Below are positions 1-36,009 of a stretch of 36,009 nucleotides of DNA, piece after piece. The notes below the pieces were generated by a model. The model did not search any database, was not told the DNA's origin, and saw only the letters and a program-made list of their open reading frames with translations. Positions within the stretch are counted from its first letter, which is position 1; each line of letters begins with the position of its first letter. The position numbers and the translations under genes are program-made. The stretch spans positions 1 to 36,009 of the forward strand of contig JAFOCI010000009.1 in assembly GCA_017381365.1 (NCBI GenBank), read 5' to 3'. Source of the DNA: Treponema sp. (GTDB taxonomy: Bacteria; Spirochaetota; Spirochaetia; Treponematales; Treponemataceae).

Positions 1-845
1 GCCGCTAGGGCTAGTCCTGGCGCAAAGCGGCGTGCGGTGGCTGGCAAATTACATATCATTTTGCTTTTTTCCTGCGTTTGCGAATGTAATTTTCGCCATG
101 CCACAAGCCGCGAGGACAATTCCTGGCACAAAGCGACGCCTGAAAGTAGGCGAATTACATATCACTTTGCTACTTTCTTGCGTTTGCGTATGTAATTTCC
201 ACTTTGCCTTAAGCCGCAGAACACTTTTTTTGTGCAAAGCGGTATGCGGTGGCTGGCAAATTACATATCACTTTGCTACTTTTCTGCGTTTGCGAATTTA
301 ATTTCCACTTTGCCAAAAGCCGCGTGGGCAATTGCTGGTGCAAAGCGGCGCTTAACAGCTGGCGAATTACATATCATTTTGCTACTTTTCTGCGTTTGTG
401 AATGTAATTTCCACTTTGCCACAAGCCGCAGAACACATTTTTTGCGCAAAGCGGCGTGCGGTGGCTGGCAAATTACATATCACTTTGCTATTTTCCTGCA
501 TTTGCTAATGTAATTTTCACCCTGCCTTAAGCTGCAGAACACTTTTTTTGTGCAAAGCGGTGTGCGGTGGCTGGCAAATTACATATCACTTTGCTACTTT
601 TCTGCGTTTGCGAATGTAATTTTCGCCCTGCCTTAAGCCGCAGAACACTTTTTTTGTGCAAAGCGGCGCTTAACAGCTGGCGAATTACATATCATTTTGC
701 TACTTTCCTGTGTTTGCGAATGTAATTACCACTTTGTCTTAAGCCGCAGAACACATTTTTTGTGCAAAGCGGCGCTTAAAAGCTAGCAAATTACATATCA
801 TTTTGCTACTTTCTTGCGTTTGCGTATGTAATTTTCGCCCTGCAC
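1..845. repeat. Tandem array of ~106-bp repeats (8 units plus a partial)
   Basis: The landmark TTACATATCA recurs at 49, 155, 261, 367, 473, 579, 686 and 791, a period of 106 bp (one 107, one 105). Units are imperfect copies. Each unit holds an inverted repeat (AATTACAT ... ATGTAATT) around a TGCGTTTGCG segment, and a second one (GCCGC ... GCGGC) around a run of T. The array is cut by the window start, so it probably continues upstream. Because 106 is not a multiple of 3 and frames drift, the open frames through it are not taken as genes. A degenerate half-unit (TTTTCGCCC) recurs near 1005. Function unknown; structured RNA, a nucleoid-protein site or a simple satellite are all possible. Confidence 0.9.
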
Positions 846-990
846 ATAAATGTAGTATGCGAAGTGATTGTGGCGCGGGGAGCGCGAGTGGGGACTGGCG
901 CGGGGCTGGAGTGGTGCCGAAGGCAGGATTTGGCTGTAGCGAGCTTTGCGAGCGGAAGACAAAGACCGAGCGTTAGCGGGCCACGTAAGG
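846..990. other. GC-rich gene-free block between repeats and tetR
   Basis: About 145 bp that is much richer in G and C than anything around it, with repeated GCGAG/GAGCG words. No supported open frame, RNA gene or terminator was recognised. It may be part of the repeat locus or the remnant of a mobile sequence. Confidence 0.5.
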
Positions 991-1030
991 CCCTTTGCAA
1001 ATGGAATTTTCGCCCAAATATAAAAAACTA

Positions 1031-1058
1031 TTGACTTACTTACCGTTCGGTATATATT
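1031..1058 (+). promoter_or_regulatory. tetR promoter with embedded operator
   Basis: TTGACT (1031-1036) and TATATT (1053-1058) are separated by 16 bp. Between them lies the inverted repeat TACCG-TT-CGGTA (1041-1052). An ACCG/CGGT palindrome between -35 and -10 is a typical TetR-family autoregulatory operator. The -10 ends only 8 bp before the ATG at 1067, so the mRNA should be nearly leaderless. Confidence 0.7.
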
Positions 1059-1066
1059 ATTGGGTT

Positions 1067-1642
1067 ATGAATGTTGAAAATACGCGTGACGAGATTCTGG
1101 CGGTTGCCTGCGGGCTTTTTGCGCAAAAGGGTTATGATGCTGTTGGTGTGCAGCAGATTGCGGAACTTTCCAAAATTACTAAGCCTACGCTTTATTATTA
1201 TTTTGGTTCTAAGATTGGGATTTTGAGGGCTTTGATTCAGGAAAAGGGGGCTTTGCTTTATGAGTGTCTTGAGGCGGTCTGCGTTGACAGGCACGATTTT
1301 TTTAATTCTGTGCAGGATATTATTCGGGCGGAAATTGATTTTGCCCGGAGGGAACCTGATTTTTTCCGGCTGCACAGGGCGCTTCTGGATGCCCCGGAAG
1401 ATTCGGAGTATTTCGAAGAATATTCAGAGATGCGCGAAAAGCTGAAAGCCGTTCTTTTGGATTTTTTTGTAAAATCTTCTGAAATTTTTGGGAATATGCG
1501 CAGCAAGGAAAAGTTGTACAGTACGCTTTTCCACAGCGAAATTATTTCTGTTGCGGATAATGTTCTGCGCGGTGTTATTTCTGACGACGATGACACGATT
1601 TATAAAATCACTCATTCGTTTATTTATGGTTTTGCCGACTAA
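1067..1642 (+). CDS. TetR/AcrR-family transcriptional regulator
   Basis: A protein of 191 aa, the usual TetR-family length. The N-terminal helix-turn-helix is clear: TRDEILAVACGLFAQKGYDA, then IAELSKITKPTLYYYFGSK, the family's recognition helix with its tyrosine-rich end. The C-terminal ligand-binding half is variable and gives no ligand. The frame is open upstream to 995, but that part runs through the promoter and a repeat remnant, so the ATG at 1067, just after the -10, is preferred. It probably represses itself through the palindrome in its promoter. The next gene, malQ, has its own promoter; whether this regulator controls it is unknown. Confidence 0.88.
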   Translation: MNVENTRDEILAVACGLFAQKGYDAVGVQQIAELSKITKPTLYYYFGSKIGILRALIQEKGALLYECLEAVCVDRHDFFNSVQDIIRAEIDFARREPDFFRLHRALLDAPEDSEYFEEYSEMREKLKAVLLDFFVKSSEIFGNMRSKEKLYSTLFHSEIISVADNVLRGVISDDDDTIYKITHSFIYGFAD

Positions 1643-1755
1643 AAATTTACAGAAATTAAAAAAAACAATAAATGTCAATCAATTGTTGAAACAATCTTCT
1701 TGACTTTTTATGGGAGGAAAAAACAAGATTTTCATCAAAAATATGGAAATCGTGT

Positions 1756-1761
1756 TATAAT
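1756..1761 (+). promoter_or_regulatory. -10 hexamer of malQ
   Basis: A perfect TATAAT sits 7 bp before the ATG at 1769. No ribosome-binding site precedes that ATG, so a leaderless transcript is predicted. The -35 is weak. Confidence 0.6.
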
Positions 1762-1768
1762 GAAAATT

Positions 1769-3820
1769 ATGAAAAATTTAGAAAAAGCTATTGGTACTTC
1801 CATTCCTTTGGGAGCAATTTACACAGAAAAGAAAGACGGCACCGTTATTGGTGAATATACAGATTTACCAGAATTTGCAAAATTCTGTAAGAAAGCAGGT
1901 TTTACGCTTCTTCAGCTTTTGCCGGTAAATGATACTGGAACTCAGAGCTCGCCTTACAGCGGTTTAAGTGCGTTTGCCCTTCATCCTATTTTTATTGACA
2001 TTCGCGCTTTACCGGAATTTGAAGCTGCTTACAAAGATGATGCTGCATTCAAAAAAGCTTATGACAAAATGTTAAAGGATTTTCCTTACAGTCAGGCTGG
2101 ACGCTTTAATTACATGGGCATTCTTAACGCTAAAACAGCCCTTTTGAACATGCTTTACGAAAAATCAGAAGTTGCTAAAACTGGTGAAGCTGATGAAGCG
2201 CTTGCAAAATGGATTAAGAAAAATTCATGGATTATAAGCTATGCTGTTTATAAAAATCTTAAGGTTCAGTACAACCAGGCAAGCTGGAAAGAATGGAAAA
2301 AATCTGACCAGCTGATTGGCGCAAAAGAAATTAAAAAGCGCTGGTCTGATAAATCTATGGCAAAAGCTCATCTTTTCTTTGCATGGACTCAGATGCGGGC
2401 AAACGAACAGTTTAAGGCTGCAACTGACGCTGTAAAAAAGGCTGGAATAATTCTTAAGGGCGATATGCCTATTTTGATGAATGAAGACTCTTGTGATGCA
2501 TGGGCAGAACCTGAAATTTTCAATCACAATCTTAGAGCCGGTTCTCCTGTTGACGGCGAAAATCCTACTGGACAGAACTGGGGATTTCCAACTTATGACT
2601 GGGAAAATCTTAAGGCTCGCAAATATGACTGGTGGATTGACCGCTTGAAGAACGCTGAACAGTATTATGGAGCTTATCGTCTTGACCACATTCTTGGCTT
2701 CTTCAGAATCTGGGCTATTCCTGCTCGCGATACAACTGCTATTCTGGGACACACAGTTCCTTACGTACCAATGAGCCGCGACGACCTTCACAACATCGGT
2801 TTTGATGACGGACGAATCCGCTGGTTGAGCCAGCCTCATGTAAATACTGGCCTTATCGAAGACATTACATGGAATCATCAGAGTGCCACATCTATTCTAA
2901 GCAAATTTATGGACCGCATTGGCAATGAAGAGCTTTGGCTTTTCAAGAGTTCTATTACCGGTGACAAAGACATTTACGAGGCTGACTTGAGCGCCTTCTG
3001 CGAAGGCGATGCTGCTCAGCGCTGTAAAGATGCATTGAGCAAGGCATGGCAGAACCGCTGTCTTATTGAAGTTACTCCAGATCACTTTGTTCCTGTATGG
3101 ACTTACTATACTTCTACTGCATGGGGAACTTTAAATGACGGCGAAAAGAACGCATTGAAAAATCTTATCAGCGGAAAAGAATGGGAACAGAACAAACTTT
3201 GGGAAACTCAGTCAGATGAGATTCTTTCTACTCTCACTAAATCGGTAAAGATGGTGCCTTGTGGAGAGGATCTTGGTGCAGAATTACCTTGCTTGCCACA
3301 CGTTATGGAAAAGAACGGAATTCTTGGATTGCGCGTAAACCGCTGGACTCGCCGCTGGTCAGAAGGTGGCCAGCCTTACGTTCCAATGAATCAGATTACT
3401 TACCTTTCAGTTACAACTACTTCTGTTCACGATTCTACAACTGTACGTCAGTGGTGGCAGGAAGACCGTAACGGAGCAAGTCTCTTTGTACGCACAAATC
3501 CCTGGGCTTTTGGAGTTGACGGTTTTGACAGCGGAAGAATTGACCAGATTGCAAACTCTCCATTCAGTCCTGAAATTGCAGAGAGCTACCTTAAAGGTGT
3601 TGCAACTGCAAATTCTGTCTGGATCATCAATCCTTTGCAGGATTATATGTCTATGGAACAGAAATACTGGCTTGCTGATTCAAATGCAGAACGCGTTAAT
3701 GTTCCTGGCAGCGTAAATGACTTTAACTGGACTTACAGAATGCCGGTGACAGTTGAAACTTTGGAAAAAGACGATAGCTTGATTGGTAAAATCAAGAATA
3801 TTGTTGCAATGCACCGTTAG
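1769..3820 (+). CDS. malQ: 4-alpha-glucanotransferase (amylomaltase, GH77)
   Basis: Transfers alpha-1,4-glucan segments between maltodextrins and releases glucose, in the cytoplasm. From the ATG at 1769 the protein is 683 aa, at the long end for GH77. The GH77 start (SPYSGLSAFALHPIFIDI) is at the N-terminus. The nucleophile is Asp306 in YRLDHILGFFRIW, the acid/base Glu is at about 500 in CGEDLGAELPCLPHVM, and a late HDSTTVRQWW block matches the family's HD motif. An in-frame ATG at 1760 overlaps the -10 hexamer, and frames further up cross the promoter, so 1769 is the preferred start. A large GH13 protein follows 127 bp downstream on the same strand, which suggests a shared starch or maltodextrin pathway. 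Confidence 0.93.
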   Translation: MKNLEKAIGTSIPLGAIYTEKKDGTVIGEYTDLPEFAKFCKKAGFTLLQLLPVNDTGTQSSPYSGLSAFALHPIFIDIRALPEFEAAYKDDAAFKKAYDKMLKDFPYSQAGRFNYMGILNAKTALLNMLYEKSEVAKTGEADEALAKWIKKNSWIISYAVYKNLKVQYNQASWKEWKKSDQLIGAKEIKKRWSDKSMAKAHLFFAWTQMRANEQFKAATDAVKKAGIILKGDMPILMNEDSCDAWAEPEIFNHNLRAGSPVDGENPTGQNWGFPTYDWENLKARKYDWWIDRLKNAEQYYGAYRLDHILGFFRIWAIPARDTTAILGHTVPYVPMSRDDLHNIGFDDGRIRWLSQPHVNTGLIEDITWNHQSATSILSKFMDRIGNEELWLFKSSITGDKDIYEADLSAFCEGDAAQRCKDALSKAWQNRCLIEVTPDHFVPVWTYYTSTAWGTLNDGEKNALKNLISGKEWEQNKLWETQSDEILSTLTKSVKMVPCGEDLGAELPCLPHVMEKNGILGLRVNRWTRRWSEGGQPYVPMNQITYLSVTTTSVHDSTTVRQWWQEDRNGASLFVRTNPWAFGVDGFDSGRIDQIANSPFSPEIAESYLKGVATANSVWIINPLQDYMSMEQKYWLADSNAERVNVPGSVNDFNWTYRMPVTVETLEKDDSLIGKIKNIVAMHR

Positions 3821-3900
3821 AAATAATCATCCTGATTATTTCTAACTTTAAATTGCTTCGCAATTTATCGTACTCGTCGCACATCCATGTGCGACGATGT
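3819..3900. other. Three consecutive hairpins between malQ and the GH13 gene
   Basis: Three near-perfect stems follow each other: AGAAATAATC/GATTATTTCT starting at the malQ stop codon, AAATTGC/GCAATTT, and CGTCGCACAT/ATGTGCGACG. None has a strong T-run, so they look more like mRNA stabilising or processing structures, or REP-like repeats, than simple terminators. The core of the third recurs near 28798. Confidence 0.6.
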
Positions 3901-3947
3901 TTTGAAATATGGATTCTTAGAAAACATTATAAAAGTGAGGAAATGAA

Positions 3948-6900
3948 ATGGAATTATCTTACAACGAATTTCATGTAGGCCGAAAAATCCGCGACATCTG
4001 TAAATTTGATGAAAGGCTCTACTCTTCAAGCGGTAACGTTATTTTGGGAAATCTTCCTGCCGTTAGAAAATTTGCTGAAAAATTGAATGCCTACTTTGAT
4101 GAAAAGGGACAGAAAGATAAGCGCATTGCTGTTGGTTCTTTGAACGCAATGGGTTTGATTGATGAAGTTTTCCACTATGTTTGTATGCTTTATCGTCGTG
4201 ATAAGCTTACAACTGCATTCAAAACTGTGCTTGTAAATCTTGATAATGAATATACAAAAGAAGCTGTTGATAATATGCTTCTTGAATTCATGGCTGAATT
4301 TCCACCTGTAGAAGTTTACCAGGGAAAAATCACTGCAGAAGCTTACCTTGCAAAAGATGCTATGGATGCAGGAACTGGCGTTATGCGCTCAAACCGCGAA
4401 CAGACTCTTGAAGAACTGATTTTGCTTCACCTTGCAAACGAAAACCCTGCATTCAAGCCATTTGCAATTCTTTTTGACGACAAGGAACTTCAGAAAAATC
4501 CTATGTACGATAGTGCATGGGCTACAATTCAGAAATCTTTCCAGGGGCTTCCAACATTTGGTCCGTTCAATCATGACCTTATCGGAATGCTCCGCGAACC
4601 AGTTGTTTTCAGTCCAAACAGCCTGAAAGGACAGCTGGACTATATCCGTCAGTATTGGACAGACTTGCTGGGCGAATGGCTCCGTCGTCTTCTAGCCGGA
4701 ATTGACACTCTTACAGAAGAAGAAAAAATGTTCATGACTTTCAACCCAATCAATGGTGGCGAAGTGAACATGGAAGCTTACAACTACGACAATCTGATGA
4801 AAGAATACGAAAGATTCTCTCCAGACCGTGAATGGATGCCTTGCGTAGTTTTGATGGCAAAAACTGTACTTGTATGGCTTGATCAGCTTACTAAAAAATA
4901 CAATCGCCCTATTACTCGCCTTGACCAGATTCCAGATGAAGAACTTGATACTTTGCGCGATGAAGGCTTTACTGGCTTATGGCTTATAGGTTTGTGGAGC
5001 CGTTCAAATGCTTCAAAACGCATCAAACAGCTTTGCGGTAATCCAGAAGCAGCTGCATCTGCATACTCTTTGTATGACTATAACATTGCAGAAAACATTG
5101 GTGGTTGGGATGCACTTTCAAATCTCCGCACACGTTTGTGGCAGCGCGGTATTCGTCTTGCTTCTGATATGGTTCCAAACCACACTGGTATGGACAGCGA
5201 ATGGATTGTAAACCGCCCAGACCTTTTTGTTCAGCGTCGAGATCTTCCATCTTCTTCTTACACATTTAATGGCGAAAATCTTTCCTGGGATCCAAATGTT
5301 GGTGTATGGCTTGAAGATCACTATTACAACCACTCTGACTGTTCCGTTGTATTTAAGCGCGTAGACTTCCGCAATGGCGACACTCGTTACATTTACCACG
5401 GAAACGATGGTACTGGTATGCCTTGGAACGATACTGCTCAGATTGACTTCCTGAATCCAGAAGCCCGCGAAGCTGTAATGCAGGATATTCTCCATGTTGC
5501 AAGAAACTTCCCAATCATCCGCTTTGATGCAGCTATGGTTCTTGCAAAAAAATCTATCCGCCGCTTGTGGTATCCAGAGCCAGGACACGGAGGAGACATC
5601 TACTCTCGCTCTGAAAGTGCTCTTACAAGTGCAGAATTTGAAGCTCGCATTCCTAATGAATTCTGGCGCGAAGTTGTTGACCGCGTTGCAAAAGAAGTTC
5701 CAGACACACTTTTGCTTGCAGAAGCATTCTGGATGATGGAAGGCTACTTTGTTCGTACTCTTGGTATGCACCGCGTTTATAACTCTGCCTTCATGAACAT
5801 GCTCAAGAAGGAAGAAAACCAGAAATATCGTGACTCTGTAAAGAACACAATCAAGTTCGATCCTCAGATTCTTAAACGCTATGTAAACTTCATGAACAAC
5901 CCTGATGAAGACACAGCAGTTGCTCAGTTCGGAAAAGATGACAAATACTTTGGTGTTTGTACTTTGATGATTACAATGCCAGGTCTTCCAATGTTCGGTC
6001 ACGGACAGATTGAAGGCTTTGAAGAAAAATACGGTATGGAATTCACAAAGGCTTACAGAAATGAATCTCCAGATCAGAATCTTATTAACCGCCACTGGCA
6101 CGACATTTTCCCTCTTATGAAAAAGCGTTATATTTTCGCAAATGTTGAAAACTTCCTTTTCTACGATGTATGGGATAACGGCGGTGTAAACGAAAATATT
6201 TTCGCTTACTCTAACAGCGCAGGAAACGAATATTCAGTTGTTTTCTACAACAACAAATATGACCGCGCACAGGGATGGATTAAACAGTCCTGTGAATACG
6301 CTGTAAAAGTTGGTGAAGGTGAAGAACAGCACGTTGAAATGCGCTCTAAATCAATTTCAGAAGGTTTGAATCTTCACGCAGAAGATAACAAGTTCGTAAT
6401 CTTCCGAGAACACCACTCAGGCTTGTGGTTCATCCGCCGCTCTAAGGAAATCTGTGAACGCGGTATGTACATTGGTTTGAATGGATTTGAATATCAGGTT
6501 TACATGGATATTAAGGAAGTTACTGACGGTGCTGACCGCAAATACCAGATTTTGTGCGATACACTTCAGGGCCGCGGATGCTATGACCTTGAAACAGAAT
6601 GGCAGGAAATCTGTTACCGGGAACTTTATCAGACACTCAGCGCTTATGCTACAACTGTAATTCCTGCAGTTCACAGCATGGTTCAGCCAGCAGCAGGTAA
6701 GATTTCTGATGCAGAAATCAAAAAACAGCTTAAAGAAGTTATCTCTTCTGCAGAAAATGCTGCTGTTGCATTCTATGAAATGGCTGCTAAATACGCTGGA
6801 GAAGCAAAACTTTCTGCTGCTGACAAACAGTACAAAGAATTTGCAAAACTGACAGAAAAAGTGCTGCTTTTGAATAATGAAAATAAAGCAAAAGTTAGCG

Positions 6901-7547
6901 AAGACATCATCGCAAGTCTTAAAAAGGCAAAGAACGCAGATTCTTATCTTCAGACTTTATTCGGAACAGACAAGAATCTTCCTGAACAGCTGATTTGTTT
7001 TGCAATGGTAAAAGAGCTTGCAGCTCTTGGTCTTGCAGAAAAATGGGCATTTGCTCGTAAGTTTGCTGAATATCTTACAAGCGCAGGTATTAATCTTGGT
7101 GATACACGCAACAACATCAACAGACTGTTCATTCTTTCTACAGTTTGCAACGCTGCTGCTATTGCAAAAGACGAAAAAACTGCACTTTACAAAATCGTTA
7201 AGCTTATGTGTGAAGGCGAAAAAGCTGTAACTCTTACAGGTGCCAACTGCTATGACGGCATTGTCTGGTTCAATAAAGAAACTTCTGACTGGACTCTTGC
7301 TCATGGATTTGCAGTCGCTTTAATGGACGAAAAGAACGAAGACGCTGCTGTAAAAGCATTTGCAACTCTTGTAAAAGCAAAAGACAATGCAGAATACAAA
7401 TGCGAAGAATTCTTAAAACCTTTTGCTCCAAAAGAAAAAACTGCTAAGAAAACTGCGGCAAAAGCAACAAAAAAAGCAAAAGACGATTCAGAAAAAAAAT
7501 CTGAAAAGCCAGCTAAAAAGACAGCTGCTAAAAAGTCTAAGAAATAG
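3948..7547 (+). CDS. Large GH13 alpha-amylase-family protein with lysine-rich tail
   Basis: A 1199-aa protein. An N-terminal part of about 340 aa precedes a GH13 barrel (about 340-830) that begins LDTLRDEGFTGLWLIGLWSR. Catalytic candidates are Asp527 in IIRFDAAMVL, Glu592 in LLLAEAFW and Asp653 or Asp655 in NNPDEDTA, where GH13 enzymes usually have NHD. A helical region follows to about 1160, then a tail of about 38 residues with 17 lysines, plus alanine and threonine, resembling histone H1. No signal peptide is seen, so it is probably cytoplasmic and acts on the glycogen or maltodextrin pool with malQ. A GAGG ribosome-binding site 7 nt before the ATG at 3948 sets the start. Exact substrate unknown. 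Confidence 0.85.
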   Translation: MELSYNEFHVGRKIRDICKFDERLYSSSGNVILGNLPAVRKFAEKLNAYFDEKGQKDKRIAVGSLNAMGLIDEVFHYVCMLYRRDKLTTAFKTVLVNLDNEYTKEAVDNMLLEFMAEFPPVEVYQGKITAEAYLAKDAMDAGTGVMRSNREQTLEELILLHLANENPAFKPFAILFDDKELQKNPMYDSAWATIQKSFQGLPTFGPFNHDLIGMLREPVVFSPNSLKGQLDYIRQYWTDLLGEWLRRLLAGIDTLTEEEKMFMTFNPINGGEVNMEAYNYDNLMKEYERFSPDREWMPCVVLMAKTVLVWLDQLTKKYNRPITRLDQIPDEELDTLRDEGFTGLWLIGLWSRSNASKRIKQLCGNPEAAASAYSLYDYNIAENIGGWDALSNLRTRLWQRGIRLASDMVPNHTGMDSEWIVNRPDLFVQRRDLPSSSYTFNGENLSWDPNVGVWLEDHYYNHSDCSVVFKRVDFRNGDTRYIYHGNDGTGMPWNDTAQIDFLNPEAREAVMQDILHVARNFPIIRFDAAMVLAKKSIRRLWYPEPGHGGDIYSRSESALTSAEFEARIPNEFWREVVDRVAKEVPDTLLLAEAFWMMEGYFVRTLGMHRVYNSAFMNMLKKEENQKYRDSVKNTIKFDPQILKRYVNFMNNPDEDTAVAQFGKDDKYFGVCTLMITMPGLPMFGHGQIEGFEEKYGMEFTKAYRNESPDQNLINRHWHDIFPLMKKRYIFANVENFLFYDVWDNGGVNENIFAYSNSAGNEYSVVFYNNKYDRAQGWIKQSCEYAVKVGEGEEQHVEMRSKSISEGLNLHAEDNKFVIFREHHSGLWFIRRSKEICERGMYIGLNGFEYQVYMDIKEVTDGADRKYQILCDTLQGRGCYDLETEWQEICYRELYQTLSAYATTVIPAVHSMVQPAAGKISDAEIKKQLKEVISSAENAAVAFYEMAAKYAGEAKLSAADKQYKEFAKLTEKVLLLNNENKAKVSEDIIASLKKAKNADSYLQTLFGTDKNLPEQLICFAMVKELAALGLAEKWAFARKFAEYLTSAGINLGDTRNNINRLFILSTVCNAAAIAKDEKTALYKIVKLMCEGEKAVTLTGANCYDGIVWFNKETSDWTLAHGFAVALMDEKNEDAAVKAFATLVKAKDNAEYKCEEFLKPFAPKEKTAKKTAAKATKKAKDDSEKKSEKPAKKTAAKKSKK

Positions 7548-7567
7548 CTTTTATAACTGAAAATCAA

Positions 7568-7696
7568 ATGGGGCTGTCCCAAAAGTAATGAGTGTAGCGC
7601 TCATTGAGCCCGTCGAAATGACTGCTACACTAAATGTGGTGGTTTCGATAAACTCAACCACCGTAATGCAAACTTATTGGACAGCCTCATTTTTTA
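7568..7696. repeat. MITE-like element forming a terminator
   Basis: The ends are inverted repeats: ATGGGGCTGTCC at the left and GGACAGCCTCAT at the right (11 of 12 paired), with weaker pairing inward. The right end runs into TTTTTT. Internal stems GAGTGTAGC/GCTACACT and GGTGGTT/AACCACC are nested inside. GGCTGTCC-type ends are common in insertion sequences, and there is no coding space, so a non-autonomous element is likely. It lies where transcription from the GH13 gene should stop. Confidence 0.6.
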
Positions 7697-7731
7697 TAAG
7701 TATAGCAGGTTGATTGAAACTAAAATTAATC

Positions 7732-9036
7732 CTATTTTAAATTTTCAATTATTTTCTTAATTTCTTCCACTGATTTTACAAGCGGTTTACCAACTTCTGT
7801 TTTCTTCAAAGCATTAATAACAGTTTCTGGCATTTCTGGAGTTTCGCCGGTCTTTTGTCGTACAAAATCAGAAGAATAACAGGCATGATCCCGAGCAATA
7901 AGAACTGTAGCACATTCGTCATATTCATCGGAATGCTTTAATTTTGCAGCAGCATAAGCACGAGCAGTATGCAAATCTGCATAAATCTTGTATTTCATAA
8001 AAAGCTCTTTTACGGCAGCGTCAATTTCTGATTCTCCAACTTTTACAGGAAAGATGAAATGCTTCATCATCAGCTGGTTTGCGCTAAAAATATCTTCCAG
8101 ACGCTCCAGATTAGAAACATGGGCAGAGTCAGTATCATCCCGTTCCTTTACAGGAACAATTGAATCAAGAATCAGCGGATTCCCCATTACATCAGCGGCA
8201 AGTGCCTGATGAGAAGGAATTACAAATCCGTTCAAGGGAAGAGCGAACTGCCATGCATAAAGCCCCGCAACAACATTGCTGTAATTTCCCGCAGCAAGTG
8301 CATAAACAATATCGCTATGAACTTTGTTCTTTATTCTTGAAAAGGCAAAAGGATAGAAAAATGCCTGTGGCAAAAGACGGCCAATATTCACTGTATTTGC
8401 AAGTGTAAGTCTGTTTGCCTTAACAAAATTTTCATCATCAAAAATGCTGCGGCAAAGCTTATTGCAATCCTCTATAGTTCCGTCAACTTCAATCGGATAT
8501 ATATTTCCGCCGTTCCATATAAAATCAGATTCTTCAAGACCACGGACACAACCTTTTGGATAAACGATAACGGCTTTAAGATGTTTGCTTCCGCGAATGG
8601 CAGCCGCAAGACTGGCTCCAAGTTCACCAGTAGAAACATCAATGAAAGTTGCAGTTTCGCCTTTAAGCTGCAAAGTTGTTTCTAAAAAAGAAACAAGAAA
8701 CGAAATGCCAAAATCACGATGCATTCCAGTTGGTCCGCTGGTAAGCTCCAGCAAAAACAATTTTTCATCAAGCTGTTTTATTTCTGGCGCAAATGGAAAT
8801 GCTCTTGTTGCAATAGTTTCACAAATGATAGGACTGAATTCATCCTGTATAAAAGCAGAAGTCAAAGACCCTGCAATAGAAGTAAATGAAGTATTTTCAT
8901 CTGTATAAGTAATCCATCGGCGCAAATCTTCTGTTTCAAATGGCACATACATACCACCATCGCGAGGTGTACAATCCAAAACAGCCTGCATAAAACCGAC
9001 TTTTACTGATTTATCTCTTGTACTAGTAAATTTCAT
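7732..9036 (-). CDS. Threonine synthase-like protein, PLP lysine missing
   Basis: 434 aa with the overall ThrC layout: LLELTSGPTGMHRDFGISFL at 95-114, FIDVSTGELGASLAAA at 131-146, NIGRLLPQAFFY at 217-228 and ALAAGNYSNVVAG at 246-258. Authentic threonine synthases have FKDFG where this protein has HRDFG, so the lysine that forms the PLP Schiff base is Arg107 (codon CGT). The usual SGDTG loop is also changed to STGELG. The fold and family are clear, but the normal PLP chemistry from O-phosphohomoserine to threonine is doubtful. Start: TATAAT (9045-9050, minus strand) lies 8 bp before the ATG. The gene diverges from an aminopeptidase gene. Confidence 0.8.
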   Translation of the reverse strand: MKFTSTRDKSVKVGFMQAVLDCTPRDGGMYVPFETEDLRRWITYTDENTSFTSIAGSLTSAFIQDEFSPIICETIATRAFPFAPEIKQLDEKLFLLELTSGPTGMHRDFGISFLVSFLETTLQLKGETATFIDVSTGELGASLAAAIRGSKHLKAVIVYPKGCVRGLEESDFIWNGGNIYPIEVDGTIEDCNKLCRSIFDDENFVKANRLTLANTVNIGRLLPQAFFYPFAFSRIKNKVHSDIVYALAAGNYSNVVAGLYAWQFALPLNGFVIPSHQALAADVMGNPLILDSIVPVKERDDTDSAHVSNLERLEDIFSANQLMMKHFIFPVKVGESEIDAAVKELFMKYKIYADLHTARAYAAAKLKHSDEYDECATVLIARDHACYSSDFVRQKTGETPEMPETVINALKKTEVGKPLVKSVEEIKKIIENLK

Positions 9037-9044
9037 TACTAATA

Positions 9045-9078
9045 ATTATACCACAAGGAAACACAAATCGACTATAAT
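9045..9078. promoter_or_regulatory. Divergent -10 hexamers for the thrC-like and aminopeptidase genes
   Basis: TATAAT on the minus strand (9045-9050) serves the thrC-like gene, and TATAAT on the plus strand (9073-9078) serves the peptidase. Start codons lie 8 and 6 bp after them. The start codons are only 48 bp apart, so the two promoters overlap and may interfere. Confidence 0.65.
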
Positions 9079-9084
9079 ATTAAT

Positions 9085-10176
9085 ATGAAAAAAGAAATCA
9101 CACCTGCAGAAAACATTATTAACAATGTATGTAAAATTAAAAAGAACGAAAGTGTTCTTATCATTGCAAATCCTGCTACAGATTTTATTGCACAGGAATT
9201 ATACACAGCCGCAAATCAAGCTGGAGCAAAAACCAGTTTGATTTATCAGAATTCAAAAACTTCTTTTGATAATGCGGAAAAAACTGTTCTGGCTGCCATT
9301 GGTACAAATCCAGACGTATGTTTTTCTATTTCAGAAAACAAGCTTGGAAAAGATCCGGATGCAACCGCAAATCCTTACAAAAACGACAACGGCGAACCTT
9401 TCACTCATATTTTCGACTATCTTCTTGAAGGAAAAAAATCAATGCGCGCTGTCTGGACTCCAGGTATTACGGAAGATATGTACAATCGCACTGTAAATAT
9501 TAACTATGGGGAGCTGGCAGAAAGATGCAAAAGGCTTGAAAAAATTTTTGAAAATGCCATAAACGTTCAGGTTACAGCTGCAGGCGGAACAAATATTTCT
9601 GTTCCAGTTTACGGCCGCAAGCTTATGAATGATGACGGCGATTTTTCTAAACCTGGAACAGGTGGAAATATTCCAGCTGGCGAAGTATTCATAAGTCCTC
9701 TTGTTGGAAAATGCCAGGGGGTAATTGTTTATGACGGTTCCATGACATTCAGCGATGGAGATTCCATCCTTGAAACTCCAATTACATGCAAAGTGGAAAA
9801 CGGATACGTAACAGAAATTTCCGGCGGAGAAGAAGCAAAGCGACTTTTAAAAACCATCACAGAAGCAGAAAACCGTTCCATTGAATACGAAAAAAACGGC
9901 AAACTTCCAGAAGGACAAGGTGCAATTTACAAGAAGAATGCCCGCAACATCGGTGAACTCGGTATAGGCTTGAATCCAGCCGCAAGCATCACAGGTAACA
10001 TGCTGGAAGACGAAAAAGCTTTCCGTACCTGCCATTTTGCTATTGGCGAAAATTATGATAATGATGCTCCAAGCTTAATTCATCTGGATGGTGTTGTCCG
10101 AAATCCAACAATCACGCTTACTTATGATGATGGCAGCACCCGAACAATCCTTTCTGACGGAACTCTTCAGATATAA
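9085..10176 (+). CDS. Aminopeptidase, M29-like metallopeptidase
   Basis: A protein of 363 aa. The C-terminal half carries the M29 pattern: GGNIPAGEVFISP at about 200 supplies one metal-ligand glutamate, and a block from GELGIGLNP through CHFAIGENYDND to LIHLDGVV supplies further Glu, His and Asp ligands. These enzymes remove N-terminal amino acids from peptides in the cytoplasm with two metal ions. The start is set by TATAAT 6 bp upstream of the ATG at 9085; no Shine-Dalgarno sequence is visible. Assignment to the family is good, but the residue specificity cannot be read. Confidence 0.82.
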   Translation: MKKEITPAENIINNVCKIKKNESVLIIANPATDFIAQELYTAANQAGAKTSLIYQNSKTSFDNAEKTVLAAIGTNPDVCFSISENKLGKDPDATANPYKNDNGEPFTHIFDYLLEGKKSMRAVWTPGITEDMYNRTVNINYGELAERCKRLEKIFENAINVQVTAAGGTNISVPVYGRKLMNDDGDFSKPGTGGNIPAGEVFISPLVGKCQGVIVYDGSMTFSDGDSILETPITCKVENGYVTEISGGEEAKRLLKTITEAENRSIEYEKNGKLPEGQGAIYKKNARNIGELGIGLNPAASITGNMLEDEKAFRTCHFAIGENYDNDAPSLIHLDGVVRNPTITLTYDDGSTRTILSDGTLQI

Positions 10177-10213
10177 CCATTTTCTTCCGATAATTGAAAA
10201 TGGAAGGTTATAA

Positions 10214-11176
10214 ATGAGAAAACCAATAGCATTGTTACTTGTCTATTTATTTGTTCTGGCTCTTTCAATCTGTGCAGGGATTTTTTTCTTTGCACAGTAT
10301 TTCAATTCATTGAATCTTGTAGCCGGAAAAACAGCTTTTTTTTCTTCTGAATTAATAATTTACGGACTTTTTGAATCACTGCCAGTTGTTTTAATGACAA
10401 TTATGCTTTTTATAACGTTCTACAAAATCCGTCATTTAAGCAATCCTGTATCCAGCATGATAACATATTCTGTTTTATGCGTTTTTACATGGTTTCTTCT
10501 GCTTCCTGCTTCAATTGTTTTAAAGAATCAGGTATATAAACAAATTTTATCGATGGAAGAAATTCAACAATCGACTGAACTGACAGGAAAATATTTTCGT
10601 ATTATTGACGGAAAAAACTATTATTTTATTAATGACACTGTTGACGGAACTGCAGATGTTGTAATGCTTTATGATAATCGTTCTCCAAACACTCATGCTT
10701 TTATAAAAAAAATAACGATCTCATATAACAATGACGCTTTATCATTTCATGATCCTATTATGAAAGAATCAAAAGTGGCAATTCCATTTCACATTATGGA
10801 ACTTTCATCTTCTATAAAAAGACAGGCGAACGAATCATGGAAAAACGGCTATATTGCCTGGATTTGTTTCTGTTCTCTTGGTTTTGCCCTATGCTCAATT
10901 TATTTTGTAATAAAAATGAGTTCGTGGAAGCTTGTAAATTCCTTGTGGGCTTTAATTATTTTTATTGTTATTTTATGGATAAACTATTCGTATTATATGC
11001 CATCGTTTGCAGTCTTAAAAAAATCTCTTGAAGGTTTCTTTTATGATTCAAACCATTTACAGTATTTTGTAAATCACCACATAAGCTTTCCTTTGATGCT
11101 TATAAATTGCTTTATTGGAATAGTATCTGTTGTCATAGGAATCATTATTTCTACTTCAAAAAAACATAACAGATAG
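10214..11176 (+). CDS. Membrane protein with six predicted helices
   Basis: 320 aa. Three hydrophobic segments in the first 115 residues (from ALLLVYLFVLALSICAGIF), a soluble middle domain of about 90 residues (RIIDGKNYYFINDTVDGTAD...) and three more helices at the end. This 3 TM - extracytoplasmic domain - 3 TM layout is like LptF/LptG lipopolysaccharide-transport permeases, but I see no diagnostic motif, so that is only a resemblance. GGAAGG at 10202-10207 fits as ribosome-binding site. The next gene starts 10 bp after the stop with its own AGGAGG, so the two form an operon. Confidence 0.75.
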   Translation: MRKPIALLLVYLFVLALSICAGIFFFAQYFNSLNLVAGKTAFFSSELIIYGLFESLPVVLMTIMLFITFYKIRHLSNPVSSMITYSVLCVFTWFLLLPASIVLKNQVYKQILSMEEIQQSTELTGKYFRIIDGKNYYFINDTVDGTADVVMLYDNRSPNTHAFIKKITISYNNDALSFHDPIMKESKVAIPFHIMELSSSIKRQANESWKNGYIAWICFCSLGFALCSIYFVIKMSSWKLVNSLWALIIFIVILWINYSYYMPSFAVLKKSLEGFFYDSNHLQYFVNHHISFPLMLINCFIGIVSVVIGIIISTSKKHNR

Positions 11177-11186
11177 GAGGAATGTG

Positions 11187-13049
11187 ATGAAAATTAAAAA
11201 AATAGATATTATTTCCATAGCTTTTTTCATATTTTGTTTTATTGGAACTTTTATTTTTTCGTTTACTTATAGACTTCATGTTGAACTTATTCCAAATTCT
11301 ATAAATAAATACCGATTTTTAATCACGCTTAAAAATTTTATTAATCTTCTTCCGGCAATATTCTTTACTTGTGCAATAACAGGCTGGTCGCTGGATTTTG
11401 GCAACAATGCAGGAAACAGCAGACTTCGATTTTCACATGCAATGATGGAACGATTGCGAAGTGTATTTATTACGGCTATTCTTTATGTCGCTTTTTTTAC
11501 ATTTGCCTGGGAAATTTGTAATCCTATAATAACTGGAAAAATAAAAAAAATTGAAGAATTGCCTTCACTTATGAAAGAATATCAGAACTCTTCAGAAATT
11601 ATGTTCAATTCAAATGATTATGAACTTTCATATAAATACGCAAAAATGGCTTCAAAAATCGACCCTTCAGATAAGAAAAATCAGCAGCTTTTATTTCGCT
11701 CTGAAAAAGCCTTAGACGAAAAAGCAAATATTTCAAAATCTATTATTCAGTCTATGAACGAGTTGACTTTTGGAGATACAGAATATGGAATTCCAAAGAA
11801 GAAAACTGAAATTCCAACAGAACCGTTTGAAACCTATAAACTGCTGCAGACTGCAAAACAATGTATGAATGAGAAAGATTATTTTGGCGCACATTATTAT
11901 TCTCAACAGGCATTGCGAGCCGCATCTCCAAGAGATATTAATATAACTGAATGTAAACAGATTTCTGCTGCTGCATGGAACATCCTTAGTCAATCTCAGA
12001 ATTTTACTACAACAGAAGAACAGAATATTTTTGCAAAAAAATATGAAGGTTACGTTGCTCTTGTAAATGGCGATTTTGTTCATGCATATTATGTTTTTCA
12101 TACGCTGTTTTACCAGTCAAAAGAACTTTCCATCGATTCCGATGTTGTCCGATATCTTGATATTACCCAAAAAGCGCTTAATAACCAGTATTTCTTCTAT
12201 GATGAAACATTCAACCTTCAAGGTTATGAGAACGCAAATAATGTTTATTTTAAAATTCAAAATCCTTTTAACCAGATAACAAATATTTATTATATCAATG
12301 GCGTTACTTCTACCGGAAAAGCCGCAAACATGATTCAATATCTGAGAGGATTAACCGTTGTTTCTCTTTCTCCAGAAGGCGATTATCTTTCTGGCTTTTA
12401 TGTTCCTTATGCAAAAATGAAAAATGTTGAAATTAAATACATAGAACCAGAAATGCTGGAAACTTTTAATTTATCAAAAAATGTAAAAACAATCCCTTAT
12501 ATATTATTAAATTCTGTTGACCGCAACCTGGAAGGCATTTCCTTTGGTCCAGAAAACATTGGCGGTGCGGAAGAACTTTATTCATCTGGATATATTATTC
12601 TTCCAATTCCATTTAATGATTTTGATGTAATAAAGGAAGCTTCAAAAGGCGCAGATGCAATGTCATTGAATTCTTTGCTTAATTTTTATAACTCCGCCGA
12701 TAAATATGGTTTTTCAAAGGAAGTATTCTGCCACAGTTTAATAAACAGACTTTTGCAGCCACTTTTCTACCTTGTTCTTTTTTTGATAATTGCTATAGTT
12801 TCATGGCACTGTAGAATAAACGAGGATACTCTTTTTAAATTTCACTGGATTTATGTTTTTCCATTGCTTCTGTTAATTTTTATTTCCTTACATGCAATTG
12901 TAATAAGCTTTTATAAATTCGTAAATTTCAGCATTCTTGGAAGTTTTGGCAGCGATTTATCGTTATTAATTGGCTTTTTAATTTACGCGCTATTTTTGAT
13001 TTTTGCATCAATCGGCTTTATGGCTGGACACAACGCTGGCGGAAAATAA
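11187..13049 (+). CDS. Membrane protein with TPR-like middle
   Basis: 620 aa from the ATG at 11187. AGGAGG ends 6 nt before it; a GTG at 11184 is the alternative. Two or three N-terminal membrane segments are followed by a soluble region with helical pairs typical of tetratricopeptide repeats (about 125-310: SSEIMFNSNDYELSYKYAKM, KQCMNEKDYFGAHYYSQQAL). A mixed domain follows, then three C-terminal helices. Its 3' end overlaps the converging FMN-enzyme gene by 42 bp. It pairs with the preceding membrane gene, perhaps as an envelope complex. Product unknown. Confidence 0.75.
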   Translation: MKIKKIDIISIAFFIFCFIGTFIFSFTYRLHVELIPNSINKYRFLITLKNFINLLPAIFFTCAITGWSLDFGNNAGNSRLRFSHAMMERLRSVFITAILYVAFFTFAWEICNPIITGKIKKIEELPSLMKEYQNSSEIMFNSNDYELSYKYAKMASKIDPSDKKNQQLLFRSEKALDEKANISKSIIQSMNELTFGDTEYGIPKKKTEIPTEPFETYKLLQTAKQCMNEKDYFGAHYYSQQALRAASPRDINITECKQISAAAWNILSQSQNFTTTEEQNIFAKKYEGYVALVNGDFVHAYYVFHTLFYQSKELSIDSDVVRYLDITQKALNNQYFFYDETFNLQGYENANNVYFKIQNPFNQITNIYYINGVTSTGKAANMIQYLRGLTVVSLSPEGDYLSGFYVPYAKMKNVEIKYIEPEMLETFNLSKNVKTIPYILLNSVDRNLEGISFGPENIGGAEELYSSGYIILPIPFNDFDVIKEASKGADAMSLNSLLNFYNSADKYGFSKEVFCHSLINRLLQPLFYLVLFLIIAIVSWHCRINEDTLFKFHWIYVFPLLLLIFISLHAIVISFYKFVNFSILGSFGSDLSLLIGFLIYALFLIFASIGFMAGHNAGGK

Positions 13050-13916
13050 TTTAGTAATTTCGCCTGCCATCTCATCTGTTCCGCCAGTTACGAGATGGCT
13101 TATCCAGGATCTAGCAACCAGACATTTTTTTGCGCCCAGATTAATTGCAGCCTGAACATCTCTTGTTTTGCGAATACCGCCATCAACCCAGATTTCGCCA
13201 GCATAATTTTTCAGTTCTTTTCCGTATCGTGCTAAAAATTCTGCGGAACTTCCTTCCAAAGTATCCACCCGCCCACCATGATTTGAAACAACAATAATTT
13301 CAGGACGAACTTGTTTGCAAAGTTCAACATCTTCCGGGGTAAAAATTCCTTTTAACATAAACGGAAGCTTTGCGTATTTTCGCAGATTTTCTATTTGCCC
13401 CACAGTTTTGCGTTCCAAAAAAGCCTGGTTTCGCATAGTTACAATATTATACGCATCAATATCAATTCCAATCGCCAGCCCATGATTACGCACAAAATCG
13501 ATGCGCTGCACCAGTTTTTCGTCAGGATACGGTTTTAAGAAAAAATATGCTTTTGCCTGTAAATCACCAACAGCCTTCGTTCCAAGCTCCAGTTTTTCGT
13601 CAGGCGCACCATCGCCAACACAAATAGAAATTCCGGCCTTTTGTGCAGCTTTGAAATAATTAATATAAAAATCGCTTTCTTTTGAAAAACCAATATTCTG
13701 AACCGCCCCAGTTACAGGTGCAATTCCAAGATTTTCTGGTAAAACGGGAACAGAGTCATCTGCAGGAAAATTATCCCAAGCATCACAATTAAGAATAAAG
13801 TTTCGGCTGTTGTTTACGCCACCCATTCCAGGCAGCTGCCCAATGCAACCACGCCCTTTACATTCAGGGCAAAAATTGCATTTAAAATCGCCGTCAAAAT
13901 ATGTTTTAGTCGCCAA
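13008..13916 (-). CDS. FMN-dependent alpha-hydroxy-acid dehydrogenase-like protein
   Basis: 302 aa, a TIM-barrel flavoenzyme of the lactate oxidase/glycolate oxidase family. The signature is IIVVSNHGGRVDTLEG with the catalytic His and adjacent Arg, followed by the phosphate-binding WVDGGIRKTRDVQAAINLGA. MLKGIFTPEDVELC corresponds to the family's lysine block. It is shorter than the usual 350-400 aa. It carries an N-terminal cysteine cluster (C-x2-C-x2-C-x4-C starting near residue 13) that classical members lack, perhaps a metal or Fe-S site. Its start overlaps the pfkA end by 11 bp, so the two are co-transcribed and probably translationally coupled. Substrate unknown. Confidence 0.75.
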   Translation of the reverse strand: MATKTYFDGDFKCNFCPECKGRGCIGQLPGMGGVNNSRNFILNCDAWDNFPADDSVPVLPENLGIAPVTGAVQNIGFSKESDFYINYFKAAQKAGISICVGDGAPDEKLELGTKAVGDLQAKAYFFLKPYPDEKLVQRIDFVRNHGLAIGIDIDAYNIVTMRNQAFLERKTVGQIENLRKYAKLPFMLKGIFTPEDVELCKQVRPEIIVVSNHGGRVDTLEGSSAEFLARYGKELKNYAGEIWVDGGIRKTRDVQAAINLGAKKCLVARSWISHLVTGGTDEMAGEITKLFSASVVSSHKAD

Positions 13917-14988
13917 AACAGATACCTATTGAACGAGCCTGAACAAGCATCGGTTCATCTTCTGGAATATTGCGAACCTTTCCGGCACATACATCAAGTG
14001 GAACACCAGCAAATTTTCCGTCTTGCATAGCAATCAATTTTCCAAATTCACCACGGTCAAGATAATCAGCTGCAACAGCACCAAATTGAGTTGCAAGAAC
14101 ACGGTCGTATGCGCTTGGAATTCCTCCGCGCTGCATATAGCCAACTACAGTTGCGCGAGTTTCAAGTCCTGTTTCTTCTTCAAGCTCTTTTGCAACACGA
14201 TAGCCAATCGACTGAGTCATAGCTGCCCTGGCTTTTTTAAATGCTTTTTTATCAAGTTTTGCTTCTTCCGTAGAAAGAGCACCTTCTGCAACTACAACAA
14301 TCGAAAAGTTTTTTCCCCTTTCTTTACGTTCGTGGATTTTTTTTGCAACAGATTTAATGTCATAAGGAATTTCTGGAATAAGACAAACATCACCACCACC
14401 AGCCACAGCTGAATAAAGCCCAAGCCAGCCAGCCTTATGCCCCATGATTTCTACAACCATAACACGACTGTGACTGTCTGCTGTTGTATGAATACGGTCA
14501 ATGGCATCCGTTGCAACATCTACCGCAGTGTGAAAACCAAAAGTCATTTCGGTTCCAACAATGTCATTATCAATTGTTTTTGGAAGACCGATTACGTTAA
14601 TGCCTTCCGCAGCAAGAAGACTTCCAGTTGTATTTGTTCCATTTCCGCCAAGTACAACAAGAGCATCCATCTTGTATTTTTTTATCGTCTTTTTTATTGA
14701 ATCAATTGGAAGCAAACCAGTTTCTGGATCTGGAACTGGATTTTTAAAAGGCTTTACGCGGGAAGTTCCTAAAAAAGTACCCCCACGAACAAGAAGTCCA
14801 GACAAAGTTTCTTCGGTAATTGGAAAGCAATCCCCGTCAATAAGACCACGATAACCATTGCGAATTCCAACAGGTTTCATCCCATTAATCATTGCAGAAC
14901 GGCACAAACTGCGAATTGCAGCGTTAAGTCCAGGAGCATCTCCACCAGAAGTCAAAATACCAAATGTTTTTACAGCTTTCTTTCCCAT
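13906..14988 (-). CDS. pfkA: 6-phosphofructokinase (group III, ATP-type by sequence)
   Basis: 360 aa. Phosphorylates fructose 6-phosphate in glycolysis. Motifs in order: GILTSGGDAPGLNAAIR (10-26), VVLGGNGT (111-118), PKTIDNDIVGTEMTFGF (136-152), SHSRVMVVEIMGHKAGWLGL and the late GYMQRGGIPSAYDR. PKTIDND is typical of the mixed ATP/PPi group III enzymes. Glycine at 117, where PPi enzymes have Asp, points to ATP as donor. The preceding residue is Asn116, where E. coli has the metal-binding Asp103. TATAAT lies 6 bp before the ATG with no Shine-Dalgarno sequence. The FMN-enzyme gene overlaps its 3' end. Confidence 0.92.
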   Translation of the reverse strand: MGKKAVKTFGILTSGGDAPGLNAAIRSLCRSAMINGMKPVGIRNGYRGLIDGDCFPITEETLSGLLVRGGTFLGTSRVKPFKNPVPDPETGLLPIDSIKKTIKKYKMDALVVLGGNGTNTTGSLLAAEGINVIGLPKTIDNDIVGTEMTFGFHTAVDVATDAIDRIHTTADSHSRVMVVEIMGHKAGWLGLYSAVAGGGDVCLIPEIPYDIKSVAKKIHERKERGKNFSIVVVAEGALSTEEAKLDKKAFKKARAAMTQSIGYRVAKELEEETGLETRATVVGYMQRGGIPSAYDRVLATQFGAVAADYLDRGEFGKLIAMQDGKFAGVPLDVCAGKVRNIPEDEPMLVQARSIGICFGD

Positions 14989-14994
14989 ACACTA

Positions 14995-15064
14995 ATTATA
15001 CTCATATTATTAACCCCCACGCAACTAAAAAAAATTATGAATTTTTGGTTTCATATTGTATAAT
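14995..15064. promoter_or_regulatory. Divergent -10 hexamers for pfkA and the GGDEF gene
   Basis: TATAAT on the minus strand (14995-15000) is 6 bp from the pfkA start codon. TATAAT on the plus strand (15059-15064) is 7 bp from the ATG at 15072. Both predict 5' leaders of about zero length. Confidence 0.65.
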
Positions 15065-15071
15065 TTTTGTT

Positions 15072-18000
15072 ATGGCTGTAACAGAAGTATTTGATTCGAT
15101 TGCACAAAATTTCATCTCAAATCCAAACGAAAGTTTCATGTATTTTTCGCTTCCGGAACTGCTCATGCATGAAGTGGAAAATCTTTTACGCACAAATTAT
15201 ACAGTCATTGATTTGTTATCTGATTTCGAACCTGTAAAACCTTTTTTTTCTATCATGAAAAATCTTGATATCGATTCAGACACTATAGAAAATTATGCAT
15301 ACAGTCTTCACAAGCCATTTTTAAATGATTATTTTCACAAGGGATTATGCAGTGACCGTTTAGACGTAGTCCATATAAGTGAAATTCATTTTGAAGTTTA
15401 CAAAATTCGCGAATTCATAAATAAAGTTTTTAATGAAAAATTTACAGGAAATTATCTTATTCTGAATTCGCAAAAGCTTCCAAAGGAATCTATAGAAACT
15501 ATCCGCTCTATATATGATAAAAATTTCGGCGGAAAAATAATTTTCTGTTTTAACTGCGATGAAATTGAAAACTCTTCACCAGAAGTTATACGCTTTTATC
15601 AATCCATTGAAAATCACAAGAATTTTTACAACCTTAACGATTTTGATGAAATCTTTTCTAATCAGAAAGATATTCATCTTCCAAAACTTGATTTTGACAC
15701 AATTTATAATTCTCTTAAAAATTGTCGTATTCTTCTGTCGCTAGGACAAGGTTTCGCTCTTTGTAGCTGGCTTGAAGATGCGTTGCCATACATAGATTTT
15801 AATAAGTATGAACTGCGCAAGCTTTATTTTGAAATTGCGCTTATGTTTTTTTACAACAAAAGTTTCAACGAAGCACAATACTATTTAATGCAGATTATTG
15901 ATTTTCAAATTGAAGACGAAACAATGATTGCCAGTTACATGGTACTTTGCCGTGTACTCCATGAAAAAAATTCCGACAACTCTGCTTTAAAATATGCGCT
16001 GCTAATAAAACAAAGACTGAACAACAATTCTAGTTCACCATATTATGCCCTTGCAAATATGATGGAATATACAATTACTCAAAAATCTGATTTCAACACT
16101 GCAATAGACAAATTTTACAATGTCCTTGAACTGTTGAATTTCAATAGTCTTATGAACAATTACGTTCATACTTGTTTTGATGTACCGTGGGCAATAATGA
16201 ACAATAATTCAATGCGGCAAGAGCTTTTGCCTTTCATTGAAAATGCCATTGAAATTTCTGAACAAATTGGAAACGAAGCGGCTCTTTCTACAGGCTATAA
16301 CTGGAAAGGTATTATTCTATTACATGAAGGCCGCACAGAAGAAGCTCATTACTGGTATGAACGCTGTAACGAATTGCGCACAAAAATAAATGATATTCCA
16401 GGAATGATAAAAATTCGGAACGGGCTTTCTTACGAATACCTTACAAGAACTCAGTATAAGAAGTCTTACAATCTTTTGAACGAAATGTCTGACAAACTTC
16501 TTGAAATCAAAGACCATTCAGAAGCAGTTATCACTCTTAACAATATTGCAAATACATTGTTTTTTTCCAGACATTTTCTTGAAGCTTACACTTTTTATCA
16601 GAAAATTCTGCGTTTACTTGTTTTGCTGCAGTTTGATAAAAAATCAGGAACATCTTTCCTGCCAGAATACAATGACATTCTGATTCACAAAACCTATATT
16701 GACCTTTTTGATGGTAATATTAACCGTGCAAAAATCAACTTTCATAATATTCTGCACAATAAACGAACCATTACAAAAATCAATGAACCGCTGAAGCTTC
16801 TTTTTCAAAGTGTTTTCGTTTTGTTTGACGATGAATTAGAGGAATCAAAAGCCCTTATTGAAGAAGCTGAATCTAAATTTGAAAGTTGCAGCGTTGCTCA
16901 AACTTTCCAGCACGTCTTTATTTTATATGAATATGCAACTTTCCTTAGAGAATGTGGCTATGAAAACGAAGTTGAATATTACATTCAAAAAGCATTCAAC
17001 ATTGCAAAAGAAAATAATCTGGAATATTACATAAAAGGTGAAAATGAGCCTTTGTCTCTGGACGAGTACATGGACCATGCAGAGTTCTATGTAATGCCAA
17101 AAATTGACCTGGAACAGCTGGAAGAAACTATTAAGAAAGAAAAACTCGTTGGGCAGATGCACAAGCGTCTTAGAGATTCTCAGTTCCTTAATAAAATTAT
17201 GTCAATCTCTACAAATTTTGATTGCGATGATGCTATTTTTTCAGAAAATGTTATTCATGCAATCAGTGATTATACGATTGCCGAAGCTATTTACATTGCG
17301 ATAAAACCAGACGATAAATGGGAAATACTTGCTAAATTCTCAAAAAAAGATGATTTAGATATTACACAGAAAACCTGGAATGATTTTAGTGAAAAATATT
17401 CAGATGCAAAATATCAGGGTAAAATTTTCTACGATTCAGCTTCCGGCTGGTACTTTGGAAACAATAGAAAATACCGTTACGCAGGTGCTATAATTATTGT
17501 TCCAGACAAATCAGCAATTTTGTCTTCAGAAGATTTGAATGTTCTCAATATTGCAATTTCCAACGTTCATTCCCAGTATGTCATCCGAAAGCAAAGAGAC
17601 AGGCTTCAGTTTATTTCTGCAACTGACCAGCTTTCTATGCTGAACAATCGCCGCTCTCTTATGGAAAAAATGGCGATAGAAAGCGAAATGATTCAACGTT
17701 ATGCAAAAAATAAGCCAAAACATTTCCAGACAACTATTTCATTCATTGATCTGGATAATTTCAAATATATTAATGATACCTTTGGTCATAACGCCGGAGA
17801 TTTGATTATCAAATGCTTTGCTCAGTCTCTTAAAAAAATCTATCGCAAAGTTGACTTTGTTTCTCGTTTTGGTGGAGACGAATTTGTTATTCTTATGCCA
17901 AGTACAAACTGTTTAGAAGCAAAACGCGCCGCAGAAAGACTTTACAAAGAGCTAAATGCACAAAATCATTATATTTCACAGCTTTCGGACCTTTTAAAAA

Positions 18001-18197
18001 CAGAAATAGATATTCCAGAAAACAAACGTCTTTGCTTTAGTATGGGAATCTGCTCAAATTATGATATTGAAGATCCAACTGATCTTGAACTTACAATGAA
18101 AAATGCAGACCACGCTCTATATTATTCAAAAAAGCATGGCAAGAATCAGATTGTCATCTGGTCAGATATCAAAGACGAATATAATGGTGATGAATAA
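15072..18197 (+). CDS. TPR-repeat diguanylate cyclase (GGDEF)
   Basis: 1041 aa from the ATG at 15072; the frame is open further upstream but only through the promoter. An N-terminal domain of about 230 aa is followed by a long helical region with tetratricopeptide-type repeats (about 260-690, for example GRTEEAHYWYERCNELRTK), a GAF-like segment (about 730-845) and a C-terminal GGDEF domain starting TDQLSMLNNRR near 850. The active site SRFGGDEFVIL is near 934. RKVD precedes it with the spacing of the inhibitory I-site. The protein should make cyclic di-GMP and be feedback-inhibited. No transmembrane segment is evident. The TPR part probably senses a protein partner. Confidence 0.9.
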   Translation: MAVTEVFDSIAQNFISNPNESFMYFSLPELLMHEVENLLRTNYTVIDLLSDFEPVKPFFSIMKNLDIDSDTIENYAYSLHKPFLNDYFHKGLCSDRLDVVHISEIHFEVYKIREFINKVFNEKFTGNYLILNSQKLPKESIETIRSIYDKNFGGKIIFCFNCDEIENSSPEVIRFYQSIENHKNFYNLNDFDEIFSNQKDIHLPKLDFDTIYNSLKNCRILLSLGQGFALCSWLEDALPYIDFNKYELRKLYFEIALMFFYNKSFNEAQYYLMQIIDFQIEDETMIASYMVLCRVLHEKNSDNSALKYALLIKQRLNNNSSSPYYALANMMEYTITQKSDFNTAIDKFYNVLELLNFNSLMNNYVHTCFDVPWAIMNNNSMRQELLPFIENAIEISEQIGNEAALSTGYNWKGIILLHEGRTEEAHYWYERCNELRTKINDIPGMIKIRNGLSYEYLTRTQYKKSYNLLNEMSDKLLEIKDHSEAVITLNNIANTLFFSRHFLEAYTFYQKILRLLVLLQFDKKSGTSFLPEYNDILIHKTYIDLFDGNINRAKINFHNILHNKRTITKINEPLKLLFQSVFVLFDDELEESKALIEEAESKFESCSVAQTFQHVFILYEYATFLRECGYENEVEYYIQKAFNIAKENNLEYYIKGENEPLSLDEYMDHAEFYVMPKIDLEQLEETIKKEKLVGQMHKRLRDSQFLNKIMSISTNFDCDDAIFSENVIHAISDYTIAEAIYIAIKPDDKWEILAKFSKKDDLDITQKTWNDFSEKYSDAKYQGKIFYDSASGWYFGNNRKYRYAGAIIIVPDKSAILSSEDLNVLNIAISNVHSQYVIRKQRDRLQFISATDQLSMLNNRRSLMEKMAIESEMIQRYAKNKPKHFQTTISFIDLDNFKYINDTFGHNAGDLIIKCFAQSLKKIYRKVDFVSRFGGDEFVILMPSTNCLEAKRAAERLYKELNAQNHYISQLSDLLKTEIDIPENKRLCFSMGICSNYDIEDPTDLELTMKNADHALYYSKKHGKNQIVIWSDIKDEYNGDE

Positions 18198-18247
18198 AAA
18201 AGGCACCTCCTGAAATTGAACTTTATTTGTCCAACTTTAGGGGTGCA
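18196..18247 (-). terminator. Terminator downstream of htpG
   Basis: An imperfect stem of about 17 bp pairs GGCACCTCCTGAAATTG (18202-18218) with CAACTTTAGGGGTGC. On the minus strand it is followed by six T, which overlap the stop codon of the converging GGDEF gene. It sits 48 bp past the htpG stop. Confidence 0.75.
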
Positions 18248-18294
18248 CTTCATTGGTCAGTCCTCTTTTTAAAGACAAACTTAAATTACTTAAA

Positions 18295-20271
18295 TTATTT
18301 GCTAAGCAAATTGTTCAAAGCTTTTACAAACAAAGCAGGTTCTTTCAAATCTACTCCTGCAATAAGCAAAGCCTGATCCAGCAAAACCTCTGCCGCATCC
18401 GCAATAAATGCCTCGTCCGAACTATCCCTAACCTTAGCAAGAATAGGATGGTCGCCGTTTACTTCAAGAATTGGCTTCATTTCAGGTCCTGTCTGCCCCA
18501 TTGCTTTCATCATCTGAACCATCTGCCAGCTTGGGTCGTTTTCGTCTACAACGATACAAGAAGGGTTTTCGCCGCTCAAAGTTTTAGAAAGCTTAACTTC
18601 CTTAACCTTTTCTCCAAGAGCCTTCTGAAGCTTTTCTGTTACAGGCTTGAATTCTTCTTCCTTCTTTTTAGCTTCTTCCTTGTCTACTCCAAGGTCTTCG
18701 TCGCTGCCACTTCTGTTTACAGCCTTAAGTTCAAAGTCTTTGTATTTTCCGTAGCCGCCGATTACGATTTCGTCGATGTCGTCGTCAAGAACAAGTACTT
18801 CAAAACCTTTGTTTACATAAGCCTTAAGAAGTGGATTTGCACGAAGATTTTTTTCATCGCTGCCAGTAATGTAGTAAATTGCTTTCTGTTCCGGCTTCAT
18901 GCGCTGAACGTAATCTGCAAAGCTTGTGTAATTACCGTCGCCAGTTCCGCTTGCATCTGTAGACTTAAAGCGAACAATTTCTGCAATTTCGTCGCGGTTT
19001 GCGTAGTCACTGTACAAACCTTCTTTCATCGGGCGGTTGAACTGAGTAACAAATTTGTTCCATTTTTCAATAGCTTTCTTTTCATCATCAGAACGATTTG
19101 CTTCTTCAGTTTTCTTTGCCTTGTCTGCAGCTTCACCAAGCTTTTTAAATTCACTCAAAAGCTTTTTTACAGATGCATTGCGGATGTTTTCAAGAATGCG
19201 GTTCTGCTGAAGGATTTCACGGCTAACGTTCAATGGCAAATCTTCTGAATCAATTACACCGCGTACAAATCTAAGGTAAGCTGGCAAAAGTTCACGGTCG
19301 TCATCAGTGATGAATACGCGCTTAACATAAAGCTTTACGCCGCTCTTATAATCAGCCTGGTACATATCAAAAGGAGCAACCTGTGGCACATAGAACAAAG
19401 TTGTGTATTCCTGAGTTCCTTCTGCATGTGTATGAACATAGTGCAAAGGATCCTGACCATCGTGACCGATTGTTTTGTAGAATTCATTGTAATCTTCTGC
19501 CTTAAGCTCGCTCTTTGAACGTTTCCACAAAGCAGATGCACTGTTTACCTGATCAACTTTGTTTTCTGTTGATTTAACGTTTCCTTTGTCGTCATATTCG
19601 TTCTTTTCATAATGAAGATAGATTGGGAATGCAATATGGTCAGAATAACGTTTGATAAGTTCTTCAATCTTCCAGCGGCTGGCATATTCCTTGCTGTCAT
19701 CGTTCAAAGACATTACGATTGCCGAACCACTTGTTTCAGCATTATCAAAACCGTATTTTTTTGCTGTTTCTGATTCTGGACTTACTTCGTCCAAATCATA
19801 AGAGTTTGTTCCGTCACTAGCCCAGTGCCAGATTTTTCCGTCGCCAGCAGCTTTGCGGGTATAAACATCGATTTTTTTTGCAGCCATAAATGCAGAATAG
19901 AATCCTACACCAAACTGACCGATAAGATTTGAATCCTTAGTAGCTTCATTTGTAAGTTTTGAAAGGAATGCTTTTGTTCCAGAACGAGCGATTGTACCAA
20001 GATTGTTCTGAAGGTCTTCATCGTTCATACCAATACCAGAATCCTGAACAACAAGAACATTTGCCTTTTCGTCAAAAGAAATGTCAATGCGAGGATCAAA
20101 TTTGATATTTTTGTAAGCTTCATCGCTTACTGTAAGATATTTGAGCTTATCCAAAGCATCAGAACCGTTAGAAACGATTTCGCGAAGGAAAATATCTTTG
20201 TTTGAATACAAAGAATGAATCAAAAGCTGCAACAACTGATTTACTTCAGTCTGAAACTCATGTTTTGCCAT
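18295..20271 (-). CDS. htpG: Chaperone HtpG (bacterial Hsp90)
   Basis: 658 aa, normal for HtpG. The N-terminal GHKL ATPase begins MAKHEFQTEVNQLLQLLIHS and shows LREIVSNGSDALDKL, DSGIGM and GQFGVGFYSAFM. The middle domain shows PLNVSREILQQN with the conserved arginine. The C-terminal dimerisation domain is present, and no EEVD tail, as expected in bacteria. It is a cytosolic ATP-driven chaperone. AGAGG about 9 nt before the ATG is the ribosome-binding site. It lies downstream of the PAP2 gene on the same strand with a 55-bp gap; no CIRCE element was seen. Confidence 0.97.
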   Translation of the reverse strand: MAKHEFQTEVNQLLQLLIHSLYSNKDIFLREIVSNGSDALDKLKYLTVSDEAYKNIKFDPRIDISFDEKANVLVVQDSGIGMNDEDLQNNLGTIARSGTKAFLSKLTNEATKDSNLIGQFGVGFYSAFMAAKKIDVYTRKAAGDGKIWHWASDGTNSYDLDEVSPESETAKKYGFDNAETSGSAIVMSLNDDSKEYASRWKIEELIKRYSDHIAFPIYLHYEKNEYDDKGNVKSTENKVDQVNSASALWKRSKSELKAEDYNEFYKTIGHDGQDPLHYVHTHAEGTQEYTTLFYVPQVAPFDMYQADYKSGVKLYVKRVFITDDDRELLPAYLRFVRGVIDSEDLPLNVSREILQQNRILENIRNASVKKLLSEFKKLGEAADKAKKTEEANRSDDEKKAIEKWNKFVTQFNRPMKEGLYSDYANRDEIAEIVRFKSTDASGTGDGNYTSFADYVQRMKPEQKAIYYITGSDEKNLRANPLLKAYVNKGFEVLVLDDDIDEIVIGGYGKYKDFELKAVNRSGSDEDLGVDKEEAKKKEEEFKPVTEKLQKALGEKVKEVKLSKTLSGENPSCIVVDENDPSWQMVQMMKAMGQTGPEMKPILEVNGDHPILAKVRDSSDEAFIADAAEVLLDQALLIAGVDLKEPALFVKALNNLLSK

Positions 20272-20326
20272 TTTTAAAAACCTCTTATGATTAAAAAAAT
20301 TTAGAGTTACTTAAATATAATAAGAA

Positions 20327-20980
20327 TTATTGCTTTTCGACAACTTTTTTTAATAAACCATTATAAATTTTTCCAGAAATCCAATAACAGAATTCTGCAA
20401 GTATAACGGCAGAAAAAATATCAAGAGCAACATGCTGCTTTGTTGCCATTACGGAAATAAAAATTAAAATTGCAATGAAACACGAAAAAATCTTATACCA
20501 GAGTGAAATTTTTTCTTGTCTCCGCAAGCCAATAAAACACATCCAGCTTATAAAACAATGAGCAGAAGGTAAAAGATTATATGGACTATCAGCATCCCAC
20601 ACCTTTTGCAACGCCAGAGAACAAAAATCATTACCTGCGAGTTCAGGACGAAAATTTGTTGTTGGAAGAGTCACAAAAAAAACAAAGCACAGAATTTTTC
20701 CAAGCCAGTCACCAATCATAAATCTGTTGCAATGCTCTCGGCTTATATTTGCGATAATTAAATAATTTACAATCCAGAAAAAATAGCAGCCCATATAGAT
20801 TATCACGAATTCTGGAATTAACGGAAAAGCTTTGTCAAATGCTGTTTCCAGATTATAGTGCACAAGATTATTCTGGAAAAGTTTTGCACCCCAATATGTA
20901 AGCATCTGAACACAAAATGCAATTATCACAGCTAAGATAGCGTAAAAATTGATCTTTCTCATAAATTTATTAATGTTCAT
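20327..20980 (-). CDS. PAP2-family membrane phosphatase-like protein
   Basis: 217 aa with about six hydrophobic helices. LLPSAHCFISWM carries the PSxH motif, and ATKQHVALDIFSA carries the second His-x3-Asp motif of the PAP2 (phosphatidic acid phosphatase) superfamily. The arginine usual before that histidine is a lysine (TKQH). Members dephosphorylate lipid phosphates or transfer phospho-headgroups at the membrane. It starts 11 bp after the ANTAR gene, so it is probably the third gene of the glnA operon, although no functional link to nitrogen is obvious. Confidence 0.78.
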   Translation of the reverse strand: MNINKFMRKINFYAILAVIIAFCVQMLTYWGAKLFQNNLVHYNLETAFDKAFPLIPEFVIIYMGCYFFWIVNYLIIANISREHCNRFMIGDWLGKILCFVFFVTLPTTNFRPELAGNDFCSLALQKVWDADSPYNLLPSAHCFISWMCFIGLRRQEKISLWYKIFSCFIAILIFISVMATKQHVALDIFSAVILAEFCYWISGKIYNGLLKKVVEKQ

Positions 20981-20991
20981 AGTTTACCAGA

Positions 20992-21561
20992 TTATCTTTC
21001 GTAAGTTTTTAAAATTGATTCTGCCATCTGAACACGACTCTGACGCAAATTCATAGCTTGTTTTTCTATATATTTATGTGCCTGTGGCTCGGTCATCTGC
21101 AAATATTGAATTAAAATACATTTTGCCCTGTCAATCAAACGAATTTCTTCTATTTTTCGCTGCAATTTTAAATTTTCATTTTCAAGATAATGAACACGTT
21201 TTCTGCTGGCAATCAAAAGTTTTACAGCCTGATAAAAAAATTCCGGACTTACCGGCTTTGGCAAAACAAAAACACCTGCATCTTCAACTTCTGAACTAAC
21301 ATCATAAAGACGTTCGTTATCTATAATATAAATAATTCCAGAATCAGTCTGTTCCGCTGCGTACAACGCAAAATCTTCTCCAGATTCATCAGAAAGAGGC
21401 GAATCAATTATAATTAAATCATAAGAATCCTGAATCAACGAACGCCGTGCCTCTCCACAATTCTGAGAAGTCACTATGCGGCTAAAAGACTGAGAATTCA
21501 ATAAATCTGAAATTATCCCCAGTGTACTACTGGTATTAGAAACTATTAAAACCGAATCCAT
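20992..21561 (-). CDS. ANTAR-domain response regulator (RNA antiterminator)
   Basis: 189 aa. The N-terminal receiver-like domain starts MDSVLIVSNTSSTLGIISDLL and contains DLIIIDSPLSDESGEDFALY. A coiled linker (RVHYLENENLKLQRKIEEIRLI) leads to the ANTAR domain (IDRAKCILIQYLQMTEPQAHKYIEKQAM). ANTAR proteins bind paired hairpins in leader RNA and prevent termination. It lies 6 bp after glnA. An ANTAR regulator next to glutamine synthetase is known in Clostridia, which supports a role in nitrogen control. A few phosphorylation-site acids look shifted, so whether it is phosphorylated is open. Confidence 0.85.
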   Translation of the reverse strand: MDSVLIVSNTSSTLGIISDLLNSQSFSRIVTSQNCGEARRSLIQDSYDLIIIDSPLSDESGEDFALYAAEQTDSGIIYIIDNERLYDVSSEVEDAGVFVLPKPVSPEFFYQAVKLLIASRKRVHYLENENLKLQRKIEEIRLIDRAKCILIQYLQMTEPQAHKYIEKQAMNLRQSRVQMAESILKTYER

Positions 21562-21567
21562 GTTTTA

Positions 21568-22821
21568 TTATTCAGAACTTCCTGAAACTTCAACAAGAGC
21601 TTTTACAGTTACATCTGGCAAAACTGACTTTACAAATTCACTTGCTTTCATAAGGCTCAATGCTTCTGGCAATGAATGAGGTAAGGCTTCCAAATCTTTA
21701 AGTTGTTCTTCAGAAGCTTTGAAAGTATTAATTAAAAGTTCAGGCTGAAGTACAGCTTTCTGTTCGATTCCTTCTATTCCAGCAGCAATAATAAGCGAAA
21801 GTGCAGCATATTGATTACAGCTAGGATCAGGAGAACGCAATTCTATACGACTTCTCATTCCATCACTGGCAAAAGGAATACGAATAAGCTGACTTCTATT
21901 TCCACGACTCCAGCCAATATATTCTGGAGCTTCAAAATGTCCAAGCCTGTCATAAGAACCTGCAGAAGGATTAAGCACAGCAGTAATTTCGCGAATATGA
22001 TTTAAAATTCCTGCAAGAAAGGATTTTGCTTCATCTGCAACAGAATCCTGCTCAAAAAGATTTTTTCCATTTTTAAAAACAGAAAGATTAATATGCAACC
22101 CGTTACCAGGCTTATCGGAAATTGGTTTTGGCGAAAAATCTGCATGCAGTCCATTTCGATTTGCAACAGTTCGGACAATTGTTTTAAAAGTTGAAAGATT
22201 ATCCGCAGCTCTTACAGGTTCATCGTATTTAAAATCAACTTCATGCTGTCCAGGACCTGCTTCGTGGTGACTAACTTCCGGCTGAATTCCCATCTGTTCA
22301 AGAGTAATGCAGATATCACGTCGAACATTTTCGCCTTTATCCAATGGCGCCAGATCACAATATCCGCCATTGTCATGCGGAATGTTAGTTGGATTACCTT
22401 TTTCGTCTAACTGAAAAAGATAGAATTCACATTCTGTTCCAATCTTTATTTCGTAGCCCTTCTTAGCAGACATTTCAACTTCCTTTTGAAGAATTAAACG
22501 TGTATCACCTTCAAAAGGAGTGCCATCAGGATATCGGATATTACAATAGAATCTAACTACGCGCCCATGCTGAGGACGCCAAGGCAAAACCGAAAGCGTT
22601 GATGGGTCAGGGACAAGAAATAAATCGCTTTTATCAACTCCAAGAAATCCTTTTACTGCACTGGCATCAAAAGAGATTCCTGAATGAAACGCTCTTTCAA
22701 GCTCAGCTGGCTGAATGGAAATACTTTTTACAGTCCCAAAAATATCAGTAAAAAATAATTTAATGAATTTAACGTCATTTTCTGCAATATACTGCAAAAT
22801 TTCACTTTCTGAATAATCCAT
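21568..22821 (-). CDS. glnA: Glutamine synthetase type I, C-terminally shortened
   Basis: 417 aa. Makes glutamine from glutamate, ammonia and ATP in the cytoplasm. The beta-grasp domain (VKFIKLFFTDIFGTVKSISI) is complete. Active-site blocks are GTECEFYLF, EAGPGQHEVDFKY, NGLHINLSVF, NPSAGSYDRLGHFEAPEYIGWSRGNRSQLIRIP and RIELRSPDPSCNQYAA. The adenylylation NLYDLP motif is absent. The protein stops about 25 residues before the usual end, losing the terminal W-E-x3-Y helix. The start is the ATG at 22821 with AGGGG 6 nt upstream; a TTG 21 bp further up lacks this. First gene of the glnA-ANTAR-PAP2 operon. Confidence 0.92.
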   Translation of the reverse strand: MDYSESEILQYIAENDVKFIKLFFTDIFGTVKSISIQPAELERAFHSGISFDASAVKGFLGVDKSDLFLVPDPSTLSVLPWRPQHGRVVRFYCNIRYPDGTPFEGDTRLILQKEVEMSAKKGYEIKIGTECEFYLFQLDEKGNPTNIPHDNGGYCDLAPLDKGENVRRDICITLEQMGIQPEVSHHEAGPGQHEVDFKYDEPVRAADNLSTFKTIVRTVANRNGLHADFSPKPISDKPGNGLHINLSVFKNGKNLFEQDSVADEAKSFLAGILNHIREITAVLNPSAGSYDRLGHFEAPEYIGWSRGNRSQLIRIPFASDGMRSRIELRSPDPSCNQYAALSLIIAAGIEGIEQKAVLQPELLINTFKASEEQLKDLEALPHSLPEALSLMKASEFVKSVLPDVTVKALVEVSGSSE

Positions 22822-22891
22822 TCGTAACCCCTGATAAAACAAAATATCTTGTAATAGTCTACTTTATCTTTAAAAAAAAGTCATTATGACA

Positions 22892-22897
22892 TAAAAT
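22892..22897 (+). promoter_or_regulatory. -10 hexamer of the solute-binding gene
   Basis: TAAAAT lies 6 bp before the ATG at 22904, with no Shine-Dalgarno sequence. The start codons of this gene and glnA are 82 bp apart. Confidence 0.45.
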
Positions 22898-22903
22898 AGA
22901 AAC

Positions 22904-24151
22904 ATGAGTAAAAGCTTTTCACTAAAAAAAATTGTAATTATCACATCAATCGCCATTATTGCTTTAATTTTTTTGTTACTTCTAATCCTTTCTATTGCAA
23001 GTAAAAAACCAATTGCTGCATTCTACGGAATATCAGAAGCTAATATAAAAGGTATTACAAAGGTTCTTCAAACAACTCACACAAGAAAAAATAAAAAATC
23101 AGCCCCCTACGAAATTCTTGTTCTGGATGATACAACGTCTCTTGGAAATGCTATAAAACGATCTAAAAAAAAGCCTGACTTGCTATTCATTTATAATGGT
23201 GCAAATGCCGAATCCGTTATAAACCAGAATGTTAAGAAAAAGTTAGGTTTTGAACCTTCTATCATAGAAGGAATGCCAACATCAATCCGTCAGATTACTC
23301 CAATTTTTAACAAAAAAGTTATTGGAGTTCCATTGTTAATTGATAATTATGAAGTTGACGTTAATGTTGCCAAATTCACTGCAAGCAGTATTGAAAATAT
23401 TAATGTTCTTTCCGATTTAGAAAATCTTGCAAAGCTTTCTAAATCTTCAACCATGGCTCCTGTTATTTTTGCCGGTGGTGACGATATAACTTTGATAAAC
23501 ACCTTTGCCGCTCTTGCTGAAGCGCTATCTGGAAAAGATGCAGTCGAAAGTGCTAAATTGCGTATTAAACAATCAATTAAAAGCGGGAAATCTTCTCAAT
23601 CAGCATTCTACGAACTTTTAAAAGATTTGTGTGCACCAGAAGGTGAATTTTATGAAGTTACAATGCTTTTAAAAAACTGGATGACTTATGGCATAGTACC
23701 TAAAAATCTGTATCACATGAATTTTACTGATGTTCGTTCTTTTCTTACAAGTAATCTGTCTACAATCTGCTTTATGACTTTATCGGAACACAGATTATTT
23801 CAAAGAAATGTCATCTCTAAATTTTCTTCGATTTATGTTCCTGGAAAAGATATGAATAACGAAAGAAATTTTCAGGCTCCTGTAATTTTGACAATTCCAA
23901 TGAAAAAAAATAAGGTTATAAACAAATCAATTGAACTTTTAACAAACGATTTACAGACTCAACTAAGTTCTGCAACAGGTCTTGCGCCTGTTCAAGCTAA
24001 CTGCGGAATTCCTGATCATCAGGCTGATGACGTTCGATATTGGATTGCAGCATCAGGAAAGCCTTTGCCGGCATTTAGTGATGCTGTATTTACAAATAAA
24101 CCAAACAAAACATCATTCGCCCAAGCCCTAAGAAGCATTTTGCAATCATAG
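22904..24151 (+). CDS. Membrane-anchored solute-binding-like protein
   Basis: 415 aa. One uncleaved-looking membrane segment (about 9-32, IVIITSIAIIALIFLLLLIL) is followed by an extracytoplasmic domain resembling sugar-type ABC substrate-binding proteins: a region near KKPDLLFIYNGANAESV, IGVPLLIDNYEVDVN as a hinge strand, NWMTYGIVP, and a late helical lobe. There is no lipobox cysteine. No permease or ATPase genes lie next to it, so it may be an orphan sensor-like protein. The last codons (CAATCATAG) lie inside the first copy of a 164-bp direct repeat. Confidence 0.65.
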   Translation: MSKSFSLKKIVIITSIAIIALIFLLLLILSIASKKPIAAFYGISEANIKGITKVLQTTHTRKNKKSAPYEILVLDDTTSLGNAIKRSKKKPDLLFIYNGANAESVINQNVKKKLGFEPSIIEGMPTSIRQITPIFNKKVIGVPLLIDNYEVDVNVAKFTASSIENINVLSDLENLAKLSKSSTMAPVIFAGGDDITLINTFAALAEALSGKDAVESAKLRIKQSIKSGKSSQSAFYELLKDLCAPEGEFYEVTMLLKNWMTYGIVPKNLYHMNFTDVRSFLTSNLSTICFMTLSEHRLFQRNVISKFSSIYVPGKDMNNERNFQAPVILTIPMKKNKVINKSIELLTNDLQTQLSSATGLAPVQANCGIPDHQADDVRYWIAASGKPLPAFSDAVFTNKPNKTSFAQALRSILQS

Positions 24152-24167
24152 TCAGCCTAAAATCGAA

Positions 24168-24207
24168 GAACCGTTAAAAAACAAGCCGTCAGGGTTGTTT
24201 TAGGTTC
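24168..24207 (-). terminator. Terminator hairpin, repeat copy 1
   Basis: GAACC and GGTTC form the outer stem; AAAACAA and TTGTTTT the inner stem around GCCGTCAGGG. A run of six T follows on the minus strand, and the A/T-rich flanks make it potentially bidirectional. Confidence 0.65.
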
Positions 24208-24331
24208 ATCGATTCCCCGGCTCTGAGCGAAATTTATCGAGCGAATCAAAAACTATGCATTTATAACTGCTTAATAAGATTTACCATCTCAATTGCACCA
24301 AGCGCGCAATCATAGCCAGCCTATAATCGAA

Positions 24332-24371
24332 GAACCGTTAAAAAACAAGCCGTCAGGGTTGTTTTAGGTTC
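24332..24371 (-). terminator. Terminator hairpin, repeat copy 2
   Basis: Same hairpin as in copy 1, displaced by exactly 164 bp and identical in the stem. Confidence 0.65.
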
Positions 24372-24536
24372 ATCGATTCCCAGGCTCTGAGCGAGATTCA
24401 TCGAGCGAATCAAAAAATATGCATTTAAAGCTGCTTAATAAGATTTACCATCTCAATTGCACCTAATGCACAATCATATCCAGCCAAAAATCAGGGAACT
24501 CGCATGTTTTGCATGGGGGATGATGACGAATCATAT

Positions 24537-24695
24537 TCAGTGATTTTTTTTTAATTCGGTATTTTCAGGAAGGGAACGAAGTGATTCGGGGATTGCAGTA
24601 CAGAAACAACCATCTTCGAAACCAGTTTTAGGACATTTTCTGATTTTCAGAATCTGATTCCTGTTAACATAGCAAAAGGGTTCTACGGCGGACAT
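24537..24695 (-). CDS. Possible 52-aa cysteine-containing protein
   Basis: A short frame from ATG to TGA, encoding a protein that starts MSAVEPFCYVNRNQILKIRK and has four cysteines (FCY, KCP, GCFC). Weak AGG 5 nt upstream. It lies just beyond the last attC-like site of the array, so it could be the terminal cassette gene. No family recognised, and chance occurrence cannot be excluded. Confidence 0.3.
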   Translation of the reverse strand: MSAVEPFCYVNRNQILKIRKCPKTGFEDGCFCTAIPESLRSLPENTELKKNH

Positions 24696-24801
24696 TGACC
24701 TGGAGCGGGCCTCGGTCTATGCACGAATATCATAGTGGTCACTACCGGACAAGAGCAGACACTGTTCTTTTCCTGTTTTTTACATATTGACTTTTGGCTC
24801 A

Positions 24802-24866
24802 CCATATCAACTGGTTAAACGGTGGCGCGGCTTGACCGCGTGTCGGCTACGAATCTTTGTTATGGC
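24802..24866 (-). other. attC-like site 1
   Basis: Read on the minus strand: R'' box GCCATAAC, AAAG spacer, ATTCGTAGCCGAC arm, hairpin GCGGTCAAGCCGC, opposing arm CGTTTAACCA, then R' box GATATGGTG. Layout and length (65 bp) match short integron attC sites. R' has GAT in place of the canonical GTT. Confidence 0.65.
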
Positions 24867-24957
24867 AATTATATTTCTTATACAGAATCAGATTTCTTAA
24901 TTCCTTTTTTCTTTTAGAAGATTCTGTACAACCATTTGAAGCGTATGCTTCTATCAT
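24847..24957 (-). CDS. Possible 36-aa peptide in a very short cassette
   Basis: ATG-to-TAG frame encoding a peptide that starts MIEAYASNGCTESSKRKKEL. It fills the 105-bp interval between cassette-end element A and attC-like site 1 and ends inside the attC arm. No ribosome-binding site. It may be a remnant of a deleted cassette gene. Confidence 0.2.
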   Translation of the reverse strand: MIEAYASNGCTESSKRKKELRNLILYKKYNCHNKDS

Positions 24958-24971
24958 TATTTATTTTCCAA

Positions 24972-25065
24972 GCGGCGTAAAGCCGCGTACTAACGCTACT
25001 TAGTCCAAGCCCTACAGTTCAATTTCATTTCATAAAGCAAGCTTAACTTGCTTTATGAAACATTC
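24972..25065 (-). repeat. Cassette-end element A
   Basis: Downstream of the flavoprotein gene on the minus strand. A perfect 14-bp stem (25028-25041 with 25047-25060) is followed by GGGCTTGGAC, AGCGTTAGTACG and the small hairpin GCGGC/GCCGC. Elements B and C share this order and the words CTTTAGGGC and TAGTACGCGGC. TTAGTAC fits an R' box, so these may be divergent attC sites. Confidence 0.65.
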
Positions 25066-25069
25066 CTTT

Positions 25070-25609
25070 TTATATTTTCTTGCAGAATTCAATAATTTCG
25101 TTTTTTATGCCATTAACGGCTTCTTTAAATTCTATTGAACAGAAACCAATTCTATCAACGCTCTCAATTTCCATATGTCCATAAAAATGTTCGATTGTTG
25201 AGATCAATCTTTCGCACTCTTTCATGTTTGAACCTGTTCGCAAAACTATAGAATAACCTTTTTTCCCTTTTGAAAGACTTGCATGCGGTTCATGAGTATT
25301 GCACCATGGAGTACACCTGTCTATGAAAGCTTTAAATTGGCCGGGAACATCTGCCCAATATGATGGCGATACACTGATTATTATATCTGCCTTTTCAAAT
25401 TCTTTTATTAAAGAATCAAAATCATCATGTTGAATACATTCTGCTGTCGAATGGCAGGTTCTGCAGCCTTTACAAAAATTAATTTTATAGTCATCAATAC
25501 AAACTGTGGTTGTGTCATATTTTTCTTTAATACACTCTTCAGCGATTTTTACAATTTCAGCAGTTGCACCATTTTTTACAGGACTACAATTAATTATTAA
25601 TGCATTCAT
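25070..25609 (-). CDS. NADPH-dependent FMN reductase / iron-sulfur flavoprotein-like
   Basis: 179 aa, a flavodoxin-fold protein. MNALIINCSPVKNGATAEIV carries the FMN phosphate-binding loop. INFCKGCRTCHSTAECIQ (about 44-61) has a cysteine cluster like that of iron-sulfur flavoproteins. SPSYWADVPGQFKAFIDR is the conserved second flavin-binding block. It should be a soluble FMN oxidoreductase using NAD(P)H or ferredoxin. AGGAAG just upstream of the ATG is the ribosome-binding site. It occupies one cassette of the array, between attC-like site 2 and element A. Confidence 0.85.
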   Translation of the reverse strand: MNALIINCSPVKNGATAEIVKIAEECIKEKYDTTTVCIDDYKINFCKGCRTCHSTAECIQHDDFDSLIKEFEKADIIISVSPSYWADVPGQFKAFIDRCTPWCNTHEPHASLSKGKKGYSIVLRTGSNMKECERLISTIEHFYGHMEIESVDRIGFCSIEFKEAVNGIKNEIIEFCKKI

Positions 25610-25646
25610 TTTCCTTCCCCAAAAAGCGCCTCAAGTAGCGGGCGTC

Positions 25647-25711
25647 CACATATCAATGGGTTGTACCGCAGCGGGCTCGACCCGCTGTAGGCTACGAACC
25701 TTTGTTATGGC
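25647..25711 (-). other. attC-like site 2
   Basis: Minus strand: R'' GCCATAAC, AAAG, GTTCGTAGCC arm, hairpin around GCGGGTCGAGCCCGC, GGTACAACCC arm, R' GATATGTGG. It is immediately followed by a GCC/GGC hairpin with a CTTTTT tail at the start of the next cassette. Confidence 0.75.
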
Positions 25712-25715
25712 AATT

Positions 25716-26003
25716 TTACAACATGGAAACCTTAAGTTGTTTTCCGAATACAGATGCAACTTTTTGAAGGGTAGACAATCTAATATCTTCGGAATGATTT
25801 TCCATTCGTGAAATAACGCTTTTCTTTGTTTCAAGTTTTTCGGCAAGCTGCTCCTGCGTCATTCCACTTTCGAGGCGCATTTCTTTTATCATCATTCCGA
25901 TTTTGAATTCTTCATAACCGGTATCAAAATTTTGGGCGAATTCAGAATCTGTTTCCTTTCTTTGCGAAATATAATCATCTAAATCAAAAGTTTTATTTGT
26001 CAT
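25716..26003 (-). CDS. higA: HigA-type antitoxin, XRE-family
   Basis: 95 aa. A central XRE helix-turn-helix ([40 protein letters not shown]) binds DNA; the N-terminus should wrap the toxin. Its start overlaps the 3' end of the toxin gene by 11 bp, the toxin-first order typical of higBA. It probably represses the pair through the 20-bp palindrome upstream of higB. It lies 5 bp from attC-like site 2, so the pair is carried as an integron cassette. Confidence 0.9.
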
Positions 26004-26352
26004 TTTCTTTACTCCTTTTCAAAAAGTCCTTCATTCTTGCTTCACAAACTTCTATTTCAGATTTCGGTGTTTTCTGAGTCTTTTTTTGGAAACCATTTGT
26101 AAGAATTACAATATTTCCATTGTGAACAAATCCTAGCAATCGATAAATATTTCCACTCAACTCAATTCTGACTTCGTAGAAATCGGTATCTGATAATTTC
26201 TTAAAGTATGTTTTTGGAACTTTTTCAATTTCCTGAACAGCCTTAAGAACCCATGCTATTTTCTGAGCCACTTTTGCTGGTTGAGAATCTATAAACTCCG
26301 TAACAGGACATTTTCCGTCGGCAGTTGTATAGAATGTTACTTTTCTGTACAT
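25993..26352 (-). CDS. higB: HigB-like toxin, Gp49 family mRNA interferase
   Basis: 119 aa. RelE-superfamily fold of the phage Gp49-like type: [43 protein letters not shown] and [20 protein letters not shown], the last being the family signature. Such toxins cleave mRNA on the ribosome. The promoter has TTGACA (26382-26387) 18 bp from TAACAT, with a perfect palindrome between them, and the ATG is 5 bp after the -10. Part of a cassette between element B and attC-like site 2. Confidence 0.9.
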
Positions 26353-26358
26353 AGTTTA

Positions 26359-26378
26359 TGTTAGCATATATGCTAACA
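26359..26378. promoter_or_regulatory. higBA operator, perfect 20-bp palindrome
   Basis: TGTTAGCATATATGCTAACA is a perfect palindrome lying between the -35 (TTGACA, minus strand) and the higB start codon. It is the likely site for autorepression by HigA. Confidence 0.8.
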
Positions 26379-26400
26379 TTTTGTCAAATATTATTATTAA

Positions 26401-26492
26401 GCGGTGTAAAGCCGCGTACTAACGCTATCTTGTTTCGCCCTAAAGTTTAATAAATAACATAAAGCAACCTTGACTCGATAAAAAAATATTCC
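26401..26492 (-). repeat. Cassette-end element B
   Basis: Second copy of the element at 24972 and 29161: AT-rich imperfect stem, AAACTTTAGGGC, AGCGTTAGTACG and a GCGGC/ACCGC hairpin. Here its CTTTAG supplies the stop codon of the upstream membrane gene, so that frame runs into the repeat. Confidence 0.65.
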
Positions 26493-27117
26493 TCATTTCT
26501 TGTAGACATACAATACAAAGTGGAATATACATAAAAAGAAGGTTTAATCGCTGCCAGAGACCTTCATTTGCTATGACTGTTGAAGAAAAGGTTTCCTTAT
26601 CTGACATTATAAACAAAACAAAAAAGATTAATGACAGAATAAAACATATAATACTTATGGTATCAAAAAAATTCTCGCTGGATTTAAAATAAAGTATCGA
26701 AACAAGCAGCGGAACAAAAAGAAAAAGACAGAATCCAATTGTTGATCCTATGCCATGGATTTTTGATGCAACTGTCGTTATATTTTTAGTTTCATTTACG
26801 CTGAAGAAACTGGTAAAAATGCATGCTCCTATTGCAAAAACAGAAATAATGATTAGCAATACAACTGTTAATTTTGGAGAGGTTGATTTGAAATAATTAT
26901 ATATGGTAGGTAATGATATTAAAAATAAAAGTCCTTCAAAAAACATCCAAATATTAAAAGGGATTTTTATAGGACTGTTTGGATTTCCTAATGCACTTAT
27001 AGACATTTTAATATTACTATAGTCTTTGTAGAAAAATGAAAGTAGAAAGGAGACTATTAAATCTCCAGACATTGCAATGAGTAAAAAAATCCAACCATAA
27101 TTATTAATACTTTTCAA
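26440..27117 (-). CDS. DUF998-like multi-pass membrane protein
   Basis: About 225 aa with six hydrophobic helices. MSISALGNPNSPIKIPFNIWM after helix 1 and KIHGIGSTIGFCLF later resemble DUF998 membrane proteins. The frame is open to a GTG at 27156, but that codon lies inside the R' arm of attC-like site 3. A TTG at 27117 with GGAG 9 nt upstream is more plausible, and ATG codons occur later. The C-terminus reads into element B, so the last residues may not be native. It is a single-gene cassette. Function unknown. Confidence 0.7.
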   Translation of the reverse strand: MKSINNYGWIFLLIAMSGDLIVSFLLSFFYKDYSNIKMSISALGNPNSPIKIPFNIWMFFEGLLFLISLPTIYNYFKSTSPKLTVVLLIIISVFAIGACIFTSFFSVNETKNITTVASKIHGIGSTIGFCLFLFVPLLVSILYFKSSENFFDTISIICFILSLIFFVLFIMSDKETFSSTVIANEGLWQRLNLLFMYIPLCIVCLQEMRNIFLSSQGCFMLFIKL

Positions 27118-27153
27118 CCTTTTCTTCTCCAAAAAGCAGACCAGTGGCCTGTC

Positions 27154-27219
27154 CACATAACAATGAGTTAAACCGCACAGGCCTTGACCGCGTGTCGGCT
27201 TTGAACTTCTTGTTAGGTG
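27154..27219 (-). other. attC-like site 3
   Basis: The best match to class 1 attC sites. Minus strand: R'' CACCTAAC, AAGAAG, TTCAAAGCCGAC arm, hairpin region, GCGGTTTAACTCA arm, R' GTTATGTGG. The arms GTTCAA..GCCGAC and TTAACTCA are those of aadA-type attC sites, which fixes the orientation as minus. A CAG/CTG hairpin with TTTTT follows. Confidence 0.8.
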
Positions 27220-27220
27220 A

Positions 27221-27559
27221 TTATTCTATTAACAGTTTTATATTATCTACAACAGAATTAATTTCCTCTTCTGTTGCTTTTTCTATAAAATTGCAGTTTC
27301 TTTGTCTATAATCAAGATTTTTTATCTGATCACTCAAAATACAGCCGTTGATAGAATGATTTTCCAATACAATTTCAAAAGGATAACCTTTTATATGTCT
27401 TGTGATAGGGCAGAATAAAGCAAGACCGATTTTTTGATTGTATTTTTTCTGAGAGATGCAAATTGCAGGACGACGACCTTTTTGTTCGTGTCCAGTCTGT
27501 GGGTCAAAGTCAAGCCAGACTAAATCGCCTTTTTCTGGAGTATAATTTGATGCTACCAT
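27221..27559 (-). CDS. mazF: MazF/PemK-type endoribonuclease toxin
   Basis: 112 aa, normal for MazF. YTPEKGDLVWLDFDPQTGHEQKGRRPAIC contains the conserved GD-W-hydrophobic strand and the GHEQKGRRPA loop with the catalytic Arg. FCPITRHIKGYPFEI carries the conserved PIT motif and Thr. It cleaves mRNA at short sequences. It overlaps mazE by 7 bp, so the two are translationally coupled. It ends 2 bp before attC-like site 3. Confidence 0.92.
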   Translation of the reverse strand: MVASNYTPEKGDLVWLDFDPQTGHEQKGRRPAICISQKKYNQKIGLALFCPITRHIKGYPFEIVLENHSINGCILSDQIKNLDYRQRNCNFIEKATEEEINSVVDNIKLLIE

Positions 27560-27786
27560 TCTTCATAGCCTACCGAACTGCCAGTTGATATTTCTGAATG
27601 AATGTTTTCTGAAGTAACCATATCCAGCATATCATCAAGAGTCTTTTTTTGAGGAAGAATTACTATTTTTCCTTTTTCAGCGATTACTTCAATTTTACTA
27701 CCGTTCTTTACATTGTTGTCTTTTGCCCAAAGTGACGGAATTCTAAAACCGAGGCTGTTACCCCATTTCTGAACTACAACTTCCAT
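27553..27786 (-). CDS. mazE: MazE-type antitoxin, AbrB-fold
   Basis: 77 aa from the ATG at 27786, which has GGAGG 7 nt upstream; the ATG at 27804 lies almost on the -10. MEVVVQKWGNSLGFRIP is the swapped-hairpin AbrB/MazE DNA-binding motif. The acidic C-terminus (SEISTGSSVGYEEW) should block the MazF active site. Promoter: TTGACA 18 bp from TATACT on the minus strand. Confidence 0.92.
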   Translation of the reverse strand: MEVVVQKWGNSLGFRIPSLWAKDNNVKNGSKIEVIAEKGKIVILPQKKTLDDMLDMVTSENIHSEISTGSSVGYEEW

Positions 27787-27809
27787 AATGCTACCTCCAT
27801 ACATTAAGT

Positions 27810-27824
27810 ATATACATTGTATAT
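27810..27824. promoter_or_regulatory. mazEF operator in the promoter spacer
   Basis: ATATAC-ATT-GTATAT is a perfect 6-bp inverted repeat between the -35 and -10 of the mazEF promoter, a typical autorepression site for MazE-MazF. Confidence 0.65.
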
Positions 27825-27848
27825 CTTTACTGTCAAGCCAAAATATAT

Positions 27849-27871
27849 AAAAAAGGCGGGCTTGACCCGCC
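27849..27871 (-). terminator. Terminator after the small membrane-protein gene
   Basis: Perfect stem GGCGGG-CTTGA-CCCGCC (27855-27871) followed on the minus strand by six T, 16 bp past the stop codon at 27887. Confidence 0.9.
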
Positions 27872-27886
27872 GTAAAAATCTAAAAG

Positions 27887-28228
27887 CTATGCTTCACGGA
27901 TTTTTGTTTTTACTTTTTCTTTTAATCCTTTAGTAATCGGATATTTGTCAATTTTCTCACACATTTGTTCTTGTGTAAGATTATCTTTTTGCATAATTTT
28001 CTTGCAAGTAGCAGTAATAATTGCAGAATATCCATATTTTGCAATTACTGAAGCACCAGCACCAATTACTGTAAGTGTAATTATACCGCCAATCATGCCA
28101 GCTGGTCCCAATAAAGCTAATGTTGCTGTTATTGCAGCTGCACCAGCTAAACCAGTTGTACTCATAATAATTAGAAACACAAGAGCAGGAACGCCTATAC
28201 CTGCTAATCTTTCAACAAATTCGTCCAT
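27887..28228 (-). CDS. Small glycine/alanine-rich membrane protein
   Basis: 113 aa. Residues about 10-66 are hydrophobic and rich in Gly and Ala (TTGLAGAAAITATLALLGPA, GMIGGIITLTVIGAGASV), giving two tightly packed helices of the glycine-zipper kind. The C-terminal half is charged and helical (KKIMQKDNLTQEQMCEKIDK). AGGAGA just upstream is the ribosome-binding site. It has its own terminator and shares a cassette with mazEF. Its leader holds three strong hairpins. A membrane-active toxin or immunity protein is possible, but I do not recognise the family. Confidence 0.7.
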   Translation of the reverse strand: MDEFVERLAGIGVPALVFLIIMSTTGLAGAAAITATLALLGPAGMIGGIITLTVIGAGASVIAKYGYSAIITATCKKIMQKDNLTQEQMCEKIDKYPITKGLKEKVKTKIREA

Positions 28229-28258
28229 AAAATTCTCCTAAGATTTTATCTTTGATTT

Positions 28259-28334
28259 TTTTTGCGAAGTCGAGTGTAACAAGACTTCGCAAAAAGGAAT
28301 TTTTCAATTCCTTTTGCTAGTGTACACTAGCAAA
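28259..28334 (-). other. Three tandem hairpins in the leader of the small membrane gene
   Basis: In gene orientation: a perfect 22-bp palindrome (28313-28334, core GTGTACAC), then a stem AAGGAATT/AATTCCTT, then a 13-bp stem (28283-28295 with 28259-28271) with a T-run right after. The last resembles a terminator placed before the gene, about 30 bp from its start, which suggests attenuation. Confidence 0.55.
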
Positions 28335-28399
28335 TTTTTAAAGAAAAAAATCTTGGAGGACTTTACTTATTAACAATAAGCGGGCCAGTGGCCCCGTCC

Positions 28400-28463
28400 G
28401 CCTAACAATTGGTTGTACCACAGTGGGCTCGACCCGCTGTCGGCTACGAACCTATGTTATGGC
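28400..28463 (-). other. attC-like site 4
   Basis: Minus strand: R'' GCCATAAC, ATAG, GTTCGTAGCCGAC arm, hairpin region GCGGGTCGAGCCCAC, GGTACAACCA arm, R' GTTAGGCG, the canonical integron core GTTAGGC. It starts 6 bp past the higA stop and is followed by a GGGCC/GGCCC hairpin. Confidence 0.8.
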
Positions 28464-28469
28464 AATTTT

Positions 28470-28766
28470 TTATGCATACGCATAAGTTTTTATTTCTTCT
28501 AACTGTGGTGCAAGTTCTATCTTTGCGTTTCTTATATCAATGTCATCCTGTAAGGACATAAAATAACCGTCAGATAATCCGAAAAATTTTGCCAAGCGTA
28601 AAGATGTATCTACAGTTATCTTTCTGCGGTTATGAAGAATATCCTGAATGCGGGAAGTAGGCACATTTATTTCCTGTGCAAGTTTATATGCAGAAATTCC
28701 AAGTGGAATAAGGAATTCTTCACTGAGGATTTCCCCAATTGTTGGTGTTTCGATAAAATCAGACAT
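28470..28766 (-). CDS. higA: HigA-type antitoxin, VapI-like
   Basis: 98 aa. IGEILSEEFLIPLGISAYKL and AQEINVPTSRIQDILHNRRKI form the HigA helix-turn-helix, with the VapI-type TVDTSLRLAKFFGLSDGYFMSLQ following. It represses its operon and neutralises the toxin encoded 61 bp upstream. AGGAGC precedes the ATG. It is a different subfamily from the HigA at 25716, so the array carries two unrelated higBA pairs. Confidence 0.92.
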   Translation of the reverse strand: MSDFIETPTIGEILSEEFLIPLGISAYKLAQEINVPTSRIQDILHNRRKITVDTSLRLAKFFGLSDGYFMSLQDDIDIRNAKIELAPQLEEIKTYAYA

Positions 28767-28827
28767 AGTTTGCTCCTATTAAACTCCACGTTAGTGGTCG
28801 CACATGGATGTGATTTCTTTTACATTC

Positions 28828-29109
28828 CTAGTGGTAATCCACAATCTCTACATCGTAATAATGTCCGTCTTTTTCTGTAAAACAGATACACCACTGATCA
28901 TTTATGCGGATTGAATGCTGTCCTTTTTTCTCCCCGACAAGCTGCTCAAGGTGATTGCTTGGCGGAACTCGTAAATCTTCCAGACACTTTGCATTATCTA
29001 TCATCATCAGTTTTCTCAACGCAACTTTCTGAATTGTACTCGGAAGTCTCTTTGAAAACTTCTGGTTATAGATAAGTTCTGTTTCTTTATCCGCAAAACT
29101 CTTTATCAT
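28828..29109 (-). CDS. higB: HigB-type RelE-superfamily toxin
   Basis: 93 aa, the standard size for HigB. MIKSFADKETELIYNQKFSKRL and LEQLVGEKKGQHSIRINDQWCICF, followed by DVEIVDYH, are the classic family blocks. The QHSIRIN-WRI-like strand holds catalytic basic residues. It is an mRNA interferase. It has the best promoter in the window: TTGACA, 17 bp, TATAAT, then 6 bp to the ATG, so a leaderless mRNA is expected. Confidence 0.93.
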   Translation of the reverse strand: MIKSFADKETELIYNQKFSKRLPSTIQKVALRKLMMIDNAKCLEDLRVPPSNHLEQLVGEKKGQHSIRINDQWCICFTEKDGHYYDVEIVDYH

Positions 29110-29115
29110 AATTTT

Positions 29116-29144
29116 ATTATATATGTATTACGTGTATATGTCAA
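29116..29144 (-). promoter_or_regulatory. Consensus promoter of higBA
   Basis: TTGACA (29139-29144), a 17-bp spacer and TATAAT (29116-29121), all consensus. The start codon is 6 bp downstream and there is no Shine-Dalgarno sequence. Confidence 0.85.
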
Positions 29145-29160
29145 ACAGATAGTTTTCAAA

Positions 29161-29252
29161 CGGCATAAAGCCGCGTACTATCGCTTCTTCGTCCAAGCCC
29201 TAAAGTTCTATTTTATAATTTAATCGAGCTCGACTTGATGAAATTATATTCC
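29161..29252 (-). repeat. Cassette-end element C
   Basis: Third copy of this element: an AT-rich stem with a CGAGCTCG centre, AGAACTTTAGGGCTTGGAC, AGCGATAGTACG and a GCGGC/GCCG hairpin. It begins directly after the GNAT stop codon. Confidence 0.65.
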
Positions 29253-29401
29253 TTATATTCTCATGTCAAAAGCCTTTTTTGTTTCACTACTAAATCCTAA
29301 ATTTTCATAAAACTGGTGGGCTTCTTTTCTTGCAATTCCACTTAAAAGTATTACTTTGTAACAGTTATTCTTTTTTGCTGTTTCTATGGCTTTGTTATTT
29401 A
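29253..29401 (-). pseudogene. GNAT acetyltransferase, C-terminal fragment
   Basis: About 48 codons survive: NNKAIETAKKNNCYKVILLS, a short segment, then EAHQFYENLGF, and the stop. CYKVILLSG followed by A-x-FYENLGF is the C-terminal acetyl-CoA-fold strand and helix of GNAT enzymes. The N-terminal two thirds are missing: an IS982-type element begins at 29402, and the other side of that element is toxN, not the rest of the gene. The loss therefore predates or accompanied the insertion. No start codon. Confidence 0.8.
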
Positions 29402-30097
29402 GCCTGAAATTCGAGTTTCATTAAGAATTTACAAAAAAAGCGTAAATCTTTAAAATTTTAATCACCACAAAAAAAATCAAAAAGAGTTACGCTTATGTAT
29501 GAACAAATTTACAACTTAACCAGCATGTTTTTCAGGAGCCTTAAAGGAAAATTGATGTATGAATTCCTTATTTCAAAGTTCAATGGAAAGCGTGGGCCTA
29601 AAAGACAATTGAGCCTTGAGCAGATTGTCGCGCTGAACATCTACAGATTTCATTTCAAAATGGGAGATCTGAAAAATTATCATAAAATGATAAAAGAACT
29701 GATGAGTGACAAAGTTCCAAATCTCCCGAATTATGAAAATTTCATGAAGGCAACAAATAAATCGACTGTATTTATCCTTGCATTTATGAACTTCCTGATG
29801 GAAATGAACAGGAAAAAAGAATCTGAAATACATTACATGGATTCTACACCAATAACAGTCTGCATGAATCATAAAATTTACTCTCATAAAGTAACAAAAG
29901 GCATTGCAAGAAGAAGCAAATCTACAAAAGGATGGTGGTACGGATTCAAAATGAGCGGAATCTGCAATGAACAGGGCGATTTTGAAAACATCATTTTCAG
30001 TTATGCAAATATTGCAGCTTATATGATTAACCGCAATCTGGATTTTTATCAAAACTTTTTCAGATTACGGTTAATTTAGAAAACTCGAATTTCGGGC
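29402..30097 (+). mobile_element. IS982-type element 1, internally deleted
   Basis: Terminal inverted repeats: GCCTGAAATTCGAGTTT at the left, AAACTCGAATTTCGGGC at the right. TATTTA flanks both sides (29396-29401 and 30098-30103) as a probable target duplication. It carries a transposase gene missing its central third. It abuts the toxN stop codon. Confidence 0.85.
29495..30079 (+). pseudogene. IS982-family transposase, central deletion
   Basis: 194 codons. The N-terminal domain and the first DDE block are intact: IHYMDSTPITVCMNHKIYSH and GIARRSKSTKGWWYGFKM, both hallmarks of IS982. After FENIIFSYANI the frame jumps to AAYMINRNLDFYQNFFRLRLI, the C-terminus. The missing middle, with the second Asp and the Glu, is present in element 2 at 35.4 kb. 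In the intact sequence the joint lies between two ATTGCTG words, so short-repeat deletion is likely. Still in frame, but catalytically dead. Confidence 0.88.
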
Positions 30098-30588
30098 TAT
30101 TTACTTTTGTATTCTCTACATTTTACTTCAAGTAATTTAAAATCATTGCAACGCTGGCTCAACTTTGATTTTCCGTCGTTTGTCATCTTGTGCTCATATA
30201 CGGCTTTTGCATTGCTAATTATAATCTCTGATTTTTGCTTGATGATACGGATTTCATTGTTAAGCAAAGTCTTGTACTGACAGTTTTGCTCCGTATTCGG
30301 ATTTTTTAGTGAATATACGCCGCCCGGAACCGGGAACATATTGTTCAGGTTCAGCACCGCCATATCACCGATTTTTATAAAATCAATAGTTTCACTTAAT
30401 CGTTTATGTTTTGGTTTAAATGATGAAAGCGGTGCAAAATATTTCATTTCATTAATCTCAAAAAGAATACCAATATATTTCCTTGAATGCTTCTGAGTGA
30501 TTTTTGCGTTCTTAAACAAGTGCTCAGAAAATTGGGAGAGAAAATTTATATAATTTTCATCGATTTCATAAAAAAGTAATTTTTCCAT
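30097..30588 (-). CDS. toxN: ToxN/AbiQ-family type III toxin (endoribonuclease)
   Basis: 163 aa, the size of ToxN. Family blocks: LLFYEIDENYINFLSQF at the start, HSRKYIGILFEINEMKYFAPLSS, AVLNLNNMFPVP and YKTLLNNEIRIIKQKSEII, ending with DFKLLEVKCREY. ToxN is a MazF-fold RNase held inactive by repeated pseudoknot RNA and often acts in phage abortive infection. The start is the ATG at 30588, directly after a terminator hairpin; the frame open to 30636 crosses that terminator. An RNA gene with its own promoter lies just upstream, as in toxIN. The stop codon overlaps the end of IS982 element 1. Confidence 0.9.
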   Translation of the reverse strand: MEKLLFYEIDENYINFLSQFSEHLFKNAKITQKHSRKYIGILFEINEMKYFAPLSSFKPKHKRLSETIDFIKIGDMAVLNLNNMFPVPGGVYSLKNPNTEQNCQYKTLLNNEIRIIKQKSEIIISNAKAVYEHKMTNDGKSKLSQRCNDFKLLEVKCREYKSK

Positions 30589-30591
30589 AAT

Positions 30592-30628
30592 AAAAAAAAC
30601 GAGGCCGTAAGAAAACTTACGACCTCCG
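30592..30628 (-). terminator. Terminator between antitoxin RNA and toxN
   Basis: The stem GAGGTCGTAAG/CTTACGGCCTC with a 4-nt loop is followed by eight T, ending 3 bp before the toxN ATG. In type III systems such a leaky terminator sets the ratio of antitoxin RNA to toxin mRNA. Confidence 0.9.
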
Positions 30629-30663
30629 TATAACACTCGCGATTAAAGGCGCGATTTCCTTAT
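30592..30663 (-). ncRNA. toxI: Short ToxI-like antitoxin RNA (single pseudoknot unit)
   Basis: Transcribed on the minus strand from a strong promoter and ended by the terminator before toxN, about 70 nt in all. Before the terminator, the order AAGG (30661-30658), CGCG (30653-30650), CCTT (30649-30646), CGCG (30641-30638) allows AAGG-CCTT and CGCG-CGCG pairing, an H-type pseudoknot as in ToxI. Known ToxI and AbiQ antitoxins carry two to six tandem 35-36-nt repeats; here I see only one unit, with a short internal AATCGCG duplication. Confidence 0.7.
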
Positions 30664-30669
30664 GCTTTG

Positions 30670-30698
30670 AATATAATGCAGAACCAGAGAGAAGTCAA
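30670..30698 (-). promoter_or_regulatory. Promoter of the antitoxin RNA
   Basis: TTGACT (30693-30698), a 17-bp spacer and TATATT (30670-30675) on the minus strand. It lies 33 bp past the WYL gene stop, so toxIN has its own promoter. Confidence 0.85.
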
Positions 30699-30731
30699 GT
30701 GAAGGTTTGAAGTTTGATGTTATTAACATTC

Positions 30732-31757
30732 TCAATCAAAAATCCCATTAACTCGTTTTATCATAGCTTCTACCGTCAATTTCCAGTTATCAACAAACCA
30801 ATCTGGAGAAATAGGAACGGCATGAGATCCTTGTGATAGAATCCATTCCATCACTCTGAGAGTTTGAGTTGAAGAAAACTCTACACGAGTTCTCTCTTCT
30901 TCTTCAAAATTCGTGACTTTCTGATTATCTGCTAAAATCCTTTCTTTGACGATTTCTCTGGCGTCGTTATATAAATCAATTACAAAATCTACAGCTTTAT
31001 CGCTCATAAAGATTCCGAACTTACCGCCACCACAGCGAGACGAAAAATCAAAATCTTCCGGTAAATCAAAGTGTTCTGAAGTAACTTCAAGATTTTTGAT
31101 TCTGCTTAAAGAAAAAATCCGCTCTGCATTTCGTTCATAAGAATATCCAAAAATGAAGCATGAACCGTCATCAAAAAGAAATTGATAAGGAGCAAGTTTT
31201 CTATGAGATGTTTCTGTATTCCAGCGACCGTTATAATCAAACTCAACTACATAGTCATTGCGGATTGCTTCAAGAAATTTTTTCCAGACTATTTCATCAA
31301 TATTTACTTTGGGGACTGGTGCAACAGCAATTCGTTTTAAAAGTGAACTTTTTCCAACTCCTTGTGTATCTGTTACGAAGTTGATAGCATCAGAAATCGA
31401 GTTATAAATCGGGTTTCCCTCAAAACTTGAAAGAAGCGTCTTGGCGGCAGAAAGATAAAACACATCTTCCGTGGAAATATTATTCAAGGCAAAATCCCAT
31501 TTTTCATCAAAATAATAATACCCGCCTTTCTCCCTGTCAAACTCGAGCGGCGCATGAAAATATGTTCGGAGCAAATCGATATCACGGTAAATCGTCGCTT
31601 CTCCAACCTTACTATAACCAGTCTGTTCACAGTATAGCTTTTGGAGCCTTGGAACATCTGGATACATTCCAGCCTTAATTGCGTTGTGAATGATAATGAG
31701 ACGTTCCAGCATCTTTTTATTAAGAGTACGTTCTGGGGGATTTAACTTCTGCTTCAT
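30732..31757 (-). CDS. WYL-domain transcriptional regulator
   Basis: 341 aa. N-terminal winged helix: LERLIIIHNAIKAGMYPDVP, YSKVGEATIYRDIDLLRTYF. A WYL domain starts near 165 (VVEFDYNGRWNTETSHRKLAPYQFLFDDG) and continues SCFIFGYSYERNAERIFSLSRI with the arginines of the ligand groove. A C-terminal WCX part follows. WYL regulators often control phage-defence and stress genes through nucleic-acid or nucleotide ligands. The -10 TATAAT is 6 bp before the ATG, so the mRNA is leaderless. The upstream CTATC-N7-GATAG motif recurs before two other operons nearby, suggesting autoregulation and local control. toxIN follows directly. Confidence 0.9.
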   Translation of the reverse strand: MKQKLNPPERTLNKKMLERLIIIHNAIKAGMYPDVPRLQKLYCEQTGYSKVGEATIYRDIDLLRTYFHAPLEFDREKGGYYYFDEKWDFALNNISTEDVFYLSAAKTLLSSFEGNPIYNSISDAINFVTDTQGVGKSSLLKRIAVAPVPKVNIDEIVWKKFLEAIRNDYVVEFDYNGRWNTETSHRKLAPYQFLFDDGSCFIFGYSYERNAERIFSLSRIKNLEVTSEHFDLPEDFDFSSRCGGGKFGIFMSDKAVDFVIDLYNDAREIVKERILADNQKVTNFEEEERTRVEFSSTQTLRVMEWILSQGSHAVPISPDWFVDNWKLTVEAMIKRVNGIFD

Positions 31758-31779
31758 GATTAGATTATACCACGATATA

Positions 31780-31796
31780 CTATCATTTAGTGATAG
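31780..31796 (-). promoter_or_regulatory. CTATC-N7-GATAG motif, WYL promoter
   Basis: Minus strand reads CTATCACTAAATGATAG. Its first base is 27 bp before the TATAAT (31764-31769), so it covers the -35 position. Same motif, spacing and orientation at 32601 and 34734. Confidence 0.75.
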
Positions 31797-31839
31797 TGGA
31801 AATTAGAAAACTTTTCATTATGCACTTCTAAATGTATGA

Positions 31840-31845
31840 TATACT
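31840..31845 (+). promoter_or_regulatory. -10 hexamer of the UDG-like gene
   Basis: TATACT lies 6 bp before the ATG at 31852, with no Shine-Dalgarno sequence. The promoter diverges from that of the WYL gene. Confidence 0.55.
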
Positions 31846-31851
31846 TGTAAT

Positions 31852-32577
31852 ATGAATGAAAAGGAACTTACAAAACGGCAAACAGAAATGCATGATAAAA
31901 TTTTCAACCATGCTAAAGAAAATAATCTAATAAAGCAAAAACCCTTGCTTATGCCTATTTATGATGGAGTTGCTGATATAAAAGCATATATAAGTTCAAA
32001 TCCTAAAATTATGTGGATTTTGAAAGAACCTTATGATGATTTCACCTCAACAGGAAAAGCTCGTGGTGGAGATTGGTACTTTACAGAACACTTTAAAAAC
32101 ACAAATGTTTGGAAAGACCAAGATATGTGGAAGCTTATGATTCAAATTAACTATGCCATACGAAATAATTTAAAATGGAAAGAATTGGACTATATAGAGA
32201 ATAATTCAGAAATGGCAGAAGAATTAAAGAAGACTGCTTATATAAATATCAGTAAAATGCCTGCAAATACAATAAGTCCTAATGACCATATGTGGGCTTG
32301 CTATAATATATGGAAAAAAATCTTATTCGAACAGATTGATATATATAAACCAGATGTAATAATTTTTGGTTATACTTTTCAGTTTTTTAAGGATGATTTT
32401 AAAATAACTGACAAACCTATCCCAACTGTTTCAGGTCAATGGAATGCAGATGTATATAAAAAAGATAATATGATTCTTATTGATGCATTTCATCCTTCAA
32501 GAAAAGGTGGAGAAGATTCTGGACATGATTATGTTACAAGCATTATAAATGCATATAAAAAAGCTTCTAAAAAATAA
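31852..32577 (+). CDS. Uracil-DNA glycosylase superfamily-like protein
   Basis: 241 aa. PKIMWILKEPYDDF resembles the N-terminal glycosylase loop, YKPDVIIFGYTFQFF a core strand, and MILIDAFHPSRKGG the C-terminal HPS loop of the UDG superfamily. A middle TAYINISKMPANTISPNDHM corresponds to the family's N-x-W-like block. Enzymatic activity is not assured: the usual catalytic Asp/Asn after the first loop is not obvious. It is divergent from the WYL gene and lies in an anti-phage-like neighbourhood, but its role is unknown. Confidence 0.55.
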   Translation: MNEKELTKRQTEMHDKIFNHAKENNLIKQKPLLMPIYDGVADIKAYISSNPKIMWILKEPYDDFTSTGKARGGDWYFTEHFKNTNVWKDQDMWKLMIQINYAIRNNLKWKELDYIENNSEMAEELKKTAYINISKMPANTISPNDHMWACYNIWKKILFEQIDIYKPDVIIFGYTFQFFKDDFKITDKPIPTVSGQWNADVYKKDNMILIDAFHPSRKGGEDSGHDYVTSIINAYKKASKK

Positions 32578-32600
32578 ATAATAAAAAATCCTTTTCTCCA

Positions 32601-32617
32601 CTATCGCGAAATGATAG
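32601..32617 (+). promoter_or_regulatory. CTATC-N7-GATAG motif, operon 32683-34729
   Basis: CTATCGCGAAATGATAG, with its first base 27 bp before a TATAAG hexamer (32628-32633). It covers the -35 position, where no consensus -35 is visible, so regulator-dependent transcription is plausible. Confidence 0.75.
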
Positions 32618-32682
32618 CAGCATGTGTTATAAGTGAACTAACACTGAAACATTGCTGCTAAAAAGTAGCGATAGGAGGAATT

Positions 32683-33093
32683 ATGAAAAAAATTATTTCG
32701 TTTTTGGGGCTGCTGTTTATTGCAACAGCAGTATTTGCTCAGTCTTTCACTCTTAAGACTGCTGACAAGACTCCATGCACAGTTACACTCAATGATGATT
32801 TTATTGTAATTGAAGAAACTTTACTCGGTGGCTACATAACCCGCATTACAATTCCAAAATCAAAATTCACTTCCACTGGTACAAAAGTCACTTCTGATGA
32901 AGGTGGTAAATCCGTAATAAACAATAAGCCGTTCATGGAAAGTGGTGATGTTATTTACATAATTGAAGATCAGAAAAATACTTCTATCGTTGGTTTTCTC
33001 TCCGGTAGAGCTTATTATCAGCAGAATCCAGTAATGGGTATTTGGCTTTACAAAAAAGACATTCAAGCTATAGCAAAAAAATTAAAACTATAA
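32683..33093 (+). CDS. Small secreted protein
   Basis: 136 aa. MKKIISFLGLLFIATAVFAQ is a clear signal peptide, probably cut after VFA. The mature part is beta-rich (FTLKTADKTPCTVTLNDDF, GGYITRITIPKSKF, VMGIWLYKKDI) with one cysteine. GATAGGAGG gives a strong ribosome-binding site. It is the first gene after the CTATC motif and is followed 59 bp later by the FlhA-like gene. Family unknown. Confidence 0.75.
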   Translation: MKKIISFLGLLFIATAVFAQSFTLKTADKTPCTVTLNDDFIVIEETLLGGYITRITIPKSKFTSTGTKVTSDEGGKSVINNKPFMESGDVIYIIEDQKNTSIVGFLSGRAYYQQNPVMGIWLYKKDIQAIAKKLKL

Positions 33094-33101
33094 AAACGAA
33101 T

Positions 33102-33132
33102 AAACTCCAGGTCAATAATTGTCTTGGAGTTT
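33102..33132. other. Hairpin between the secreted-protein and FlhA-like genes
   Basis: AAACTCCA pairs with TGGAGTTT around a 15-nt loop. There is no T-run on the plus strand, so it is more likely an mRNA-processing or stability element than a terminator. Confidence 0.4.
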
Positions 33133-33152
33133 AAAAAATTTAGGAGACTGTC

Positions 33153-33935
33153 ATGAAGGAAAAATCAGTCATAGAAAATATAATGGTCTTTTTGTTTGTT
33201 TTACTTTTACTGCCATTTCCAAAAATCATTGAAGAAATTTTGGTCGGAAGCATATTTGCATTATGTTTCATTTATTGCTTTTTTGTTTCCTTGAAGTTCA
33301 TCAAAAAAGGGAATGAGATTTTTTCGTATACTATTCCATACCTGACGGTAGTGATTTTAATTTTGCAAATCCATTCTGTCCGTTTCTCTTTGTTAGCAAA
33401 CAATATTCAGGAACATCTTTTTTGTGTTCAACTCTACAAATGGCTTACAGACAGATTGCCTAACAAAGAAGCTTTCCTTATTGGATTCCTCATCTATTTT
33501 TGGCTTTTGTTGTACTTCCTTATTTTATTTCTGGAAAATGGAGTAAAAAGAAAAATTGAAGTAAGTAATAAATTCAATCAAGATACGTTAAATGTACAGA
33601 AGCAGGATATAGCATACAAAGAAGATGCTGGAATTATTTCTGATAAGCAAGCCGTTATTGAAAATGATAATTTGGTTACAACAATCGAATTGAACAAAGA
33701 CATTGCTTTTGAAATTAAAAAAATCAGAAATTATCTGGTTGGTAGTCTGGTTGTATGTTTATGTCATTTCGGAAGCGGAATGGTAAAAGATATGATGTTT
33801 GAAAAATTATGCTTTGAAGAATCGTTTTTCAATAACGCAGTAATTGCAGTCGGAAGCACCATTCCTTTTGTATGCATTTATCTAATGATGACAAGATTTC
33901 TTTATAGAACGAGAGGAAACAATGAACTTATCTGA
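33153..33935 (+). CDS. Divergent FlhA/SctV-like export-gate membrane protein
   Basis: 260 aa with about six helices. It appears to follow the membrane half of the FHIPEP family (FlhA/SctV): helix 1 ends LLLLPFPKIIEEIL, where the family has PLPP; IPYLTVVILILQIHSVRFSL matches the FPSLLL-x-T-x-RLALN-x-S-TR stretch. KIEVSNKFNQDTLNV (135-149) leads into a segment to QAV at 168 that matches the family signature EVAARF-x-LD-x-MPGKQ-x-AID with many substitutions. NYLVGSLVVCLCHFGSG matches AGLIIT-x-IN-x-IGG. The cytoplasmic C-terminal domain is absent. Start: ATG after AGGAG. Remote homology judged by eye. Confidence 0.5.
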   Translation: MKEKSVIENIMVFLFVLLLLPFPKIIEEILVGSIFALCFIYCFFVSLKFIKKGNEIFSYTIPYLTVVILILQIHSVRFSLLANNIQEHLFCVQLYKWLTDRLPNKEAFLIGFLIYFWLLLYFLILFLENGVKRKIEVSNKFNQDTLNVQKQDIAYKEDAGIISDKQAVIENDNLVTTIELNKDIAFEIKKIRNYLVGSLVVCLCHFGSGMVKDMMFEKLCFEESFFNNAVIAVGSTIPFVCIYLMMTRFLYRTRGNNELI

Positions 33936-34251
33936 AATACTGCCAGAGCCTCATTCTGACTGGGAATTACACACTGACGGTGGTTACTATAAGATAATAG
34001 AAAATACTAAGTTTTGTCGTTATATCGCTCCATGCAAAGAAAACACCGCAAATGATGATTTCTACACAGAAATTGGATTATACTCAAAAATTTCATTCAC
34101 AAATCCAGAGAGTCTGAAACGCAAATTCTCATGGATTATGGCAGAGTTTTTGTTGCATCCACCGGTTTCGTATGAAAAACGGACTGACGGATGGTATATG
34201 TTCGTCACTGACAGAGCTAACTTTAATCATTATCTTGAATTTGCAAGATAG
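33922..34251 (+). CDS. Unknown 109-aa soluble protein
   Basis: Starts with ATG after GAGAGG and overlaps the FlhA-like gene by 14 bp, so it is translationally coupled. Aromatic-rich and without membrane segments (WELHTDGGYYKIIENTKFCR, GLYSKISFTNPESLKRKFSW, RTDGWYMFVTDRANFNHYLE). I recognise no family. The close coupling suggests it works with the membrane protein. Confidence 0.7.
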   Translation: MNLSEILPEPHSDWELHTDGGYYKIIENTKFCRYIAPCKENTANDDFYTEIGLYSKISFTNPESLKRKFSWIMAEFLLHPPVSYEKRTDGWYMFVTDRANFNHYLEFAR

Positions 34252-34261
34252 GCAGTCGAAG

Positions 34262-34729
34262 ATGAGTAGGCGGAAGAAAAAGAAAAAATTACAAAAACAC
34301 TGTATGTATTTGTGCATGAACGCTTATCTTGTTTCTTTTGGTAATATAGATTTTTGCGGCTTTAAAGTACCACAACTAATCAGCGGATATGTAAAAAAGA
34401 TGCCGATGTTTTCCAATTTATCAATAAGAAACATTGAAAAGCAGTTCAAGAAAGGACTTTTGATTTTTTATTGTAAGAATAGGAAAAGATGCATTATATG
34501 GGAACATAAGTTGCAGCTGTTAAAAACTGAAAATCTGACAGAAGATTTAATCAATCTCGTAGTTGAAATGTATAAATTGCGATTGACTGTTTTAAAAGAT
34601 TTTGTGGAAGAGTTATTCAGTTTTGAAGATACTGGATATATAGAGGTAATGTGCCATGACTTGGGGCTATCAGAAAAAGAAACAGATAATGTGATAAAAA
34701 GAATTAATTCAGGCCTTAATTTTAAATAA
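34262..34729 (+). CDS. Unknown 155-aa basic protein
   Basis: Starts at the ATG at 34262, 10 bp after the previous stop; the frame is open back to 34172 but overlaps that gene. The N-terminus is strongly basic (MSRRKKKKKLQKH), then mixed helical (FVEELFSFEDTGYIEVMCHD, LGLSEKETDNVIKRI). No clear ribosome-binding site. Same operon as the FlhA-like gene. Family unknown. Confidence 0.6.
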   Translation: MSRRKKKKKLQKHCMYLCMNAYLVSFGNIDFCGFKVPQLISGYVKKMPMFSNLSIRNIEKQFKKGLLIFYCKNRKRCIIWEHKLQLLKTENLTEDLINLVVEMYKLRLTVLKDFVEELFSFEDTGYIEVMCHDLGLSEKETDNVIKRINSGLNFK

Positions 34730-34733
34730 TCAG

Positions 34734-34750
34734 CTATCGTTAAAGGATAG
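34734..34750 (+). promoter_or_regulatory. CTATC-N7-GATAG motif, gene 34788
   Basis: CTATCGTTAAAGGATAG, with its first base 27 bp before TAGAAT (34761-34766). Third copy of the motif in this locus. Confidence 0.72.
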
Positions 34751-34787
34751 TAAGAAATACTAGAATTAAAATCAGCAGGAGGAAATT

Positions 34788-35309
34788 ATGGATAAAGAAA
34801 AATTCTTAAAAAGCCGAACTGAATGGAAAAACTTTCACAGTGCGATTTTGTTTTCAATGTTGAATCCGAATCACGAAACAAGTTCGCCTGATGTTTTGAA
34901 AGGTTTTTTGGATTTTGTAAAAATGCCTGAAAAGGCTCGTGATTCATTTCTGGCGGATTTTGATTTTCTTGAATTTTCAACTAATAATAGGCAGACAATT
35001 CTTTTAATCAAAAATAAAGAATATGGCATCTTAATAGAAAACAACCTTGATTGTGAAAAAAATGACAAAGAATTGAAACGATGTTTTGATAAATGTCTTA
35101 CTGAATGTTATATAAAGCCGCCGATGATTGTAAGCATTAACTGGAGAACTCCAGATGAACGAAAAATTCCTCAAGGCATAAAAGAATTTGTTCACAATAT
35201 CACAGCAAAAGAACTAGCCCACTTTTTTAGTAAATGGTGTGAAAAACAATTTGAAGAATCTTTGACTAAAGGGATTCTGTCTCAGTATGCAAAGAAATTA
35301 GCTAATTAG
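34788..35309 (+). CDS. Possible degenerate PD-(D/E)XK-type protein
   Basis: 173 aa, with AGGAGG upstream of the ATG. NRQTILLIKNKEYGILIENN followed by LDCEKNDKELKRCFD is like the core of PD-(D/E)XK nucleases (D-x-L-I ... IIIENK ... QL-x-RY), but the catalytic Lys of the E-x-K motif is Asn (IENN). If the fold is right, it is probably inactive or altered. The rest is helical. It has its own CTATC motif and promoter. The stop codon abuts IS982 element 2. Confidence 0.5.
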   Translation: MDKEKFLKSRTEWKNFHSAILFSMLNPNHETSSPDVLKGFLDFVKMPEKARDSFLADFDFLEFSTNNRQTILLIKNKEYGILIENNLDCEKNDKELKRCFDKCLTECYIKPPMIVSINWRTPDERKIPQGIKEFVHNITAKELAHFFSKWCEKQFEESLTKGILSQYAKKLAN

Positions 35310-35850
35310 TCTGAATTTCGAGTTTAGTTGAGAATTTACAAAAAAAGCGTAAATCTTTAAAATTTTAATTACCCAAAAAATCAAAAAGAGTTACGCTTAT
35401 GTATGAACAAATTTACAACTTAACCAGCATGTTTTTCATTTTGAAAACATCATTTTCAGTTATGCAAATATTGCTGACTGTAAAATCGCAGAAAAACTTG
35501 CAGAAGTTGTAAAGGGGACAATATTTGCAGATGCAGGGTATTTACAGAAAAAAGATGTTTTGAAAAGAATGGAAGAAAAGGAAATCAAATTTGAAGCTGC
35601 TCCAAGAAAAAATATGAACAGACTTATGAGCCGTTTTGAATGCTATCATATCAAGCACAGAAGCATCATTGAATTCGACTGGGGAACGCTGAAAAATAAC
35701 TTTCAGCTTGAATATCATAAGGCACGAAGTATTGTCGGTATGTTCCGGCACTTTTTCTATAGCATTGCTGCTTACATGATTAACCGCAATCTGGAATTTT
35801 ATCAAAACGTTTTCAGATTGCGGTTAATTTAGAAAACTCGAATTTCAGGC
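35309..35850 (+). mobile_element. IS982-type element 2, N-terminal deletion
   Basis: Left end GTCTGAATTTCGAGTTT, right end AAACTCGAATTTCAGGC, the same family as element 1. No convincing target duplication. Its start overlaps the stop codon of the 34788 gene. Confidence 0.85.
35399..35832 (+). pseudogene. IS982-family transposase, N-terminal part deleted and frameshifted
   Basis: The first 12 codons (MYEQIYNLTSMF...) are identical to element 1, then a deletion joins TTTTTC to ATTTTGAAAAC and shifts the frame, giving a stop near 35512. The remaining frame keeps the middle and end: ADCKIAEKLAEVV, FADAGYLQKKDV (second Asp), CYHIKHRSIIEFDWGTLKNN (Glu) and AAYMINRNLEFYQNVFRLRLI. The two pseudogenes together cover the whole transposase. 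Confidence 0.88.
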
Positions 35851-35855
35851 TAGAT

Positions 35856-35884
35856 AAAAAAAACGCGGCTTGACCGCGTTTTTT
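35856..35884. terminator. Bidirectional terminator
   Basis: A-run, perfect stem ACGCGG-CTTGA-CCGCGT, then T-run. It ends the minus-strand gene at 35903 and would also stop plus-strand transcription leaving IS982 element 2. Confidence 0.88.
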
Positions 35885-35902
35885 AACCATTTGCTATAGC
35901 TT

Positions 35903-36009
35903 CTATTTCTTAAACAAAAACTCATTCATAGCTTTTTCAGCCATGTCAATTTTGTTTTCTTCAACATTCATCTGATAATATGTGTCGTCCTTCTGCCATT
36001 CGTATACGA
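35903..36009 (-). CDS. C-terminal end of an unknown gene (cut by the window edge)
   Basis: About 34 codons on the minus strand, beginning YEWQKDDTYYQMNVEENKID, then MAEKAMNEFLFKK and TAG. The rest lies beyond the window. The strong terminator 19 bp downstream supports it as a real gene end. Too short to assign. Confidence 0.6.
   Translation of the reverse strand, partial: VYEWQKDDTYYQMNVEENKIDMAEKAMNEFLFKK

Follow-up and report, generated by a model that had tools for sequence, protein, structure and literature searches.

A ToxIN-type locus with a single predicted antitoxin unit in Treponema

A tandem repeat array is described as the hallmark of type III toxin-antitoxin systems and serves as a criterion in searches for them (PMC8860590, PMC5086642), so loci with one unit would be filtered out by design. 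The locus described here raised the question of whether one antitoxin unit can suffice for a toxin of the ToxN family. It lies in a stretch of Treponema sp. DNA of 36,009 nt (the whole stretch that was analysed, hereafter the window), a 36-kb contig of a genome of 99 contigs that is about 93% complete.

Layout of the locus and the ToxN protein

The features of the locus are shown in Table 1.

Table 1. Features of the ToxIN locus in the window
Feature	Position	Strand	Basis or detail
ToxIN locus	30097-30663	minus	promoter, one unit, terminator and toxN all on the minus strand
Predicted ToxIN promoter, -35 hexamer TTGACT	30698-30693	minus	consensus scan
-10 hexamer TATATT	30675-30670	minus	consensus scan; 17-nt spacer to -35
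ToxI gene, one antitoxin unit	30663-30627	minus	predicted start A30663 to pre-terminator junction
H-type pseudoknot	30661-30637	minus	covariation
Stem S1 AAGG/CCTT, 4 bp	30661-30658 with 30649-30646	minus	
Stem S2 TCGCG/CGCGA, 5 bp	30654-30650 with 30641-30637	minus	
Tail GTGTTATACG	30636-30627	minus	
3' junction TTATACGG, predicted single ToxN cut site	30633-30626	minus	likeness to sister-group junctions
Intrinsic terminator, 11-bp stem-loop (30626-30601) and T8 (30599-30592)	30626-30592	minus	hairpin about -16.7 kcal/mol
toxN, 163 aa	ATG 30588, stop ends 30097	minus	PF13958 profile; ToxN/AbiQ-family endoribonuclease toxin

The promoter resembles the sigma-70 type, and six bases separate its -10 hexamer from ATAAGG in the window sequence. 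At least 9 of 12 promoter consensus matches were present at the expected place in 91 of 96 related loci, against 8% of shuffles; this comparison covered 96 of 98 loci, the two without an anchor being left out, and the stricter script used for it replaced a first version with loose anchors. The first stem began 7-10 nt past the -10 hexamer in 92 of the 96 loci, whatever their unit number, so that the 5' end of the first unit would be made without a cut. Promoter consensus score was unrelated to unit number (10.11 of 12 for one unit, 10.08 for three) and so gave no hint of compensation for fewer units. DNA similarity between the window and the other loci of subgroup A, to which its unit belongs, set in at 30663 for 6 of the 10 distinct loci; for the remaining 4 it began 13-36 nt earlier. 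The similarity stopped near the toxN stop codon. Transcription would be expected to start at A30663, 2-3 nt before the first stem. The promoter may be strong and the terminator leaky, as the original prediction described them, to judge from their sequences.

The toxN gene was as well supported as had been claimed, with a PF13958 match of 1.5e-47 and 162.1 bits (cut-off 25), an uninterrupted frame and a ToxN fold. PADLOC named the toxin AbiQ (7.8e-35), and NCBIfam gave no match to the window ToxN at 0.001. The closest solved sequences were ToxN (4ato, 2xd0, 7d8o) and AbiQ (4glk), and the same four entries were the structure matches with E up to 0.001 for the AlphaFold model (pLDDT 85.5, pTM 0.83). 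Its nearest named relatives were from Treponema, and no relative was found among viral contigs.

The predicted catalytic residues R36, S55, S56 and K58 were present in 17 of 17 ToxN proteins of subgroup A and its sister subgroup B; those of ToxN-Ec are K33, T52, S53 and K55 (PMC8860590). W57 and Q117 are reported as required for ToxN-Ec toxicity (PMC8860590); the corresponding positions in the window ToxN are K60 and E112. Since most Treponema groups likewise read K and E there, these two residues are not tied to unit number. The group K relatives (L087-L090) carried Thr at the position of catalytic Lys55 in 4 of 4 proteins. Two database ToxN entries (P0001, P0066) start upstream with sequence that reads like translated terminator (window 30589-30636) and a third (P0095) with sequence that reads like translated ToxI RNA; these upstream starts are likely false.

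The single pseudoknot unit in Treponema and its family

The original prediction of one H-type pseudoknot unit between promoter and terminator was borne out, with both stems paired. S1 was found as predicted, while S2, which had been given as CGCG/CGCG with 4 bp, gained one more pair. When the 43-nt leader was shuffled by dinucleotides, 36 of 3000 shuffles gave an equally strong pseudoknot; taken alone, the window pseudoknot is only mildly unusual, and the case rests on the comparison with relatives. Among the 16 distinct units compared from groups A, B, C and E, all 144 pair cells were standard pairs (reached by 0 of 2000 shuffles) and 7 of the 9 stem pairs showed double-sided changes (a count reached by 79 of 2000 shuffles), both on a hand segmentation of the units that biases the test towards structure. 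The hand segmentation replaced a MAFFT alignment in which S1 and S2 were misplaced between families. Within subgroup B, one S2 pair had changed from G-C to A-T in three loci (L026, L045, L049). The automatic pseudoknot finder counted too few units in several families, among them groups F and G with 1-2 of 3, and put some promoters and terminators in the wrong place; the unit numbers used in the tree below were assigned by eye.

Tandem Repeats Finder at a score of 30 returned no rows for 30560-30760, and the published tandem-array criterion for a type III locus does not describe the window ToxIN. Rfam gave no ToxI match at gathering or relaxed thresholds.

PF13958 was searched for in the genus, where 83 of 196 genomes had a match, and in the family, where 93 of 274 did. 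Sequence upstream of toxN was compared for 98 distinct loci (106 with duplicates; only 66 nt in L106), most fragmentary ToxN matches being left out. Loci with one, two and three units all occurred among the loci compared. The distance from the -10 hexamer to the terminator was 39-44 nt in the short one-unit groups, 58-67 nt in the one-unit groups D (long unit) and K, 70-82 nt with two units (112 nt in the long-unit locus L055) and 106-132 nt with three, in a list without group E and without rows whose terminator call was weak. Six rows fell outside these steps: five were misplaced by the script (103, 117, 123 and twice 86), and L040 (74) had a longer leader. Outside Treponema, two to four units were counted by eye in 6 of 7 loci (L109-L114), with an ambiguous count in the seventh, L115.

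Subgroup A, with 11 loci, includes the window unit; its sister, subgroup B, has 9, and every locus of the two is one-unit. When the A/B unit together with its junction was used as a search pattern on the 274 genomes of the family, 33 of them yielded 34 copies in all; the reversed pattern had no hits. The pseudoknot was fully paired in 31 of the 34 copies, a count for which the search pattern itself fixed most letters. No two A/B units stood together in any copy. Six weak look-alikes lay within 150 nt of A/B units, two of them being the terminator itself, and in L133 and L138 a group-G unit directly preceded the A/B unit. With no copy doubled and an identical RNA in nine subgroup-A loci, the predicted one-unit antitoxin is real and conserved.

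These counts bear on the possibility that a tandem array collapsed to one unit during assembly of short-read genomes, for which the 99 contigs of the window genome speak. Besides the lack of doubled units, a single unit with an uninterrupted toxN was present in the draft of the isolate Treponema zioleckii kT3 (L031, the same locus as L009), and the closed T. saccharophilum JCM 32279 plasmid pTS1 carried a single unit with a broken toxN (L108). Arrays can survive assembly, because L079, from a multi-contig genome, retained three identical unit cores. An assembly artefact is very unlikely, its chance being next to negligible. A full array elsewhere in the genome could also supply the antitoxin in trans, and something could be missing from an assembly of about 93%. 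The genome held one ToxN match and one copy of the unit motif at up to 2 mismatches, so the claim that no full array lies elsewhere held for this assembly, and 0 of 274 genomes had two copies on one contig; an array in trans is thus highly improbable.

Some related loci showed further features. The three units of group E (L012, L013, L015, L041, L054, L056, L095) differed in sequence and shared the pseudoknot plan only. Group D (L050, L052, L053, L055, L057, L059, L064, L065, L067, L069, L094, L104) had one long unit, or two in L055, with an apparent hairpin inserted in the pseudoknot loop. L039, from a record labelled Alphaproteobacteria, has a Treponema-like ToxIN of group A whose toxN is interrupted, and is probably a misassigned contig.

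The 38-nt RNA was identical in nine subgroup-A loci (all 36 pairs), in which ToxN identity was 72-99% and a median of 71% of synonymous sites differed. The median dN/dS was 0.08 over the 21 of 36 pairs with finite dS. The nine loci exclude L017 and L039, whose toxN was broken early and whose RNAs differed at two and one of 38 positions, respectively. The RNA of subgroup B varied (84-100% identity).

In a midpoint-rooted tree of 91 ToxN proteins, with a long-branch warning for L007, L040 and L087, the A+B clade comprised 17 proteins (support 97/94), all from one-unit loci, and its sister group had one, two or three units. The ToxN of L022, within the clade, was cut short by a stop at 139 aa. 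The tree excluded loci with a ToxN frame below 120 aa (L017, L039, L051, L092-L095) and the named loci L031-L038, which duplicate G-numbered loci. The character 'one unit' required at least 7 changes, 6 of them forced by supported branches, against a shuffled mean of 27.2. One-unit antitoxins were thus gained or lost several times; the one-unit lineages were A+B, D (long unit with inserted hairpin), K, L011, L091 and the Clostridiaceae locus L040, the last with a longer, less clear leader.

No Shine-Dalgarno sequence was seen before the window toxN, whose ATG lies 12 nt past the terminator stem. A Shine-Dalgarno match of -4 kcal/mol or lower preceded toxN in 0 of 20 A+B loci and in 45 of 71 others, and the start codon in A+B lay 9-13 nt past the terminator stem. 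Unlike A+B, the one-unit clade D kept its Shine-Dalgarno. A Mann-Whitney comparison ignores kinship, and an independent-pairs test was used beside it; in that test neither a missing Shine-Dalgarno (same direction in 2.7 of 5 pairs, opposite in 0.5; median p 0.5) nor a strong terminator (2.1 same, 1.0 other) was significantly associated with one unit. Automatic start codons were doubtful for L088-L091 and some loci of groups F and J.

The missing ribosome-binding site would fit a decayed system, with an array reduced to one unit, an RNA that has lost its neutralising activity and a toxN kept silent for lack of that site. The condition of toxN would also fit: it was interrupted in 4 of 20 A+B loci of the first set (L017, L022, L039, L051), and among the 34 family copies it was broken, partial or absent in 15 (broken or partial in 5, absent in 10). 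Against decay stand the low dN/dS, the catalytic residues kept in every A+B protein and an RNA identical despite near-saturated synonymous sites. Decay is accordingly regarded as quite improbable, and a functional one-unit antitoxin as the better reading.

Neighbouring genes and copies without toxN

The original prediction noted a WYL regulator directly upstream. The gene is present at 30732-31757, but a WYL match occurred in only 3 of the 106 loci compared, a set that includes 8 duplicates and many loci with less than 1.5 kb of upstream flank. The gene was rejected as a ToxIN component, two of the three WYL loci having a different ToxIN subgroup behind the same gene. In the window this WYL gene and promoter are followed by a group-A ToxIN; in L026 and L045 a group-B ToxIN takes that place, which looks like a swap of the cassette. 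Two further toxin-antitoxin pairs, MazEF (27221-27804) and HigBA (28470-29109), adjoin ToxIN, giving three pairs within 3.5 kb. An internally deleted IS copy with inverted ends, identified by eye (29404-30096), abuts the toxN stop codon, and a second transposase piece (35560-35832) lies near the contig end.

Of the 34 A/B copies, 19 carried a toxN gene, three of them with an internal stop (G042, G033, G112:C14); the 10 counted as toxin-free gave no tblastn match to toxN in the flanking DNA that was retrieved. Eight of the 10 toxin-free copies lay just behind a gene. In L128 (G060:C167) and L143/L120 (G113:C11), a unit and terminator lacking toxN lay 16 nt past the stop codon of groEL (Cpn60, 2.7e-63). 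The 76 nt from stop codon to terminator were identical in these copies, while 36% of groEL synonymous sites differed (dS 0.49, 95 codons) and the DNA beyond the block was unlike between the two species; a recent exchange of just this block is possible. Both PF13958 matches of the genome with the second copy (G113, about 99% complete) belonged to other groups, E and J. Toxin-free units lay behind a T5orf172 gene in L119 and L145 (G157, G064) and behind other genes in L136 and L137. The promoter was kept at its usual distance in L139 and L146 (9 of 12 consensus matches); the same score was reached in L136 and L137 at other distances, 14 and 3 nt.

Some copies were composite. The toxin-free L133 and L138 were mosaics of a group-G and a group-A unit, and in L159, L163 and L166 (G153, G148, G151) one gene carried at its 3' end a group-G and a group-A unit with a group-A terminator. 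The mosaics were rejected as conserved antitoxins, because one S2 pair of the A unit was broken in all three genomes. L170 (G153:C16:3134-3158) held two group-G units and one group-D unit with a group-D terminator, and no toxN by tblastn. Most or all of toxN was lost from the group-G arrays L154, L158, L167, L172 and L173. Over the wider set of group-G arrays (these five with L161 and L165), toxN was truncated, missing or, in L165, past the contig end; genome G048 holds three of these arrays.

Copies of this kind raise the alternative that pseudoknot and terminator act chiefly in cis, attenuating or simply terminating toxN transcription, instead of serving as a trans-acting antitoxin. The toxin-free copies do lie behind genes whose transcripts the terminator would serve, and the terminator stem was still paired in the mosaics L133, L138 and L166 with one S2 pair broken. 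A terminator, however, needs neither pseudoknot nor junction; S2 has changed on both sides, groEL copies included; and the multi-unit relatives share the unit architecture. A cis element is therefore considered unlikely, and the trans-acting antitoxin is retained as the reading for the window locus.

Anti-addiction antitoxins exist in type II systems, and the toxin-free copies, if selected, would be their RNA counterpart. They could be RNA anti-addiction elements or reused terminators; for the mosaics with a broken S2 pair themselves, the evidence would favour reuse of the terminator. It is proposed tentatively, as a possible but doubtful extension, that the ToxI unit has turned into a free-standing module in Treponema, with one unit enough for a whole toxin-antitoxin lineage and with toxin-free copies, in 3' UTRs such as that of groEL and in composite arrays of units from different ToxIN families, that would confer RNA immunity against incoming ToxN. 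A literature search, mostly at index level, found no report of toxin-free ToxI in bacteria.

Predicted mechanism and comparison with known type III systems

The locus is of ToxIN type, with a one-unit RNA that is predicted to be cut once by ToxN at TTATACGG and probably silences ToxN as a free single unit. ToxN, and not another RNase, would make this 3' cut. In the three-unit sister group E, the unit-to-unit junction was TTATACGAGG in 3 of 7 loci (L041, L054, L056) and TTACACGAGG in the other 4; as the 3' side of the single unit equals the internal junctions of some of these arrays, one ToxN cut there would free it from the terminator. Most transcripts would stop at the terminator and few would read through into toxN, leaving more antitoxin than toxin mRNA. 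With one unit per transcript, the antitoxin excess would come from termination together with weak translation of toxN, the latter expected from the absent Shine-Dalgarno and a start codon right after the terminator. The missing Shine-Dalgarno may thus offset a lower antitoxin yield. When transcription halts, for example during phage infection, the smaller antitoxin reserve would be exhausted sooner and ToxN would be freed.

The original prediction supposed that one unit may imply a complex other than a closed trimer. No support was found for this, since in ToxIN-Pa the tandem transcript is described as being cut to single 36-nt units before assembly (PMC5772629), so that three separate single-unit transcripts could build the same ring. 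The units would bind ToxN head to tail, three transcripts giving one 3:3 ring, or a ring of another size. Sufficiency of few units has precedents: one CptI unit, cloned on its own and overexpressed, gave full antitoxic activity (PMC4627078), and 1-1.5 ToxI repeats are reported as sufficient (PMC4147584). Counting against it, a review gives minima of 2.5 repeats for ToxI-Pa and at least 1.8 for antiQ (PMC5086642).

A literature search, mostly at index level and with coverage apart from the 2012 classification (doi 10.1093/nar/gks231), found no report of a natural one-unit ToxIN. Reported numbers are 1.9-3.4 repeats in 45 gut type III loci (PMC6315513), 3-5.6 in E. coli clusters (PMC8860590), and 5.5, 2.9 and 2.8 in ToxI-Pa, ToxI-Bt and antiQ, respectively (PMC5086642). 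A natural one-unit lineage beside two- and three-unit relatives in one genus would make the role of repeat number testable. Unprocessed arrays have been modelled as serving complex turnover in ToxIN-Pa (PMC5772629); the need for them, and a faster phage response with fewer units, could be tested with this lineage.

The ToxIN systems of Pectobacterium atrosepticum, Bacillus thuringiensis and E. coli are like the window locus in toxin family, fold, the order promoter-RNA-terminator-toxN and, with conservative swaps, catalytic residues, but they carry 2.9 to 5.6 repeats against one here (PMC5086642, PMC8860590). Their reported cut sites are A-rich (AA^AU, GAA^AU, AAA^AA; PMC8860590), whereas the window junction is UUAUACGG. 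AbiQ/antiQ of Lactococcus has a ToxN-like toxin, whose name PADLOC gives to the window toxin, but differs in the repeats that antiQ carries (2.8) and needs (at least 1.8; PMC5086642). CptIN of Eubacterium rectale resembles the window locus in that one cloned unit neutralises when overexpressed (PMC4627078) and in a distant form of the same fold (4rmo); its natural locus, in contrast, has about two repeats and forms a 2:2 complex, and its toxin is clearly further from the window toxin (TM 0.50 against 0.72-0.77). In AbiF/RCd22 of Clostridioides difficile an RNA also binds and neutralises its toxin without a long array, but the toxin is of another family and the RNA has two abiF motifs (PMC12373285). 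The pseudo-ToxI of PhiTE, a ToxI-like sequence without its own toxN, recalls the toxin-free Treponema copies; it is phage-borne, however, with 1.5 repeats and no full unit, and needed expansion to work (PMC3475682). By toxin, fold, pseudoknot and gene order the window locus is ToxIN, and, lacking an array, it is classed as a variant that would work like ToxIN without one.
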